Assembly (NCBI GenBank): GCA_904419075.1
Contig: CAJFQM010000002.1
Coordinates: 62,001 to 126,000 of the forward strand
DNA from: an uncultured Clostridia bacterium
GTDB lineage: Bacteria; Bacillota; Clostridia; Christensenellales; Borkfalkiaceae
DNA length: 64,000 bases
Direction: 5' to 3'
Part shown: positions 1 to 64,000 of the stretch, piece after piece
Layout of the letters: each line of letters begins with the position of its first letter
How positions within the stretch are numbered: position 1 is the stretch's first letter
Program-made: the position numbers and the translations under genes
The notes under the pieces: generated by a model
Told to the model about the DNA's origin: nothing
Seen by the model: only the letters and a program-made list of their open reading frames with translations
Databases searched by the model: none

Positions 1-267
1 CATTTTTCCGTTTTCTCCGACTTTGAGGCCGATATCCACGCTTTGGCCTTTCAGTTTTTCGGCGAGCTCTTTGGTCGCCTTGATTTCTTCCGCGCGATGG
101 AACTGTTCCGCGGCCTTTTTCTGATTGATTTCATTTATACCGCCGGCGGTGGCTGCTTCGGCGAGGCCCTTTTTGAAGAGGAAATTTTTGGCGAAGCCGT
201 CGGATACTTCGATGATATCGCCTTTTTTGCCGCTGCCCTTTACGTCTGCCTTCAAAATGACTTTCAT
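1..267 (-). CDS. rplI: 50S ribosomal protein L9 (partial, C-terminus outside window)
   Basis: The reverse strand reads MKVILKADVKGSGKKGDIIEV, the start of L9, followed by the family hallmark VSDGFAKNFLF (residues 21-31). L9 binds 23S rRNA domain V with its N-terminal domain and reaches outward through a long helix. The 89 residues visible are the N-domain and the beginning of the connecting helix (charged stretch from about residue 48); the C-domain lies beyond base 1. The start codon is preceded by AGGAGGACAA. It has its own promoter and no gene sits immediately upstream on this strand, so it either begins an operon or is monocistronic here. Identity is secure. Confidence 0.96.
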   Translation of the reverse strand, partial: MKVILKADVKGSGKKGDIIEVSDGFAKNFLFKKGLAEAATAGGINEINQKKAAEQFHRAEEIKATKELAEKLKGQSVDIGLKVGENGKM

Positions 268-306
268 GATTTGTCCTCCTTCTGCACGATAATCTTTTCA
301 AGATAT

Positions 307-335
307 ATTTTACAGGAAAATTGAGAAAAAGTCAA
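307..335 (-). promoter_or_regulatory. promoter of rplI
   Basis: On the minus strand TTGACT, 17 bases, TAAAAT. It lies 40 bases before the rplI start codon, with the AGGAGG site between. Five of six matches to the sigma-A consensus in each box. Confidence 0.6.
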
Positions 336-403
336 TAGGAAAAGGGGAAAATGTACATACTGATTGTGCGTACGTAAAGTTACGCAAGGAGGATTAAGAA
401 AAT

Positions 404-574
404 ATGATGAACGAAAACAAGATGGACGTCAACACGAGCATCGGCTGCAACGTCACGGAATGTCAGTACAATCGCGCGGGCGATTACTGTACGCTTTCCA
501 AGATTCACGTGGGTTGCGATTGCAACTGCGATACGGATAAATGCACCTGCTGCGACAGTTTCCGCCGCAAATAA
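404..574 (+). CDS. small Cys-rich DUF1540 domain protein
   Basis: A 56-residue protein beginning MMNENKMDVNTSIGCNVTEC. It carries nine cysteines (C15, C20, C29, C38, C40, C42, C47, C49, C50), the spacing pattern of DUF1540, a family of small putative metal-binding proteins common in Clostridia and without a settled function. The start is chosen by the AAGGAGG at 387-393, 10 bases before the ATG at 404; a second ATG follows directly. It is monocistronic: the preceding gene is divergent, and a strong terminator begins 2 bases after the stop. The Cys clusters suggest zinc or iron-sulfur binding, which is inference. Confidence 0.85.
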   Translation: MMNENKMDVNTSIGCNVTECQYNRAGDYCTLSKIHVGCDCNCDTDKCTCCDSFRRK

Positions 575-575
575 G

Positions 576-617
576 AAAAAAAGTATCCGCCGAACATTCG
601 GCGGATACTTTTTTCAG
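576..617. terminator. bidirectional intrinsic terminator
   Basis: Perfect inverted repeat AAGTATCCGCCGA / TCGGCGGATACTT with a 4-base loop, flanked by A-run on the left and T-run on the right, so it can stop both the DUF1540 transcript (+) and the convergent NUDIX gene (-), whose stop codon lies inside it. Confidence 0.9.
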
Positions 618-1108
618 ATTTTTCTTTTGAGTTCCTTGACGGCATTGATGAGGAAAAATTCGGCGGTGGTGCCTTTTCTGATGAGCTGTAAAGCCTCATC
701 GGGGGTGCACCATCTGGCTTCGGCGATTTCGTCCTCGTTGATTTTGAGCGGTTTGTCCTCGACGATGACGATGAAGTTGAGCATCAGCACGTCCTTTTTG
801 GAGTGATATTTCGAAGACATGTATTTGCATTTGACGACATCGAGTCCGAGTTCCTCCTTAATTTCGCGGGGGACTGTTTTTTCGGCGTTTTCTCCCTTTT
901 TGATGTAGCCGGCAAAGAGTATAAAATCGTCGTCCTCAACGTGTTTTGCAAGCAAGATTTTATCTTGGGCCCGATTGGTGACGACCATGGAGACCGCGAC
1001 GTTAAATTGAGGAAATTTATACGCTTCGCATTTGTCGCAATAGGGAACGAGTCCCTCGTTTTCGCAAAATCTGAGGGTAAGTTTTTCACCGCATTGTTTA
1101 CAATACAT
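614..1108 (-). CDS. NUDIX hydrolase with N-terminal zinc ribbon
   Basis: 164 residues. Residues 1-30 form a zinc ribbon (C3, C6, C24, C27). A complete NUDIX box spans residues 67-89: G67-x5-E73-x7-REIKEELGL, supplying the metal-binding glutamates for hydrolysis of a nucleoside diphosphate linked to another moiety. The layout resembles the C-terminal half of NADH/NAD-cap pyrophosphatase NudC (zinc ribbon then NUDIX), but the protein is shorter and lacks the NudC N-terminal domain, so the substrate cannot be assigned. The start has AAAGGAGG upstream. It is transcribed divergently from purA and ends in the shared terminator. Confidence 0.9.
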   Translation of the reverse strand: MYCKQCGEKLTLRFCENEGLVPYCDKCEAYKFPQFNVAVSMVVTNRAQDKILLAKHVEDDDFILFAGYIKKGENAEKTVPREIKEELGLDVVKCKYMSSKYHSKKDVLMLNFIVIVEDKPLKINEDEIAEARWCTPDEALQLIRKGTTAEFFLINAVKELKRKI

Positions 1109-1155
1109 AGGTATTCCTCCTTTGGGGGCGATGAGCCCTCTGTTCTTTTCCTTAT

Positions 1156-1184
1156 ATAATAGCGCATTTTTTGAAATTTGTCAA
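1156..1184 (-). promoter_or_regulatory. promoter of the NUDIX gene
   Basis: Minus strand TTGACA, exactly 17 bases, TATTAT, 48 bases before the start codon. Confidence 0.75.
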
Positions 1185-1241
1185 GAGGGGCGGAGAAAAA
1201 AATAATTTATGGGGGAAAAAATTTTTCAATGTGCCTATGGC

Positions 1242-1270
1242 TTGACAGAATACAAAAAATGCAGTATAAT
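1242..1270 (+). promoter_or_regulatory. consensus promoter of purA
   Basis: TTGACA (1242-1247), 17-base spacer, TATAAT (1265-1270): perfect match to the vegetative sigma consensus. It gives a leader of about 110 bases before purA. I see no PurBox or purine riboswitch in that leader. Confidence 0.85.
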
Positions 1271-1389
1271 AAAGTGTATGATTTATAGGCGGAGAAAGGG
1301 CATTTGACGAAAAGAAGGAGAATGCTCGGTTTTTTGCGTGTTTCATACAACTATAACACACCGATAAAAAGCAAAAAGGAGATAAGGAA

Positions 1390-2661
1390 ATGCTTACATC
1401 TATCTGCGGCATCAATTGGGGAGACGAAGGGAAGGGCCGGATGGTCGACCTTCTTTCCGAGCGGTTCGACGTGGTGTGCCGTTATCAGGGAGGGAACAAC
1501 GCGGGTCATACGGTTATCAACGAGCGCGGGAAGTTTGTCCTCAATCTTCTTCCTTCGGGAATTCTCCGCGAGAGCGTGGTCAACGTCATGGGCAACGGAA
1601 TGGTGATCGACATCAAGCATCTTTGCGGAGAAATGCAGCGGTTGAGAGAGGCGGGAATTTCGATTACGCCCGCAAACCTCAAAATCAGCGACCGCGCGGT
1701 CATCACGATGCCCTATCACGTATTGCAGGACTGTTTGGAGGAAGACCGTCTGGCGGGGAAGAAATTCGGTTCCACCCGCCGCGGAATAGCGCCCGTGTAT
1801 GCGGATAAATATTTCAAGAAAGCGTTCCGCATGGGCGAGCTTTTGAATAAGGAACTGCTCTATAAGCGGGTGAAGGATATCGTGGAGTGGAAGAATCTGA
1901 CGATTGCGCGCGGTTACGGGGCGGAGCCGATCAAGGCGGAGGACATGATCGCCTATTTCGAGGAGTACGGCGCTCCGCTCAGGGAGTATATTTGCGACAC
2001 GGGCGAATACCTGAACGAAGCGAACAAAGCGGGAAAAAATATCATGTTCGAAGCGCAGCTGGGTGCGCTTAGGGACATCGATTTCGGAATTTATCCCTAT
2101 ACGTCTTCGTCGTCGACGATAGCGGCATACGCGCCGATCGGAGCGGGCGTGCCGAACTTGCAGCTGGATAATTCTATCGGAATCATGAAGGCGTATTCGA
2201 CGTGTGTAGGGGAAGGACCGTTCACGGCGGAATATTTCGGCGAGAAGGCGGAGAAGCTGAGAAAAGCGGGCGGCGAGTACGGCGCCGCGACGGGCAGACC
2301 GCGCCGCGTGGGGCCTTTCGACGTCGTGGCTTCGCGCTACGGTATCCGCTGTCAGGGGGCGAAGGAAATCGCGCTCACGAAGCTGGACGTACTTTCGGGG
2401 TATGAAGAGATCGAGGTCTGCACGGAATATCTCCTGAACGGCAAGAAAGTGGACGTATTCCCGTTCACGGACGTTTTGGACGAATGTAAACCCGTTTTCG
2501 AGACGTTGAAGGGCTGGAACACGGACATTTCCAAGTGCCGTAAAAAGGAAGAGCTTCCCAAAGAAGCGCTCGAATATATCGCCTTTATCGAGAAAGCCTG
2601 CGATTGTCACATTAAATACGTATCCGTCGGAGCGGAACGCGACGCTTATATCGAGATGTAA
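1390..2661 (+). CDS. purA: adenylosuccinate synthetase
   Basis: 423 residues, normal family length. It joins IMP and aspartate with GTP to adenylosuccinate, the first committed step to AMP. The phosphate-binding loop WGDEGKGR (residues 10-17) holds the catalytic Asp11/12 region and GGNNAGHTV holds His40. The start has AAGGAG at 1376-1381, 8 bases before the ATG. It leads a probable run purA-dapF-pyrG-dapL on the same strand, although spacers of 85 and 163 bases leave room for internal promoters. Nothing unusual in the sequence. Confidence 0.97.
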   Translation: MLTSICGINWGDEGKGRMVDLLSERFDVVCRYQGGNNAGHTVINERGKFVLNLLPSGILRESVVNVMGNGMVIDIKHLCGEMQRLREAGISITPANLKISDRAVITMPYHVLQDCLEEDRLAGKKFGSTRRGIAPVYADKYFKKAFRMGELLNKELLYKRVKDIVEWKNLTIARGYGAEPIKAEDMIAYFEEYGAPLREYICDTGEYLNEANKAGKNIMFEAQLGALRDIDFGIYPYTSSSSTIAAYAPIGAGVPNLQLDNSIGIMKAYSTCVGEGPFTAEYFGEKAEKLRKAGGEYGAATGRPRRVGPFDVVASRYGIRCQGAKEIALTKLDVLSGYEEIEVCTEYLLNGKKVDVFPFTDVLDECKPVFETLKGWNTDISKCRKKEELPKEALEYIAFIEKACDCHIKYVSVGAERDAYIEM

Positions 2662-2746
2662 TTCTGTTTTTTATGTCGTGTGGCCTTCGCTTGTCAGACG
2701 GTTGCGACATATTCAAATTGATCATAATATCGGGTTTTACCATCAT

Positions 2747-3586
2747 ATGTTGAAAAAATTTTATAAAATGCAGGGCATCGGAAACGACTATATCTATTTC
2801 GATTGTCTGGAAACTCCCTTTGAAGACCCTTCCGCGGCGGCGGTCAGGCTTTCCGACCGCCATTTCGGAATCGGCGGGGACGGAATCGTGCTGATTTGTC
2901 CCTCGGCGGTGGCGGACGCGAAAATGCGCATGTTCAATGCGGACGGCAGCGAAGGAAAAATGTGCGGAAACGCCATTCGTTGCGTCGGAAAGTATCTTTA
3001 CGATTTCAGAAAGACGGACAAAACGCAGTTGAAAATAGAGACGCTCAGCGGGATAAAGACGCTCTTTTTGTCCGTTTCGGACGGAGAGACGACCTCGGTT
3101 CGGGTGGACATGGGCGCCCCCGAGCTTGCTCCGAAAAATATTCCCGTGCTTTCGGGAACTTCCTTTCCCGTCGTGGGACGGGAGACGGAGATCGCGGGCG
3201 GGAAATACGCGATCACCTGCGTATCGATGGGCAACCCTCACTGCGTGGTGTTTTCCGACCCCGACGCGTGGAAAATCGAAAAGACGGGGCCGATGTTTGA
3301 GAACGCTCCGATTTTCCCCGAGCGGACGAATACGGAATTTGTCAAAGTCCTCGGGAAAAACGAACTCAAAATGCGGGTTTGGGAGCGCGGCAGCGGCGAG
3401 ACATGGGCCTGCGGCACGGGCGCGTGCGCGGCGGCGGTCGCGGCGGTTCTGAACGGTTACGCCGCGCGGAACGAAGATATACTCGTCCGCCTTCGCGGCG
3501 GCGAGCTCGTCATTCGCTGGACGGAGGACACGGTATATATGACGGGGCCGGCGACGCTCGTGTTTACGGGCGAAGTCGAGGTCTGA
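2747..3586 (+). CDS. dapF: diaminopimelate epimerase
   Basis: 279 residues from [15 protein letters not shown], the usual DapF beginning; an in-frame extension upstream to 2678 has no family similarity and is excluded. It interconverts LL- and meso-diaminopimelate for lysine and peptidoglycan. Both cysteines of the two-base mechanism are visible: C73 in MCGNAIRC and C222 in WACGTGAC. There is no strong ribosome site before the ATG, so translation may be modest. Together with dapL 1.8 kb downstream it completes the end of the aminotransferase variant of the lysine pathway. Confidence 0.95.
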
Positions 3587-3749
3587 AAAATCGGAGTTTG
3601 AAAGATCTCCGTTTTCGCACGCACTTTCCTGTCGGTTATACGTATTTTTGTGCGTTTTTTTGCGGAAATCCGCGCGTTTCGCGGCTTACCCGAAACGGAT
3701 TCAAACAGGCAAATTCAGAGAAAAAATATACGGGAGCATAGAAAAAATC

Positions 3750-5354
3750 ATGACGAAATACATTTTTGTGACGGGCGGCGTAGTATCGGGCTTGGGCAAA
3801 GGAATCACGGCGGCGTCCTTGGGCAGACTTTTGAAAATGCGCGGGTATAAGGTGGCGTCGCAGAAGCTCGACCCCTATATCAATATCGACCCCGGCACAA
3901 TGAGTCCCTTCCAGCACGGAGAAGTGTTCGTGACGGAGGACGGAGCGGAAACGGATCTGGACCTCGGCCATTACGAGCGTTTTATCGACGAAAATCTGAA
4001 TAAGTACTCGAATTTAACGACGGGGAAGGTGTATTGGAACGTCCTGAACAAAGAGCGCAGCGGGGAATATCTCGGCAAGACGGTGCAGGTGATTCCGCAC
4101 ATAACCAACGAGATAAAGACGTTTATTTACAATGTCGGAAAGACGTCGAACGCGGACGTGGTCATCACGGAAATCGGCGGGACGACGGGCGACATCGAAA
4201 GCCAGCCGTTCATCGAGGCGATCCGTCAGGTCGCGCGGGAAGTGGGACGGGAGAACTGCTGTTTCATTCACGTCACCTTGGTGCCGTATATTTCGGGTTC
4301 GGACGAATTCAAATCCAAGCCCACGCAGCATTCCGTGAAGGAATTGCAGGGGATGGGGATCACGCCCGACATCATCATGGCGCGCGTGGATCAGCCCATG
4401 CCCCAATATGTCAAGGATAAAATCGCGATGTTCTGCAATGTGGAGCCGGAATGCTGCATTGAAAATCTGACGGTTCCCGTGTTGTATGAAGCGCCGCTCA
4501 TGTTGGAAAAGAGCAATTTTTCCACGGTGGTATGTAAGATTTTGAATCTTGACCCGAAGGAAATCGACATGACGGAATGGACGGAGATGCTGGACAGAGT
4601 GCACGCCCGCAGCAAGACGGTAAAGATCGCGCTTTGCGGGAAGTACGTGCAGTTGCACGACGCCTATTTGTCGGTTGCGGAAGCGCTCGCGCACGGCGGT
4701 TACGAGAACGACGCGAAGGTAGACATCGAGTGGGTGGACACGGAATTTTTGACGAAGAAGAATATTTCGGAGAAACTTCGCGGGGTAGACGGAATCATCG
4801 TTCCGGGCGGGTTCGGAAACCGCGGGATAGAGGGCATGATTCTGGCGGCGCAGTACGCGCGGGAAAAGAATATCCCGTATTTCGGGATCTGCCTCGGCAT
4901 GCAGATCGCGGCGATCGAATTTGCGCGCAACGTTCTCGGATATAAGGATGCGGACTCTTCGGAATTCAATCCCGAAAGTCAGCATCACGTCATCGATCTG
5001 ATGCCCGATCAGTACGGAGTGAAGATGGGCGGAACCATGCGTCTGGGCGCGTATCCCTGCAAAGTCATCGGGCCGATCATGAAACGGGCGTACGGAAAGG
5101 AGGAGGTAGCGGAACGCCACCGCCACCGTTTCGAGTTCAATAACGATTATCGCCGCCAGTTTGAAGAACACGGAATGATCATAGCGGGCACGTCGCCCGA
5201 CGGAAGCCTTTGCGAAGCGATAGAATATCCCGCGGACGATTTTTATATCGGCGTGCAGTTCCACCCCGAATTCAAATCCCGTCCGAACGGCGCGCAGCCG
5301 ATTTTCAGGGAATTTATCGCCAGCGCGGTGAAATATATGGAAAAAAGGAAGTAA
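3750..5354 (+). CDS. pyrG: CTP synthase
   Basis: 534 residues from [18 protein letters not shown]; the ORF continues 34 codons upstream, but that part does not resemble the family. It aminates UTP to CTP using ATP and glutamine. The N-terminal synthase domain (about 1-270) has the SGLGKG P-loop. The C-terminal glutamine amidotransferase domain has the nucleophile C381 in FGICLGMQ and the H505-x-E507 pair in FHPEF. It is followed after 8 bases by dapL, so the two are co-transcribed. Regulation by the CTP-sensing attenuator known in Bacillus is not obvious in the 163-base spacer upstream. Confidence 0.97.
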
Positions 5355-5362
5355 TTCAGGAT

Positions 5363-6544
5363 ATGAAACCGAACATCAATTATGCAAATCTTGCGGAAAG
5401 CTACCTGTTTTCTGCGGTAGCGAAAAAGGCGGCGGATTACGCCGCGGCGAATCCCGATAAGAAGGTATTGAAGCTGAGTATCGGGGACGTGACGTTGCCG
5501 CTCGCGCCCGCGGTGATCGCGGCCATGCACGAAGCGGTGGAGGAAATGGGCAAAAAGGAGACGTTCAAGGGTTACGGCCCCGAACAGGGCTATCCCTTTC
5601 TCCGCGAGAGCATAAAAGGATATTATGCCCGCCGCGGAGTGACGCTGAACGCGGACGAAATTTTTGTCTCGGACGGTTCCAAGTCGGACTGCGGGAATAT
5701 TCTGGACATTTTCGCCAAGGAAAACACGGTGCTGGTGCCCGATCCCGTCTATCCCGTGTACGTGGATACCAACGTCATGGCGGGTCGGAAAATCGTGTAT
5801 GCGGCGGCGACGGAGGAGAACGGATTTTTGCCCATGCCCGACGAAAATACGAATGCGGACATTATTTACATCTGTTCCCCGAACAATCCCACGGGCGCGG
5901 CGTATACGAAGGAACAGCTCGGAAAGTGGGTGGAATACGCGCTCAGAAAGAATGCGGTGATCTTGTACGACGCCGCATACGAATGTTTTGCGGAAGAGGG
6001 CGTGGCCCGCAGTATTTACGAGGTAGAGGGCGCGAAGAAGTGCGCGATAGAGCTCTGCTCTTTTTCCAAGACGGCAGGCTTTACGGGTACTCGTTGCGGG
6101 TATACGGTGGTTCCCGAAACGCTCGTTTACGAAGGAATGTCGTTGAGAAAGATGTGGCTGCGCCGCCAGACGACGAAATTCAACGGAGTTTCGTATATCG
6201 TGCAGAAGGGCGCCGCGGCGGTGTTTACGGAAGAGGGCGAGAAGCAGATCAGGGAAAATATAGACTATTACCGCGAGAACGCGAAAATCATCGCCGCCTG
6301 CATGGAGGAATGCGGAATCCCCTATACGGGCGGAAAGAATTCCCCGTATATCTGGCTGAAATGCCCGAACAGCAAAAAGAGCTGGGAATTTTTCGACGAT
6401 ATGCTCGAAAAGGTGCAGGTCGTCGGGACCCCCGGCAGCGGTTTCGGGGAAAACGGCGAAGGCTATTTCCGTCTGACGGCGTTCGGCAGCCGCGAGACGA
6501 CGAAAGAAGCCTGCGCGCGCATCGTCAAATGGCTGAAAAAATAA
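5363..6544 (+). CDS. dapL: LL-diaminopimelate aminotransferase
   Basis: 393 residues from MKPNINYANLAESYLF; the ORF upstream of this is out-of-context overlap with pyrG. It is a class I/II PLP aminotransferase converting tetrahydrodipicolinate directly to LL-diaminopimelate, bypassing the succinylase/acetylase steps. Family marks: SIGDVTLPLAP near the N-terminus, FKGYGPEQGYPFLRE, and the PLP lysine K236 in SFSKTAGFTGTRCGY. The gene lies 8 bases after pyrG and is closed by a terminator. With dapF nearby, this points to the DapL variant of lysine synthesis, which occurs in part of the Clostridia, Chlamydiae and plants. Confidence 0.93.
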   Translation: MKPNINYANLAESYLFSAVAKKAADYAAANPDKKVLKLSIGDVTLPLAPAVIAAMHEAVEEMGKKETFKGYGPEQGYPFLRESIKGYYARRGVTLNADEIFVSDGSKSDCGNILDIFAKENTVLVPDPVYPVYVDTNVMAGRKIVYAAATEENGFLPMPDENTNADIIYICSPNNPTGAAYTKEQLGKWVEYALRKNAVILYDAAYECFAEEGVARSIYEVEGAKKCAIELCSFSKTAGFTGTRCGYTVVPETLVYEGMSLRKMWLRRQTTKFNGVSYIVQKGAAAVFTEEGEKQIRENIDYYRENAKIIAACMEECGIPYTGGKNSPYIWLKCPNSKKSWEFFDDMLEKVQVVGTPGSGFGENGEGYFRLTAFGSRETTKEACARIVKWLKK

Positions 6545-6559
6545 AAGATCGAAAAAAAA

Positions 6560-6593
6560 GGAGCGGATGCCCGTCGGGTGTCCGCTTTTTTTG
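6560..6593 (+). terminator. intrinsic terminator after dapL
   Basis: Stem GCGGATGCCC / GGGTGTCCGC (two G-U pairs) with a 3-base loop, followed by seven T. Confidence 0.85.
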
Positions 6594-6849
6594 TTTTCGG
6601 TTTGGCGGCGACGATAACGAGAGAACGGATTGCCGTTTTTCGTATGTTTCTGCCGTCATTCGATTTTCCCGCGACGTGCTTTTTATTCCGTTGCCATAGA
6701 AAAAATGCACTTTGAACAGTTTCAATTTTATTCAGGTAAAAAACTTTTTACAACTGAGGGGAAAAATTTGCACTGAATTTACAAAATCGTGCGGACTTTT
6801 TTACATCGAGCGGATATAATTTCCGTAGATTTTTGAAACGGAGGAATTT
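6593..6849. other. intergenic region before the secreted phosphoesterase gene
   Basis: About 250 bases, AT-rich toward the right. A TATAAT at 6815-6820 lies 30 bases before the gene and is the best -10 candidate, but no convincing -35 box stands 16-18 bases before it. GGAGGAATTT precedes the start codon. I see no other gene. Confidence 0.4.
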
Positions 6850-9800
6850 ATGTTCAGAAAAGTAAGGAACACACTTGTGGCAATGTCCTTGGCGGCGTCC
6901 ATGGTTTTAGGGGTTGTGCCGAAGGGAATCGGGGCATTTGCGCAGCAGTCGGAGACGGAGAATCCCGAACCGTCGGCGCAGGATGATACGTTGGATATCG
7001 CGGTGATGTCAGACATACACATTTTGCCGCCCGATCTTATCAAGGATACGGAAGATTACCGGAACGCGCTCAACAGTGACCGTAAAATATTTACGGAAAG
7101 TACGGGTATTTTGGATCGCATGCTCACGGAGGTAAAGGAAGAAAAGCCGGACGTACTGATGATTTCGGGCGATCTTACGAAGGACGGGGAATTGGAGGGG
7201 CACCAATACCTTGCAAAAGAGCTTGAAAAGGTGAAGGAGGCGGTTCCGGGCATCAAGATTTACGTGACGAACGGCAATCACGATATAAATAACAGTCTCG
7301 GGTATAATTACAATACGGAAGACGGAATCGCCGTCCCCGCGACGCGTACCACGCCGGAGCTGTTTCTGGAAACGTATGAAGACACGGTCTATAACGAGGC
7401 GAACGGAGTAGTCGCGCAGTTCAGGCCTTCGACGTATACGGAGTCGGAAACTGGCGATAAAGCGGGAATGTTGTCGTACGTAGCGGAGCCCGCGGAAGGA
7501 TATACGATCATCGTGGTGGACAGCGGACGTTACAGCGCGGACAATACGGACGAAGGCACTGCGGAGCATCAGACGAGCGGACAAATCAGCGAGGAGCTGG
7601 AAAATTGGGTGGTAGAGCAGGCGGAAGCCGCGAGAGAAAAGGGAAACACGGTCATCGGAATGATGCATCACGGCCTTGCGGAGCATTTTTCCATGGAGGA
7701 AGAAATCCTCGGCGAGTATGTAGTCAACGACTATAAAAACGTAGCGTCCGCATTTGCCGACGCGGGGATGCAGTTCGTGTTTACGGGGCACATGCACGCC
7801 AACGACATCACCGTCGCGACGAGCGAGAACGGCAACGTGCTTTACGACATTGAAACGGGCTCTGCGGTAACGTATCCTTGTCCCATGCGTTTTGTTTCTT
7901 TCACGTCCGAATCGGAGGGCGGGGAAAAGACGGTTTCCGCGAACATCAGTACAAGGACGAATCTCGATAACGTTACATATACGACGGCGGATAAGCAGCA
8001 GGCGACGATAGAGAATCTCACGGAATATGCGAAACAGCCGCAGTTCGGCCTTTCGGAAGACGTCATCGCGAATCTCGGAACGGGGTTGGTCGGAGACCTC
8101 GCGCAGACGATTACCGCGGGCGACGGATTGAAAGCCAATCTTCTGAATCTCATCGGCGAATTGCTGGGGATTCCCGTTTCTAACGTGCAGTCGGTGGTCA
8201 CCATGCTCATGGGGCTTCTGCCGCAGGAGCCGGGCGGAACGGTCTATTATGACGCGGCCACGAATAACATTATCGTTTCCGTAGAAGTTCTGGTGATTTC
8301 GGGCGATTTGGGCATCAATGCGGCGGCACTCGGCCAGTCGTTGGAATATCTTCTGGACGAAGCGGATAAAGTATTGAAGGATAACGCAAAGGTCAGAGCG
8401 GCGGCAGATGCTCTTATCCGCAACGTGCTCAATATGAAGGTATATGACGCTCCCGAGGGCGAAGAGGAAGACAAGACGCTTATCCAGTTGGTCAACGACG
8501 TGTACCAGACCCACCTTTCGGGCGCGGATTGCGACGAAGCGCAAATTCCCGCCTATATCGCGGAGGTGGAAAAGAATATCGAAAACGGAACGCTGGTCGC
8601 CTCCCTTCTCGATACGCTTTTCAACGAACTTTGGAATCTCGTTCTTTCCTTCGCGGATGAAATTTCGCTTTCGGGCTTCCTCGGTACGGAATATGTGGAT
8701 ATCACGAAGGATGCGGAGGGCAACGAAGTCTATACTCCGAAGGGATTGACGGGTCGGATCCCGCTCTTTGACAATCCTCCCGCGGGCAGCCCTTCGGGAA
8801 AGAGCCTGCTGGGTACCGTTTACGGCGGATTGGGAATCGGCGGAACGTCGGACATGGATAAGACGGAAATCGACGAAAACACTACCCGCCTCACGTTTAA
8901 GGAAGAAACGACGGTGGAAGACCTTCTCACGTGTACGGCGCTCAGCCTGGCAGGCGTGGACGATATGATAAAAGAGCTGCTTCTCGGCAAAGCGGAAACG
9001 GAGGAAGAAGCGGGAAGCGAAGGACTCATCGACGATTCCGTGAAAGGGACAATCAGCGAGCTTCTCGGCAAAGTCGTTTCCAGTATGACGCACGACGTCA
9101 GCTATACGGAGGATAACGACACGACCATCACGATAACGGAGACGGGCAAGACCGTCAGCGAGATACACCTTCTCGATTTCAGGACGGAATACGAGGTCGG
9201 CGACGAGTTTGAGAACGGGAAATTGCTCGTGGTTTACACGGACGGAACGACGGAAAAGGTGAATATCGCGGATACGATGGTAAAGGGCTTCGATACTTCT
9301 TCGGAAGGGGAAAAGAGCGTGACCATCAACTATAAAGGCAAAAGTATTGAGGAGACCGTGAAGGTCAGTCCGGTAACGGAGGCGCAGCTCAACCGTATCG
9401 AAATTCTCAGCTATCGCACGCAGTACACGGTCGGGGAAGCGTTTGAGGAAGGAATTCTTCTCGCGGTATACAGCGACGGAACGAGTAAGAAGGTTGCGAT
9501 TACGGAGGACATGGTGGAGGGCTTCACGACGGAGAAAAAGACCTCCTATCTCAAAACGACCGTTTCTTACGGCGGATTGAGCAAACAGGTCACCGTCAAA
9601 GTCGTCAACGAAGTTTCCAAAGTGATTATCAATAAGGACGTCAGGACGGAATACGAGGTCGGAGAAGCATTTTCGGGCGGAACGTTGACGGTCATCAACA
9701 GCGACGGCAGCGTAGAAGAGGATGTGGAAATCACGGAAGACATGGTTTCGGGCTTCGATTCCTCGGTTGCGAAAGACAGAGTGTACGTGAAAATTACCTA

Positions 9801-10284
9801 CGGCGGCGCCTACGACACGATTTACGTGAATATTTCCGAAAAATCGCCCGAACCCGAAAAGACGATTGCTTCCGTCGCGGTGACGGATTTCGATCTCGAC
9901 TATACGGTAGGCGACGAATTTTCCGGCGGAAAAGTGCTGGTAGTGTATAGCGACGGAACGACGGAGTCGGTAGATCTGACGGCGGAAATGCTGAGCGGTT
10001 TCGATACGTCGAGCGCGGGCGAAAAGACGGTTACCGTGACGTATGAAGGCAAAACGGCGACCGTAACAATCAAAGTGGAGGAGGCGACGGGGCCCGATCC
10101 TGAACCTTCAACGCCCGACGACGGTGCCGAGGACAGTTCCGTCAATAGTTCCGAAAACAGCTCCGAGACGGGTTCGGAAGGGGAAGGTTGCGGCAGCAGC
10201 CTGTCGGACGGAACGGTATTGCTTGCGGGAATGCTGCTTCTCGCGGCAGCGGTGACGGTAATTGCCCGCAAAAAAGCGAAATAA
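6850..10284 (+). CDS. secreted calcineurin-like metallophosphoesterase with Ig-like repeats and C-terminal membrane anchor
   Basis: 1144 residues. Signal peptide 1-31 (basic start, hydrophobic core, cleavage likely after AFA). The metallophosphoesterase fold follows: SDIH (54-57), GDLT (107-110), NGNHD (141-145), HHG (273-275) and GHMH (313-316) supply the dinuclear metal ligands. Residues about 400-760 are a helical region I cannot assign. Four Ig-like repeats of the Big_3 type start near 769, 847, 923 and 1007, each with (E/Y)Y-VG-F-GG-L-V-SDGT and GFDTS-GEKTVTV motifs. After a Ser/Glu linker comes Gly-Cys-Gly (1113-1115), a hydrophobic segment (about 1121-1139) and the tail RKKAK. The protein probably acts at the cell surface on phosphoesters; the substrate is unknown. 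Confidence 0.85.
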   Translation: MFRKVRNTLVAMSLAASMVLGVVPKGIGAFAQQSETENPEPSAQDDTLDIAVMSDIHILPPDLIKDTEDYRNALNSDRKIFTESTGILDRMLTEVKEEKPDVLMISGDLTKDGELEGHQYLAKELEKVKEAVPGIKIYVTNGNHDINNSLGYNYNTEDGIAVPATRTTPELFLETYEDTVYNEANGVVAQFRPSTYTESETGDKAGMLSYVAEPAEGYTIIVVDSGRYSADNTDEGTAEHQTSGQISEELENWVVEQAEAAREKGNTVIGMMHHGLAEHFSMEEEILGEYVVNDYKNVASAFADAGMQFVFTGHMHANDITVATSENGNVLYDIETGSAVTYPCPMRFVSFTSESEGGEKTVSANISTRTNLDNVTYTTADKQQATIENLTEYAKQPQFGLSEDVIANLGTGLVGDLAQTITAGDGLKANLLNLIGELLGIPVSNVQSVVTMLMGLLPQEPGGTVYYDAATNNIIVSVEVLVISGDLGINAAALGQSLEYLLDEADKVLKDNAKVRAAADALIRNVLNMKVYDAPEGEEEDKTLIQLVNDVYQTHLSGADCDEAQIPAYIAEVEKNIENGTLVASLLDTLFNELWNLVLSFADEISLSGFLGTEYVDITKDAEGNEVYTPKGLTGRIPLFDNPPAGSPSGKSLLGTVYGGLGIGGTSDMDKTEIDENTTRLTFKEETTVEDLLTCTALSLAGVDDMIKELLLGKAETEEEAGSEGLIDDSVKGTISELLGKVVSSMTHDVSYTEDNDTTITITETGKTVSEIHLLDFRTEYEVGDEFENGKLLVVYTDGTTEKVNIADTMVKGFDTSSEGEKSVTINYKGKSIEETVKVSPVTEAQLNRIEILSYRTQYTVGEAFEEGILLAVYSDGTSKKVAITEDMVEGFTTEKKTSYLKTTVSYGGLSKQVTVKVVNEVSKVIINKDVRTEYEVGEAFSGGTLTVINSDGSVEEDVEITEDMVSGFDSSVAKDRVYVKITYGGAYDTIYVNISEKSPEPEKTIASVAVTDFDLDYTVGDEFSGGKVLVVYSDGTTESVDLTAEMLSGFDTSSAGEKTVTVTYEGKTATVTIKVEEATGPDPEPSTPDDGAEDSSVNSSENSSETGSEGEGCGSSLSDGTVLLAGMLLLAAAVTVIARKKAK

Positions 10285-10414
10285 TCTATAAGGATTATAC
10301 GTCCCGATAAAGAGAGCTTTCTTCCCTCCTTTGAATTGCGTGTTTTTAAGGTCGTTTTTCCGAAGAAATGCGGTGTTTTCACGGAAGTCAGAACTTTCTG
10401 AAAATAGATGAATA

Positions 10415-10450
10415 ATACTCCCCCGCGGCTCAATGCCGTCGGGGGAGTAT
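10415..10450. terminator. strong hairpin between convergent genes
   Basis: ATACTCCCCCG-CGGC / GCCG-TCGGGGGAGTAT, about 15 base pairs with one bulge and a TCAAT loop. It lies between the phosphoesterase gene (+) and radA (-). T-runs on either side are weak, so termination efficiency is uncertain. Confidence 0.6.
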
Positions 10451-10481
10451 GGATTTCTCGGAAGGAGGGAATAATTTTTAT

Positions 10482-11888
10482 TTACGCCTGCGGATTGAAC
10501 GGGGAGCGCAGATTGAGCTCCTTTATCATCTGATTGACATAGGAAACGGGCACGAGCTTGATTTTGCCCTTGAATTTTTCGCAGGCTTTCATATTTTTTG
10601 CGGGGAGGACGACGGTTTTGAAGCCCGTTTTAATGCACTCGTTCACGCGCTTTTCGGCGTAGGTGACGGCGCGGATTTCCCCCGTCAGTCCGACTTCGCC
10701 GAATACGGCGGTATATTTGTCGATGGGAATGTCGGCGGCGGCGCTGGCGAGGGCGGCGCAGACGGCGAGATCGACGGAAGGTTCGGCGAGTTTGATGCCG
10801 CCCATGGCGTTGATGTAGACGTCAGAGGTATAGAAGGGAATCCCGCAGCGTTTTTCGAGCACGGCAATCAGCACAACCAGTTTATTGTAGTCAATGCCGA
10901 GCGTCATTCTCCGCGGGAGGCCGTAGGAAGTTTTTGCAATGAGCGTCTGAATTTCGACGTTCATGCAGCGGTTGCCGCTTTCCGAAGGGGTGACGCAGGA
11001 GCCTGCGGCGACGCCGCGGCTTTCGGAGAGAAACAGCTCGGAGTAATCGGAGAGGCTTTTGATGCCCGCTTCGGTCATTTCGAATACGCCCACTTCCTGT
11101 ACGGAGCCGAACCTGTTTTTGACGGCGCGGAGGAGCTTGAAATTTTCTTCCTGCTGTCCCTCGAAATAGAGGACGGTGTCCATGATATGTTCGAGGACTT
11201 TTGGTCCCGCGAGGGAGCCCTCCTTGGTGACGTGGCCGATGATGAAGAAGGTGATTCCGCGGGATTTGGCGATTCTCATGAGCCTTGCGGCGCACTCTCT
11301 GACCTGTCCGACGCTGCCTGCGGCGGAGGAGAGCGCTTCGGTATAGACGGCCTGAATGGAGTCGATGACGACGAATTCCGCGTCCGAGAGGTTGTTTTCT
11401 ATGTCTTCGAGGCAGGTTTCGTTGAGGAGCAGAAAGTTATCGGAATTGATTCCCAGCCTTTCGCAGCGCATTTTCACCTGCGAGCAACTCTCTTCTGCGG
11501 AGACATATAAGACGCGCCTTTCTTCGGCGAGGTACGCGGAGACCTGTGTCAGGAGGGTGCTTTTTCCGATTCCGGGGTCACCGCCGAGGAGCACGAGGGA
11601 ACCCCGCACGATTCCTCCGCCGAGTACGGTGTCAAATTCTCCGATCCCCGAGGAGACTCGCTTGAATTTTTCGTAACCGACTTTGGAGAGGGGGAGGGCT
11701 CTCGTTCCGCCGCCCATATCGGAGAGCGCGGGATGGGAGGACTTTTTCACACTTTCTGCGGGTTTGATCAGTTCCTCCTGCATGGTGTTGAAGTTGCCGC
11801 AGCCGGGGCACTTTCCCAGCCATTTGGGAGCGGTGTATCCGCATTCGACGCAGACGAACTGCGAAGTCGGCGCTTTGGATGTAGCCAT
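10482..11888 (-). CDS. radA: DNA repair protein RadA (Sms)
   Basis: 468 residues. It is a DnaB-like helicase/branch-migration factor for recombination intermediates. An N-terminal zinc finger has C13, C16, C27, C30; Walker A is GGDPGIGKST (102-111); the RadA-specific KNRFG motif is at 257-261; the C-terminal part is the Lon-like domain (GGIKLAEPSVDLA, ending in NLRSPFNP). The start has AAGGAGAAAA upstream. It is the third gene of the minus-strand run rqcP-ispDF-radA, but a 311-base spacer with tandem repeats separates it from ispDF. Confidence 0.97.
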   Translation of the reverse strand: MATSKAPTSQFVCVECGYTAPKWLGKCPGCGNFNTMQEELIKPAESVKKSSHPALSDMGGGTRALPLSKVGYEKFKRVSSGIGEFDTVLGGGIVRGSLVLLGGDPGIGKSTLLTQVSAYLAEERRVLYVSAEESCSQVKMRCERLGINSDNFLLLNETCLEDIENNLSDAEFVVIDSIQAVYTEALSSAAGSVGQVRECAARLMRIAKSRGITFFIIGHVTKEGSLAGPKVLEHIMDTVLYFEGQQEENFKLLRAVKNRFGSVQEVGVFEMTEAGIKSLSDYSELFLSESRGVAAGSCVTPSESGNRCMNVEIQTLIAKTSYGLPRRMTLGIDYNKLVVLIAVLEKRCGIPFYTSDVYINAMGGIKLAEPSVDLAVCAALASAAADIPIDKYTAVFGEVGLTGEIRAVTYAEKRVNECIKTGFKTVVLPAKNMKACEKFKGKIKLVPVSYVNQMIKELNLRSPFNPQA

Positions 11889-12113
11889 AAAATATTTTCT
11901 CCTTAACGGCGGCTGCGCATGTGCGCACCCGTCGGATTGAAATTAAGTATATGCGGCCTTTTAGTGCCGTTCAAGATATAATCGCAGTCGGAAGGTTTCT
12001 GAAATCGGGCACGGGCGCTTCGGATTTCTCTGAAATATCGTCAGATTGCGCCTAAAATATATACATATACAACTGCCGAATATCGTCGAGATTTTTTTGA
12101 ACTACGCATGTCC
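11889..12113. other. spacer between radA and ispDF, left part
   Basis: No ORF with support. It contains more diverged sequences resembling the 28-bp repeat to its right, starting CGTCGGATTG at 11930, CGTCAGATTG at 12039 and CGTCGAGAT at 12084. The copy at 12039 is close to the one that overlaps the ispDF end. No clear minus-strand promoter for radA was recognised. Confidence 0.4.
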
Positions 12114-12225
12114 CGTCAGATCATCGCGGAAAGTGCACACTCATGAGATTGTCGCAGAATGCGCACACCCGTTAGGTCATCGCGGAAGACGCACGTTCGT
12201 CAGATTGTCCTTAAAAGCACATAGG
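12114..12225. repeat. 28-bp tandem repeat, four copies
   Basis: Four units start at 12114, 12142, 12170 and 12198, an exact 28-base period. On the plus strand the common pattern is CGTCAGATCATCGCGGAA then GNNGCACAC. The first three units are non-coding; the fourth covers the last codons and the TGA stop of ispDF (on the minus strand). Units differ from each other at roughly a third of positions, so this is an old or relaxed array. The spacing is direct with no unique spacers, unlike CRISPR. Confidence 0.75.
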
Positions 12226-13447
12226 CGTTTACGGTAATTCCCTTGCCTTCTCCGACGTAACCCAATCCCTCGTTGGTGCCGGCGGAAACGCCGACGGCGG
12301 AGCAATCGAGTCCGAGCGCTCGCGCGAGAGAGGACCTGATTTGGTCGATGAATTTTGCGAGGCGGGGTTTTTCCGCCTGAACGGCGACGGAAAGGTTTTT
12401 GGGTGCGAATCCTTCCCTTGCAATCAAAGATATGACTTCCCGAAGCATCTGCATGGAATCGGCGTCCCGCCATTTTTCGTCCTTGTCGGGGAAATAGTGT
12501 CCGATGTCTTTCAGCCCCGCGGCGGAAAGCAATGCGTCCATGACGGCGTGCGCGAGTACGTCTCCGTCGCTGTGCGCGACGAGCCCGCTTTCGGAGGGGA
12601 TTTTCACTCCCGCGAGGAGAATGAAATCCTGTTTTTTTCCGAAAGCGTGAGTATCCACGCCGAAACCCGCCCGCGCGCAGTTGTCGGCGAAATCTTCGGG
12701 GAAGGTGAGCTTTTTGTTTTCCCGCGCGCCCGCGCATAAGCGGGGGGCGCCGATAAAGGCGGCGTATACGGAAGAATCGTCGGTATATGTCCCGCCTTCT
12801 TTTTCCGCCGCCGTATAAGCGCGCCGCAGTTCTTCGGTATAGAACCCCTGCGGAGTCTGTAAAGCGAATACCTTGTCCCGCGGCGGCACGGCGCCGATAT
12901 ATCCGTTTTCCGAAACCGCGACGGTATCGACCGCGGGAACCGCGCAGATACCGCTGCCGAATCGGGATACGCTGGAAATGCACCCCGAAATGATTTCTTC
13001 GGAAACAAAGGGGCGCGCGCCGTCGTGTACGAGCACGATTTCCCCCTTCGCGGCTTTCAGGGCGTTGCGGACGGAATCCGACCGCGTTTTTCCCCCGAGC
13101 ACGGCCCTCGTGCGCGGAAAGCGGGCGCAGAGCGTGGAGATAACCTCGAAATCCGTCTCCGAAGCGGTCACGAGGATTTCCGTCACGGCGAGAATGTCAA
13201 ATGCGGAAATCGTCTTTTCGAGCACGCACCCTTTCAGAATCTCGCCCGTCGAGCCGTTTTTTCCGTCTGCCCGCTCATATCTTCGCGCCGTCCGCTCCGC
13301 GGTTTCCGCAAACGTACCCGTTTTGTCCGCGGCGGATACTCCCGCGTAAAGCGGCGCGAATAATTTATTCCCGTTCATTTTGGCGCGTTCGCCTTTTCCC
13401 GCGGCGCAGATGACGGCGGTCACGGAAGGAGAGGAGAGGGCGTTCAT
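12200..13447 (-). CDS. ispDF: bifunctional IspD/IspF (MEP cytidylyltransferase / MECDP synthase)
   Basis: 415 residues. Residues 1-255 are IspD: CAAGKGERAKMNGNK is the CTP loop, and HDGARPFVS and TPQGFYTEEL follow. Residues 258-415 are IspF: D265 and H267 in GVDTHAFG, then AHSDGDVLAH with H300, and the GHYFPDKDEKWRDADS segment. The fusion catalyses two non-consecutive steps of the MEP pathway to isoprenoids; such fusions are known in proteobacteria and some Clostridia. The IspD part has an insertion of about 37 residues (36-72) where the family has a short loop before VLEKTI. It overlaps rqcP by ATGA, implying translational coupling. Confidence 0.94.
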   Translation of the reverse strand: MNALSSPSVTAVICAAGKGERAKMNGNKLFAPLYAGVSAADKTGTFAETAERTARRYERADGKNGSTGEILKGCVLEKTISAFDILAVTEILVTASETDFEVISTLCARFPRTRAVLGGKTRSDSVRNALKAAKGEIVLVHDGARPFVSEEIISGCISSVSRFGSGICAVPAVDTVAVSENGYIGAVPPRDKVFALQTPQGFYTEELRRAYTAAEKEGGTYTDDSSVYAAFIGAPRLCAGARENKKLTFPEDFADNCARAGFGVDTHAFGKKQDFILLAGVKIPSESGLVAHSDGDVLAHAVMDALLSAAGLKDIGHYFPDKDEKWRDADSMQMLREVISLIAREGFAPKNLSVAVQAEKPRLAKFIDQIRSSLARALGLDCSAVGVSAGTNEGLGYVGEGKGITVNAYVLLRTI

Positions 13448-13689
13448 TGGGGGATTACCTCGTAGAGGGAAGCTGCCTCTTCCTTTTTTACGACCTCTTT
13501 GACGTCGAGGACGCGGAATTTGAGGGTTCCCGAAGCGTAGAGGATTTCGACCGTGTCGCCGGGCTTTACGGAAGCGGAGGGCTTTGCGGGTTTGCCGTTG
13601 AGGAGTACCTTATCCGCGCCGCAGGCTTCCTGAGCGACGGTGCGGCGTTTGAGGATTCTGGAAACTTTCAGAAATTTGTCGATTCTCAT
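13444..13689 (-). CDS. rqcP: S4-domain RNA-binding protein, RqcP type
   Basis: 81 residues, MRIDKFLKVSRILKRRTVAQEAC, matching the Bacillus YabO/RqcP family in start, length and the ending KKEEAASLYEVI. RqcP binds stalled 50S subunits and helps RqcH add alanine tails in ribosome quality control. It consists of a single S4 fold. The stop codon overlaps the ispDF start (ATGA). It is divergent from rpoB, with a 295-base spacer. The ribosome site is weak (AGGTC). Confidence 0.9.
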   Translation of the reverse strand: MRIDKFLKVSRILKRRTVAQEACGADKVLLNGKPAKPSASVKPGDTVEILYASGTLKFRVLDVKEVVKKEEAASLYEVIPQ

Positions 13690-13759
13690 AGAAATTTGAC
13701 CTGTTTTGTCCCTTTTGAAAAATAAAAAAAATTAGTTGAAGAGGTAGGGCAAAAATCGC

Positions 13760-13788
13760 TTGACATCTTTTCTTTTGCCCGTTATAAT
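13760..13788 (+). promoter_or_regulatory. consensus promoter of rpoBC
   Basis: TTGACA (13760-13765), 17 bases, TATAAT (13783-13788), a perfect consensus for the highly expressed polymerase operon. Confidence 0.88.
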
Positions 13789-13984
13789 TTAATAATGTAT
13801 CATTATGCTTACTATGGCGTATTGCCCCCTGAGGCAGAAAAGCATTACGGTAATATTATATCCGAAAGCGGCCGAAAAGTAAAGCGAACGACGCAAAATA
13901 ACGCAAAATTTCGATTTTTATCGATGAAAAGATATACTCGGTAGATCGGCTGAAAAAAACAGTTAAGGAGCAACGAATCAACCG
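13789..13984 (+). other. rpoBC leader, about 190 bases
   Basis: Transcribed leader between the promoter and rpoB. The expected transcription start coincides with an ATG at 13795 that opens a 49-codon frame ending at 13944; it lacks a ribosome site and would have to be leaderless. AAGGAG at 13964 serves rpoB. rplJ-rplL, which often precede rpoB, are absent here. Confidence 0.4.
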
Positions 13985-16900
13985 ATGGATTTACCTATTT
14001 ACAAGTATGGCAAGAATGAGAGAAGAAAATTCGGCTCGATCAACGAAGTCATCGACATTCCCGACCTCGTGGAGATTCAGAAGGACAGCTACAATTCTTT
14101 CATTCAGGAAGGCATCAGCGAGGTATTCGAGGATTTCTCCCCGATTACCGACTACTCCGACCACTTTGAGCTTTACTTTCTCGACCATCGTTTCGGCGAC
14201 AAGCCGAAATACGACGAGAAGGAATGCCGCAACCGCGACGCGACGTACGCGCTTCCGTTGCGGGTGAAAGTCCGCCTCGTGAACAAGGTGAAGAACGAAG
14301 TTCTCGACCAGGAAGTATTCATGGGCGATCTTCCGCTCATGACGGAGAACGGCTCGTTCATCATCAACGGCGCGGAGCGCGTCATCGTTTCCCAGCTGGT
14401 CCGTTCGCCGGGCGTGTATAATGCGTCGTCGAAGGATAAGACGGGCAAGGAGATGTTCGCGACGACGGTGATGCCCAACCGCGGCGCATGGCTGGAACTC
14501 GAACAGGACGCGGCGGACGCCCTGTATGTCCGCGTGGACAGAAAGAAGAAGCTGTGCATCACGGTGCTTTTGCGCGCGCTGGGCTTCGGCTCCAACCGCG
14601 CGATAGAGGATTTGTTCCCGGGCGATAAAATCATCAAAGAGACGCTGGAAAAGGATACCACGAAATCGGAATCGGACGGCCTTATCGAGCTGTATCGCCG
14701 TCTCCGTCCCGGCGAAGTGCCGACGGAAGATTCCGTGCGCACGCACCTTTTCAATCTGTTCTTCGATCCCCGCCGTTACGACATCGCCAAAGTGGGCAGA
14801 TATAAATATAATAAGAAGCTCAACTTAGCGTACCGTCTTCCGGGCTGTAAAGCGGCGGACGATATCGTCAATCCCGAGACGGGTGAAATTCTCGCCACCG
14901 CGGGAGAGAAGATTTCCGAGGAAAAGGCGAGAGAGATCCAGAACGCGGGCGTGAACGAAGTATTCGTTCTGGTGGACGATCCCGAGGAAGGGGAGATCCG
15001 CCATAAGATCATCGCCAATAACACGGTGGATTTCGCCGCGGTTTCGGATATCCCCTTAAAGGCCCGCGCCAAGGACTTCGGCCTGCTTCCCACGATTTAT
15101 TATCCCAACTACCGCTTCTCCAAGCTCGTCGCCGAGGACTGCAAGACGATGACGGTGGAGGAAGTGGCGGAAAAATACGTCGACGAGATCGACGCGCTTT
15201 ACTATACGCACGAGAAGCCCGAAGAGGCGGACGAGAAACAGGAAGAGAAAAAGAACCGCGAAAAGCGCCGCGATAACCGCCGCAAATTCGTGCAGGCGTG
15301 TAAGACTTTCCACGCAGTGCTCGGCCGCGAAAATCCCGTTCCGACGAAAGAGGAGAAGAAGGAAATCCGCCCGCTGGCGGATAAGCTCTGCCATAAGCAC
15401 GTGACGGTGGACGACATCGTCGCGTCCGTGTCTACCAACCTCGACCTCCGTTACGGAATCGGCACGATAGACAATATCGACCATTTGGGCAACCGCCGCG
15501 TGCGTTCGGTGGGCGAGCTGCTTCAAAATCAGCTCCGCGTGGGTATCGCGCGTCTCGAACGCCTCATCAAGGAGAGAATGGCGACGCAGGATCCCATGGA
15601 GGTCACGCCGTCGGGGCTCATCAATATCCGTCCCGTATCCGCGGTAATCCGCGAATTCTTCGGCTCCTCCCAGCTCTCTCAGTTCATGGATCAGACCAAC
15701 CCGATCGCGGAGCTCACGCATAAGCGTAAACTTTCCGCGCTCGGCCCCGGCGGACTCAACCGCGACCGCGCGACGTTCGAAGTCCGCGACATACACCATA
15801 CGCATTACGGAAGAATGTGTCCGATAGAGACGCCCGAAGGCCAGAACATCGGTCTGATTTCCTCGCTCGCGACGTTTGCGAAGGTCAACGAATACGGGTT
15901 CATCATGAGTCCTTACCGCCGCGTCGATAAAGACACGGGCATCGTCACCGACCACGTGGACTATCTGACGGCGGACGAGGAGGACAGATATATCGTGGCG
16001 CAGGCGAACGAGCCTCTGGACGCAGAGGGGCGCTTTGTCAACGAGCGCGTCGGCTGCCGCCATCAGGACTTGATCACCGAGCTTCCGCGGGAGAAAATGG
16101 ACTATATGGACGTATCTCCCAAGCAGCTCGTTTCGGTCGCGACGGCGCTCATTCCCTTCCTGGAAAACGACGATACCAACCGCGCGCTGATGGGCTCCAA
16201 CATGCAGCGTCAGGCGGTTCCCCTTCTCAAAACGGAATCTTCCATCGTTGCGACGGGCATCGAAGCGGCGATCGCGAAGGATTCGGGCGTCATGGTCATG
16301 GCGAAGGAAGCGGGCGTGGTGGTCGGCTGCGCGTCCAATATGATCAAAATTCGCGAAGACGACGGAAAAATCCGCGAATATCCCTTGAAGAAATTCGAGC
16401 GTTCCAATCAAGGTACCTGCCTCAATCAGAGACCCATCGTTTCGACGGGCGACAGAGTCGCGAAGGGCGAAATCATCGCAGACGGTCCCTCTACGAATAA
16501 CGGGGAGCTGGCGCTCGGCAAAAACATTCTCATCGGCTATATGGAGTGGGAGGGCTATAACTACGAAGACGCCATTCTGCTTTCGGAGAAGCTGGTGCAG
16601 GACGACGTGTTCACCTCCATTCATATCGAGGAGCACGAGACGGAGGCGCGGGACACCAAGCTCGGACAGGAAGAAATCACGCGCGACATTCCCAACGTGG
16701 GCGACGACGCGCTGAAAGATCTGGACGAAGACGGCATCGTGCGCATCGGCGCGGAAGTGCAGAGCGGCGATATTCTCGTCGGTAAAGTCTCCCCGAAGGG
16801 CGAGACGGAGCTCACTCCCGAGGAGCGGCTCCTTCGCGCGATCTTCGGCGAGAAATCGAGAGAAGTCAGGGACACTTCCCTGCGCGTTCCGCACGGGGAA

Positions 16901-18004
16901 GGTGGCGTGGTCGTGGACGTGAAGGTGTTCACGCGGGAGAACAAGGACGAACTCGAACCGGGCGTGAATAAGCTCGTGCGCGTGTATATCGCGCAAAAGC
17001 GCAAAATTCAGGTCGGCGATAAGATGGCGGGCCGCCACGGCAATAAGGGCGTCATTTCGCGCGTGCTCTCGCAGGCGGATATGCCCTTCCTTTCGGACGG
17101 CACTCCGCTTCAAATCCTGTTGAACCCGCTCGGCGTTCCTTCGCGTATGAATATCGGACAGGTGCTGGAAGTGCACCTCGGCTACGTGTGCAAACAGCTC
17201 GGCTGGAAAATCGCCACGCCCGTGTTCGACGGCGCGACGGAGAAGGACATCGAGCAGATGTTCCGCGAAAACAATCTTTTGAATCCCGACGGCAAGGTCG
17301 ACGGCAAATTCCGCGTGTTCGACGGCAGAACGGGCGAACCGTTCGAGAACCGCGTCACGATCGGCGTGCAGTATATGATTAAGCTGATTCACCTCGTCGA
17401 CGATAAAATTCACGCGCGTTCCATCGGTCCTTACAGTCTCGTGACGCAGCAGCCGTTGGGCGGTAAAGCGCAGTTCGGCGGCCAGCGTTTCGGCGAAATG
17501 GAAGTCTGGGCGCTGGAAGCGTACGGCGCGGCGCACATTTTGCAGGAAATTCTCACGGTCAAGTCGGACGACGTCGTGGGCCGTGTCAAGACCTACGAAT
17601 CCATCGTCAAGGGCGAGAACATTTCCGAGCCGGGAATCCCCGAAGCGTTCAAGGTCCTCTTGAAAGAGCTTCAATCTCTGGCTCTGGACGTGAAGGTGCT
17701 CACGGAGACGGGCGACGAGCTGATTATCCGCGAGTTTGACGACGAGGAAGAAGCGGCGGATAACGCGGCGAGCAGAAGAGACTTCCTCAAAGACGAAGAG
17801 CTCGAAGACATCGATTTCAGCGCGGACGACGAGGACGAAGAAGACGAAGAGGGCGACGTTTCGATCTTTGAAGACGAAGGCGACGACGAAGACGACTTCG
17901 TATCGGACAGAGAGGATGACGACGATGATTTCTCCGACATTTCGGACGAATTCAAATTCGATTCTCTGTTCGACGACGAGGACGACGGCAAGGACGACGA
18001 GTAA
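13985..18004 (+). CDS. rpoB: DNA-directed RNA polymerase beta subunit, with acidic C-terminal tail
   Basis: 1339 residues, about 100 longer than typical clostridial RpoB. All conserved blocks are present, including the rifampicin region [24 protein letters not shown], with the wild-type-like S, Q, D, H and R positions, and the active-site blocks [11 protein letters not shown] and the C-terminal [21 protein letters not shown]. After the usual end ([19 protein letters not shown]) there is an extra tail of 89 residues (1251-1339) in which 50 are Asp or Glu by my count. A charged insertion near 415-440 ([20 protein letters not shown]) is also present. The gene is followed after 21 bases by rpoC. 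Confidence 0.98.
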
Positions 18005-18025
18005 TCGGAGGAAAGAGAAAGGTAT

Positions 18026-21000
18026 ATGTACGAATTAAACGATTTCAATTCTATTCAAATCAGCATAGCGTCTCCGGAAAAAATCAGAGAATGGTCCTAC
18101 GGCGAAGTGACGAAGCCCGAAACGATAAACTACCGCACCCAGAAACCCGAGCGCGACGGTCTTTTCTGCGAAAAGATTTTCGGGCCGATGAAGGATTGGG
18201 AGTGTCATTGCGGAAAGTATAAAAGGGTCAAATATAAAGGGCATATCTGCGAGAAATGCGGGGTAGAGATCACCCGTTCCAAGGTACGCCGCGAGAGAAT
18301 GGGACATATCGAGCTTGCGGCTCCCGTCTCTCATATCTGGTATTTCAAGGGCGTGCCCTCCAAGATCGGTCTTTTGCTGGACATGGGGCCCAAGCAGCTC
18401 GAACAGGTCATCTATTTTGCTTCCTATGTGGTCCTCGATCCGGGCAAAGTCAGCGAGCTTTCGTATAAGCAGGTCATCAACGACAAGCAGCTTCGAGAAA
18501 TCGAGGAGCGCTTCGGCGACAGCTCGGTGACGGGCCTGAAAGTCGGCATGGGCGCGGAATCCATTCGCGAGCTTTTAATGGCGGTGGATCTCGAAAAGGA
18601 AAGCGAGGAATGTAAGAAAGTCATCGGGGAGAACCCGACGGGCCAGAAAGCGGTCAAGGCGATCAAGCGCCTCGAAGTGGTGGAATCGTTCAGAAAGAGC
18701 GGCAATCGCCCCGAATGGATGATTCTTACGGTGCTTCCGGTGATTCCTCCCGACATCCGTCCCATGGTGCAGCTCGACGGCGGCAGATTTGCCTCGTCGG
18801 ACTTGAACGACCTTTACCGCCGCGTCATCAACCGCAATAACCGCCTGAAAAAGATGATGGAAATCGGCGCGCCGGATATGATTATCAAGAACGAAAAGCG
18901 CATGTTGCAGGAAGCGGTGGACGCGCTCATCGATAACGGCCGCCGCGGCAAGCCTTTGAGCGGCCCTTCCAATCGGGAGCTCAAATCCCTTTCGGGCATG
19001 CTCCGCGGCAAGCAGGGACGTTTCCGCCAAAACCTTCTCGGCAAGCGAGTGGACTATTCCGGTCGTTCGGTTATCGTCGTCGGGCCCGAGCTGAAAATTT
19101 ACCAGTGCGGCCTTCCTAAGGAAATGGCGATCGAGCTTTTCAAGCCGTTCATCATGAAGCGGCTGGTAGAGAGCGGTCAGTGCCATAACATCAAGACGGC
19201 AAAGAGAGCGGTCGAGAAAGCGAAGGACATGGTTTGGAACGTTTTGGAAGACGTCATTAAAGATCACCCCGTGCTTTTGAACCGCGCGCCGACGCTGCAC
19301 CGCCTTTCCATACAGGCGTTCGAGCCCGTGCTTATCGAAGGTCGTGCGATTAAGATTTCCCCGCTCGTCTGCGGCCCGTTCAATGCGGACTTCGACGGCG
19401 ACCAGATGGCGGTACACCTTCCTTTGAGCATCGAGGCGCAGGCGGAGGCTCGTTTCCTCATGCTTTCGGCGAATAATATTTTGAAACTTGCGGACGGGAA
19501 ATCGGTCATGTCCCCGACGCAGGATATGATTATCGGCGCGTACTGTCTGACCATCAAGCGCAGGGAGGAGGGCAAGAAGTACGACGAGCAGGGCCGTCCC
19601 GACGAAAACGGGGAGGTGTATATCCCGCCCGTGTACTCGTCCGAGAACGAAGCGATTTTGGCCTATCAGACGAAGGTCGCGCACGAGCAGGACGAAATGT
19701 ATTTGAAGCGCGTCGTGGAGCTTCCCGAGGGCAAATTCGACGATTTGCCTTTGCCGTATACCTGCCCCGTGGATAATAAAGCGGGCGAGACGCCCATCAA
19801 AGAAGCGACGGTCCGCCTGAACGAAAAGACGGGCAAGCGCGAGGTCATCGGCATCATCAAGACGACGATCGGGCGTTTGATTTATAACGACGGGCTTCCT
19901 CAGGATTTGGGCTTTGTCAAGAGAGATACGCCGGAATCCTATTTGAGGCTGGAACTCGATACGGAGTTTATCGGCAGCGCGAGGGCGATCGGCAAGAAGC
20001 ACCTTTCGAGAATCGTCGAAGCCTGCTTCAAGACGGGCGCGGCACCCAAGGCGTCGTACGTTTTGGACGCCATCAAGGAGCGCGGCTATAAATATTCGAC
20101 GCTGGCGGCGCTCACGACGTCGGTATTCGACATGAAGATACCTCCCGAAAAGGCGGAAATCGTAGACCACGCGGAAGCGGAGGTTTCCAAAATCGCGAAG
20201 AAGTACGCGCGCGGACTTTTGAACGAGGAGGAGAGGTATCTCGCCGTCATTTCTCAATGGGATAACGCGACGGATAAAGTGGCGGGACTGTTGAAGAAGC
20301 AGGGCGAGGAGGATAAATTCAACCCTATTTGGATGATGGCGGACTCCGGCGCCCGCGGCTCTATCGACCAGATTAAGCAGCTTTCGGGCATGCGCGGACT
20401 CATGGTCAACCCGCAGGGTAAAAAGATCGAGGTCCCCGTCAAATCCTGTTTCAGAAACGGGCTTTCCGTTTTGGAATATTTCATTTCGTCGCACGGCGGA
20501 AGAAAAGGTTTGACGGATACGGCGCTGAAAACGGCCGACTCGGGTTATCTTACCCGCCGTCTCGTGGATGTCTCTCACGAAATCATCGTCCGCGAGGACG
20601 ACTGCTATGCGGGCAGAAAGCCGCAGGGCATGAAGGTAAAGGCAATTTTCGGCGCAGACGGAAGAGAAATCGAGAGTCTGAAAGACAGATTGACGGGGCG
20701 TTTTGCGGCGGAGGACGTTGTAAATCCTTCGACGGGCGAAATTCTCATCGGACAGAACGAGTTCATTACGGAAGAAAAAGCGAAGGAAATTTGCGACGCG
20801 GGCGTCACGGAAGTTTCCATTCGCAGTATCTTCACCTGTTCTTCCCGCGTGGGCGTCTGTGCGAAGTGCTACGGCAAGAACATGGCGACGACGCTTCCCG
20901 TGCAGGTGGGCGAGGCGGTCGGAACGATTGCGGCGCAGTCCATCGGCGAACCGGGCACGCAGCTCACGATGCGTACTTTCCATACGGGCGGTATTGCGGC

Positions 21001-21880
21001 TACGGGCGACATCACGCAGGGTCTGCCCCGCGTCGAGGAACTTTTCGAAGTCAGAAAACCCAAAGGCTGCGCGACGATTTGCGAAGTCGAGGGTATCGTA
21101 GATATCGACAATTCGGATAACCTCAATCATATCAAGGTCAAGGACGAAGCCACGGGCGAAGTGAAGAAGGAATACGTTCTTCCCTTCAACGCGGAGGTAA
21201 AGGTCAAGAAGGGCGACAGAGTGACTCCCGGCGTGCTTCTCAATTCGGGCAGCGTGTATCCTCAGGATATCCTGCGCGTGCAGGGTGTCAAGGGCGTTCA
21301 GGATTATATTCTCGAACAGGTACAGTCGGTATATCGTTCTCAGGGCGTTGATATCAACGATAAGCATATCGAAATCATCGTGCGCCAGATGCTGAAAAAG
21401 GTCAGAGTGGAAAGCTCGGGCGACACCGATTTGCTTCCCGGCGAACTGGTGGACATGACGACCTTCCAGGACGAATGCGGCAAAGCGATGGCAAAGGGCG
21501 GCGCGCCCGCTCTTGCGAAGCGCGTGCTGCTGGGTATCACGAAGGCGTCGCTGGCGACGGACAGCTTCCTTTCGGCGGCCTCCTTCCAGGAAACGTCGAG
21601 GGTGCTCACGGAAGCGGCCATCCGCACCAAGAGAGATTACCTCGTCGGTCTGAAAGAGAACGTCATTATCGGTAAACTCATTCCCGCGGGTACGGGCATG
21701 AAGGATTATAAAAATCTTTCTCCGCAGTTCGTGGGCAGCTATAAAGAATCGACGGCGAACGTTTCCGACGAAATGGCAGCGGTCGGCTATGATAAGCCCG
21801 CCGCGCCTCGGGAAGAACCCGCGGAGACGGCTTCGGCGGCCGAAGCGAAGGAACCTTCCGTAGGCGATATTCTCGCCTGA
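18026..21880 (+). CDS. rpoC: DNA-directed RNA polymerase beta-prime subunit
   Basis: 1284 residues. The N-terminal zinc ribbon has C60, C62, C75 and C78. The catalytic magnesium loop NADFDGD is at 453-459. The second zinc site [11 protein letters not shown] lies in the C-terminal half, followed by the trigger-loop region [19 protein letters not shown]. The end is a short Ala/Glu-rich extension. It is co-transcribed with rpoB; the start has GGAGG and AAAGG upstream. A perfect terminator follows the stop. Confidence 0.98.
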
Positions 21881-21884
21881 CGGC

Positions 21885-21921
21885 AAAGCCGCGCAGGGAT
21901 TTCCCTGCGCGGCTTTATGTT
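21885..21921 (+). terminator. intrinsic terminator of rpoBC
   Basis: Perfect 15-bp inverted repeat AAAGCCGCGCAGGGA / TCCCTGCGCGGCTTT with a 2-base (effectively 4-base) loop, starting 4 bases after the rpoC stop. Confidence 0.9.
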
Positions 21922-21994
21922 TGAAAAAATATTTGTTTTTCCGTTCTTTCGCGATATTGTTCCGTCGGCGTTTTTTCCGCGCATTTTTGAGTCC

Positions 21995-22023
21995 TTGACA
22001 TTTTGGGATGGAAATGGTATAAT
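21995..22023 (+). promoter_or_regulatory. promoter of the glycan cassette
   Basis: TTGACA, 17 bases, TATAAT, with TGG directly before the -10 (extended -10). It lies 64 bases before the FAD oxidoreductase gene. Confidence 0.85.
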
Positions 22024-22087
22024 TTTTTGTAAAATGCAACGCCGTAGGACTCGGTTTTCTACTTTATAAATATACGGAGGGAGAAAT

Positions 22088-23650
22088 ATGGAGAAAAAGA
22101 CGGTCGTGATTATCGGCGCGGGCCCGGCGGGACTTACGGCGGCATACGAGCTTTTGACAAAATCTAAGGATTTTCAGCCGGTGATTTTGGAGGCGGAGGA
22201 CTTTGTCGGAGGAATTTCCCGCACGGCCACCTATAAAGGCAACCGCATGGATATCGGAGGTCACCGTTTTTTTTCCAAAGACGAACGAGTAACGACCTTG
22301 TGGACGTCGCTTTTGCCCGTACAGGGAAAGCCGAGTAGGGACGACCTTCTTTTAAGTCGGGACAAGCCTCTTTCGGAGGGCGGGCCCGACCCCGAAACGA
22401 CGGACGAAACGATGCTGGTCCGCAACCGCGTTTCTCGGATTATTTACCTTCGGAAATTTTTCGATTATCCCATTTCGCTCAAAGCCCGTACGTTTCTCAA
22501 TATGGGTTTTTTCCGTACCGTGAAAGCGGGCTTCGGGTATATCGGAAGCTGTATACATAAGCGCGAGGAGAGCAATCTGGAAAATTTTTATATCAACCGT
22601 TTCGGAAAGCCGTTGTATTCGATGTTTTTTGAAGATTATACGGAAAAGCTGTGGGGAGTGCACCCGCGGGATATTTCCGCGGATTGGGGCGCGCAGCGCG
22701 TGAAGGGTCTTTCGGTGTCGAAAGCGATAAAAAACGCTCTTGCGAAGCCTTTTCGCAGGAAAGGCGGGGAGGTGGAAACCAGCCTCATAGAGCAGTTTTT
22801 GTATCCCAAGAAAGGGCCGGGCCAGCTCTATGAAAAAATGGCGGAAAGAATAGTGGAAATGGGAGGGAAGATTTATTTTTCCAGCCCCGTGAGGGGAATA
22901 AAGACGGCGGGAGACAGAGTGATTTCCGTAACCGCGGCCGACGGCAGGGAATATACGGCGGATTATTTTATTTCTTCCATGCCGATAAAGGATCTTGTCG
23001 AAGCGATCGGCAAGGAACATGTTCCTTGCGACGCCTATCGCGTCGCAGCCGAACTTCCTTATCGGGATTTTATCACGGTGGGCTTGCTTCTCGATAAACT
23101 GAAAGTGAGGAATAAGACGAAAATCAGGACGCTCGGGAATATCGTTCCCGATTGCTGGATATACGTTCAGGACAGAGACGTCCGTTTGGGGAGAATACAG
23201 ATTTTCAATAATTGGTCTCCCTACATGACGGCGGACCCCGAACATAAAGTCTGGATCGGACTCGAATATTTTTGCACGGAAGGGGACGAGATGTGGACGT
23301 GCCCGAAGGAGGAGTTTATCAAAAAGGCAATCGGTGAGCTAAAAAAGATCGGCGTAATCGAATCGGAGGCGGACGTATCGGATGCCACGCTCATTCGGGT
23401 AAAAAAGGCCTATCCCGCGTATTTCGGCAGCTATGCGGAGTTCGGAAAGGTCAGGGACTATCTCGATACTTTTACCAATCTCTATTGCGTGGGGCGCAAC
23501 GGCCAGCATCGCTACAATAATATGGATCATTCCATGGTGACTTCCATGATTGCCGCGGAATGTATTCTGACGGGCAATTCGGATAAAACCGCGCTTTGGA
23601 ACGTGAACACGGAAAAGAGCTATCACGAGGTCAGAAATGCAGTCGAATGA
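22088..23650 (+). CDS. FAD-dependent oxidoreductase, amine-oxidase / UDP-galactopyranose-mutase-like superfamily
   Basis: 520 residues. The N-terminal dinucleotide fold is [17 protein letters not shown] (GxGxxG at 10-15), followed by GGISRT and the GGHRFFSK motif (57-64) typical of COG1232-type proteins found with cell-surface polysaccharide genes. No signal peptide or membrane segment was seen, so it is cytoplasmic. The reaction is unknown; related proteins isomerise or oxidise sugar-linked substrates. It overlaps the next gene by 14 bases and so is translationally coupled to a GT39-like transferase, with GtrA further on, which supports a role in lipid-linked or surface glycan metabolism. 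Confidence 0.8.
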
Positions 23651-25298
23651 TTTCTCTTTGCCCGAAAACGTATCCTCCCGCGGCGGCCGCCTTTCCGCCT
23701 TGGGAGAAATTGCGTTGTATGCGGCGGTTTTTCTTTTGACGACGTTGCTTTTTCTCCTCGTCAAACCGCTGTATTCCGTCGAGAGGAACGGCGTCGTAGC
23801 GCAGGCGATTACCGCCTGCGTCATAGGCGGGACGGTATTTATCGGAATATTTTTGGCATCGGAGAAGAAACTGACGGCGAGGCGCTTTGTCGTTCTTGTC
23901 CTCGTCGCGGGATTGGCGCTCAGAATCGGGTATATGCTGTATACGCCCGCGTCGGTGCGTCAGCACGATACGTTTACGAAAAATTTCGACGGCCACGAGG
24001 CTTACGCATGGACGATCTTTTCCACGGGAAAACTTCCGTCCTCCAACGCCTATCAGTTTTATCATCCTCCGCTCAACGCACTGCTGCAAGCGGGATTTAT
24101 GCACTTCATGGAGGGGCTTTCGGACGGCTTGTCCGAACTGTTTTCCCTCGGGGACTGTTTCCCCGAAAAATTTTTGGCGGGCTGCCCGGAGTATATTGAA
24201 GCGGAACGTTATTTTCTCTATTCCTCCTGCCAGATTTTAAGTGTCTTGTATTCGTTTGTCGCCTGCGTGACGATGTTGAAGATTCTCCGCCTGCTCGATA
24301 TTCGGGGAAAAAGTGCGATGTTCCTCTCGGCTTTTGTGGTATTGTATCCGAGAAATATCCAATTTTCGGGCATGCTGAATAACGACGGCGTCTCGTATAT
24401 GTTTGCGATTTTAGCGTTGTATTTTGCTTTGAAATGGTGGAAGCGGGAAAAGAGCTTCGGAAATATTCTCGCCTGCGGGCTTTGCGTGGGACTGGGAATG
24501 ATGTCCAAACTTTCCTCCGCAACGGTCTGCCTTCCCATCGCGGGAATTTTTATTTGGGAATTTGTCGGCTCGGTGAAGAGAAACGGCGGAGCGCTTTCCC
24601 TTCAAAAGCTGTTCGCGGAATACGGAGTATTTTTGCTCATATGTGCGCCCCTCGGGCTTTGGTTTCAGGTATATGCGAAACTTCGGTTTGACCAACCTTT
24701 CGGCTTTGTGTTTTCCAATCTCAATTCAAAGCTGTATACGGGCGACCATTCCTTTTTCTCCCGCTTTTTTATCGCCTTTGACTGGACGGAGTACTTCGGT
24801 TCGCTTTGGTGCCGCCCGTTCGAGGGAAATTATAATTTGTTCAACTACGCTCTGCGTTCCTCCATATTCGGAGAATTTTCCTATTGGCAGGGCGAGGGCT
24901 TTGCCGTCGCGGCGACGGTTCTCGCGTTCCTGTCCGCGCTTTTGTTGTTTGCCGCACTCGTCCGCGTACTGTATCTGATTCTCAGATACGATCGGAAAGA
25001 CGAACTGAGACGCAGGGAATGGAAAAAATCGGCGCGCGATGTTTTCTTTACGTTCCTGCTCGTTCAGTCGCAGGCGCTTTCGGAAATCTATTTTTATATT
25101 TCCATGCCTTACGGCTGCACGATGGATTTCCGTTATATCATGCCCATGATTTTGGGAATGGGATTGACGCTTTGGCTGGTCGAAAGAAGACTGACGCGGG
25201 AAGGAGACGCGCTCTCCGTGACGCTCGGCCGTCTGACGGCCGTTTCGACGGGCGCTTTTCTCCTGTTTTCTTCGCTGTTCTATATGACGTGTATTTAA
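23637..25298 (+). CDS. multi-pass membrane glycosyltransferase, GT39/PMT-like
   Basis: 553 residues with about ten hydrophobic segments, the first at 26-44. The first extracytoplasmic loop holds an acidic motif, [14 protein letters not shown] (about 116-127), and [13 protein letters not shown], the signature of GT-C fold enzymes that use a polyprenyl-phosphate sugar donor. A second loop region ([20 protein letters not shown]) is also typical. It probably transfers a sugar to a surface polymer, protein or lipid outside the membrane. It begins inside the end of the oxidoreductase gene; gtrA follows after 167 bases. Confidence 0.8.
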
Positions 25299-25465
25299 GT
25301 TGTATAATCGGCCTCTATGGATCCCTCTTTGTAACGCGGACGCCGAAGCCCCGATCGCCGTGTATGTCGTATGGCTAACCTGCGCAACGCTTCCGTATAA
25401 ATTGTGTTTCAGCTGTACGGCTCCCTTATATTTGAATTATCAACTCACATCTGAAAAGGTATGTT

Positions 25466-25984
25466 ATGAAAGAAGAAACGGTTTCGGAAACTTCCGGACA
25501 AAAGATGACGAAAAAACAGTTGCTTTTAGAAATTTTGCGTTTTCTGATCGTCGGCGGATTCGCCACGCTCGTGGATTATGCGGTATTCTATCTTTTCCGT
25601 AAATGGCTGTTGCCGCCCGCGCTCATAGAAGGCAGCGGCGGTTGGGATACCGCTTCGCTCGTCATAGCGACGGCGCTGGGCTTTTGTGCAGGGCTGACGG
25701 TCAATTGGATTCTTTCCGTTCGATTTGTATTTCGGAATGTAAAGGATAAGGAAAAATCCCGCTCGAAAAAATCTTTTGCGGTGTTTGCGCTCATCGGACT
25801 CATCGGGCTCGGAATTACGGAACTCGGCATGCATCTCGGCGTTTCCTTCCTTCCCGAAATAAAATTGTTCTCCACGACGTCCTTTTTGGGACTCGCTTGG
25901 AAGGAATGGATCATGAAAGTAGTGATGACCTGCCTCGTTTTGGTCTGGAATTATCTGGGAAGGAAACTTTTTGTGTTCAAATAA
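25466..25984 (+). CDS. GtrA family membrane protein
   Basis: 172 residues with four predicted membrane helices (about 24-46, 62-86, 104-126, 148-166), the motif RFLIVGGFATLVDY and the family-typical end WNYLGRKLFVFK. GtrA proteins are thought to flip polyprenyl-phosphate-linked sugars across the membrane, here plausibly the donor for the GT39-like enzyme upstream. AAAGG lies before the start. It is probably the last gene of the cassette; no clear terminator follows. Confidence 0.88.
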   Translation: MKEETVSETSGQKMTKKQLLLEILRFLIVGGFATLVDYAVFYLFRKWLLPPALIEGSGGWDTASLVIATALGFCAGLTVNWILSVRFVFRNVKDKEKSRSKKSFAVFALIGLIGLGITELGMHLGVSFLPEIKLFSTTSFLGLAWKEWIMKVVMTCLVLVWNYLGRKLFVFK

Positions 25985-26035
25985 GAAAAAAATAAAAAAA
26001 TTTTGTAAAATGGTAAAAAATTTTGCCGAAAGGTA

Positions 26036-26064
26036 TTGAAATTTTGTGAATTATGTTGTATAAT
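26036..26064 (+). promoter_or_regulatory. promoter of a structured RNA
   Basis: TTGAAA (26036-26041), 17 bases, TATAAT (26059-26064). No protein gene follows; the transcript would run into a hairpin-rich 130 bases and a terminator. Confidence 0.7.
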
Positions 26065-26070
26065 ATAGAT

Positions 26071-26240
26071 ACAAAACAAAAGAGGCAAAAACGGCGCTCC
26101 GCCGTACGCAAGATACATAGAGAGCTGTGCCGCCTTCGGGCGACGTTTTTGCAGAAAATTTGACTACAAGAGATGTGTTAAACTCCTTTTTTGATGTCGG
26201 AAAGAGCCGCGTTGGGAAACGCGGCTCTTTCTTTGTCTTT
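26071..26240 (+). ncRNA. candidate free-standing structured RNA, about 170 nt
   Basis: A complete small transcription unit without a supported ORF. After the promoter, GCAAAAACG (26085-26093) pairs perfectly with CGTTTTTGC (26144-26152), enclosing CGGCG-CTC-CGCCG (26092-26104, partly competing) and a CGCC-TTCG-GGCG tetraloop hairpin (26131-26142). The 5-prime end (ACAAAACAAAAGAGG) can pair imperfectly with CTCCTTTTTTGATGT near 26183-26197. A 13-bp perfect terminator stem follows. I could not match it to 6S, SRP, tmRNA, RNase P or a riboswitch class that I know well; 6S RNA and the raiA motif should be tested first. It could also be the leader of something downstream, but the terminator and lack of a gene argue for an independent RNA. 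Confidence 0.6.
26201..26240 (+). terminator. terminator of the structured RNA
   Basis: AAAGAGCCGCGTT / AACGCGGCTCTTT, 13 bp perfect, GGGA loop, then CTTTGTCTTT. Confidence 0.85.
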
Positions 26241-26271
26241 GGACGGTTATTCAAAAGTGTTCTGTCCATTT

Positions 26272-26348
26272 GGTCTCAGTTAATCTCGTTCGGTCTCGTT
26301 AATCTCGTTCGGTCTCGTTAATCTCGTTTGGTCTCAGTTAGTCTCGTC
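26272..26348. repeat. 19-20 bp tandem repeat, four copies
   Basis: Units start at 26272, 26292, 26311 and 26330 with the pattern GGTCTC(A)GTTAATCTCGTTC; a degenerate fifth part follows (GGTTTCGGTTG). Non-coding, directly after the structured RNA. Confidence 0.8.
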
Positions 26349-26635
26349 GGTTTCGGTTGTTGTCTGTCGATTTTCCCGAAAATTTTCTTGCATCTATTTT
26401 ATTTTGAAAAAAGACAGATAAAAGAATCTTTTTTTGTATTTTTTCCTGATTTTTGCACATTCTGAAAGGGTGGAAAAAATCGGGCTCTTTCCCTTATGAG
26501 AAAAAGGAAAGAAAGGGCTTGAAAAAGGAAAGAAAAAAATCCGAAATTTTCTTTCTTGAAAAACAGGCTAAAAATTGCCCTCAAAGCCTTATGGGGAAAG
26601 GAAAAGGGGACGATTGAACGTCGAAAGCGAAAAAC
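26349..26635. other. AT-rich intergenic stretch before pflA
   Basis: About 290 bases, rich in A and G tracts (AAAGGAAAGAAA-like) on the plus strand. No ORF, no clear hairpin. It separates the repeat from the pflA promoter. Confidence 0.4.
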
Positions 26636-26665
26636 TTGACAAGACTGAGTCTTTTTTGCTATAAT
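26636..26665 (+). promoter_or_regulatory. promoter of the pfl operon
   Basis: TTGACA, 18 bases, TATAAT with TGC before the -10 (extended). No recognisable anaerobic-regulator or Rex site was identified near it. Confidence 0.75.
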
Positions 26666-26730
26666 AGATACGAAAAAAGTCGTTTGGTTAACAGCCATGC
26701 AAGAAGTTTTTCATGAGGGAGGCCGAAAAA

Positions 26731-27459
26731 TTGGAAGGATATATTCATTCGTTCGAATCGTTCGGCACGGTAGACGGGCCGGGAATAAGGTTCGTCGTAT
26801 TCATGCAGGGATGCCCCCTGCGCTGTAAATATTGTCATAATCCCGATACGTGGACGAAGGGTGGCACTGCGTATACAGCGGAGCAGGTATGCGCCGAAGC
26901 GTTGAAATATCGGAATTATTTCGGCGATACGGGCGGCGTCACCGTCTCCGGCGGGGAGCCGCTTTTGCAGATGGATTTCGTGACGGAGCTTTTTGAAAAA
27001 CTGAAAGGAAAGGGAATTCATACGGCTCTCGATACGTCGGGGTATATGTTCGATCCCGAAAATCCCGAATCGGTGGAAAAGCATAAAGCGCTTATCCGTT
27101 TTACCGACCTTGTGCTTCTCGATATAAAGCACATCGATTCAAAATCGCACGAAAGCCTTACGGGAAAAGGGAATGAGCATACTTTGGCCTTCGCGAAATT
27201 TTTGAGCGATAACGGCATTTCCATGTGGATAAGGCACGTTTTGGTTCCGGGGCTTACGGACGACGACGAGGCGCTCAAAAGACTGAAAGCCTTCATCGAT
27301 ACGTTAGAGACGGTGAAGAAGGTGGAAGTGCTTCCCTACCATACCATGGGCGAAGTGAAGTATGAAAAGCTGGGGTACGATTACCCCTTGAAGGGCGTGC
27401 GCCCTCCCGAAAAGGAGCGGGTGCAGAATGCCAAGAGACTGCTGGGAATTATCAAATAG
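26731..27459 (+). CDS. pflA: pyruvate formate-lyase activating enzyme
   Basis: 242 residues. A radical SAM enzyme that abstracts hydrogen from the PFL glycine. The cluster motif is CPLRCKYC with C28, C32 and C35, followed by HNPDTW; TVSGGEPLL is the SAM-binding stretch. I place the start at the TTG of 26731 (M-EGYIHSFESFGTVDGPGIR) because AGGGAGG lies 8 bases before it, whereas the ATG 18 bases further upstream has no ribosome site. It is the first gene of the operon pflA-trx-pflB-grcA; having activase first and a split lyase is unusual. Confidence 0.95.
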   Translation: MEGYIHSFESFGTVDGPGIRFVVFMQGCPLRCKYCHNPDTWTKGGTAYTAEQVCAEALKYRNYFGDTGGVTVSGGEPLLQMDFVTELFEKLKGKGIHTALDTSGYMFDPENPESVEKHKALIRFTDLVLLDIKHIDSKSHESLTGKGNEHTLAFAKFLSDNGISMWIRHVLVPGLTDDDEALKRLKAFIDTLETVKKVEVLPYHTMGEVKYEKLGYDYPLKGVRPPEKERVQNAKRLLGIIK

Positions 27460-27506
27460 GCGCATACTCGTCGAGTATACGGGAACATATGTGCAAGGAT
27501 TATAAA

Positions 27507-27863
27507 ATGAGCGAGTTATTTTCAAAAAAGGATTATAAGAGCCGATTGCAGGGGCTTTGCTGCGTAGAGGTGAGCGGAGAATCGTGCGCCAACTGTCTGA
27601 CGCTTATGCCCGTGCTTCAATCGTTGATAGATGCCCGCGGAGATATTCGCCTCGTACATGTGGAGGCGGATTTTCAGACGACGGAACTCATGGAAGAATG
27701 GGAGGTCTCTCGGGTTCCCACCGTTCTTCTGATGGACGACGGGAAAATTTTCGCGCGTTTTTCGGGATTCCAGCCCGAAGAAATTCTCGAAATTTGGCTG
27801 GACGCAAAGATTGAAGAACACAAAGCGGCAAAAGCGGCGGCTTGCGGCAAAGAAGGTAAATAA
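27507..27863 (+). CDS. thioredoxin-like protein with CANC active site
   Basis: 118 residues from MSELFSKKDYKSRLQG; the ATG at 27489 is possible, but CAAGGAT lies 7 bases before 27507. The thioredoxin fold is shown by ESCANCLTLMPVLQSL (C27, C30), the cis-proline motif VPTVLLMDDG and RFSGFQPEEIL. The CANC dipeptide differs from the CGPC of thioredoxin, so redox potential and partners may differ. No signal peptide. It sits between pflA and pflB, suggesting a thiol role connected to PFL (for example keeping the active-site cysteine pair reduced), which is inference. Confidence 0.8.
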   Translation: MSELFSKKDYKSRLQGLCCVEVSGESCANCLTLMPVLQSLIDARGDIRLVHVEADFQTTELMEEWEVSRVPTVLLMDDGKIFARFSGFQPEEILEIWLDAKIEEHKAAKAAACGKEGK

Positions 27864-28007
27864 GAAAAGTTAAAATTATGCCGCATGCAAAAAAGTAAAA
27901 AGGCGAGGCCGGTGCGCGGCAATCGCATAAGAGGGAAGAGGGGAATAAAACGAAGTAAAAGCGCACATACTGATTTATCGAAAAAAATTTTTTCAGGAGA
28001 TATTTAT

Positions 28008-30041
28008 ATGCAATACAAAGGATGGGAGGGGTTTATCCCCGGCAAATGGAGCGAAGACGAAGTGGACGTGCGCGACTTTATTCAGCGCAATTACACGCCT
28101 TACGAGGGAGATTCGTCTTTCCTTGCGCCGCCTACCGAGGCGACGAAAAAACTGTGGGATATCGTCCTCGACCTTTCTAAAAAGGAAAGAGAAGCAGGCG
28201 GTGTGCTGGACGCGGATACCAAAATCGTCTCTACGCTCACTTCGCACGCGGCGGGGTATCTCGACAAAGACCTCGAAAAAATCGTGGGCTTGCAGACGGA
28301 TAAGCCTTTCAAGCGCTCTTTGCAGCCCTTCGGCGGAATCCGCATGTCGGAAGAAGCGCTCAACATGTACGGGTATACCCTCGATCCCGAAGTCAAAGAA
28401 ATCTTTACGAAATACCGCAAGACGCACAACGACGGCGTCTATGACGCTTATACTCCCGAAATGCGCGCGGCGCGTTCGGCGCATATTCTCACGGGACTTC
28501 CCGATACCTACGGCCGCGGCCGTATCGTCGGCGACTATCGCAGAGTGGCTCTGTACGGCGTGGACTATCTCATTCGTAAAAAGGAAGAGGATAAACTCGC
28601 CATGAACGGCGACATGCTTCCCGATAAAGTGCGCGACAGAGAGGAACTCTCCGAGCAAATCAAGGCGCTCAAAGCGCTCAAACAGCTCGCGGAAATTTAC
28701 GGGAAAGACATTTCCCAGCCCGCCACGAACGCCGAAGAGGCCGTTCAGGCGCTGTATTTCGGATATTTAGCCGCGGTGAAGGATCAGAACGGCGCCGCGA
28801 TGTCTATCGGCAGGAACAGCACTTTCCTCGATATTTATATCGAACGCGACCTCAAAAACGGCGTCATCACCGAACAGGAGGCGCAGGAACTCATCGATCA
28901 ATTTGTCATGAAACTGAGAATTGTCAAGTTCATGCGCATCAAGGAATATAACGAGCTGTTCTCGGGCGATCCGACCTGGGTGACGGAGTCTATCGGCGGC
29001 ATGGGCGTGGACGGACGGACGCTGGTAACGAAAAATTCCTTCCGTATCCTGCACACGCTCGATAACCTCGGTCCCGCTCCCGAACCTAACCTGACGGTGC
29101 TTTGGTCGAAGAAGCTGCCTTCCAACTTCAAAAAGTACTGCGCGGAAATTTCCATCCGCACCTCCGCCATTCAGTACGAAAGCGACGATCTGATGCGTCC
29201 CGAAATGGGGGACGATTACTGTATCGCCTGCTGCGTGAGCTGTATGCGCGTCGGAAAGGATATGCAATTTTTCGGCGCACGCGCCAATCTCGCAAAGTGC
29301 CTTCTTTACGCGATAAACGGCGGCAAGGACGAGCTCATGAAGGATAAAAAGACGGGGAAACCCATGCAGGTTTCTCCCGAATTCGCTCCCGTATCGGGGG
29401 ACGGGCCTCTCGATTTCGACGAGGTCATCAGAAAGTATAAGCAAATGATGTCCTGGCTGGCGGGATTGTATGTGAATACGCTCAACCTCATTCACTATAT
29501 GCACGACAAATACAGCTATGAGGCGCTCGAAATGGCGCTGCACGACACCAAAGTGCGCCGCTTCTTTGCCACCGGTATCGCGGGTCTGTCCTGCGCCGTG
29601 GATTCTCTTTCCGCCATTAAATATGCGAAAGTATATCCCATCCGCAACGAAGAGGGAATCGTCACCGATTTCCGTATCGAGGGAGATTTCCCCAAATACG
29701 GCAACAACGACGACCGCGCGGACAATATCGCCGTTTGGCTTCTGAAAACCTTCATGACGGACATCAAGAGCCACTACACTTATCGCGAAAGTATTCCCAC
29801 GACTTCCATCCTGACCATTACTTCCAACGTCGTGTACGGCAAAAAGACGGGCAATACGCCCGACGGCCGCCGCGCGGGGACTCCCCTTGCGCCCGGCGCC
29901 AATCCCATGCACGGCAGGGATACTCACGGGGCCCTCGCTTCCCTCGAATCGGTGGCGAAACTTCCCTATGAGTATTCGAGGGACGGAATTTCCAATACCT
30001 TCTCGATTACTCCCAGCTCGCTGGGCAAGGACGAAGATTAA
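28008..30041 (+). CDS. pflB: pyruvate formate-lyase catalytic core, lacking the glycyl-radical domain
   Basis: 677 residues, against about 760 in E. coli PflB. It converts pyruvate and CoA to acetyl-CoA and formate. The start at 28008 ([22 protein letters not shown]) follows AGGAGA; 41 upstream in-frame codons are not PFL-like. The catalytic Cys-Cys pair is present at 408-409 ([28 protein letters not shown]). The protein stops right after [12 protein letters not shown], the linker that normally leads into the glycine-radical domain; that domain is the next gene, 30 bases on. The two frames are the same and are separated by two in-frame TAA codons (30039, 30048). Core plus small protein equals 755 residues. 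Confidence 0.95.
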
Positions 30042-30071
30042 AAAACTTAAAAACAAAAGGAGAAAACAACT

Positions 30072-30308
30072 ATGTCGAAACAACAAGTAGATAATTTGGT
30101 CAATATGCTGGACGCCTACGTCGCGGACGGCGGCTATCATCTCAACGTAAACGTATTCAATCGCGAAACGCTGCTGGATGCTCAGAAACATCCCGAAAAG
30201 TATCCTCAGCTGACGATCCGCGTCTCCGGCTATGCGGTCAATTTCAATAAACTGACGAAAGAACAGCAGGACGACGTGATTTCCCGGACAATTCACGAAT
30301 CCATGTAA
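30072..30308 (+). CDS. grcA: stand-alone glycyl-radical domain completing PflB
   Basis: 78 residues homologous to the last part of PflB and to GrcA/Yfi[35 protein letters not shown] and [18 protein letters not shown]. The radical glycine is G53 in RVSGYAV. It has its own ribosome site (AAAGGAG, 9 bases before the ATG). E. coli GrcA is a spare part that repairs oxygen-cleaved full-length PFL; here the preceding PflB has no such domain of its own, so this protein should be an obligatory subunit rather than a spare. A hairpin follows. Confidence 0.93.
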
Positions 30309-30350
30309 CGGGACGAGAAAAAGCAAGATAACGATTTCAGCGTTTGTACG

Positions 30351-30380
30351 GGAAGCCGAATAATCTTCGGCTTCCTTTGG
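30351..30380 (+). terminator. hairpin after the pfl operon
   Basis: GGAAGCCGAA / TTCGGCTTCC, 10 bp perfect with a TAATC loop, followed by TTTGGATTTT. It ends about 30 bases before the next gene, so some read-through into it is possible. Confidence 0.75.
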
Positions 30381-30407
30381 ATTTTGAGAGAAATGTGAGG
30401 TATGCCT

Positions 30408-31637
30408 ATGGCGAAACGGAGAAAAAATACCCGCCGCAGGCGGGCGGCGGCTTTATTGGTCGCGCTCCTGTTGATTGCGGCTATTATCTGCGGTTACATA
30501 CTTTGGAGCAAGGGCTATCTGGACGGCTTTATTCCCTCGGACAGTACATCGGATGAGGGCAGTTCGGGCGGAAGTTCGGACAGCGCGTCGGACGAGGATA
30601 GTTCGGGCGGAAGTTCGGACAGCGCGTCGAACGAGGATAGTTCAAGCGGAGCGGATATCGTCACGGACGAATTGAGTATTCATTTTCTGATGCTGGGAAA
30701 TAAATATTCGGGAGATTGTACGCTGATTAAGGCGGGGGATACGGAAATTTTAATCGACGCCGGTTCCAGGGCGAGTTCCGCGGAGACGATTGCGGAGTAC
30801 GTGAGCGAATATTGCGAGGACGGAGTTCTCGAATATGTGATTGCCACGCATGCGGATCAGGATCATATTTCGGGATTTGTGGGAACGACGAAAATTCCCG
30901 GTATTTTCGACGTATTCGAATGTGAAACGATCATCGATTTTCCGAAAACCAATAAAGACACGAAAGTTTATCACGATTATGTCGAAAAACGCGACGCGGA
31001 AGTAGAGAGCGGTGCGGTGCACTATACCGCCCTCGAATGTTGGAACGAGACGAACGGAGCTAAGCGCAGTTATGAGATCGCGGACGGAATTACGATGAAT
31101 ATTTTATACAACGTATTCTATGAGGAAAAGTCGAGCGACGAAAACAATTATTCCGTATGTCTGTTATTTACGCAGGGCGAAAATCATTATTTATTCACGG
31201 GAGATTTGGAGGAGAAGGGCGAGGAGGCCCTGGTGGAAAACAATGATCTGCCGCAATGCAAGCTGTTTAAGGCAGGGCATCACGGAAGTCCCACTTCGAG
31301 CACGGAGGCGTTGTTATCCGTAATCCGTCCCGAAATCGTCGTCGTAAGCTGCTGCTGCGGCAACGAGACGGAATATCCCTTCTCTTCGATGGATGTTGTT
31401 TTTCCTTCTCAGGCTTTCGTGGACAGGGTAGCGCCGTATACGGACAAAATTTACGTTCCGACCGTCTATTCCGAAACGGCGGAAGGAGGATTCGAGGCGA
31501 TGAACGGCAACGTTGTCGTTTCCTCGGACGGCGGAGAAGTAAACGTGAGCTGCTCCAACAACGATATTCTTTTCAAGGATACCGAATGGTTCAAAAAATA
31601 CCGAACGTGGCCCGAAAACGGAGTGGGCGCGGCATAG
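30408..31637 (+). CDS. membrane-anchored metallo-beta-lactamase-fold protein, ComEC-C-terminal-like
   Basis: 409 residues. Very basic start (KRRKNTRRRR), one membrane helix (about 14-33), then a Ser/Gly/Asp linker (44-82) with a 13-residue repeat DEGSSGGSSDSAS, then an extracytoplasmic metallo-beta-lactamase fold: THADQDH (147-153) is the HxHxDH-type metal motif with Asp for the second His, and FTGDLEEKGE and KAGHHGS follow. This is the layout of the domain at the end of ComEC and of many clostridial surface proteins; a nuclease or phosphodiesterase role is possible but not shown. I prefer the ATG at 30408, since GAGG is only 1 base from the ATG at 30402. Confidence 0.8.
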   Translation: MAKRRKNTRRRRAAALLVALLLIAAIICGYILWSKGYLDGFIPSDSTSDEGSSGGSSDSASDEDSSGGSSDSASNEDSSSGADIVTDELSIHFLMLGNKYSGDCTLIKAGDTEILIDAGSRASSAETIAEYVSEYCEDGVLEYVIATHADQDHISGFVGTTKIPGIFDVFECETIIDFPKTNKDTKVYHDYVEKRDAEVESGAVHYTALECWNETNGAKRSYEIADGITMNILYNVFYEEKSSDENNYSVCLLFTQGENHYLFTGDLEEKGEEALVENNDLPQCKLFKAGHHGSPTSSTEALLSVIRPEIVVVSCCCGNETEYPFSSMDVVFPSQAFVDRVAPYTDKIYVPTVYSETAEGGFEAMNGNVVVSSDGGEVNVSCSNNDILFKDTEWFKKYRTWPENGVGAA

Positions 31638-31781
31638 GCGATTGCGATAAGCGCGGCGGGAATATTGCGGAAACGGCTGCGATAAGCGGTCGAGCGCGCG
31701 AATATCGAGCGGCAGGCAATCCCAAGCAGACAGGGACAAACGGCGAAAAAGTATTTTTTTTCGTAAATCGGGCGGCGGAGG

Positions 31782-31810
31782 TTGACATTTTCGCAAAAAT
31801 AGGGTACAAT
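31782..31810 (+). promoter_or_regulatory. promoter of the GT8 gene
   Basis: TTGACA, 17 bases, TACAAT. Expected start near 31817, giving a leader of about 80 bases that contains two overlapping hairpins. Confidence 0.8.
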
Positions 31811-31819
31811 ACCCAAAAG

Positions 31820-31864
31820 AAAAGGCACGTGCCTTTTTCGGCGTAATTTGATTACGCCGAAAAA
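31820..31864 (+). promoter_or_regulatory. two overlapping leader hairpins upstream of GT8
   Basis: Hairpin 1 is the palindrome AAAAGGCAC/GTGCCTTTT (31820-31837) running into T; hairpin 2 is TTTTTCGGCGTAAT / ATTACGCCGAAAAA (31834-31864), 14 bp perfect with a TTG loop. They share the T-run, so forming one disturbs the other, as in an attenuator. The stem core GGCGTAAT recurs in the opp leader at 42471-42495 in the same arrangement. Confidence 0.6.
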
Positions 31865-31895
31865 ATCCTTCAATAAGGCGGAAAGTACCGATTTT

Positions 31896-32696
31896 ATGAA
31901 TATTCTGACAGCAATCAACAAAAAATATCTGCCCTATTTTGCGGCGATGATTCGTTCCTTTGCAGACAATAACCCCGGCAAGCATACGGTATACATAGCG
32001 ACCAAGGAAGTGACGGACGCGGATATCGAAGCATATCGGGAATATCTGCCCGAACAGGTGACTTTCCGTCCCGTAGCCTTTAAGGAGGAAATTCTCGAAG
32101 GCGCGCCCACCGAAAAGCGTTGGCCGAAGGAGATCTATTATCGCATTTTTGCTGCGGAGTATCTCCCGGAAAGCGTAGACCGTATCCTCTATATGGACAG
32201 TGACATCATTGTAAAAGGGGATATTTCCGAATTCTACAATACCGATTTCGAGGATAATTATTTCGTGGCTACGACCAACGTTCATGCTCGTTTCTTAAAG
32301 TGGTTTATCCGCGTAAAAAACGGTGCGAACAAAAATACCGTATATGTGAATACCGGCGTTTTATTGATGAATTTAGACAAGCTCAGGAAAGAACAGGATA
32401 CGAAAGAGGTGTTAAAATACATTGCCCGCAGGAGATTCTTTCTCACTTTGCCCGATCAGGACGTCATTTCTACTCTTTACGGGCATAAAATCAAGATCGA
32501 AAACGGCATGGTTTACAACCTCAATGAACGGAAAATCCGAGGCTGGAACCGCCGCCACAAGGGCAAAGACGCGATAGGGCTCGCTCATGTGGACGAAAAA
32601 GTGAAAATTATCCATTATATCGGCAGAAACAAGCCTTGGAATGAAAAATATCGCGGCATTCTCAAACCCTATTACGACAAATACAAAGTAAAGTGA
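31896..32696 (+). CDS. family 8 glycosyltransferase
   Basis: 266 residues from MNILTAINKKYLPYFAAMIRS. GT8 enzymes are retaining transferases using UDP-sugars, often UDP-galactose or UDP-glucose, for surface glycans. The metal-binding DxD is YMDSD (D101, D103); the second ligand region is NTGVLLMNLDKLR, and the C-terminal HYIGRNKPW is the family-typical His motif. No membrane helix. An upstream TTG start at 31848 is rejected because it lies in the hairpin. The gene is monocistronic, with its own promoter and a P-type ATPase unit downstream. Confidence 0.93.
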   Translation: MNILTAINKKYLPYFAAMIRSFADNNPGKHTVYIATKEVTDADIEAYREYLPEQVTFRPVAFKEEILEGAPTEKRWPKEIYYRIFAAEYLPESVDRILYMDSDIIVKGDISEFYNTDFEDNYFVATTNVHARFLKWFIRVKNGANKNTVYVNTGVLLMNLDKLRKEQDTKEVLKYIARRRFFLTLPDQDVISTLYGHKIKIENGMVYNLNERKIRGWNRRHKGKDAIGLAHVDEKVKIIHYIGRNKPWNEKYRGILKPYYDKYKVK

Positions 32697-32733
32697 AAAA
32701 ATCGGGGTTTTTTGTTTTTTTACCCGAAAACCA

Positions 32734-32762
32734 TTGACAAAACGGAAAAATCGGAATATACT
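32734..32762 (+). promoter_or_regulatory. promoter of the riboswitch-controlled ATPase
   Basis: TTGACA (32734-32739), 17 bases, TATACT (32757-32762), directly before the riboswitch. Confidence 0.8.
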
Positions 32763-32770
32763 ATAACTAT

Positions 32771-32926
32771 ATTGAGGGAGTAGTTTGCGCCTTATCTTTT
32801 CGGGGCGTAACGGTTCCAACAACACCGGCGGAGTTCGATTTCGCCTGGGACTGTTTGAAAAAATGAGACTCATGCGCTATATTATCCGTCGTTTCGCGAC
32901 ATAATATGGAGCATGGGTCTTTTTTT
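32771..32926 (+). promoter_or_regulatory. yybP-ykoY (manganese) riboswitch with terminator
   Basis: The aptamer shows both conserved parts of the class: GAGGGAGTAG at 32774-32783 and GCCTGGGACTGTTTGAAAAA followed by TGAGACT at 32843-32870. This family senses Mn2+ and turns genes on. The expression platform is readable: AGACTCATGC (32866-32875), the 3-prime edge of the aptamer, pairs with GCATGGGTCT (32911-32920, one G-U) and is followed by seven T, with a nested hairpin ATATTAT/ATAATAT (32879-32907) between. Ligand binding should hold the aptamer edge and prevent the terminator, allowing the ATPase gene to be read. Confidence 0.88.
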
Positions 32927-32956
32927 GAAAAAGCAAAAGGAGAAATGCAAAATTCA

Positions 32957-35638
32957 ATGAAACACTATCTTTGCGACGCGGAAGAAGTTCTGAAAGAAGT
33001 CGGAGCTTCGCCCGAAGGTCTGTCCGCAGAAGAAGCGGCTTCCCGCCTCGAAAAAAACGGCAGGAATAAGCTGGCCGAGGGCAAAAAAACTTCGATGTTC
33101 AAGCGTTTCCTTCTGCAACTCGTCAACCCGATGATCATCGTCCTTCTGGCGGCCGCGGCAGTCAATCTCGCCACCGTCATCATCGACCGCGTGCGAGGGG
33201 GAAATGAATCCTTTGCGGAATTTATCATCATCGTCGCCGTCGTGCTTCTCAACGCCATTCTCGGCGTCGTTCAGGAGGGGCGCGCCGAGCACGCCATAGA
33301 AGCGCTCAAAGAAATGACGGCTTCCACCTGCAAGGTGATCCGAGACGGTCAGCTCCTCGCCGTAAAGAGCGAGGAAATCGTCGTCGGGGATATCGTCATC
33401 CTCGAAGCCGGAGATTCCGTCCCCGCAGATTGCCGCATCCTCGAATGCGCTTCCTTGAAGGCGGAAGAATCCGCTCTGACGGGCGAGAGCGTCCCCGCAA
33501 ACAAAGAGGCCGAAAGGCTCGTGGCCGAGAACGGTAAGGATGTCCCCTTAGGCGACAGAAAAAATATGGTCTACATGGGCAGCACCGTCGTATACGGCCG
33601 CGCAAAGGTCGTCGTCGTGGCGACCGGCATGCGGACGGAAATGGGCAAGATCGCCGATATTCTCGCTCAGGCTAAGGACGAGGTCACTCCTCTGCAAAAA
33701 CGCCTCAATAAACTGTCGCAGATTCTGAGCTATATCGTGCTCGGCATCTGTGTGTTCATCTTCGCGTTTAAGCTCATTCTCGAAAGGGATTTCGCACTCG
33801 AAGTCGTCCTCGACAGCTTTATCGTCGCGGTCTCGCTCGCTGTCGCCGCCATTCCCGAAGGACTTGCGACCGTCGTCACCATCGTCCTTTCCATGGGTAT
33901 GACCAAAATGGCGAAGAAAAAGGCCGTAGTCAAACGGCTCACCGCCGTCGAAACCCTCGGCTGCACGCAGATTATCTGTTCCGACAAGACCGGAACCCTC
34001 ACGCAGAACAAAATGACCGTCGTGGACCATTACGGGGACGACGAAGCCTTGCTCGCACGCGCGATGGCGCAGTGTTCGGACGCCGTGCTCGACGCGGAGG
34101 CGAAAGAGGCAAAGGGAGAGCCTACGGAATGTGCGCTCGTCAATTATGCCTATAAACTGGGGCTCGACAAGACGAAATTGGATTCCGAAGATAAGCGCGT
34201 CGCCGAAGCGCCCTTCGACAGCCTTCGGAAAATGATGTCCACCATTCATTCCGCGGGCGGAGGATTCGTACAATATACCAAGGGAGCGCCCGACGAAATT
34301 CTCAAACGCTGCACGCACGTCCGTGTCGGAGGAAAGGATATTCCCCTCACGGACGAAAAGCGCGAAGAGATTCTCGCCGCGAATAAGCAAATGGCGGACA
34401 GAGCTCTGCGCGTGCTCGCCGCCGCGTGTAAGAAGCTCGAAAGCGTGCCCGAAAAGTTCGAGCCGGAGGATATCGAAAAGGGACTTACCTTCCTCGGCCT
34501 CACGGGCATGATAGACCCGATCCGCCCCGAAGTCAAGGACGCTATCGTCGAGTGTAAGGCAGCCGGTATCCGTCCCATTATGATTACGGGCGACCATATA
34601 GATACCGCGGTAGCCATCGCGACGGAGCTCGGGATCATTACCGACAAATCTCAGGCGATTACGGGTTCGGCGCTCGGAGAAATGAGCGACGAGGAATTTG
34701 AACAAAAAATCGGACAGTATTCCGTGTATGCCCGCGTACAGCCCGAACACAAGGTGAAAATCGTCACGACATGGAAGAAAAAGGGCTATATCACCGCAAT
34801 GACGGGCGACGGCGTGAACGACGCACCCAGTATCAAGAGCGCGGATATCGGCATCGGAATGGGAATTACGGGTACGGACGTCACCAAGGGCGCCGCCGAT
34901 ATGGTATTGCAGGACGACAATTTCGCCACCATTGTCACCGCCGTGGGCGAGGGACGGAGAATTTACGACAATATCCGCAAGGCGATTCAGTTCCTGCTTT
35001 CCAGCAATCTCGCGGAGGTCGTGGCCGTGTTCGTAGCGACCATGCTGGGATTTACTCTGCTTCGGCCCATGCACCTGCTGTGGATAAATCTCATCACCGA
35101 TACGTTCCCCGCGCTCGCGCTCGGTATGGAAGAGGGCGAACGCGACCTCATGAAACGAAAGCCCCGCGACGACAAGGAGGGGATTTTTGCGGGCGGCGTC
35201 GGACTCAACGTCGTCTTGCAGGGGATCTTTATCGGCGTCATCACTCTGTTGTCCTATTTCATCGGGCATTATATCGAAACGGGCGTCTGGGAATGGACGT
35301 TCAAAGAGTCGCTCGAAGGTATGAGCATGGACGGCATGACGATGGCTTTCCTCACGTTATCCATGACGGAGATGTTCCATGCCTTTAACGTGCGTTCCAT
35401 CCATCACTCCGTATTTTCCATGAAAAAACAGAACAAGTACCTTTGGGGTGCATTTGGATTCTCTCTGCTTCTGACGTTGCTTGTGATCTATGTTCCCGGC
35501 ATCAATACCGCTTTTGAGTTCGCCGCCATCAGTGCGAAAGAATACTTCATCGCCGTCGCTCTCGCGTTTACCGTCATTCCGTTCGTGGAGATTTGCAAGC
35601 TCGTTCGGCGGGTGAAAAATAAGAACAAGGAACTTTGA
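32957..35638 (+). CDS. P-type cation ATPase (Ca2+/Mn2+ type)
   Basis: 893 residues. Cation-transporter N-domain, then the actuator motif LTGESVPA, the phosphorylation site CSDKTGTLTQ (D343), the nucleotide-binding KGAPDE and the hinge TGDGVNDAPSIK. The membrane motif VAAIPEGLATVV (PEGL) and the M6-type WINLITDTFPALALG are those of Ca2+ (SERCA/PMR1-like) pumps, a group that includes Mn2+ exporters. The Mn2+ riboswitch in front argues that Mn2+ is the physiological cargo, as proposed for Lactococcus YoaB. Starts at 32945 and 32957 are both possible; AGGAG is 2 bases from the first and 14 from the second, so I chose the second. Confidence 0.93.
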   Translation: MKHYLCDAEEVLKEVGASPEGLSAEEAASRLEKNGRNKLAEGKKTSMFKRFLLQLVNPMIIVLLAAAAVNLATVIIDRVRGGNESFAEFIIIVAVVLLNAILGVVQEGRAEHAIEALKEMTASTCKVIRDGQLLAVKSEEIVVGDIVILEAGDSVPADCRILECASLKAEESALTGESVPANKEAERLVAENGKDVPLGDRKNMVYMGSTVVYGRAKVVVVATGMRTEMGKIADILAQAKDEVTPLQKRLNKLSQILSYIVLGICVFIFAFKLILERDFALEVVLDSFIVAVSLAVAAIPEGLATVVTIVLSMGMTKMAKKKAVVKRLTAVETLGCTQIICSDKTGTLTQNKMTVVDHYGDDEALLARAMAQCSDAVLDAEAKEAKGEPTECALVNYAYKLGLDKTKLDSEDKRVAEAPFDSLRKMMSTIHSAGGGFVQYTKGAPDEILKRCTHVRVGGKDIPLTDEKREEILAANKQMADRALRVLAAACKKLESVPEKFEPEDIEKGLTFLGLTGMIDPIRPEVKDAIVECKAAGIRPIMITGDHIDTAVAIATELGIITDKSQAITGSALGEMSDEEFEQKIGQYSVYARVQPEHKVKIVTTWKKKGYITAMTGDGVNDAPSIKSADIGIGMGITGTDVTKGAADMVLQDDNFATIVTAVGEGRRIYDNIRKAIQFLLSSNLAEVVAVFVATMLGFTLLRPMHLLWINLITDTFPALALGMEEGERDLMKRKPRDDKEGIFAGGVGLNVVLQGIFIGVITLLSYFIGHYIETGVWEWTFKESLEGMSMDGMTMAFLTLSMTEMFHAFNVRSIHHSVFSMKKQNKYLWGAFGFSLLLTLLVIYVPGINTAFEFAAISAKEYFIAVALAFTVIPFVEICKLVRRVKNKNKEL

Positions 35639-35752
35639 CGACGAAAGAAAAAAAGTCGGATAAACGAAAGCCTTTGAACAATGCGTTTCGGGTAAGGGAA
35701 CTTTGGCTTGACACAGAGATCTCATAAAACAGAGGCTTTCCATAAGAATCGG

Positions 35753-35783
35753 AAACGGCCGTCCTTCGGGCGGCCGTTTTTTT
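35753..35783 (+). terminator. intrinsic terminator of the ATPase gene
   Basis: AAACGGCCG / CGGCCGTTT with an inner TCC-TTCG-GG, followed by seven T. Confidence 0.88.
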
Positions 35784-35854
35784 GCGAAAAAAATGCGAGG
35801 ATACGGGAAAAGGAGAATACAAGAAGATTCTTTGGGTAATTTTTCGGAAAGTAC

Positions 35855-35883
35855 TTGATTTTTCCGACGGAATGTGGTACATT
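35855..35883 (+). promoter_or_regulatory. probable promoter of malQ
   Basis: TTGATT, 17 bases, TACATT with TGG before the -10 (extended). The 12-base sequence TTGATAGAAATG is repeated directly after it. Confidence 0.55.
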
Positions 35884-35926
35884 GTTGATAGAAATGTTGA
35901 TAGAAATTTTTTCGGGGGAAAAAGGA

Positions 35927-37435
35927 ATGAACAGACAAAGACGGGCGGGAATTCTGCTTCCCGTTTCATCGCTTCCAGGGCCCTACGGGATCGGAACTTT
36001 GGGCGGGGAAGCCTATCGGTTTTTGGACAGATTGGCGGATTCGGGCATGAAAATATGGCAGGTACTGCCTTTGCTGCCTACGAATTACGGCGACAGTCCC
36101 TATCAGTCGTGCGCGGCCGAGGCGCTCAATTATTATTTCATCGATTTGGATTTTCTGCAAAAAGACGGGCTTCTCGAAAAAGAAGAATACGCTTTTCTCG
36201 ATTGGGAAACCGATGCGCGGCGGGTGGATTACGAAAAACTGTTCCGCTTGCGGGTAAACGTTTTGAGATGTGCCTTTTTGAGATTCGACACTTCTTCGGC
36301 CGAGTGGAAAAAGTTCCTTAAAGAGGGAAAGTATTCCGATTTCGCGCTGTTTATGTCTCTGAAAAGCCGTTTCGGTTATCTGCCTTGGTCTCAATGGCCC
36401 GCCGAATACAGGGATTTCGACGAAAACAGAATCCGTGCCTATGAAAAAGAAAACCGGCGGGACATAGAATTTTGGCAATTTACGCAATATATCTTCCTCG
36501 GACAGTGGAGAGCGCTCAAAGCGTATGCGAATTCCAAAGGGATAGAAATTATGGGGGATATGCCCATTTACGTCTCTTCCGACAGCGTGGAAATGTGGAA
36601 ATATCGGAAAGAACTGTTCCTTTTGGACGACGGCGGAAACCCCGCAGCCGTGGCAGGAGTTCCGCCCGACGCCTTTTCCGAGGACGGACAGCTTTGGGGA
36701 AATCCCGTTTACGATTGGGATAAAATGAAGCAGAGCGGATATTCCTGGTGGCTTAATCGCATCGATTCCGCCTTAGAGCTCTTCGATATTCTTCGCATCG
36801 ACCATTTCCGCGGCTTCGACCGATTTTATGCGATTCCCGCGGGGGCTGCCGACGCGCGCGGAGGAAAATGGCTCGCGGGGCCGGGCGCGGAGCTCTTCCG
36901 AGGACGAGAAAACAGAAATATCGTCGCGGAGGATCTCGGCATTATCGACGACGGCGTGCGCGCTTTAATGAAGGAGACGGGATATCCCGGCATGAAAGTT
37001 TTGGAATTTGCCTTCGACGGAAATCCCGCAAACGATCACAAGCCTTCAAATTATTCGGAAAATTGCGTCGCTTATACGGGAACGCACGACAACGAACCGC
37101 TTTTGGCATATATCGAAAGTTTAGGAAAAAGCGAAAGGGCAGTCTTTGAAAAAGACTTGAAACGGGAGTGCGCGGCGGCGGGTGTTCCGTTTCGCGGAAG
37201 ATCCGTCTCGGCTCTGAACAAGACCGTGATTCGTTTGCTCTTTTCGAGCAGGGCTTTTGCCGCGATTGTTCCCATGGGAGATTTGCTCTGTCTCGGAAAG
37301 ATCGCGAGAATCAATTTCCCTTCCACCGTGTCTGCTCAAAATTGGAGCTATCGGTTCGAGAAAAAAGATTTTTCCGGCAAAGTATGGACATGGCTGAAAA
37401 AGCTGGCGGAAAAATACGGGAGAGGAAAAGAATAA
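35927..37435 (+). CDS. malQ: 4-alpha-glucanotransferase (amylomaltase)
   Basis: 502 residues from MNRQRRAGILLPVSSLPGPYGIG, a GH77 hallmark; the longer ORF upstream is not family-like. It disproportionates maltodextrins or glycogen-derived chains. The catalytic residues are D292 (nucleophile, in RIDHFRGF), E335 (acid/base, VAEDLG) and D388 (TGTHDNEP). It is cytoplasmic. No other glycogen or maltose gene lies nearby; deoC follows after a purine-rich spacer of 194 bases. Confidence 0.95.
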   Translation: MNRQRRAGILLPVSSLPGPYGIGTLGGEAYRFLDRLADSGMKIWQVLPLLPTNYGDSPYQSCAAEALNYYFIDLDFLQKDGLLEKEEYAFLDWETDARRVDYEKLFRLRVNVLRCAFLRFDTSSAEWKKFLKEGKYSDFALFMSLKSRFGYLPWSQWPAEYRDFDENRIRAYEKENRRDIEFWQFTQYIFLGQWRALKAYANSKGIEIMGDMPIYVSSDSVEMWKYRKELFLLDDGGNPAAVAGVPPDAFSEDGQLWGNPVYDWDKMKQSGYSWWLNRIDSALELFDILRIDHFRGFDRFYAIPAGAADARGGKWLAGPGAELFRGRENRNIVAEDLGIIDDGVRALMKETGYPGMKVLEFAFDGNPANDHKPSNYSENCVAYTGTHDNEPLLAYIESLGKSERAVFEKDLKRECAAAGVPFRGRSVSALNKTVIRLLFSSRAFAAIVPMGDLLCLGKIARINFPSTVSAQNWSYRFEKKDFSGKVWTWLKKLAEKYGRGKE

Positions 37436-37629
37436 AGACGGGAAAGCCGAAACGGGAAAGAGACAGCCGAAAGCAAAATGAAGGCCGAGAAGGGAAAGCC
37501 GAAAAAAGCCGAAACGGAAGAGGCGAAGATAAAAACGGAGAAACGGAAAGGATAAAAAGCGAAACGAACGGGAAAGGGAAAAGGTGAAGATTAAAAAAGA
37601 GCGGAAACGTAAGCGGAAGGAGCAGAGAC
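37436..37629. other. purine-rich spacer between malQ and deoC
   Basis: The plus strand is almost free of T (about seven in 190 bases by my count), with repeats of GCCGAAA, CGGGAAAG and CGGAAA. No ORF in the malQ or deoC frame continues through it. GGAAGGAG near its end serves deoC. Confidence 0.7.
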
Positions 37630-38307
37630 ATGGAAATCAAAGAAATCTTAAAAAAAGTAGATCATACCCTATTGAAACCGGAAGCGGATTGGCCGCAAAT
37701 CAAAACACTTTGCGACGAGGGAATCCGTTACGGCGTTGCAAGCGTCTGTATTCCGCCTCGTTTCGTGCGGCAGGCCAAAAAATATGTGGGAAATTCGCTG
37801 AAAATCTGTACCGTCGCGGGATTTCCGAACGGGTATAATTCTTCTGAGGTAAAGGCATTTGAAACGAAACATGCCCTGGCGGACGGAGCGGACGAAATCG
37901 ATATGGTCATCGCGGTAGGAGCTTTGAAGGAGGGAAATACAGAGTATGTGGAACGGGAGGTCCGCGAGCTGACGAAAGTTTGTCACGGGGAGGGAAAAAT
38001 CATTAAAGTGATTATCGAAACCTGTCTGTTGACGGAGGCGGAAAAGATAGCCATGTGCGGCATCGTGACCGATGCGGAAGCCGATTTTATCAAAACCTCC
38101 ACGGGATTTTCCTCCGGCGGTGCGACGAGAGAGGACATTCGGCTGTTTGCCGCGCATATCGGCAGTCGGGTAAAAATGAAGGCCGCGGGCGGAATCCGTT
38201 CCCTGCGGGACGCCGAGGATTTTTTGGCGCTCGGCTGCGAAAGATTGGGAACGTCCGCTATCGTGCGGCTCGCAAAAGAAACGGAAACAGAAACGAAAAA
38301 GGAGTGA
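37630..38307 (+). CDS. deoC: deoxyribose-phosphate aldolase
   Basis: 225 residues, normal length. It cleaves deoxyribose 5-phosphate to acetaldehyde and glyceraldehyde 3-phosphate. The Schiff-base lysine is K155 in DFIKTSTGF; other active-site parts are DEIDMVI (88-94) and KVIIETCLL. It is the first gene of the operon deoC-deoD-deoB-cdd-pdp, with spacers of 6, 15, 13 and 112 bases, which turns purine and pyrimidine deoxyribonucleosides into glycolytic intermediates. No DeoR-like operator was recognised. Confidence 0.96.
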   Translation: MEIKEILKKVDHTLLKPEADWPQIKTLCDEGIRYGVASVCIPPRFVRQAKKYVGNSLKICTVAGFPNGYNSSEVKAFETKHALADGADEIDMVIAVGALKEGNTEYVEREVRELTKVCHGEGKIIKVIIETCLLTEAEKIAMCGIVTDAEADFIKTSTGFSSGGATREDIRLFAAHIGSRVKMKAAGGIRSLRDAEDFLALGCERLGTSAIVRLAKETETETKKE

Positions 38308-38313
38308 AAAAGT

Positions 38314-39012
38314 ATGGCTACGCCGCATATCGCCGCGGAAAAAGGGGATTTCGCAAAGACGGTGCTCATGCCGGGCGACCCCCTTCGCGCTAAGTATATC
38401 GCTGAAAATTATCTCGAAAAGGCCGTCCTCGTCAATGACGTGAGGGGAGTACACGGATATACGGGAGAATATAAGGGCAAACGGGTGTCCGTCATGGCGT
38501 CGGGCATGGGTATGCCTTCCATCGGCATTTATTCCTATGAATTGTTCCGCTTTTTCGACGTGGAAAATATCATCCGCGTCGGAAGCGCGGGGGCATTGTC
38601 CGAAAAATTGAAGGTGCGGGATATCGTCCTCGCCATGGGCGCCTGCACGGACGGAAACTATGCCGCGCAGTTTTCTCTGCCCGGAACGTTCGCTCCGATC
38701 GCGAGTTACCGTTTATTGACCGAAGCGGTGGAAATCGCCGCAAAATCGGGGATCATTCCGCGCGTCGGAAACGTCTTGTCGAGCGATTTATTCTATGACG
38801 ATTCCGCTTCTACCTTAAAATGGAACAAAATGGGCGTCCTCGCCGTGGAAATGGAAACGGCCGCTCTGTATATGAACGCGGCGCGCGCGGGAAAAAATGC
38901 GCTTTCTATCTTGACGATCAGCGATAATCTCGTCACGGGAGAGGCTACAACCGCGACGGAAAGACAAAATTCCTTCACGCAGATGATGGAACTCGCTTTG
39001 GAGCTCGCATAA
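38314..39012 (+). CDS. deoD: purine nucleoside phosphorylase, DeoD type
   Basis: 232 residues, typical for the hexameric DeoD class. It phosphorolyses purine (deoxy)nucleosides to base and (deoxy)ribose 1-phosphate. Family motifs: TPHIAAEKGDFA, MPGDPLRAKYIAE (phosphate-binding), MASGMGMPSIGIYSYEL and the specificity loop VEMETAALY; SDNLVTGE contains the catalytic Asp region near the C-terminus. AAGGAGTG lies before the start, 6 bases after deoC. Confidence 0.96.
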   Translation: MATPHIAAEKGDFAKTVLMPGDPLRAKYIAENYLEKAVLVNDVRGVHGYTGEYKGKRVSVMASGMGMPSIGIYSYELFRFFDVENIIRVGSAGALSEKLKVRDIVLAMGACTDGNYAAQFSLPGTFAPIASYRLLTEAVEIAAKSGIIPRVGNVLSSDLFYDDSASTLKWNKMGVLAVEMETAALYMNAARAGKNALSILTISDNLVTGEATTATERQNSFTQMMELALELA

Positions 39013-39027
39013 AGGGATATTCGGAGC

Positions 39028-40221
39028 ATGAAAGGACTCATTGACAGGATATTTCTCATCGTTCTCGACAGCTTCGGCGTCGGAGAGTTGCCCGACGCGG
39101 CTCTGTACGGCGACGCGGGGAGCAATACGCTGCGCTCCGTTTCAAAAAGCCGAAAATTCCGCGCGGAAAGTCTCTCTTCGCTCGGATTGTTCCGTATAGA
39201 CGGCGTGCGGGATTGGGCGGGAAGTTTTTCCGCTCCGAACCCCGTTCCCTGCGCCGCGTATGCGAGAATGGCGGAAAAGAGCAGGGGCAAGGATACGACT
39301 ACGGGACATTGGGAGATCGCGGGGCTCGTTTCGGAAAAGCCTTTCCCCGTTTATCCGCACGGATTCCCGAAAGAGATTCTGGATTCCTTTTCCAAAGTCA
39401 CGGGACGGGGCGTTCTGTGCAACCTTCCCTATTCGGGAACAAAGGTAATCGAAGATTACGGCGACGAACACTTAAAGACGGGAAAGCTGATCGTGTATAC
39501 TTCCGCCGACAGCGTTTTTCAGGTGGCTGCTCACGAGGAATTGATTTCCGCGGAGACGTTATACGAATATTGCCGCGCCGCAAGAAAAATTCTGACGGGT
39601 GAAAACGCGGTCGGGCGGGTGATCGCGAGACCCTTTCTCGGACAAAACGGACATTTTTACAGAACCTCCCGTCGGCATGATTTTTCTTTGCCGCCTACGG
39701 GAGAGACCATGCTCGATATTCTGAAAGAAAACGGATTGGAAACGATCGGAATCGGGAAAATTTCCGACATCTTCGCGGGGCGGGGACTGACTCAAAATCT
39801 CGGAGTCAACCGCGACAATGTCGACGGTATGACTAAGCTCGACGAATGTCTCGGACGTGCGTTTCGGGGGCTCTGTTTTGTCAATCTCGTGGATTTCGAT
39901 ATGCTGTACGGGCATCGGAACGACGCGGACGGATACGCTTCCGCCATAGCCGAATTCGACGATCGGTTAAAAACGGTTCTGCCGAGGCTGGGAAAGGGAG
40001 ACCTTCTGATCGTTACGGCCGACCATGGCTGCGATCCGTCGACGCCGAGCACCGACCATTCGAGAGAATATGTGCCTTTATTGCTTTACGGAAAACAAGT
40101 GCTCGGAAAAAATCTCGGAACGAGAAAAACGTTCGCCGACATCTCCGCCACGGTGCTCGATTTATTCGGATTGACGGGCGGAGCGGGGACGAGTTTTGCC
40201 GAAGAGATATTTTCGCAATAA
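39028..40221 (+). CDS. deoB: phosphopentomutase
   Basis: 397 residues, an alkaline-phosphatase-fold enzyme that moves the phosphate of (deoxy)ribose 1-phosphate to C5, linking phosphorolysis with DeoC. Metal and active-site motifs: IVLDSFGVGELPDA (D14), GKDTTTGHWEI with the phosphorylatable Thr90, and the second metal site LLIVTADHGCDPSTPSTDHSRE. It is close-spaced in the operon between deoD and cdd. Confidence 0.96.
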   Translation: MKGLIDRIFLIVLDSFGVGELPDAALYGDAGSNTLRSVSKSRKFRAESLSSLGLFRIDGVRDWAGSFSAPNPVPCAAYARMAEKSRGKDTTTGHWEIAGLVSEKPFPVYPHGFPKEILDSFSKVTGRGVLCNLPYSGTKVIEDYGDEHLKTGKLIVYTSADSVFQVAAHEELISAETLYEYCRAARKILTGENAVGRVIARPFLGQNGHFYRTSRRHDFSLPPTGETMLDILKENGLETIGIGKISDIFAGRGLTQNLGVNRDNVDGMTKLDECLGRAFRGLCFVNLVDFDMLYGHRNDADGYASAIAEFDDRLKTVLPRLGKGDLLIVTADHGCDPSTPSTDHSREYVPLLLYGKQVLGKNLGTRKTFADISATVLDLFGLTGGAGTSFAEEIFSQ

Positions 40222-40234
40222 ACGGAGGCGATAA

Positions 40235-40678
40235 ATGGACGGAAAGGATTTGATAGAAAAAGCTCTTTCGGCGAAGCGATATGCTTATGCGCCGTATTCA
40301 AACTTTTTTGTCGGCGCCGCGCTCTTGTGTCGGAACGGCAAAATATACACGGGCTGCAATATAGAGACTTCGACGTTTACCCCCACTTCCTGTGCGGAAA
40401 GAACGGCCTTTGTCAAAGCGCTCAGCGAGGGGGAACGGGAGTTCGTTGCGATTGCGGTAGTCGGGGGCCGCGGAGAGGAAAAAGACACGGGGTTTTGTCC
40501 GCCCTGCGGAGTGTGCCGACAATTTATGGAGGAATTCTGCGGGGGAGATTTCAAAATTTTCCTTTCCGACGGAAAAGAAATCCGAGTATATTCTTTGGGA
40601 GAATTGCTTCCGTTTTCTTTTGATAAATCTTTCGTGAAAGGGAAAGAGTGTCCGAACGATGCGGGGCGCGAAAATTGA
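40235..40678 (+). CDS. cdd: cytidine deaminase
   Basis: 147 residues, tetrameric class. It deaminates cytidine and deoxycytidine to uridine forms, feeding the pyrimidine phosphorylase downstream. The zinc site is CAE (C53, E55) and PPCGVC (C91, C94). ACGGAGG precedes the start. A second, more diverged cytidine-deaminase-like gene is at 59806-60204. Confidence 0.95.
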   Translation: MDGKDLIEKALSAKRYAYAPYSNFFVGAALLCRNGKIYTGCNIETSTFTPTSCAERTAFVKALSEGEREFVAIAVVGGRGEEKDTGFCPPCGVCRQFMEEFCGGDFKIFLSDGKEIRVYSLGELLPFSFDKSFVKGKECPNDAGREN

Positions 40679-40790
40679 AGAATACGGACGAGGAAAAAAG
40701 TAAGAAGGGAACGAACAAAGTGACACCGCGAACAAAGGTAATACTTTGAAACGTTGTCGCGGACGAAAAAGAAAAGGACGGGAAAGAACG

Positions 40791-42092
40791 ATGAGAATGT
40801 ACGATATTATTGCGAAAAAACGGGACGGAAAAGAGCTGTCCCGCGAGGAAATCGAATTTTTTATCCGAGGATACACCGCGGGGGAAATTCCTGACTATCA
40901 GGCCTCTGCGCTTCTCATGGCCGCCTATCTGAAAGGACTCTCCTTTGCCGAAACCGACGCGCTCACTTCGGCGGTTTTACATTCCGGCTCAATTCTCGAT
41001 CTGAGCGATGTTCCGGGAATAAAAGCGGACAAACATTCCACGGGAGGGGTCGGGGACGGCGTTTCCCTGGCCGTTGCACCCCTTGCGGCCGCCTGCGGCG
41101 TCAAAGTCGCCATGATGAGCGGGCGGGGATTGGGACATACGGGGGGAACTTTGGATAAGCTGGAATCGATAGAAGGCTACAACTGCTATCTTTCTCCGGA
41201 GCGCTTCCGCTCCGTCGTCGAGTCCGTGGGCTGCTCTATCATAGGACAGACGGAAGATCTGGCTCCCGCCGATAAAAAGTTATATGCGCTTCGGGACGTT
41301 ACGGCTACCGTAAATAAAAAGGAGCTCATTACCGCCAGCATTCTCGGGAAAAAATTGGCCGAGGGCATAAATTGTCTCGTGTTGGACGTAAAAACGGGAA
41401 GCGGGGCCTTTATGAAAACGAACGAGGAGGCTCGCGCGTTGGCCGCTTTGATGGTTCGTATCGCTAAAGAACACGGCGTCAGGGTTTCGGCCCTCATTAC
41501 CGATATGGACTGCCCTTTGGGAAATGCCGTCGGAAACTCCCTCGAAGTGATAGAAGCGATAGAGTGCCTCAAAGGGCGCGCGCCCGAGGATTACACTTCG
41601 CTCGCGATCGAACTTGCCGCCCGCATGCTGTATCTCGCGAAAAAAGGCACGATGGAAGAATGCCGCGTTCAGTGCGAAAAGGCTCTCGAAAACGGAGCGG
41701 CTTGGAAAAAATTCAAAGATATGGTGGCTGCGCACGGAGGAAATACCGCTTGGGTAGAAGATACTTCCCTGTTTCCTTCCGCCGAATGTTCCCGCATCGT
41801 TCGGGCGGAGAAAGACGGATTTATTTCCCGCATCGATACCGAATTATACGGTACCGCTTCCCTGTTGCTCGGCGCCGGCAGAATCAAGAAAGAGGACCCG
41901 ATCGATCCTTCCGCCGGAATCAAGATTCTTAAAAAGACGGGGGACAGGGTCGAAAAAGGAGACGGTATAGCCGTCCTTTTCGCTTCGGACGAAGGATTGT
42001 TTGAAGAGGCGGAAAAAATATTGAAAACGGCTATCGTTTATTCGGAAATTCCGCCCGAAAAAAGGTCTCTCATTATCGATATTTTGGAGTAA
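40791..42092 (+). CDS. pdp: pyrimidine-nucleoside phosphorylase
   Basis: 433 residues from MRMYDIIAKKRDGKELSREEIEF; the ORF extends 15 codons upstream from a TTG but without similarity. It cleaves uridine and thymidine (and deoxyuridine) to base and sugar 1-phosphate. Motifs: KADKHSTGGVGDG (phosphate-binding K81, S83), GRGLGHTGGTLDKLESI and LDVKTGSGAFM. Last gene of the deo operon, followed by an AT-rich region with a terminator. Confidence 0.95.
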   Translation: MRMYDIIAKKRDGKELSREEIEFFIRGYTAGEIPDYQASALLMAAYLKGLSFAETDALTSAVLHSGSILDLSDVPGIKADKHSTGGVGDGVSLAVAPLAAACGVKVAMMSGRGLGHTGGTLDKLESIEGYNCYLSPERFRSVVESVGCSIIGQTEDLAPADKKLYALRDVTATVNKKELITASILGKKLAEGINCLVLDVKTGSGAFMKTNEEARALAALMVRIAKEHGVRVSALITDMDCPLGNAVGNSLEVIEAIECLKGRAPEDYTSLAIELAARMLYLAKKGTMEECRVQCEKALENGAAWKKFKDMVAAHGGNTAWVEDTSLFPSAECSRIVRAEKDGFISRIDTELYGTASLLLGAGRIKKEDPIDPSAGIKILKKTGDRVEKGDGIAVLFASDEGLFEEAEKILKTAIVYSEIPPEKRSLIIDILE

Positions 42093-42153
42093 CGAGAAAT
42101 TATATATAAATAATTCTTATATTAAAACATGAAAAATTTTATATTTCGAAAGT

Positions 42154-42179
42154 AAAAAGCAATCGGATCGCTTTTTTTA
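42154..42179 (+). terminator. terminator of the deo operon
   Basis: AAAAAGC / GCTTTTTTT enclosing AATC-GG-ATC, effectively 10 pairs with a mismatch, 60 bases after pdp. Confidence 0.7.
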
Positions 42180-42344
42180 ACAAAAGGAAAAAATTGAGAG
42201 AAAAAAGTGTTAATTGTGTGAAAAATAAGGGAAATTTAGCAGAAAAAAGTAGATAAAATATCGTCGAAATTACAAGAAGTTAAAAAATCGATAAAATCGA
42301 TTGCCTCAATTTATATTTTTTATTGTATAACTTATACGAAACAT
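42180..42344. other. very AT-rich intergenic stretch
   Basis: About 165 bases of A/T-dominated sequence between the deo terminator and the opp promoter. No ORF or clear repeat seen. Its upstream A-tracts may act as an UP-element for the promoter, which is inference. Confidence 0.4.
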
Positions 42345-42373
42345 TTGACAAAATTCGGAGGCGCTGGTATAAT
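42345..42373 (+). promoter_or_regulatory. consensus promoter of the opp operon
   Basis: TTGACA (42345-42350), 17 bases, TATAAT (42368-42373) with TGG before the -10. The leader to oppA is about 335 bases, unusually long. Confidence 0.88.
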
Positions 42374-42404
42374 CATAAATAATTTCACACTCCTTAGATA
42401 TTGA

Positions 42405-42495
42405 GTTGTTGGGTACCATAACAACGATTTTTTTTTAATATTTTACAATATGGAAACAGCCGCTCGGCTGTTTGGCGTAATAAAATTACGCCAAA
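42405..42495 (+). promoter_or_regulatory. hairpin-rich leader of the opp operon
   Basis: First GTTGTT / AACAAC around a GGTACC palindrome, followed by GA and nine T (terminator-like, 42405-42436). Then hairpin AAACAGCC / GGCTGTTT (42454-42473) overlapping TTTGGCGTAAT / ATTACGCCAAA (42471-42495, 11 bp perfect, AAA loop). The same two-hairpin arrangement with a GGCGTAAT stem precedes the GT8 gene. Further down, CGGGC / GCCCG lies near 42640. It looks like a transcription attenuator; the signal is unknown. Confidence 0.55.
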
Positions 42496-42713
42496 TTAAA
42501 ATTTATTATAAAGCATGGATTAAGGGGTGCGATAAGCGGTATTTTTATCATACGTATGTTGATTTGCGAAAATGCGCAAACTGAAAATGCTTCGTTTATT
42601 GATTGGTAAAAAAAATTTTTGTAGTTTCTTTTTTGTCCGGGCGGAAAAGCCCGCAAAGAATCCGTGAAAATTTTAATATGAACGGTTAAAATTTATTTGG
42701 AGGTAAAGTTTTA

Positions 42714-45167
42714 ATGAAAAGAAGTGCAAAACGGTGGCTTTCCGCGACATTGGCTCTGGGAATGACGGCGTCGGTGGGACTTATAGCTGCCTGCGGAAAC
42801 GATAAGGACAGCAGCGGTTCCGGCAGTTCTTCGGGGCCTTATACGTATAGGTCTGCTACGACAGCTTTGGCAACCAATTGGAATCCGCATAGTTGGGAGA
42901 CAAATGCGGACAGTACTGTATTATCTTATATATCCACTCCGTTTGTAGATATTTCTATCAAAGATTCCGAGGAAGGAATTTATCAATGGGTTTATGAAAT
43001 GGCTACAAAAGTGACTGACGTCACGAAAGATCACCAAAGCGATTTGACGAAATATCAGGTCTCTTTGCCGGAAGGACAAACTGCAAGCCAGACGGAAGAA
43101 GGGTATGTATTCGAAATCGCATTGAATCCGGATGCTACGTGGGAAAACGGCGAAAAAATTACGGCTGACGACTACATCTATTCCATGCAGCAGCTCCTTA
43201 ATCCGCAGATGAAGAATTATCGCGCCAACCTTTATATCGCCGGTGAATCGGCTCTTGCAGGCGGATATGAATATTATTATTCCCTTGACGAGGGTATCTA
43301 TAAATCCGTCGCCGAGCTTGGCTATGCAACGAATGAGGAAGCAATTGCAGCCGGGGAAGATCTTCTTTTGGATATGTGGAACCTTTGGGGCTTGCAAGGG
43401 GCAAAGGACGAAAACGGAAACGAATGTCCTCAATGGGTTTCCATCTCCGATACTACAAGTTATCGCGATCCTGCGGTAGCGGAAGGTGAAGAAGGTGACT
43501 GGATTTCTGCTTCGGATATATATAAATCCAATGAAGAACTGTTAGAGGTTGGGGGACAGGCTGCCGGCTATGTGGCTATTTATGTCGAAAACGAAGACGA
43601 AGGTTTCTCTTGGGACGGAGTCGGCTGCTATAAAGTAGACGATTATACAATTCGTTACGTCAACGACGCCTATATTAACTACAATTACTTCATGACCTCT
43701 CTGACTTCCACTTGGCTCGTTTATAAAGATTTGTATGAGGCGGGGAAAACTTCCGTCGGAGACAGTGGATTGGTAACGACAAACTATGGTACCACCAAAG
43801 ATACCACAATGTCCTATGGTGTCTATAAATTGGATTCCTTGCAGGAAGAAAGACAGATGGTCTTCGTGCAGAACGAAAATTGGTACGGCTTTGAAAAGCA
43901 GGATGACGGCTCCTTGATTTCCTATACGAATTTCGAGGTGGACGGAGAAAAAGTTCAGCAGTATCAGACGACAAGAATCGTCATCGACGTCCTCTCTACA
44001 GATGCTCAGAAGGCGGCGTTCTTGAGCGGGGATTTGACTGAATGGGCTCCTACCGCGACCGATTTAAGCACCTATCGCAGAAGTGAACGGCTGTATCGTG
44101 TTGACGATACTTATACGATGAGTCTGTTCTTCAATACGAATTTGGATGCGCTGAAAACGATGGATAAATCCAAAGGAAATCAAAACAGCGTCGTTTTGAA
44201 CAATACAAACTTCCGTAAGGCGTTCAGCCTTGCGATTGACAGATCCGAATTCGTTTCGGCTACCACAGGTTATAAAGCGGCTTATTCGTTGATGAGCGAT
44301 TTGTATTATTATGACATTTATAACGATCCGACTTCCACTTATCGCGGAACGGATGAGGCGATGCAGGCAATTTGTAACCTTTACGGTGTCGAATACGGCG
44401 AAGATAAAATTTATAAGACTCTTGAAGAAGCGTATAAGTCTATTAACGGCCGCAATATTACCCAAGCTCAAGATCTTATGAAGAAGGCTTGCGATGAGCT
44501 TGTTGCTGCAGGACTTTATACGAAAGGCTCGCCGATTACGATTAAAATGGCATGGGCGGCGGGGGCTTTGACTTCTGATGATAATGCTCAGATTACCTTG
44601 ATGAACAAGTATATCAACGAAGCGGCAAAAGATTCCGGCTTCGGAGAGATTACCCTTGAAGGAGTAGGAAATCTCAACAACAGATATGCCGATGTCCCCA
44701 ACGGCGAATATGCCATCGGATACGGCGCGTGGGGCGGTGCGGCGTTCTATCCGTTCAGAAATTTCCAGGTCTATATGGATCCTGATCAGTATGAAGTCAA
44801 CGAACTCGGTTGCTGGGATCCTACGACCGAACCGCTGACGCTTATTGTTAACGGAGAGGAAGAAACCATGACTTGGCAGGATTGGTCCAACAGTATGACC
44901 GGCTCGGGCAAGTATGCGACTGCAGACTTTGACGTGCAACTTTCCATTACTGCTCAGCTGGAAGAAAAATTCCTTGCCAAATATTATCGTATTCCTGTTT
45001 GTACGGTTACGAATTGTTCGCTTCTGTCTTATCAGTGCGAAAATTATACGGAAAATTATAACATTATGTACGCCTTCGGCGGGTTACGTTTGATGAGCTA
45101 TAATTACGACGATAACGCTTGGGCCGCGTTTGTAAAGAGTGAAGGCGGGCGGTTGAACTACGAATAA
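42714..45167 (+). CDS. oppA: oligopeptide ABC transporter substrate-binding lipoprotein
   Basis: 817 residues, much longer than usual OppA (about 540). The lipoprotein signal peptide ends at LIAAC with C27 lipidated, followed by a Ser/Gly linker. It belongs to SBP family 5: the NPHSWETNADSTVLSY region and FEIALNPDATWENGEKITADDYIYSMQQLLNP are characteristic, and FRKAFSLAIDRSEF lies near the centre. Extra length is spread over several loops. The bound peptide length cannot be predicted. AGGAGG-like GGAGGTAAAG precedes the start. A 15-bp hairpin after the stop separates it from oppB. Confidence 0.92.
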   Translation: MKRSAKRWLSATLALGMTASVGLIAACGNDKDSSGSGSSSGPYTYRSATTALATNWNPHSWETNADSTVLSYISTPFVDISIKDSEEGIYQWVYEMATKVTDVTKDHQSDLTKYQVSLPEGQTASQTEEGYVFEIALNPDATWENGEKITADDYIYSMQQLLNPQMKNYRANLYIAGESALAGGYEYYYSLDEGIYKSVAELGYATNEEAIAAGEDLLLDMWNLWGLQGAKDENGNECPQWVSISDTTSYRDPAVAEGEEGDWISASDIYKSNEELLEVGGQAAGYVAIYVENEDEGFSWDGVGCYKVDDYTIRYVNDAYINYNYFMTSLTSTWLVYKDLYEAGKTSVGDSGLVTTNYGTTKDTTMSYGVYKLDSLQEERQMVFVQNENWYGFEKQDDGSLISYTNFEVDGEKVQQYQTTRIVIDVLSTDAQKAAFLSGDLTEWAPTATDLSTYRRSERLYRVDDTYTMSLFFNTNLDALKTMDKSKGNQNSVVLNNTNFRKAFSLAIDRSEFVSATTGYKAAYSLMSDLYYYDIYNDPTSTYRGTDEAMQAICNLYGVEYGEDKIYKTLEEAYKSINGRNITQAQDLMKKACDELVAAGLYTKGSPITIKMAWAAGALTSDDNAQITLMNKYINEAAKDSGFGEITLEGVGNLNNRYADVPNGEYAIGYGAWGGAAFYPFRNFQVYMDPDQYEVNELGCWDPTTEPLTLIVNGEEETMTWQDWSNSMTGSGKYATADFDVQLSITAQLEEKFLAKYYRIPVCTVTNCSLLSYQCENYTENYNIMYAFGGLRLMSYNYDDNAWAAFVKSEGGRLNYE

Positions 45168-45191
45168 TTTTATAGGCAAAATCATTTGAAG

Positions 45192-45226
45192 GTAAATAAT
45201 GGGAGAGTTTTTCTCCCATTATTTAC
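45192..45226 (+). terminator. 15-bp hairpin between oppA and oppB
   Basis: GTAAATAATGGGAGA / TCTCCCATTATTTAC, perfect, GTTTT loop. Only a weak T-rich tail follows (TATTTATT), so it may be a partial terminator or an mRNA-stabilising hairpin giving more oppA than membrane components. Confidence 0.65.
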
Positions 45227-45279
45227 GGTATTTATTAACGAATAATGACCGCATGAAAAGACGCAAGGCGGAGGCAGTA

Positions 45280-45309
45280 TACGTAATGGGGGGCTTTTCT
45301 CATTACGTA
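45280..45309 (+). other. second hairpin between oppA and oppB
   Basis: TACGTAATGGG / CTCATTACGTA with a G-U pair, loop GGGCTTTT. It contains CGTAAT / ATTACG as in the leader hairpins. Situated 70 bases before oppB. Confidence 0.5.
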
Positions 45310-45380
45310 ATTTTCCTTTATTTACGGCGGAGTCATTGCTTGAAAAAAAATTGCTAAAAATAACCGAGAAGGAGAACTCT

Positions 45381-46340
45381 ATGGCAAAATATGTATTAAA
45401 AAGAATTTTTTTAATGCTGTTTACGCTGTTCGTTATCATGACGATTTGTTTTGTTCTAATCAGAATCTTGCCCAGAGAAGTGCCACAGGACAAAGCTCAG
45501 CAGGAAATTATAGAAGCGCGCTGGGAAGCCTTGGGTTATAATAAGCCTTTGCTTGTTCAATACGCTATTTACCTGAAAGGCATTTTTACAAAGTGGGATT
45601 TCGGTACGAGCTGGTACGTTTCTTTGATGAAACCCGCTTGGACTGTCCTTGTAGAAAGGTTACTTCCGACGATTCTCGTCAATTTGTATGCCTTGATTTT
45701 TTCCGTTCCCGTCGGAATAGGTTTGGGCGTCCTTGCTGCCGTCAAGAAAAATAAATGGCAGGACCATGTCATCAGCACGTTGGTCATGCTTTTCGTTTCC
45801 GTTCCCAGCTATGTGTATGCCTTTTTAGTTCAATATTTCCTTTGTTTCAAGGCGGGCCTTTTCCCGATTACCGTTCACGCCTTAGCGGATGCGGGTAATT
45901 CTTGGTTTTCCTGGGAAATGTTCCGCAGCATGATTCCCGCTGTCTTGGCTTTGTCTTTTGCGGAAATCGCGGGACTTTGCCGCTTTACCCGTGCGGAGTT
46001 GACCGAGACGCTCACTTCCGATTACATGCTCCTCGCTAGAACCAAAGGATTAACGAGGGCTCAGGCTACGACGCGGCATGCCCTGAAAAATGCTATGGTT
46101 CCCGTCTTGCCTATGATTATCGCCAGTTTTGTTAGTATTTTAGGCGGTTCAATGATTATCGAACAGATTTTTTCCGTCGGTGGGGTGGGACAGTTGTATG
46201 TACGTTCGATTAATTTGAGAGATTATGATGTATTCATGGTCAATACGGTTTTTTATACTTTTATCGGGCTCTTAGCCGGCATTGTGGTCGATATCAGTTA
46301 CGGATTCATCGATCCGAGAATCAGAATGGGAGAAAGATAA
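45381..46340 (+). CDS. oppB: oligopeptide ABC transporter permease OppB
   Basis: 319 residues from MAKYVLKRIFLMLFTLFVIMT; AAGGAG lies 6 bases before this ATG, whereas the upstream TTG frame is unsupported. Six membrane helices (first at 9-30). The permease loop that contacts the ATPase reads ARTKGLTRAQATTRHALKNAMVPVLP (EAA-like motif). Normal length, in contrast with the other subunits of this operon. It is followed after one base by oppC. Confidence 0.95.
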   Translation: MAKYVLKRIFLMLFTLFVIMTICFVLIRILPREVPQDKAQQEIIEARWEALGYNKPLLVQYAIYLKGIFTKWDFGTSWYVSLMKPAWTVLVERLLPTILVNLYALIFSVPVGIGLGVLAAVKKNKWQDHVISTLVMLFVSVPSYVYAFLVQYFLCFKAGLFPITVHALADAGNSWFSWEMFRSMIPAVLALSFAEIAGLCRFTRAELTETLTSDYMLLARTKGLTRAQATTRHALKNAMVPVLPMIIASFVSILGGSMIIEQIFSVGGVGQLYVRSINLRDYDVFMVNTVFYTFIGLLAGIVVDISYGFIDPRIRMGER

Positions 46341-46341
46341 T

Positions 46342-47886
46342 ATGGCCGTAAATAATATTCCTAAAGAAAAATTCGAATTCGCGGCCGCAGGGGAAAAAAT
46401 CTTCGATAAAAAGCCGGAGACAAAACCCATCGGCTATTTCAAAGATGCTTGGCTGCGTTTCAGAAAAAACAAAGCTTCCGTTGTCGCTGCGGTTATTATT
46501 ATTCTCATCATTCTTTATGCCATTTTTGTACCTGTATTTATCGGGCGTGATGCTACGATGATGGACAATATCTATAAGCAGAAAGGCCCGAGACTTACGT
46601 TATTCTATGACCTTGGGGTCAACGGCGGCGTTTCCAAAAGTGTAAACGAAAGCATGATTGTCGAAAATCTCGCCATCGGGTTAGGCGCTGAAAACTATGA
46701 TGGTTCAAAAAATGCTTTGAACGAAGGGCGGGACAGTTATTATCAACCTGTTTTGAAAATAAAAGGAGAAAGGACTTCGGCCGGCAGAAGCATTTATGAC
46801 GTAAAGATAGATGCCTATCTTGAAGTGGGCTTTCGGGAGATAGATATTTCCCAGCAGGAATATGCCAAAATTACGGATTGGGAACAAAAAACAGGACTTC
46901 ATGTACTGTACCCTTTGATCGATAACAATGAATACTGGATTGATATCTCCGATGCAAATTTGTGGTACAAGACGAACCGACAGGGAAAACCCATCAAAGT
47001 TTCGGATTCGGGAAAAGAAACCGTTATTCCATACAGTGAAGATATGGTTTTAGAGGATAATTATCTCAGAGACAGCGAAGGTAATTTGGTCTATTATCGC
47101 TATACGGGCGGCGGCGATGCAGAGACTGCTCAATATCAGGTCAGGATTCTGTATTATAATTATTATCGTTATCTCTATGGCACTGAACCGAATTATATCT
47201 TCGGGACGGACAGCCAAGGTTACGATATGGCTCTGAGACTGGCTAACGGTATAAAACTCAGTTTACTTGTTTCTGTTTTTGTCTCGTTAATAAATCTTGT
47301 TCTCGGTACTATTTACGGCGCCATCGAAGGTTACTACGGCGGTGCGGTTGACCTCGTCATGGAACGTGTTTCAGATATTTTAAGCGGAGTACCTTTTATT
47401 GTAGTCGCTACTCTCTTTCAAATACACCTCGCAACAAAAGTGGGCGCTATTCCAAGTCTGCTATTTGCTTTTGTTACCACGGGCTGGATAGGAACGGCAC
47501 AGAGAGTCCGAACTCAGTTCTATCGTTTCAAAAATCAGGAATATGTTATGGCTGCCAAAACGTTGGGTGCGCGGGACAGACGGCTGATTTGGAAACATAT
47601 CTTTCCCAATTCTTTGGGAACCATTATCACTTCTTCCGTCCTCGTGATTCCCAGCACGATTTTGAGCGAAAGTATTTTAAGTTTCCTCGGTATCGTTAAT
47701 TTGGGCGGTTCTAAGATGACGAGTCTCGGAACACTCCTTTCAGATGCCAGCGATCTGTGGCAAGGGGCTCCGCACCTCATGTTCTTCCCCGCCGCCGTCA
47801 TTTCGCTCCTTATGATTTGCTTCAATCTGTTCGGAAACGGGCTTCGCGACGCCTTCAACCCTTCGCTTCGCGGCGTGGAGGACTGA
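46342..47886 (+). CDS. oppC: oligopeptide ABC transporter permease OppC, with large extracytoplasmic insertion
   Basis: 514 residues against about 300-350 for the family. The N-terminal cytoplasmic part and helix 1 (about 46-66) are typical. Residues about 70-285 form a polar extracytoplasmic region, whereas OppC normally has only some 50 residues before the conserved FGTDSQGYDMALRLANGIKLSL, which starts near 286. The C-terminal permease part is normal (AAKTLGARDRRLIWKHIFPNSLGTI as the ATPase-contact loop). The insertion faces OppA and may shape docking or substrate transfer (inference). Confidence 0.92.
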   Translation: MAVNNIPKEKFEFAAAGEKIFDKKPETKPIGYFKDAWLRFRKNKASVVAAVIIILIILYAIFVPVFIGRDATMMDNIYKQKGPRLTLFYDLGVNGGVSKSVNESMIVENLAIGLGAENYDGSKNALNEGRDSYYQPVLKIKGERTSAGRSIYDVKIDAYLEVGFREIDISQQEYAKITDWEQKTGLHVLYPLIDNNEYWIDISDANLWYKTNRQGKPIKVSDSGKETVIPYSEDMVLEDNYLRDSEGNLVYYRYTGGGDAETAQYQVRILYYNYYRYLYGTEPNYIFGTDSQGYDMALRLANGIKLSLLVSVFVSLINLVLGTIYGAIEGYYGGAVDLVMERVSDILSGVPFIVVATLFQIHLATKVGAIPSLLFAFVTTGWIGTAQRVRTQFYRFKNQEYVMAAKTLGARDRRLIWKHIFPNSLGTIITSSVLVIPSTILSESILSFLGIVNLGGSKMTSLGTLLSDASDLWQGAPHLMFFPAAVISLLMICFNLFGNGLRDAFNPSLRGVED

Positions 47887-47890
47887 GACT

Positions 47891-50116
47891 ATGGAAAAAA
47901 TTCTCGACGTTAAAAGACTAAAAATAGATTTCAGAACAATTAACGGCAGAGTCAAAGCCGTACGAGACATTTCTTTCGATCTTTGCAGAGGAGAAACGTT
48001 GGCGCTTGTCGGAGAATCGGGGTCCGGAAAATCTGTTACCAGCCGCGCCATTATGGGGATTCTTGCGGGAAACGCTATTGTTGAGAGCGGCGAAATTCTC
48101 TATGACGGGAAAGATTTATTGTCTATTTCCGAAGAAGAAATGCACAAGATTCGCGGCGATAAAATTGCGATGATTTTCCAGGATCCTCTTTCGAGTTTAA
48201 ATCCTATCGTCAAAATCGGAAAACAAATTACCGAAGCAATGCTTTTGAAAAATAAAGCCAATCGCCGAGCCGGCCGGAAAGAATTCAATAGCATGCTTTC
48301 GACGCTTAGAAAAAATATCGAGACCGCCGTGGCGGACGAAAGCGCTAACGAGAAAATTAAAGCGATGACCGAGACGTTCGACAAATTCAACATTGAGGCG
48401 ATCACTCTCGAAAATCGCTATAACGTCGCGCGGACGGCCGCAGAAGAGCTGAGTGCCGAAATAGAGGATTTCCTCTTCCGTGTAGAAAAGAAGCAAAAGC
48501 TGGACGCACGGTTGATCCTCGGCAGCATGATCAAAAAACTGAAAGTCGTAAAAGATCCCTTTCTTACGGCAAAATACGATTCTTTGCTCGAAGAACACGC
48601 TTCTATTCTCGCGCGGGAGAGAGAGTCGATGCACGCAAAAGGAGATTTTTTCAAGTCTCTGGCAAATAAAATTAAGGGGACTAAGGCAGAAATAGAGGTT
48701 CCCGAATCGGTCGTCGATGCCCTTCAAACCTTAAAGCAGACGTTGGAAAAACTTCTTGCCGAGACCCGACCCAATTTCTTCCGCATCGGATTTTATATGT
48801 ATAAAAATCCGGAGGCGGATCTCGGACTTTCGGAAAAGAATATAGAAGAAATCAATGAGGAAACCCTAAAATATCTCGATGAAAATTTCATGAGGGAATT
48901 TATCGGATTTGAGGTAAAAGGGGTACAGCATTCGTTTGAAGAATCTTTGGAAGCAAAGAAAAAGGTAGTGGCGAGCGCGGAAGAATTAAAGCAATTCTTT
49001 CTCGCGGGAAACTTTGAAAAAGCGGCTGTCGATCAGGCTTGTAAGTCGTTTTCTTCAACGGTAGAGGAGTCGATAGACAGCCTCTCCGTAATTAAAGACA
49101 GCAATGCCTATACCTTCCGTCAAAGTCTCAAACATGCGATAGATCGCTATTTCTATTATAAAAAGAATAATCCGAAGGAAGAGGCAAGATTTGAAAAACA
49201 GACGAAAAAGCGCGAAGCGCTGATTGCCAAAGGGAAAAAGGTCGATTGGAAGGTCGTGCCGAAGGTTGTTGTCGATCTTAACGAGCAGGTTTCGAATATT
49301 CTTTCCATTATTGACCGTCTGACCCAGAAATACGTTTCGGATATAGAAGCCGCTTCGTCTGTGGATTATCAGGCGCTTGCCGTCGAACTGATCGATTTCC
49401 TCAAAGAAAAGGCTTCTCAGGTTGTCTACCGCGTCACAAAGCGCATCGCGCGCGAAAAGGCGATCAAACTCATGGAGGAGGTTGGGATTCCCGAACCGAG
49501 AATCCGCTATAACCAATATCCCTTTGAGTTTTCGGGCGGTATGCGTCAGCGTATCGTCATTGCGATCGCTTTGGCCGCCAATCCCGATATTCTTATTTGC
49601 GACGAGCCGACGACGGCGCTCGACGTTACGATTCAATCGCAGATTTTGGAACTCATCAACGAATTGAAAAAAGAGAGACAGTTGTCTGTCATTTTCATCA
49701 CGCACGATTTGGGCGTCGTGGCAAACATGGCGGATAAAATCGCCGTCATGTATGCGGGCAAAATTGTCGAATACGGCACCGCTGACGACATTTTCTACGA
49801 TTCGAGGCACCCTTATACATGGGCTCTCCTGTCGTCTATGCCCGACCTCGATACCGATGAAAAACTCGACGCGATTCCCGGAACCCCTCCGAATATGATT
49901 TACCCGCCCGTCGGAGACGCTTTTGCGGAGCGCAATAAGTATGCTCTCAAAATCGATTTCGAAATGGAACCGCCGAAGTTCCAGGTTTCGCCCACGCATT
50001 GGGCTGCTACCTGGCTGCTGCATCCCGATGCTCCCAAAGTGCCCGTTCCGAAGGCCATTACCGACCGCATTCAGCGAATGAAAAAATTAGGAGGTGCCGA
50101 GCATGGAAAACAATAA
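47891..50116 (+). CDS. oppD: oligopeptide ABC transporter ATPase OppD with a helical insertion of about 395 residues
   Basis: 741 residues against about 330. Walker A GESGSGKS is at 41-48 and the Q-loop FQDPLSSLNP at 96-105. From about 122 to 520 an Ala/Glu/Lys-rich, mostly helical region without known motifs is inserted in the helical subdomain. The ABC fold resumes with AREKAIKLMEEVGIPEPRIRYNQYP, the signature SGGMRQR (548-554), Walker B ILICDEP (567-573), the H-loop FITHD, and the C-terminal oligopeptide-transporter tail with its PGTPPNM motif. The C-terminal Cys cluster of many OppD proteins is not evident. All ATPase residues are intact, so it should be active. It overlaps oppF by 14 bases. 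Confidence 0.92.
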   Translation: MEKILDVKRLKIDFRTINGRVKAVRDISFDLCRGETLALVGESGSGKSVTSRAIMGILAGNAIVESGEILYDGKDLLSISEEEMHKIRGDKIAMIFQDPLSSLNPIVKIGKQITEAMLLKNKANRRAGRKEFNSMLSTLRKNIETAVADESANEKIKAMTETFDKFNIEAITLENRYNVARTAAEELSAEIEDFLFRVEKKQKLDARLILGSMIKKLKVVKDPFLTAKYDSLLEEHASILARERESMHAKGDFFKSLANKIKGTKAEIEVPESVVDALQTLKQTLEKLLAETRPNFFRIGFYMYKNPEADLGLSEKNIEEINEETLKYLDENFMREFIGFEVKGVQHSFEESLEAKKKVVASAEELKQFFLAGNFEKAAVDQACKSFSSTVEESIDSLSVIKDSNAYTFRQSLKHAIDRYFYYKKNNPKEEARFEKQTKKREALIAKGKKVDWKVVPKVVVDLNEQVSNILSIIDRLTQKYVSDIEAASSVDYQALAVELIDFLKEKASQVVYRVTKRIAREKAIKLMEEVGIPEPRIRYNQYPFEFSGGMRQRIVIAIALAANPDILICDEPTTALDVTIQSQILELINELKKERQLSVIFITHDLGVVANMADKIAVMYAGKIVEYGTADDIFYDSRHPYTWALLSSMPDLDTDEKLDAIPGTPPNMIYPPVGDAFAERNKYALKIDFEMEPPKFQVSPTHWAATWLLHPDAPKVPVPKAITDRIQRMKKLGGAEHGKQ

Positions 50117-51365
50117 CGAAGTTTTGCTTAAAGTTGAACATCTCTGCCAGTACTTCAAAATGGGCAAAAAAGAGCTGAAAGCGGTGGACGACGTCAGCTT
50201 TGAGATCAAAAAAGGAGAAGTGTTCGGCCTCGTGGGAGAATCCGGCTGCGGAAAAACTACGACGGGACGTTCCATTATCCGCCTTTACAATATCACTTCG
50301 GGAAATATCTATTTCAAGGGAACGAGAATCGGCGCGGGGATCCGCTCCTATAAAGACGCGATTGCCAAAGCGAAACGAGAGACCCGTACAGAAATAAAAT
50401 TGCTTCGCGCGGAAAGTGCCGCCGATGCCTCCAAGACCGAGGAGAACGAAAAGAAGATCGCTGAAAAACAGGCTGCGCTCGATAAAATAATCGCGGATAA
50501 CCTTCGGGAAATCCGGCAGGCGAAAATCGACCACAATACTTCCGATAAGCAGTACGCTGAATTACAGGTAAAAAAAGTCGACGAGGAATTTGCCCCCAAA
50601 CTGGAAGCGGCAAAAAATGACGCGGAAAAACTCGCGGCCGTGAAAAAAGAGTATAAAAAGGCAAGGCATATCGCAAAACATACCAAGCTGATTACACAGA
50701 TACAAATGATTTTCCAAGACCCCATCGCATCGCTCAATCCGCGAATGACCGTTCGGGAAATCATCTCGGAAGGCTTGGTCATCAACGGGATCAAAGATAA
50801 AAAGTATATCGACGAGAAGGTATATGAAATTCTCGAACTCGTAGGCTTGGTCCGCGAACATGCCGGTCGGTATCCCCACGAATTCTCCGGCGGACAGCGT
50901 CAGCGTATCGGTATCGCTCGTTCCGTCATCATGCGTCCCGAAATGATCATTGCCGACGAGCCTATCTCTGCTTTGGATGTCTCCATTCAGGCACAGGTAA
51001 TTAATTTGCTCAATGAGTTGAGAGAAAAACTCGGACTGACGATTTTGTTTATCGCGCACGATCTTTCCGTCGTCAAATATTTCTCCGATCGTATCGGGGT
51101 TATGTATTTCGGAAAAATGGTGGAGCTTGCATCGTCCGATGAATTATTTGCGCATCCTCTCCACCCTTACACCCGATCGCTGTTGTCGGCGATTCCGCTG
51201 CCCGATCCGCATTACGAAAAACAACGTGTGAGAATTACCTATAATCCTCTCGCGGAGCATGATTATTCCGTAAATAAACCTTCTATGCGCGAGGTCGCGC
51301 CCGGACATTTCGTATATTGCAACGACGAGGAAGAAGAGAAGTATAAAAAACAGCTGCAACTTTGA
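50103..51365 (+). CDS. oppF: oligopeptide ABC transporter ATPase OppF with an insertion of about 95 residues
   Basis: 420 residues against about 320. Start at 50103, 8 bases after AGGAGG; the GTG at 50094 overlaps that site. Walker A GESGCGKT is at 45-52. Residues about 80-195 hold a charged, coiled-coil-like stretch (KAKRETRTEIKLLRAE to KKEYKKARHIAKH) before the Q-loop FQDPIASLNPRMTV (204-217). That is a different insertion point from the one in OppD. Signature FSGGQRQRIGIAR, Walker B MIIADEP and H-loop IAHD are intact, and the family tail HPYTRSLLSAIP is present. Confidence 0.92.
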   Translation: MENNNEVLLKVEHLCQYFKMGKKELKAVDDVSFEIKKGEVFGLVGESGCGKTTTGRSIIRLYNITSGNIYFKGTRIGAGIRSYKDAIAKAKRETRTEIKLLRAESAADASKTEENEKKIAEKQAALDKIIADNLREIRQAKIDHNTSDKQYAELQVKKVDEEFAPKLEAAKNDAEKLAAVKKEYKKARHIAKHTKLITQIQMIFQDPIASLNPRMTVREIISEGLVINGIKDKKYIDEKVYEILELVGLVREHAGRYPHEFSGGQRQRIGIARSVIMRPEMIIADEPISALDVSIQAQVINLLNELREKLGLTILFIAHDLSVVKYFSDRIGVMYFGKMVELASSDELFAHPLHPYTRSLLSAIPLPDPHYEKQRVRITYNPLAEHDYSVNKPSMREVAPGHFVYCNDEEEEKYKKQLQL

Positions 51366-51375
51366 GGAAAAGACC

Positions 51376-51795
51376 TTGAATAAAAACGTAAGAAATGCGA
51401 TAATCAAATACCTGGTCGTCGGCGTCATCGGAGGACTGATGACGCTGGGCGTCTTGGGAATTGAAGGCTACTTTTCCATGACGGAGCAATCGGAAAAATA
51501 CAGAAGTCTCTGTGACGCTTTTACCGTTCCCGGAATGATTTTTATGCTGTTGACGGGCTTGCTGTTTGCCAGCGGAGGCGGAGCCTTCGACGGTATCGGA
51601 TTTGCGCTCGGAAGATTTGTCCGCATGCTGATTCCCTTCGTCAAAAAGACCGACGAGTCTTACGCCGAATATAGAGAACGCAAACATGCTAAGGGAAAAC
51701 TTCACGGGTATTCCTGTCTTTTGTTTGTCGGAGTGATTTTTTGCGCCGTCGCGATCGTTTTTCTCGTTTTGTTTTACAGAGTTTATGTGCCATAA
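51376..51795 (+). CDS. DUF3899 membrane protein
   Basis: 139 residues with three hydrophobic segments (about 11-30, 50-68, 113-135). The central motif GGAFDGIGFALGRFVR and the cytoplasmic SYAEYRERKHAK match DUF3899, a family of unknown function in Bacillota. The start is a TTG with GAGGA 7 bases before it. It begins 10 bases after oppF and ends at the operon terminator, so it is probably co-expressed with the transporter. Confidence 0.75.
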   Translation: MNKNVRNAIIKYLVVGVIGGLMTLGVLGIEGYFSMTEQSEKYRSLCDAFTVPGMIFMLLTGLLFASGGGAFDGIGFALGRFVRMLIPFVKKTDESYAEYRERKHAKGKLHGYSCLLFVGVIFCAVAIVFLVLFYRVYVP

Positions 51796-51801
51796 ATTGT
51801 T

Positions 51802-51828
51802 TCTCCCGCCGTGTGCGGGAGATTTTTC
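51802..51828 (+). terminator. terminator of the opp operon
   Basis: TCTCCCGC / GCGGGAGA, CGTGT loop, followed by TTTTTC. Confidence 0.88.
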
Positions 51829-52127
51829 ATATCTTAGGCGGTCAATATTAAAAATGAACGTAAGAAAAAGGCACGAGCCGAAACAAAGTATGAAAATTTG
51901 ACGGAAAACAAATACGATATGATATGGGAAATAAACGGAAAGGAAAGCTGACACAACGAAAAAACGATATAGGAAAAGGTGGAAGAGCCTTTACGGAAAA
52001 GGGATAAAGGATACAGCAGTTTGGAAAATCGGATACATACATAAAAGGCAAAAGAGAGAGCGATAGGCGCAAAAAAAGTGAAAACCGATTATTTTCGGGG
52101 AAAAGTTAATTTCTTATATTTGTCTAT
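51829..52127. other. A-rich intergenic region
   Basis: About 300 bases, purine-biased on the plus strand (tracts such as GGAAAGGAAAG and AAAAGGG). No supported ORF, no clear hairpin. Confidence 0.4.
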
Positions 52128-52156
52128 TGACAAATTTTCGCAAATGTAGTAATATT
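52128..52156 (+). promoter_or_regulatory. promoter of the CNNM/CorC gene
   Basis: TTGACA, 17 bases, TAATAT, 47 bases before the start codon. The leader contains a short AGGGA / TCCCT hairpin but no Mg2+ riboswitch I recognise. Confidence 0.65.
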
Positions 52157-52202
52157 ATAAATACAGGGATAATTTTCCCTCAAAATTTTATACGGAGGAT
52201 TT

Positions 52203-53483
52203 ATGGACATCGTCCCTCTATCTATTGTAATCGTCATACTCGTTTTATTGTCAGGGTTCTTTTCGGGAACGGAGACGGCTTTTTCCTGCGCCAATAAGCT
52301 GCGCCTGAAAAATATGGTGATGCTCGGTAAAAAGCATGCAAAAGCTGTCTATACTTTTGCCGAGGAAAAATACGATAAATTGGTTACGGCGATTCTCATC
52401 GGCAATAACATCGTCAACCTTACCGCTTCCGCGATCGGCACGGTGGTGTTCGGAAAGTTGCTCATCGATTCGTCGCTCGACTCTACGGCCGTTTCGACGG
52501 TTGTCATGACCGTGGCCGTTCTCATTTTCGGGGAAATTACGCCGAAATATCTCGCGAGCATCTATCCCGAAAAATTCTGCTTTTTCTTCTATCCGTTGAT
52601 GCAGCTTTTTTATTGGATTTTGACGCCCGTAAGTCTTATTTTCGGCGGCTATAAGAAACTCCTTTCGAAAATTTTCAGGCTGAAATCGGACGATACGGTG
52701 ACGGACGCGGAATTGATTTCCCTCGTCAAAGAGGCGGAAGAGGACGGTACTTTGAAAGAGGATGAGTCCGAATTGGTGCGCTCTGCACTGGAATTCGACG
52801 ATTTGAAGGTCGAGGATATTCTCGTTCCCCGCGTAGACGTGGTAGCGGTCAAATATGACAGCCCCATGGACGAGATTATGCGTACTTTTCGCGAAAATAC
52901 TTATTCCCGTCTGCCCGTTTACAAAGATAAAATCGATAATATCGTGGGGCTCATTCATGAGAGGGATTTCTATAACGCTTATCTGAACGGGGAAAAAGAT
53001 ATTGCTTCCGCTATACAAAATATTGTCTTTACTTCCGAATATACGCATATTTCCACTTTGTTGAAACAACTTCAAAAACAAAAGATTCATATGGCCGCGG
53101 TTTCCGACGAATACGGCGGACTGGTCGGAATCGTCACGCTCGAAGATATTCTTGAAGAACTGGTTGGGGAAATCTGGGACGAACACGACGAAGAAGAAAT
53201 TTTGTACGGGAAAATTGCAGAGGACGAATATTGGGTGGACGGAAAATGCGATCTCGAAGAATTTTTTGATCTCTATGACCTTGAAACGGATGAGGACGAT
53301 TTTGAATCGAATACCGTGGGCGGTTGGGTAACCGAGAAATACGGCGGAATTCCGCCCGTCGGGGAAATCCTGCGCTTCAAATTCCTCGAAATCAAGGTGG
53401 TAAAAGCAACGAAGCAGAAGGTCCTGAAAATTCGGTCCAAAAAAGTAGAAGCGGAAGAAGAGGTTCAAGAGGCTGATGAGTGA
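52203..53483 (+). CDS. CNNM/CorC family transporter (hemolysin-family protein)
   Basis: 426 residues. The N-terminal DUF21/CNNM membrane domain (about 1-175) has the signature SGFFSGTETAFSCANKLRLK and GNNIVNLTASA. Two CBS domains follow (about 205-325, VPRVDVVAVKYDSPMDEIM and MAAVSDEYGGLVGIVTLEDILEELVG), then the CorC_HlyC domain (about 335-415). Such proteins export Mg2+ or Co2+ or affect divalent-cation balance; the older name hemolysin C is misleading. GGAGGA precedes the ATG. Probably monocistronic. Confidence 0.93.
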   Translation: MDIVPLSIVIVILVLLSGFFSGTETAFSCANKLRLKNMVMLGKKHAKAVYTFAEEKYDKLVTAILIGNNIVNLTASAIGTVVFGKLLIDSSLDSTAVSTVVMTVAVLIFGEITPKYLASIYPEKFCFFFYPLMQLFYWILTPVSLIFGGYKKLLSKIFRLKSDDTVTDAELISLVKEAEEDGTLKEDESELVRSALEFDDLKVEDILVPRVDVVAVKYDSPMDEIMRTFRENTYSRLPVYKDKIDNIVGLIHERDFYNAYLNGEKDIASAIQNIVFTSEYTHISTLLKQLQKQKIHMAAVSDEYGGLVGIVTLEDILEELVGEIWDEHDEEEILYGKIAEDEYWVDGKCDLEEFFDLYDLETDEDDFESNTVGGWVTEKYGGIPPVGEILRFKFLEIKVVKATKQKVLKIRSKKVEAEEEVQEADE

Positions 53484-53564
53484 ACCCGAAGCAAATAGAG
53501 CAAAAATTGTATCGGATTTTGCAGACGTTCGATAAAAATACATATATCTTTCCGGTTTTTGATA

Positions 53565-53573
53565 TGCTATAAT
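53565..53573 (+). promoter_or_regulatory. extended -10 promoter before galE
   Basis: TGC-TATAAT without a good -35. The leader downstream can form alternative hairpins (GGAAATGC-AAA-GCATTT versus CGGAAAT with ATTTCCG). Confidence 0.5.
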
Positions 53574-53672
53574 AGAAGCGAAAATACGGAAATGCAAAGC
53601 ATTTACAAGTATTTCCGCGCCCTGTTGCACAATATGATAGAAGCGAATTTTTCGGAGGTAATATAAACATCT

Positions 53673-54686
53673 ATGGAAACAATTTTGGTTACCGGCGGAA
53701 GCGGGTTTATCGGCTCCCATACCGTATTGGAACTTCTCAACAAGGGTTACGGCGTCATCGTTATGGACAATCTTTGCAATTCCAGCGAAGAGAGTCTTCG
53801 CCGTGTGGAAAAGCTCACCGGCAAAAAGGTGAAATTCTACGAGACGGATATTCGCGATCGGGAGGGGACGGAAAAGATTTTCAAGGAAAATAAAATTGAC
53901 GCCGTCATTCATTTCGCTGGACTTAAAGCCGTGGGAGAGAGCTGTAAAATTCCGCTCAAATATTACGAAAATAATATCGGCGGAACGGTGACCCTTCTCG
54001 AAGTCATGGAAAAATACAACGTCAAAAAAATAATTTTTTCTTCTTCCGCGACTGTTTACGGTACGCCCGAACGGCTGCCGCTCGACGAAAATTGCCGCCT
54101 TTCCACCACGAATCCTTACGGCAGCACCAAATTGATGCTGGAAGGAATCATGCAGGACGTCTATAAGGCGGACAACGGCTGGAATGTTATTCTTCTCCGC
54201 TATTTCAATCCCGTCGGCGCACACGAAAGCGGACTCATCGGCGAGGATCCGAAAGGTATTCCCAATAATCTCATGCCGTACGTCGCTCAGGTGGCCAGCG
54301 GGAAACTTTCCTGCATCCAAGTATACGGAAACGATTACGATACTCCCGACGGAACGGGCGTGCGCGATTACATTCACGTCGTGGATTTGGCGCTCGGACA
54401 TATTGCCGCTATCGAATATTGCCGCGAACCCGGAGTCCATATTTATAACCTCGGAACCGGCCACGGATACAGCGTTCTCGATATGATTCATGCCTTTGAA
54501 AAGGCCTGCGGAAAAACTCTGCCCTATAAGATTTGCCCCCGCCGCCCCGGAGATATTGCCGCTTGCTACGCCTGCCCCGATAAAGCCGAGAAAGAATTGC
54601 ACTGGAAAGCAAAATACGGCATCGAAGAAATGTGTGCCTCTCAATGGAAGTGGCAGAGCATGAATCCCAACGGTTACGAAAAATAA
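53673..54686 (+). CDS. galE: UDP-glucose 4-epimerase
   Basis: 337 residues, normal length. Extended SDR fold with GGSGFIGSH (G8, G11, G14) for [11 protein letters not shown], and the catalytic Y149-x3-K153 in NPYGSTK. It interconverts UDP-glucose and UDP-galactose, providing donors for surface glycans such as those of the GT8 enzyme at 31.9 kb, or allowing galactose use. FGGAGG-type site TTCGGAGG lies 14 bases before the ATG. Followed after 7 bases by a YgjP-like protease gene. Confidence 0.96.
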
Positions 54687-54693
54687 AAGCCCT

Positions 54694-55356
54694 ATGATAC
54701 AACCGGATAAAATTATCCGCTCCCGCCGCAAGACTTTGTCCGTTTCGGTCGACGTATTCGGACAGGTGATTGTCCGCGCTCCGTTGCGCTGCGGCGATGA
54801 GCGGATTTTTTCCTTCCTTCGGGAAAAAGAAGCCTGGATTTCCAAGTATCGGCAAAAAGCACTGGGGACAGGGATTAAACTGCCGCCGGAAAATTTGGAC
54901 GGATATCGATTTTTGCTCCTCGGAAAAGAATGTGCCGTTCGTCTCTATACCGGTTCGAGAATCCGCTACGACGAAAAAACGGGGGAAATCTTTTTGCCTG
55001 CGGAAAATTCCCGTGCAAAGCTGACCGATTGGCTCAAACGCAATGCCAAGCGCATTTTTTCCGCCGTATCCTCGCGCCGTGCTGCCGAAATGGGAACGCA
55101 CTATCCCTCTCTTTCCGTGACGAAGGCCAAGACGAGGTGGGGATCCTGTTCCTACAACGACGCGCTGCATTTTTCTTTTCGGCTTCTCTATGCACCTATG
55201 CCCGTCATAGATTATGTCATAGTCCATGAATTATCTCATACATTCTATAAAAATCACGGCGAAAAATTTTGGGCGCTGGTAGAACGATATGTCCCCGATT
55301 ATCGGAAAAAGCGGGCATGGTTGAAGGAAAACAGCGTCCTGATGGAAATATTTTGA
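54694..55356 (+). CDS. YgjP-like (DUF45) metallopeptidase
   Basis: 220 residues. The zinc-binding HELSH motif is at 178-182 with a further His in NHGEKFW; SRRKTLSVSVDVFGQVIVRAP and TRWGSCS are the DUF45/YgjP hallmarks. These small soluble zincin-like proteins have no established substrate. The gene is co-transcribed with galE by its 7-base spacing; a functional link is not apparent. Confidence 0.88.
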   Translation: MIQPDKIIRSRRKTLSVSVDVFGQVIVRAPLRCGDERIFSFLREKEAWISKYRQKALGTGIKLPPENLDGYRFLLLGKECAVRLYTGSRIRYDEKTGEIFLPAENSRAKLTDWLKRNAKRIFSAVSSRRAAEMGTHYPSLSVTKAKTRWGSCSYNDALHFSFRLLYAPMPVIDYVIVHELSHTFYKNHGEKFWALVERYVPDYRKKRAWLKENSVLMEIF

Positions 55357-55447
55357 CCGTCGCGGCGAAAGGCGCGATCTTGTTTATAAGATTTTAATTC
55401 CTATCGATTTAATATGAAATATTGGCAAATAAAGGCGTAAAATTTTG

Positions 55448-55476
55448 TTTACAAATCGAGCGGGGTATGATATAAT
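55448..55476 (+). promoter_or_regulatory. promoter of nadA
   Basis: TTTACA, 17 bases, TATAAT with TGA before the -10. Confidence 0.75.
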
Positions 55477-55560
55477 AGAAAACGAATCCGAAGCCGTGAA
55501 AGAGGCGGAGCGGGAAGAGGGGAAAGCGGGAGAAACCAACGAAAAGGAAGTGCGAAGTTT

Positions 55561-56472
55561 ATGACGGTTCAAGAGATGCAGAAAGAGATTCTGCGCCTGA
55601 AAGAGGAACAGGGTATGTGTATTCTCGCGCATACCTATCAGTCGCACGATGTGACGGAGATTGCGGATTTCACCGGGGATTCCTTTCAACTGAGCATGAA
55701 GGCGAAAAACGATCCGAGAAAAAAAGTCCTGATGTGCGGAGTGCGTTTTATGGCGGAGACGGTGAAAATTCTTTCGCCGGAAAAGGAAGTATATCTTTCC
55801 GCGGAGAACGCGGGCTGTCCCATGGCGGAACAGCTTACGCCGGAGGAAGTGCTCCAAGAAAAAAAGAAGTATCCCGGCTGCATGACGGTGGCTTATGTCA
55901 ATACCACGGCAGAGTTGAAAGCGGTGAGCGACGTTTGCGTGACTTCCTCTTCCGCGGTGGAAATCGTAGGGAAATTACCCGTAAAAGATATTTTGTTTAT
56001 TCCCGACGTCAATCTGGGGGCTTATGTTCAGAAACATTGTCCCGAAAAGCGGTTGCATTTTATTCACGGAGGGTGTCCCGTGCATGCCTGCCTGACGGAT
56101 TCGGACGCCGCAAACGCAAAGGCGGCGCACCCTTATGCCAAACTTTTGGCACACCCCGAATGTAAAGCGGAAGTATTGGCTCATGCCGATTATGTCGGGT
56201 CTACTGCGGGAATCATGGAATATGTGCGCACTTCCGCATGCGACGAATTTATCGTCGGAACGGAAATATCCGTGGCGGAACATCTGGGCTTTGAATATCC
56301 CGATAAAAGGTTTTATCCGCTTTCCGAAAAGCTCATTTGTCCGAATATGAAAGCGACGACCCTGCCCGATGTATACCGTTTGCTCAAAGAGGGCGGAAGG
56401 GCGATTCGGTTGGAACAAAATCTTCTCGTCCGCGCGCGCGGCTGCATCGACAAAATGCTGGAATTGGGATGA
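55561..56472 (+). CDS. nadA: quinolinate synthase A
   Basis: 303 residues, the short NadA form. A 4Fe-4S enzyme condensing iminoaspartate with dihydroxyacetone phosphate to quinolinate for NAD synthesis. The cluster ligands by spacing are C86 (AENAGCPMA), C172 (HGGCPVHAC) and C260 (LICPNMK). AHTYQSHDVTEIADFTGDS is the typical start region. nadB and nadC, its usual partners, are not next to it. Own promoter, AAGGAAG ribosome site; it lies just before the iron-sulfur assembly genes, which may be coincidental. Confidence 0.95.
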   Translation: MTVQEMQKEILRLKEEQGMCILAHTYQSHDVTEIADFTGDSFQLSMKAKNDPRKKVLMCGVRFMAETVKILSPEKEVYLSAENAGCPMAEQLTPEEVLQEKKKYPGCMTVAYVNTTAELKAVSDVCVTSSSAVEIVGKLPVKDILFIPDVNLGAYVQKHCPEKRLHFIHGGCPVHACLTDSDAANAKAAHPYAKLLAHPECKAEVLAHADYVGSTAGIMEYVRTSACDEFIVGTEISVAEHLGFEYPDKRFYPLSEKLICPNMKATTLPDVYRLLKEGGRAIRLEQNLLVRARGCIDKMLELG

Positions 56473-56607
56473 AAAATCGCTGCGGTATCGGGCATTTTGA
56501 AGCTGCTATATAAAAAGGGATTTTTTCGGCCTCGGTTTTTGATGCTGAATAAAAGCCCGTCGGAAACGACGAAAATAAAAAAGGGAAGATTTGGCGGAAT
56601 TTATCGG

Positions 56608-56638
56608 TTGAAAAGGGGGAAAACGGGGTATTTATAAT
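56608..56638 (+). promoter_or_regulatory. possible promoter of sufC
   Basis: TTGAAA, 19 bases, TATAAT; the spacer is longer than optimal. It lies 40 bases before sufC in a 206-base spacer that holds no gene. Confidence 0.45.
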
Positions 56639-56678
56639 CGGAAGTACATACGATAATCATTTCGGAGAAAGAACGAAT

Positions 56679-57398
56679 ATGCTGCAATTGGAACACGTCA
56701 CTTATCGCGTAAAGGACGAGCAGGGCGAAAAGACGATATTAAACGATATCAATTTATCCCTTTCCGAACGTTTTGTGGCCTTTACGGGCCCGAACGGGGG
56801 CGGAAAGTCCACTTTGGCAAAAGTAATTGCCGGGATTTTGACGCCGACGGAAGGGCGGATTTTATGGGAGGGGGAGGACATTACCTCCCTTTCCGTTACC
56901 GAACGGGCGAAAAAAGGGATCTCTTACGCATTTCAGCAGCCCGTTCGTTTCAAGGGGCTGACCGTGCGGGATCTGATTTCCATCGCGGCGGGCAAAAGCG
57001 CAAAGATTTCCGACGCCTGCGCCTATCTTTCGGAGGTCGGGCTGTGCGCGAGAGATTATATCGACCGCGAAGTGAATGCTTCGCTGTCGGGAGGTGAACT
57101 CAAACGGATCGAAATCGCGACGATTCTCGCGCGGGGAACAAAACTTTCCGTATTCGACGAACCCGAGGCTGGAATCGATTTATGGAGTTTCGGAAATCTC
57201 ATCAACGTATTTGAAAAGATGTACGAAAAGACGAACGGGAGCATTCTCATCATTTCCCATCAGGAAAGAATACTCAACATTGCGGATAAAATCGTCGTCA
57301 TTTCCGGCGGACGCGTGGAAAAAGAGGGCGCGAGAACGGAAGTTCTGCCGGGGCTGCTCGGAACCGATGCCTGCCGCGTATTGACGGAAAAGTTATGA
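56679..57398 (+). CDS. sufC: Fe-S assembly ATPase SufC (SmsC-like)
   Basis: 239 residues, ABC ATPase. Walker A GPNGGGKST (37-45), Q-loop AFQQPVRFKGLTV, signature LSGGELKR, Walker B LSVFDEPEAGID and H-loop ISHQ. The phrase DEPEAGID and the neighbour identify SufC rather than a transporter subunit. It partners with SufB as the scaffold for 4Fe-4S assembly. No SufD, SufS or SufU follows; this two-gene layout is the minimal SMS-type system described for anaerobes. Confidence 0.9.
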   Translation: MLQLEHVTYRVKDEQGEKTILNDINLSLSERFVAFTGPNGGGKSTLAKVIAGILTPTEGRILWEGEDITSLSVTERAKKGISYAFQQPVRFKGLTVRDLISIAAGKSAKISDACAYLSEVGLCARDYIDREVNASLSGGELKRIEIATILARGTKLSVFDEPEAGIDLWSFGNLINVFEKMYEKTNGSILIISHQERILNIADKIVVISGGRVEKEGARTEVLPGLLGTDACRVLTEKL

Positions 57399-57412
57399 GC
57401 GGAGGCAAGACA

Positions 57413-58339
57413 ATGGACGCGATCGAAAGAGATTTATTGTTAAAAATAGCGGATCTGCACGGCGTCCCCGAAGGGGCCTACAATATCCGCGACAACGGCG
57501 AATCCGCGGGGAGAGCTTCGACTGCGAATATCGAAATCGTGAGCAAGACGGACGGAAAGTCGGGAATCGATATTTTCGTCAAGCCGGGCACGAAAAACGA
57601 AAGCGTACACATTCCCGTCGTTCTGAGCAAGGCGGGGTTTCAGGAGGTCGTATACAATGATTTCCACATCGGCGCCGATGCGGACGTCGTCATCGTCGCC
57701 GGCTGCGGCATTCACAACTGCGGCGGCGTGGACATGACTTCCCGACACGACGGAATACACACCTTTTATGTCGGAAAAAACGCGCGGGTGAAGTATGTGG
57801 AGCGCCACTACGGAGAGGGCGACGGCAACGGCGAGAACGTCATGAATCCCACGACCGTGATACATCTCGGAGAGGGTGCATACATGGAAATGGAGACGAC
57901 CCAGATCAAGGGGATAGACTCCACCAACCGCGTGACAAAGGCTGACCTCGAAGCGGGCGCCAATCTCGTAATCCGCGAAAAGATATATACCCACGGAAAA
58001 CAGTCGGCGGATACCGACTTTTCCGTAGATATGAACGGCGCGGGCGCTTCGGCGGACGTCGTATCCCGTTCGGTGGCGGCGGATACCTCCCGCCAGCATT
58101 TCAACTCGACCATGAACGGGAACGCACCCTGCCGCGGACATACGGAATGCGACGCAATCATCATGGACAAGGCTTCGGTGACTGCGGCGCCGTGCCTCTC
58201 GGCAAACGATATCGACGCGGAGCTCATTCACGAAGCGGCGATCGGAAAAATCGCGGGCGAGCAGTTGATTAAGCTGATGACGCTCGGGCTGACGGAAAAG
58301 GAAGCGGAAGAGCAAATTATCAAAGGATTTTTACATTAA
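57413..58339 (+). CDS. sufB: Fe-S scaffold SufB (short, SmsB-like)
   Basis: 308 residues against about 465 for classical SufB. I choose the ATG at 57413, 7 bases after GGAGG; an ATG at 57395 overlapping the sufC stop is the alternative. The beta-helix core is present: GCGIHNCGGVDMTSRHDGIHTFYVGKNARVKYVERHYGEG... is seen in pieces, and RQHFNSTMNGNAPCRGHTECDAI and the C-terminal helices HEAAIGKIAGEQLIKLMTLGLTEKEAEEQIIKGF are typical. The N-terminal extension of SufB is missing, as in the minimal SufBC systems. Cysteine desulfurase must come from elsewhere or sulfide be used directly. Confidence 0.88.
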   Translation: MDAIERDLLLKIADLHGVPEGAYNIRDNGESAGRASTANIEIVSKTDGKSGIDIFVKPGTKNESVHIPVVLSKAGFQEVVYNDFHIGADADVVIVAGCGIHNCGGVDMTSRHDGIHTFYVGKNARVKYVERHYGEGDGNGENVMNPTTVIHLGEGAYMEMETTQIKGIDSTNRVTKADLEAGANLVIREKIYTHGKQSADTDFSVDMNGAGASADVVSRSVAADTSRQHFNSTMNGNAPCRGHTECDAIIMDKASVTAAPCLSANDIDAELIHEAAIGKIAGEQLIKLMTLGLTEKEAEEQIIKGFLH

Positions 58340-58351
58340 AAGGAGAGTTTT

Positions 58352-59728
58352 ATGAGCGATTTGGCATATAAGAGAACGAACGTCTACGAGAAAGCGGACG
58401 AAAAACTCATGAAGGAAATTTTCGATTATGCGGAAGGCTACCGAAAATTCATCGACGGCGCCAAGACGGAGCGCGAAGCCTGCGATTACGTCGCCAAGGC
58501 GGCGGAAGCGCACGGCTACAAGTCTTTCCGGTTCGGAGAAAAGCTCAAAGCCGGAGACAAGGTGTTTTATAACAACCGCGGAAAAAATATCTATCTGATC
58601 CGCGTGGGAAAAGCCGACATCGCAAAGGACGGCATTCGTATCGTCGCGGCGCATATCGACAGCCCCCGCGTCGATCTCAAACAAGTACCCTTATACGAAT
58701 CGGACGGAGTGGCGCTTGCAAAGACGCACTATTACGGCGGAATCCGCAAATATCAGTGGGCGGCGATTCCTCTCGCTCTGCACGGCACGGTCGTTCGTGC
58801 GGACGGAAGCGCGTTTGACGTAAAGATCGGAGAGGACGACGGGGATCCGATTTTCTATATCAGCGATTTACTCCCGCATCTCGCGGCAAAACAGAATGCA
58901 AAACCGCTCGGAGAAGGTCTGGGAGGGGAAGATCTCAACATCTGGCTGGGAAATATTCCCTATACCGCCGCAAAGGACGAAAAAGACCGCACCGTCAAGG
59001 AAAACCTGCTTCGGATTCTCAGCGAAAAATACGGGATAAAGGAAGAGGACTTTCTGAGCGCGGAACTCTCCCTCGTCCCCGCGTTCAAGGCGAAGGACGT
59101 CGGATTCGACCGCGGACTTATGGCCGCTTACGGACATGACGACCGCGTATGCGCTTATCCCGCCTATACCGCGCTTTTCGACGAGACTTCTCCCGAACAT
59201 ACCGTCATGGTCGTATTGGCGGACAAAGAGGAAATCGGGAGCGAGGGCGCCACGGGCATGCAGTGCGCGATATTTACCGATTTAATCGATGCTTTGGCGG
59301 CGTCGTTCGGCGTTACTTCCGCGGAAATCCGCGCAAATTCGAAATGCCTTTCCGCCGACGTCAATGCGGGTTATGACCCCAATTTCAAGGACGTTTGCGA
59401 GCCTTTGAACAGCACTTTCCTTTCCTGCGGCGCGGGACTTACCAAATTTACCGGTTCGCGCGGAAAGGGCGGCTCCAACGACGCTTCCGCGGAATTCGTC
59501 GGGGAAATCCGAAAAATCTTCAACGAAAACGGAGTCGTCTGGCAGACGGGAGAACTCGGAAAAGTGGACGTCGGAGGCGGGGGAACGGTCGCAAAATTCA
59601 TTGCCAAAATGAATATCGATACGGTCGATATCGGCGTGCCCGTCATTTCCATGCATTCCCCCTACGAAGTGATTTCCAAGGCGGATCTTTATGAGGCTTA
59701 CCGCGCTTTCCGCGCTTTTGTCAAATAA
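58352..59728 (+). CDS. M18 family aminopeptidase (aminopeptidase I type)
   Basis: 458 residues. Binuclear zinc peptidase: AAHIDSPRVDL (H101, D103), GHDDRVCAYPAY (bridging Asp), DKEEIGSEGATGM (catalytic Glu pair) and the C-terminal VISMHSPYEV His. It removes N-terminal residues from peptides in the cytoplasm, consistent with peptide import by Opp. 12 bases after sufB, possibly co-transcribed. A second M18 member of a different subtype is encoded at 60623-61900 on the other strand. Confidence 0.94.
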   Translation: MSDLAYKRTNVYEKADEKLMKEIFDYAEGYRKFIDGAKTEREACDYVAKAAEAHGYKSFRFGEKLKAGDKVFYNNRGKNIYLIRVGKADIAKDGIRIVAAHIDSPRVDLKQVPLYESDGVALAKTHYYGGIRKYQWAAIPLALHGTVVRADGSAFDVKIGEDDGDPIFYISDLLPHLAAKQNAKPLGEGLGGEDLNIWLGNIPYTAAKDEKDRTVKENLLRILSEKYGIKEEDFLSAELSLVPAFKAKDVGFDRGLMAAYGHDDRVCAYPAYTALFDETSPEHTVMVVLADKEEIGSEGATGMQCAIFTDLIDALAASFGVTSAEIRANSKCLSADVNAGYDPNFKDVCEPLNSTFLSCGAGLTKFTGSRGKGGSNDASAEFVGEIRKIFNENGVVWQTGELGKVDVGGGGTVAKFIAKMNIDTVDIGVPVISMHSPYEVISKADLYEAYRAFRAFVK

Positions 59729-59765
59729 GGAATACACAGGGATGGGATTACATACTTTGAGTATA

Positions 59766-59807
59766 AAAAGAGCGGCTCTTTTTCAAGGGCCGCTCTTTTG
59801 TGTTTTT
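59766..59807. terminator. bidirectional terminator between convergent genes
   Basis: AAAAGAGCGGC / GCCGCTCTTTT, 11 bp, with A-run before and T-run (TGTTTTTA) after; serves the M18 gene (+) and the cytidine deaminase-like gene (-). Confidence 0.88.
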
Positions 59808-60204
59808 ATTTTCGTCCGTAACCCCACCAATCGGGAACGAGGCTCTTTAAGGCAACCGCGCGTTTTGACGGATAATCGAGCAGAATTTCCGCTTCGGCGT
59901 TGCTCTCGCCGAGCTGCATGAGATATTCCCGACAGACTCCGCAGGGCGGACCGACTTTTCCGTCGCCCATGACCGCGACGACTTTGGAAATTTCATTTTC
60001 TCCGTTCGTGAGCATATTTGCGGCGGCGTTTCGCTCCGCACACATGCCCAGCCCGCAGGCAGTATCTATACAGATTCCGACATAGATGTTTCCGGATTTC
60101 GTCAGAATCGCCGCGGCAACTTCTCCCGCTTCGATGAACGGGGAAATCGTCCGCTTGTTCTGTACCTTTCTCGCCGCGGCATACAGTTTGTCCCAAATAT
60201 CCAT
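59806..60204 (-). CDS. cytidine deaminase-like protein
   Basis: 132 residues, zinc-dependent deaminase fold: CAERNAA (C55, E57) and PPCGVCREYL (C88, C91). It differs clearly from the deo-operon cytidine deaminase, with the ending VPDWWGYGRK and an extra Cys-rich stretch CIDTACGLGMC before the motif, closer to the blasticidin-S deaminase-like branch. The substrate may not be cytidine. Last gene of the minus-strand run with a PNPOx-like gene and an M18 peptidase (spacings 3 and 1 bases). Confidence 0.85.
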   Translation of the reverse strand: MDIWDKLYAAARKVQNKRTISPFIEAGEVAAAILTKSGNIYVGICIDTACGLGMCAERNAAANMLTNGENEISKVVAVMGDGKVGPPCGVCREYLMQLGESNAEAEILLDYPSKRAVALKSLVPDWWGYGRK

Positions 60205-60207
60205 TGT

Positions 60208-60621
60208 TCAAATCTCCTTTACCCCGTCATCCGTATGGACGAAGGCCCGACAATGATTCAGTCGAAACAAGGCGAAGCAGGGATCGTCGGGAGAGGAAAA
60301 ACGTTTTTTCAATACGGGGCAGTTTTCCAACATCATTTTCTTTTCCGAAAGAGCGGTTCTTTCCTCTACCGTTGCCTCCAAACGAAGCCATTCACGCGTT
60401 TCCGCTTTTAAGGCCGTGATTTGTATATAAGGCAGGTTTTTGAATTGCTTATAGACCTCTTTGGTGTTCCCGGTAGAAATATAGAGATGCCCCGAATATT
60501 CGGCCACGGCTCCGAAAGGGCGACAGGCGGGGCGGATATTGTCGGAGGGACAGTCCGTTGAATTGACCGTCGAAACCCAAAAAACGCCGCAGGACTTCAA
60601 AAAATCGTAAACGACGCTCAT
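60208..60621 (-). CDS. pyridoxamine 5-phosphate oxidase-like flavin-binding protein
   Basis: 137 residues with the split-barrel pattern of the PNPOx-like family: VFWVSTVNSTDCPSDNIRPACRPFGAV, LYISTGNTKEVYKQFKNLPYIQIT and EWLRLEATV. Members bind FMN or F420 and reduce varied small molecules; true PNPOx activity is not implied by this short form. No signal or membrane segment. It begins 1 base after the M18 gene stop, so it is co-translated with it. Confidence 0.85.
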   Translation of the reverse strand: MSVVYDFLKSCGVFWVSTVNSTDCPSDNIRPACRPFGAVAEYSGHLYISTGNTKEVYKQFKNLPYIQITALKAETREWLRLEATVEERTALSEKKMMLENCPVLKKRFSSPDDPCFALFRLNHCRAFVHTDDGVKEI

Positions 60622-60622
60622 T

Positions 60623-61900
60623 TTACTTCACTTCTATGCCGTTGTCGGTAAAGAGAATATCGGACGAATAATAAGCCGTCAGGCCGTTGACGAGTTCGTT
60701 ATAGTCCGACTTTGCAAAACATTCCGACGCCGAGTGCATGGCAAGCTGCGCGAGTCCAAGATCGGCGGAGAGAACTCCCACGTGGCCGAGGGAAATGGCG
60801 CCGAGCGTTCCGCCGCTCCTCATGTCGGAACGATTGAAAAAGGTTTGGTATCTGACTCCCGCCTTATCGAATACCGTCTTGATGACGGCGGAAGAGAGCG
60901 CGTCCGTGGTATACGCCTTATTCGCGTGATTCTTGATGACGATTCCTCCGCCCATTGCCGTCCGATTCGTGGGATCGCACTTTTCGGGATGATTGGGGTG
61001 CATGGCGTGCGCGTTGTCGAGAGAAATGAGAAAAGACGCGGCCAAGGCTTTATAATATTCGTTGTCGTCGAATTTTAACGCATAGGCGATTCTGCGGAGC
61101 ACGTTTTCCAAAAAATCCCCGCCCGCGCCCTGCAAGGTCTGACTGCCGACTTCCTCGTTGTCGAGGCAGGCGGCGACGCATACGCCGCCGCTCTCCGCGT
61201 GGGAGACGAGCGCTTCCAACGAGGTCCATACGCTGCTGAGATTGTCGATTCGGGGGGAGGAAATAAATTCGTTGTTTAATCCGAACAGGCACGGACCTTC
61301 CGAATTGACGACGTATAAATCATACGAGACGATTTCTCTTTCCGAAAGCGGGGCGAGAAAATCGGGCGTTTCTCCGTTCTCCGAAAGCGCGAAAAGCGGC
61401 TGCAAATCCGTTTGCGGATTAACGGAAAATCCTTCGTTGACCCCGCGGTTCATGTGAACGGCGAGGGAAGGGATCGTTACGGTATATTCGCTGACGACGT
61501 TCTCGCTCTTCAAGGTCTCCCCGTCTTTGACGATGACTCTGCCCGCGATTTTCAAGGGGCGGTCGAAAAAGCTGTACCAGATTCCGCCGCCGTAAGTTTC
61601 GGCATTGAGCTTCGCATAGGGCCCCGCCGCCGTCGCCGCGTTTTCTTTGAGCTTCAATGCGGGAGAATCGGTGTGGGAGGCGATAATTTTAAAAGAAAAA
61701 TTGTCGAGCGCACCCACGGTAAAGGCTATGATGCTGCTTCCGTTTCTTTCGACAAAGTAACGGCCGTTTTCTTCGAGCTCCCAATCGTCCGTTTCGCTCA
61801 ACGGGCGAAACCCGTTCTCGGTTAAAAACGTGCGCGCGTTTTCCGTCGCCTGATAGGCGGTATAAGAATTTTCGAGAAATTCCAAAAATTGATTGATCAT
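60623..61900 (-). CDS. M18 family aminopeptidase (aspartyl-aminopeptidase type)
   Basis: 425 residues. SHTDSPALKLKENA (H76, D78), PRIDNLSSVWTSLEAL (bridging Asp), CLDNEEVGSQTLQGA (Glu pair) and LAQLAMHSASECF (last His) complete the binuclear metal site. It is of the DNPEP/Ape-like subtype, which prefers acidic N-terminal residues, unlike the M18 enzyme at 58.4 kb. First gene of a three-gene minus-strand operon; AGAGGAG lies before the start. Confidence 0.94.
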   Translation of the reverse strand: MINQFLEFLENSYTAYQATENARTFLTENGFRPLSETDDWELEENGRYFVERNGSSIIAFTVGALDNFSFKIIASHTDSPALKLKENAATAAGPYAKLNAETYGGGIWYSFFDRPLKIAGRVIVKDGETLKSENVVSEYTVTIPSLAVHMNRGVNEGFSVNPQTDLQPLFALSENGETPDFLAPLSEREIVSYDLYVVNSEGPCLFGLNNEFISSPRIDNLSSVWTSLEALVSHAESGGVCVAACLDNEEVGSQTLQGAGGDFLENVLRRIAYALKFDDNEYYKALAASFLISLDNAHAMHPNHPEKCDPTNRTAMGGGIVIKNHANKAYTTDALSSAVIKTVFDKAGVRYQTFFNRSDMRSGGTLGAISLGHVGVLSADLGLAQLAMHSASECFAKSDYNELVNGLTAYYSSDILFTDNGIEVK

Positions 61901-61944
61901 GGCGGCTCCTCTTTCGTTTTCCCTCTTCGGAAATGTTTTCTTCT

Positions 61945-61974
61945 ATTGTAGCACAATAAGAGAACTTTTGACAA
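61945..61974 (-). promoter_or_regulatory. promoter of the minus-strand M18 operon
   Basis: Minus strand TTGTCA, 18 bases, TACAAT with TGC before the -10; about 45 bases before the start codon. Confidence 0.65.
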
Positions 61975-62060
61975 CTCTTTTGCGGAAAAAGACCTCAAAA
62001 AACGGGAAAATATAACATTTTCTTTCTTTTCACATATTTTGTATTTGTTTTTCACAAAAA

Positions 62061-62074
62061 TATAGTACACTATA
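62061..62074. promoter_or_regulatory. short palindrome, possible operator
   Basis: TATAGT-AC-ACTATA in the AT-rich gap between the divergent M18 and marR genes. Size and symmetry would suit a MarR dimer, but it is 85 bases before the marR -35 box, so the role is speculative. Confidence 0.3.
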
Positions 62075-62158
62075 TTTAATTTCATCCTTTTTGAAAACCA
62101 CCAAAAAATCGGAAAAATGAAAATATGGTGAAAAGTGTTAAACAATGACCTTAAACCC

Positions 62159-62186
62159 TTGACAAAGTGAAGAATCGGCGTATAAT
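62159..62186 (+). promoter_or_regulatory. promoter of marR
   Basis: TTGACA (62159-62164), 16 bases, TATAAT (62181-62186). Confidence 0.8.
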
Positions 62187-62262
62187 TATATTCGGCCGTA
62201 ACGAGCGGCCCCCTCATAAATTATTACGCTATCGAAAAAAACAAACGGAGAGGTAAAAAACC

Positions 62263-62742
62263 ATGGAAAACAACGAAAAGAAAATCGTAGGCGATGCGGA
62301 GAAGGCAAGAAACGAAGAATATCTCGGCAAAATCTTCACAATGCTCAAAAAGATGGAAGGAGTAGCGTTGACCAAGGTAAAATCGCATTTCAACAATTCT
62401 GAAATGCGCCTGCTGGGCGAAGTCATTCTTGCAGGCTACGACGGAAAACGGATCATTTCCACTCAACTTGCGGCTCGGCTCGGCGTAACTCGTTCCGCCG
62501 TTTCTCAGATGGTCAACAAGTTAGAGGCCCGCGGCATTGTCCGTCGCGTCCCCGACGAAGTGGACAGGAAAATCGCTTATATCGAGCTTTCCGATACCGC
62601 TCTTACCTATTACAACGAGGAAAAGGGCGTGTGCTGCAATCTCGTCGGCGAGGTCATCGACAGAATCGGCGTCGAAAAGGTCGATAAGCTCTTAGAGCTC
62701 AGCGATTTATTTATCGAAACCGTAGTGGATTTGAGAAAATAA
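62263..62742 (+). CDS. MarR family transcriptional regulator
   Basis: 159 residues. Winged helix-turn-helix: ISTQLAARLGVTRSAVSQMVNKLEARGIVRRV (about 65-97) with recognition helix 76-90, followed by the wing DEVDRKIAYIELS, whose Asp-Arg pair is a MarR hallmark. Flanking helices mediate dimerisation. It precedes a MacB-like exporter by 80 bases, the usual arrangement in which MarR represses its own operon and releases on a small ligand. AACGGAGAGG precedes the start. Confidence 0.92.
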   Translation: MENNEKKIVGDAEKARNEEYLGKIFTMLKKMEGVALTKVKSHFNNSEMRLLGEVILAGYDGKRIISTQLAARLGVTRSAVSQMVNKLEARGIVRRVPDEVDRKIAYIELSDTALTYYNEEKGVCCNLVGEVIDRIGVEKVDKLLELSDLFIETVVDLRK

Positions 62743-62766
62743 AAAATGAAAAATATATTGGTCGGG

Positions 62767-62793
62767 AAAGCGGAGTACCTTCCGCTTTTCTTT
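62767..62793 (+). terminator. weak terminator/attenuator between marR and the exporter gene
   Basis: AAAGCGGA / TCCGCTTT, GTACCT loop, then TCTTTTAT. It would lower, not abolish, exporter expression. Confidence 0.55.
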
Positions 62794-62822
62794 TATCCCC
62801 GACCGTTCGGGAGCTGTGTTTT

Positions 62823-64000
62823 ATGTTAAAACTCAAAGACATCAAAAAGGATTATGTGACTGCGGGTAGCGTCGTTCATGCTCTGAAAGGCGTGTCGCTC
62901 GAATTCCGCGCCAATGAATTCGTCTCCATTCTGGGCGCTTCCGGCTGCGGAAAAACCACTCTTCTCAACATCATCGGCGGGCTCGACCACTACACTTCCG
63001 GAGACCTCATCATTCGCGGCGTCTCCACCAAGGATTATACTGACCGCGATTGGGACGTATACAGAAATCACCGCATTGGGTTTGTGTTTCAGTCCTATAA
63101 CCTCATTCCTCATCAGACCGTTCTTGAAAATGTCGAGCTCGCTCTGACAATCGCGGGCTGCTCCAAAGCCGAACGCAAAAAGCGCGCGGCCGACGCTTTG
63201 AAGCGCGTGGGACTCGGCGCTCACCTCAATAAACGTCCCAATCAGCTTTCCGGGGGACAGATGCAGAGAGTCGCCATAGCGCGTGCACTCGTCAATAATC
63301 CCGAAATCTTGCTCGCCGACGAACCGACGGGCGCTCTCGATAGTACCACCAGTGTCCAAATTATGGACCTTATTCGCGAAATTGCCGGCGAAAGACTGGT
63401 CATTATGGTCACTCATAATCCCGAACTCGCGGAAAAATACTCGACCCGTATCGTCCGCCTTCAAGACGGTCTGGTCGTCTCGGATTCCAATCCCTACGAC
63501 AGTGCAGCGGAACGAAAGGTACTCGAAGCAAAGTTGAAGGAAAAGGGGATTACCCCCGAACAGGTAAAACTCTGGAAACAGAAAAAACTGGAACGGGAAG
63601 GCGCGGAATCGGAACGCGCCGCGATGAGTTTGAAAACCTCGCTCGGCCTGAGCGCTCGCAATCTGAACGCCAAACGCGGACGTACCGTCATCACTTCCAT
63701 CGCGGGCAGCATCGGCATCATCGGGGTGTCCCTCGTGCTGGCTCTCTCAGGCGGATTTAACAACTACATAGCCGATACGGAAAAAGATATGCTTTCCGCT
63801 TATCCCATTGAGATCAACGAAATGGCGTTCGACTATACCTCTATCATGAATGCAATGGTTGCGGGAAATCAAAAAGTGGATATTTCCCAGCTCGACGACA
63901 AAATCTATGTCAATTCTTTCCTGACGAAACTCGCCAACGGCGCAATGAATACAAACTCCATCACGCAGGACTATATCGACTATTTGGATGGTCTCGATCC
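62823..64000 (+). CDS. MacB-like ABC transporter, ATPase fused to FtsX-type permease (partial)
   Basis: 392 complete codons are visible; the frame is still open at the window end. ATPase part (about 1-230): Walker A GASGCGKT (38-45), Q-loop FVFQSYNLIPHQTV, signature LSGGQMQR near 142, Walker B ILLADEPTGALDS and H-loop VTHNPE. After a charged linker the first membrane helix is VITSIAGSIGIIGVSLVLALSGG, followed by an extracytoplasmic region. ATPase-first fusions of this class in Bacillota act as peptide or drug exporters. GGGAG lies 9 bases before the ATG. Likely regulated by the MarR protein upstream. Confidence 0.9.
   Translation, partial: MLKLKDIKKDYVTAGSVVHALKGVSLEFRANEFVSILGASGCGKTTLLNIIGGLDHYTSGDLIIRGVSTKDYTDRDWDVYRNHRIGFVFQSYNLIPHQTVLENVELALTIAGCSKAERKKRAADALKRVGLGAHLNKRPNQLSGGQMQRVAIARALVNNPEILLADEPTGALDSTTSVQIMDLIREIAGERLVIMVTHNPELAEKYSTRIVRLQDGLVVSDSNPYDSAAERKVLEAKLKEKGITPEQVKLWKQKKLEREGAESERAAMSLKTSLGLSARNLNAKRGRTVITSIAGSIGIIGVSLVLALSGGFNNYIADTEKDMLSAYPIEINEMAFDYTSIMNAMVAGNQKVDISQLDDKIYVNSFLTKLANGAMNTNSITQDYIDYLDGLD

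Follow-up and report, generated by a model that had tools for sequence, protein, structure and literature searches.

The window, the whole 64,000-nucleotide stretch of DNA analysed here, encodes a pyruvate formate-lyase (PFL) in two neighbouring genes, a core and a small glycyl-radical (GR) subunit directly downstream of it. Genes for the PFL activating enzyme and a thioredoxin-like protein precede them. The features of the locus are as follows.

26636..26665, + strand: sigma-70-type promoter TTGACA-18-TATAAT (12/12, second hexamer preceded by TG), 47 nt upstream of the pflA start codon; promoter scan
26713..27459, + strand: pflA, PFL activating enzyme (radical SAM), 248 aa; TIGR02493, 316.2 bits against a cut-off of 231.75
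27489..27863, + strand: thioredoxin-like protein, 124 aa, with CANC (C33, C36), Pro77 and a C-terminal QPEEILEIW; PF00085, 38.9 bits, above the cut-off of 23.5
27995..27999, + strand: AGGAG, ribosome-binding site for the PFL core; from sequence
28008..30041, + strand: PFL core subunit, 677 aa; TIGR01255, 1089 bits, above the cut-off of 994.2; PF02901, 703 bits
29229..29234, + strand: codons of the catalytic Cys408-Cys409; from sequence, CCVS motif kept in split cores
30042..30071, + strand: spacer, 30 nt, with a second in-frame TAA (30048-30050) and AAAGGAG (30056-30062); from sequence
30072..30308, + strand: GR subunit, 78 aa (NCBIfam GrcA3); NF038360, 163.5 bits, above the cut-off of 158
30228..30230, + strand: codon of the radical-site glycine, Gly53 in RVSGYAV; invariant in 30 aligned GR subunits
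30350..30376, + strand: terminator-like hairpin 3' of the GR gene, 11 pairs; terminator scan

The core ORF runs from the ATG at 28008 to a TAA at 30039-30041, and its product ends in SLGKDED. The longest ORF in a mechanical listing starts at 27885 and comprises 718 aa; we place the start at 28008 instead, because a ribosome-binding site is found there and the alignment with relatives begins there. The GR ORF follows its own AAAGGAG (30056-30062) with an ATG at 30072 and a stop codon at 30306-30308. A sequence-only reading of this stretch had described a PflB split into a core and a stand-alone glycyl-radical ORF, the two sharing one frame with two in-frame TAA codons between them (30039-30041 and 30048-30050), with Cys-Cys (408-409) and RVSGYAV (G53) intact and a combined length of 755 residues (677 + 78). 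All of this held when coordinates, ribosome-binding sites and ends were re-read and the motifs were checked in the sequence and in alignments.

Against E. coli PFL (1h16), the core alignment ends at residue 678 and the GR alignment begins at 684. The core covers positions 2-664 of the 744 in TIGR01255 and the GR ORF positions 664-744, while the Pfam Gly_radical model is divided by the break, with positions 2-50 in the core and 51-106 in the GR ORF. The core passes the TIGR01255 cut-off without the GR ORF. Two features of the PFL family, the adjacent catalytic cysteines and a cognate activase (pflA), are found at the locus; the glycine-bearing part of the glycyl-radical domain, which a one-chain PFL carries in the same polypeptide, is absent from the core chain and lies in the separate ORF at 30072-30308.

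Judged by their sequence context, the genes for PflA, the thioredoxin-like protein, the core and the GR subunit look like one operon, which the hairpin at 30350-30376 likely ends. Between 26200 and 30700 the scan returned 2 promoter-like sites against a mean of 4.0 in shuffles, and the site at 26636-26665 was the single 12/12 match. On the two strands of the stretch together there were 17 terminator-like sites, against a mean of 6.3 in shuffles. No promoter-like or terminator-like + strand site was found by the window scan in the 30-nt spacer between core and GR gene. An ORF 3' of the operon (30402-31637) has, by eye, the look of a metallo-beta-lactamase fold (ATHADQDH motif).

To see how far this arrangement extends, GR matches were collected from related genomes. 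In the family of the window, 88 of 151 genomes had a GR match at E<=1e-20, which was stand-alone in 47 and part of a frame of at least 313 aa in 41; loci were read in 33 of the 47, and the remaining 14 were judged by open-frame length. Among the best 80 of 190 relatives of the window core in named genomes, 71 were split and 9 fused. The nearest relatives, Ca. Scatosoma pullistercoris (core 96% identical) and Ca. Scatosoma pullicola (94%), are both split, so that the split, whose absence from close relatives would have spoken against the sequence-only reading, is present in them and far beyond. Within the same best 80 of 190, the loci of Ca. Coproplasma and Ca. Gallimonas (three each) are split, as are six of six loci labelled Acholeplasmatales, Anaeroplasmataceae, Anaeroplasma or Bacillales (L119, L120, L127, L133, L137 and L142), which are 83-85% identical to the window core. 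These six suggest that the two-gene form was transferred between classes, or else they belong to mislabelled MAGs.

Wider draws revealed a second lineage. An order-wide draw of 297 genomes gave one clear split case in another family (G159, locus read), and a phylum-wide draw of 398 genomes gave just one other genome (G646) with a close stand-alone GR match. At least 23 of 391 genomes drawn from the class, counting the window's own, had a stand-alone GR ORF of 78-106 aa, and 21 of these, from 8 families other than the window's, constitute the second lineage (type 2). In total we read 114 distinct split loci, 93 of type 1 and 21 of type 2, where a locus counted as distinct if its last 200 core residues differed from those of every locus included before it. 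The type-1 core stops 2-7 residues past the LG of SLG (93 distinct loci), and pflA lies upstream in 87 of 90 type-1 loci with enough upstream DNA. Type-2 cores (21 loci) are 66-73% identical to the window's and do not stop at the ALGK(D/E)D-like residues but add a tail, which extends 10-46 aa beyond ALG in all 21; their pflA lies downstream in 19 of 21 and was not seen in the fetched stretch in the other 2. Apart from these lineages, two ORFs of distant glycyl radical enzymes (L152:958-3267 and L153:1487-3760, with 26 and 37% identity over the matching stretch) end short of the GR motif, and each has a GR match in a frame of its own, of 110 and 100 aa, respectively; they may be frameshifts or splits of another family.

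The gene between pflA and the core follows the split closely. Of 90 distinct split type-1 loci, 84 have a thioredoxin-like gene in this place; none of 14 distinct fused type-1 loci has one, and in all of these pflA lies directly before the PFL. Three split loci were excluded for short upstream DNA (L037, L047 and L142), and fused L063 was dropped as coming from the same genome as L010; two further loci, fused L187 and split L186 (G128), also lack the gene. Profile scores across the 151 family genomes were bimodal (43 at 84-152 bits, the rest at most 58.6), which assigned the gene to 42 of 47 split genomes, 0 of 41 fused genomes and 1 of 63 without a GR match. The split genomes without it are G020, G025, G075, G126 and G128. 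In G091, the single positive without a GR match, the contig ends inside a type-1 core, and in a few split genomes (G114, G147) the thioredoxin-like and GR matches are on different contigs. This link between a thioredoxin-like gene and split PFL is newly found here; the sequence-only reading made no mention of the gene. C33, C36 and P77 of the protein are invariant in 22 of 22 aligned, and a QPxEI..W segment is conserved. Judged by TIGR01068, whose equivalog cut-off it misses (38.1 vs 96.8), the product of 27489-27863 is a thioredoxin-fold relative and not an ordinary TrxA; it scores under the cut-off of every NCBIfam model it matched.

The gene could nonetheless be a mere passenger of one operon layout, with no role in the split enzyme, a reading that we regard as a serious possibility, though short of probable. 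The split label changes about five times on the tree, so the linkage could be inherited, and the Fisher p of 4.9e-13 for the linkage at loci ignores kinship. Kinship-corrected tests have no power because the split/fused state changes few times on the tree. Just 3 supported tree-independent pairs are available; they agree in direction in 2.3 on average and are never reversed, which speaks against a passenger, as do the absence of the gene from all 41 genomes with a fused GR frame, its occurrence almost only with split PFL, and the invariant CxxC and Pro77. On the other side, the gene is absent from 7 examined split type-1 loci, and the sister split lineage does without it: no such gene was found in the 21 type-2 genomes searched (at most 50.8 bits). 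The gene is therefore not strictly required for a split PFL, being absent from 6 of the 90 split loci, L186 and the type-2 genomes.

We next consider what the small GR protein is for. Its NCBIfam name, GrcA3 'autonomous glycyl radical cofactor' (NF038360), implies a spare part, and the window's GR subunit passes the cut-off of that model (163.5 vs 158). All 30 aligned GR subunits, the window's included, match it at E<=0.001, with the curated cut-off checked for the window's alone. The protein also resembles GrcA/YfiD (TIGR04365; PDB 6owr) in that both are free-standing GR domains partnering a PFL without a usable GR domain of its own. We nevertheless find it very unlikely that it is a classical GrcA/YfiD spare part repairing only oxygen-cleaved full-length PFL. 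It misses the TIGR04365 cut-off (101.6 vs 170), and it adjoins a core without the GR glycine. The disordered N-terminus of about 60 aa that is important for docking in GrcA, according to excerpts of PMC8683613, is absent from the window's GR subunit, which, unlike GrcA, holds an 11-residue segment of its own.

Moreover, GrcA accompanies a complete PFL, and none was found in the split type-1 genomes searched. The window's genome (2.33 Mb, 38 contigs, 94% complete) has no PF02901 match other than the window locus. Its one further Gly_radical match lies on another contig (L002), in a frame of 756 aa beside an ORF with 28% identity to PflA over a part of the length; this frame is presumably an anaerobic ribonucleotide reductase. 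We searched 33 split type-1 genomes whole with the window core, namely 32 of the window's family (the window's included) and G159. Each contained one PFL, 81-100% identical to the window core, and no second one (33/33); other matches were partial and at most 36% identical. For many gut bacteria the two-piece enzyme is the sole PFL found. Among the 33, the locus of G004 is spread over two contigs and that of G126 is cut by a contig end. A complete PflB elsewhere, which would make the locus vestigial, was thus looked for and not found in the window's genome or in any of the 33. Type 2 is less uniform: 19 of 21 genomes showed no further PFL, and two carry a full-length PFL beside the split one (G1150, C37:19853-22084; G1051, C65:14803-17028). 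The sequence-only reading, in which both parts would be obligatory, is supported by the 33 type-1 genomes and qualified by these two, which carry both forms and offer a natural comparison.

Because the two pieces share a frame in the window, stop-codon read-through or frameshifting might join them into one chain. Across loci the evidence is against this, and we hold it to be extremely improbable. The gap between core and GR gene spans 3-391 nt in type 1, and gap lengths modulo 3 of 0, 1 and 2 occur in 28, 30 and 35 of the 93 loci, so that all three relative frames are represented and the same frame is found in just 28. Of the 114 distinct split loci, 112 have at least 4 bases of AGGAGG ahead of the GR start, which provides the GR ORF with its own ribosome-binding site. 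In addition, one genus (g4) has a GR promoter: all 4 loci fetched from it (L037, L044, L045 and L054) have TTGACA-17-TATAAT immediately ahead of the GR gene, and the site is kept although much of the 84-86-nt gap has diverged. Given this conserved promoter between core and GR gene, the GR subunit can probably be transcribed without the core in genus g4. Such independent transcription of the radical subunit is what a replaceable part would need. More generally, a promoter-like site of at least 10/12 occurs in 8 of 60 core-GR gaps of at least 60 nt, against 0.8 expected from mononucleotide shuffles. Terminators were found in 1 of 73 gaps of at least 40 nt, which rules out attenuation between core and GR gene as a general theme.

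Both parts of the split PFL are conserved. Every one of the 114 distinct split loci keeps RVSGYAV, the CCVS motif is present in all 113 cores long enough to be assessed (the remaining one is too short), and Gly53 is invariant in the 30 aligned GR subunits. Median dN/dS in 19 near pairs was 0.040 for the core and 0.022 for the GR subunit, and both are under purifying selection. A decaying gene or a sequencing or assembly error, that is, a normal PFL broken by stop codons, would fit the shared frame in the window and can practically be dismissed in view of 114 distinct split loci with several stops (TAA, TGA and TAG) and all frames, ribosome-binding sites in 112, dN/dS far below 1, and no second PFL found in the 33 genomes searched. 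The sequence-only reading had already argued that a single sequencing indel was not the cause, and the recurrence in separately assembled genomes, with stops, gaps and frames that differ, agrees with it. Recurrence, varied frames and stops, dN/dS and the lack of a second PFL in these searches are the grounds on which we rejected the artefact, spare-part-only and read-through readings.

Among glycyl radical enzymes PFL is the textbook case, and its best-known weakness is that oxygen cleaves it irreversibly. We propose that the locus very probably encodes a working PFL of two obligatory subunits, probably with an exchangeable radical subunit. The anatomy of the locus, the searches that found no second PFL, the conservation, the purifying selection, the gene order and the thioredoxin linkage all argue for this reading, and from them we infer complex formation, installation of the radical, exchange after oxygen damage and a role for the thioredoxin-like protein. 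The substrate sites and the Cys408/Cys409 pair would lie in the 677-aa core (~75 kDa). The GR subunit of 78 aa would dock by its N-terminal segment, a predicted helix followed by a strand, at the site that the C-terminal domain fills in ordinary PFL, which would bring Gly53 beside Cys409. PflA would then put the radical on Gly53 of the docked subunit, leading to the thiyl radical that cleaves pyruvate. Oxygen would destroy just the small radical subunit (~8.6 kDa), which could be swapped while the core is kept, and the thioredoxin-like protein would most likely keep the catalytic dithiol of the core reduced while the active site is uncapped. The docking element may be the 11-residue N-terminal segment that the natural break left on the radical subunit; this segment is a helix in a low-confidence model. 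The GR subunit alone was modelled modestly (pLDDT 66.9, with the N-terminal helix near 50). The modelling of the complex proposed by the sequence-only reading was run with AlphaFold2, and the resulting read-through model was too poor to use (pLDDT 57.5) and gives the two-subunit reading no structural support.

Work on E. coli provides a precedent for PFL in two pieces. Excerpts of PMC12338860 report that PflB-G734A produced formate with GrcA and none without it. Once activated, an artificial pair of tPFL(1-695) and YfiD(61-127) turned over at 204 per second, against 105 for the wild type (excerpts of PMC8683613). The same excerpts describe poor activation of the artificial split (2.7 vs 17.2 uM radical), and there ITC detected no binding of YfiD to tPFL and gave a signal too weak to measure for truncated YfiD on cleaved PFL. 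A two-piece PFL is therefore chemically sound and its assembly is the problem, so that the natural subunits must dock better than the artificial ones. The artificial cut lies about 11-17 residues later than the natural break and leaves the NLxxLMDGY segment on the core (PMC8683613, in part).

Some type-2 loci contain a further component. A third ORF of 63-84 aa lies between core and GR gene in all eight type-2 loci with a gap of at least 215 nt, and just after the GR gene in a ninth (L154).

Look-alike ORFs: L151:4154-4363, L157:3988-4239, L166:3821-4009, L170:903-1103, L171:3751-3954, L173:268-465, L154:4549-4749
Look-alike ORFs, reverse strand: L163:1632-1856(-), L169:1280-1477(-)

The first ~30 residues of its product resemble the first half of the GR subunit (hhalign probability 93%, E 2.8e-7, 29 columns). 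NF038360 matches 5 of 6 scanned look-alikes at E 2.5e-4 to 0.16, and the look-alike profile matches the window's own GR subunit at E 4.8e-6. Where the GR subunit has its glycine loop, the look-alike has a Cys-rich tail, e.g. GCTDCSRTPLACSVPTLHEGLD. By its sequence, this ORF encodes a glycine-less GR look-alike with a Cys-rich tail, which is newly found here. Searching 361 class genomes with the profile gave 8 strong matches (at least 67 bits), all beside a split PFL, and five further, weak matches at E<=1e-4 to the first halves of GR subunits. In 7 other type-2 loci the core itself has a similar C..AC..P motif as its tail, and no type-2 locus was seen with both. Neither was found in five loci (L155, L156, L159, L160 and L162), where the core tail and the core-GR gap were examined and the downstream DNA was covered by the profile search.

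These observations tentatively suggest an oxygen-repair cycle, which we put forward as a possibility and no firmer than that, in which a removable radical cap, a guardian and the activase would cooperate so that just the 8-9 kDa subunit is sacrificed. On this view glycyl radical enzymes could be constructed with a cap that comes off, and a core without its cap would require a guardian. In type 1, the guardian would be the dedicated thioredoxin-like protein, which would re-reduce the exposed catalytic cysteine pair. In type 2, it might be the look-alike, which keeps the docking half (predicted helix and GHxNV strand) and bears a Cys-rich tail where the GR subunit has its radical loop, or alternatively the similar Cys motif grafted onto the C-terminus of the core. 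The thioredoxin-like gene and the glycine-less look-alike are candidate new parts of the PFL maintenance machinery.

By score, the two parts at the locus belong to PFL and GrcA3, and the enzyme should work as a PFL. By the features compared here, it appears as neither an ordinary one-chain PFL nor a spare-part GrcA. It resembles E. coli PflB (PDB 1h16/2pfl) in core sequence, Cys pair, GR motif and activase; E. coli PflB is one chain, whereas the window's PFL is broken between E. coli residues ~678 and 684. Benzylsuccinate and alkylsuccinate synthases are glycyl radical enzymes with small extra subunits, in which the GR domain stays in the large subunit. The sequence-only reading did not know the heteromeric enzyme as a described form. 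Among the papers listed in searches of the open-access literature, preprints excluded, none described a natural split PFL, in line with that reading; databases qualify it, with GrcA3 in NCBIfam and two PFL chains without a GR match in the PDB. Of these 'Formate acetyltransferase' entries, 38la (687 aa) ends exactly in SLGKED, like the type-1 core, and 38lb (739 aa) runs past ALGK with a tail. The PDB search found no GR chain for either among GR matches at E<=0.001 or E<=10. Both are probably natural split cores, with a designed truncation possible for 38la, and others therefore probably know such enzymes. An obligatory heteromer, as proposed from the sequence, is the best genomic reading of the locus, set against the small protein having already been named as a spare part. 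If it is correct, annotation would need to be changed, with the 'spare part' GrcA3 being the catalytic radical subunit in these genomes and the neighbouring 'formate C-acetyltransferase' being incomplete without it. So widespread a natural form suggests that a glycyl radical cofactor can be a replaceable part in the normal state, and in a split PFL docking, radical installation and exchange could be measured separately.

Finally, we examined the origin of the split in phylogenetic trees. In a 70-row tree, types 1 and 2 together with 9 fused rows form one clade (support 100/99). The split label needs 5-6 changes on the trees, and both a single clade of all type-1 splits (AU p 0.029) and a single clade of the fused rows inside (AU p 0.0258) are weakly rejected. 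The split/fused state thus seems to have changed more than once. Of the 15 fused rows listed within the clade (L010 and L063 being one genome), 14 have the usual 8-residue linker, which speaks against simple re-fusion; on the present sequences, either repeated splitting at one spot or re-fusion could account for the pattern. Fused PFLs nested among split ones include L102, L104, L122, L126, L132, L135, L143, L144 and L184, besides others, and some fused rows are long branches in the tree.
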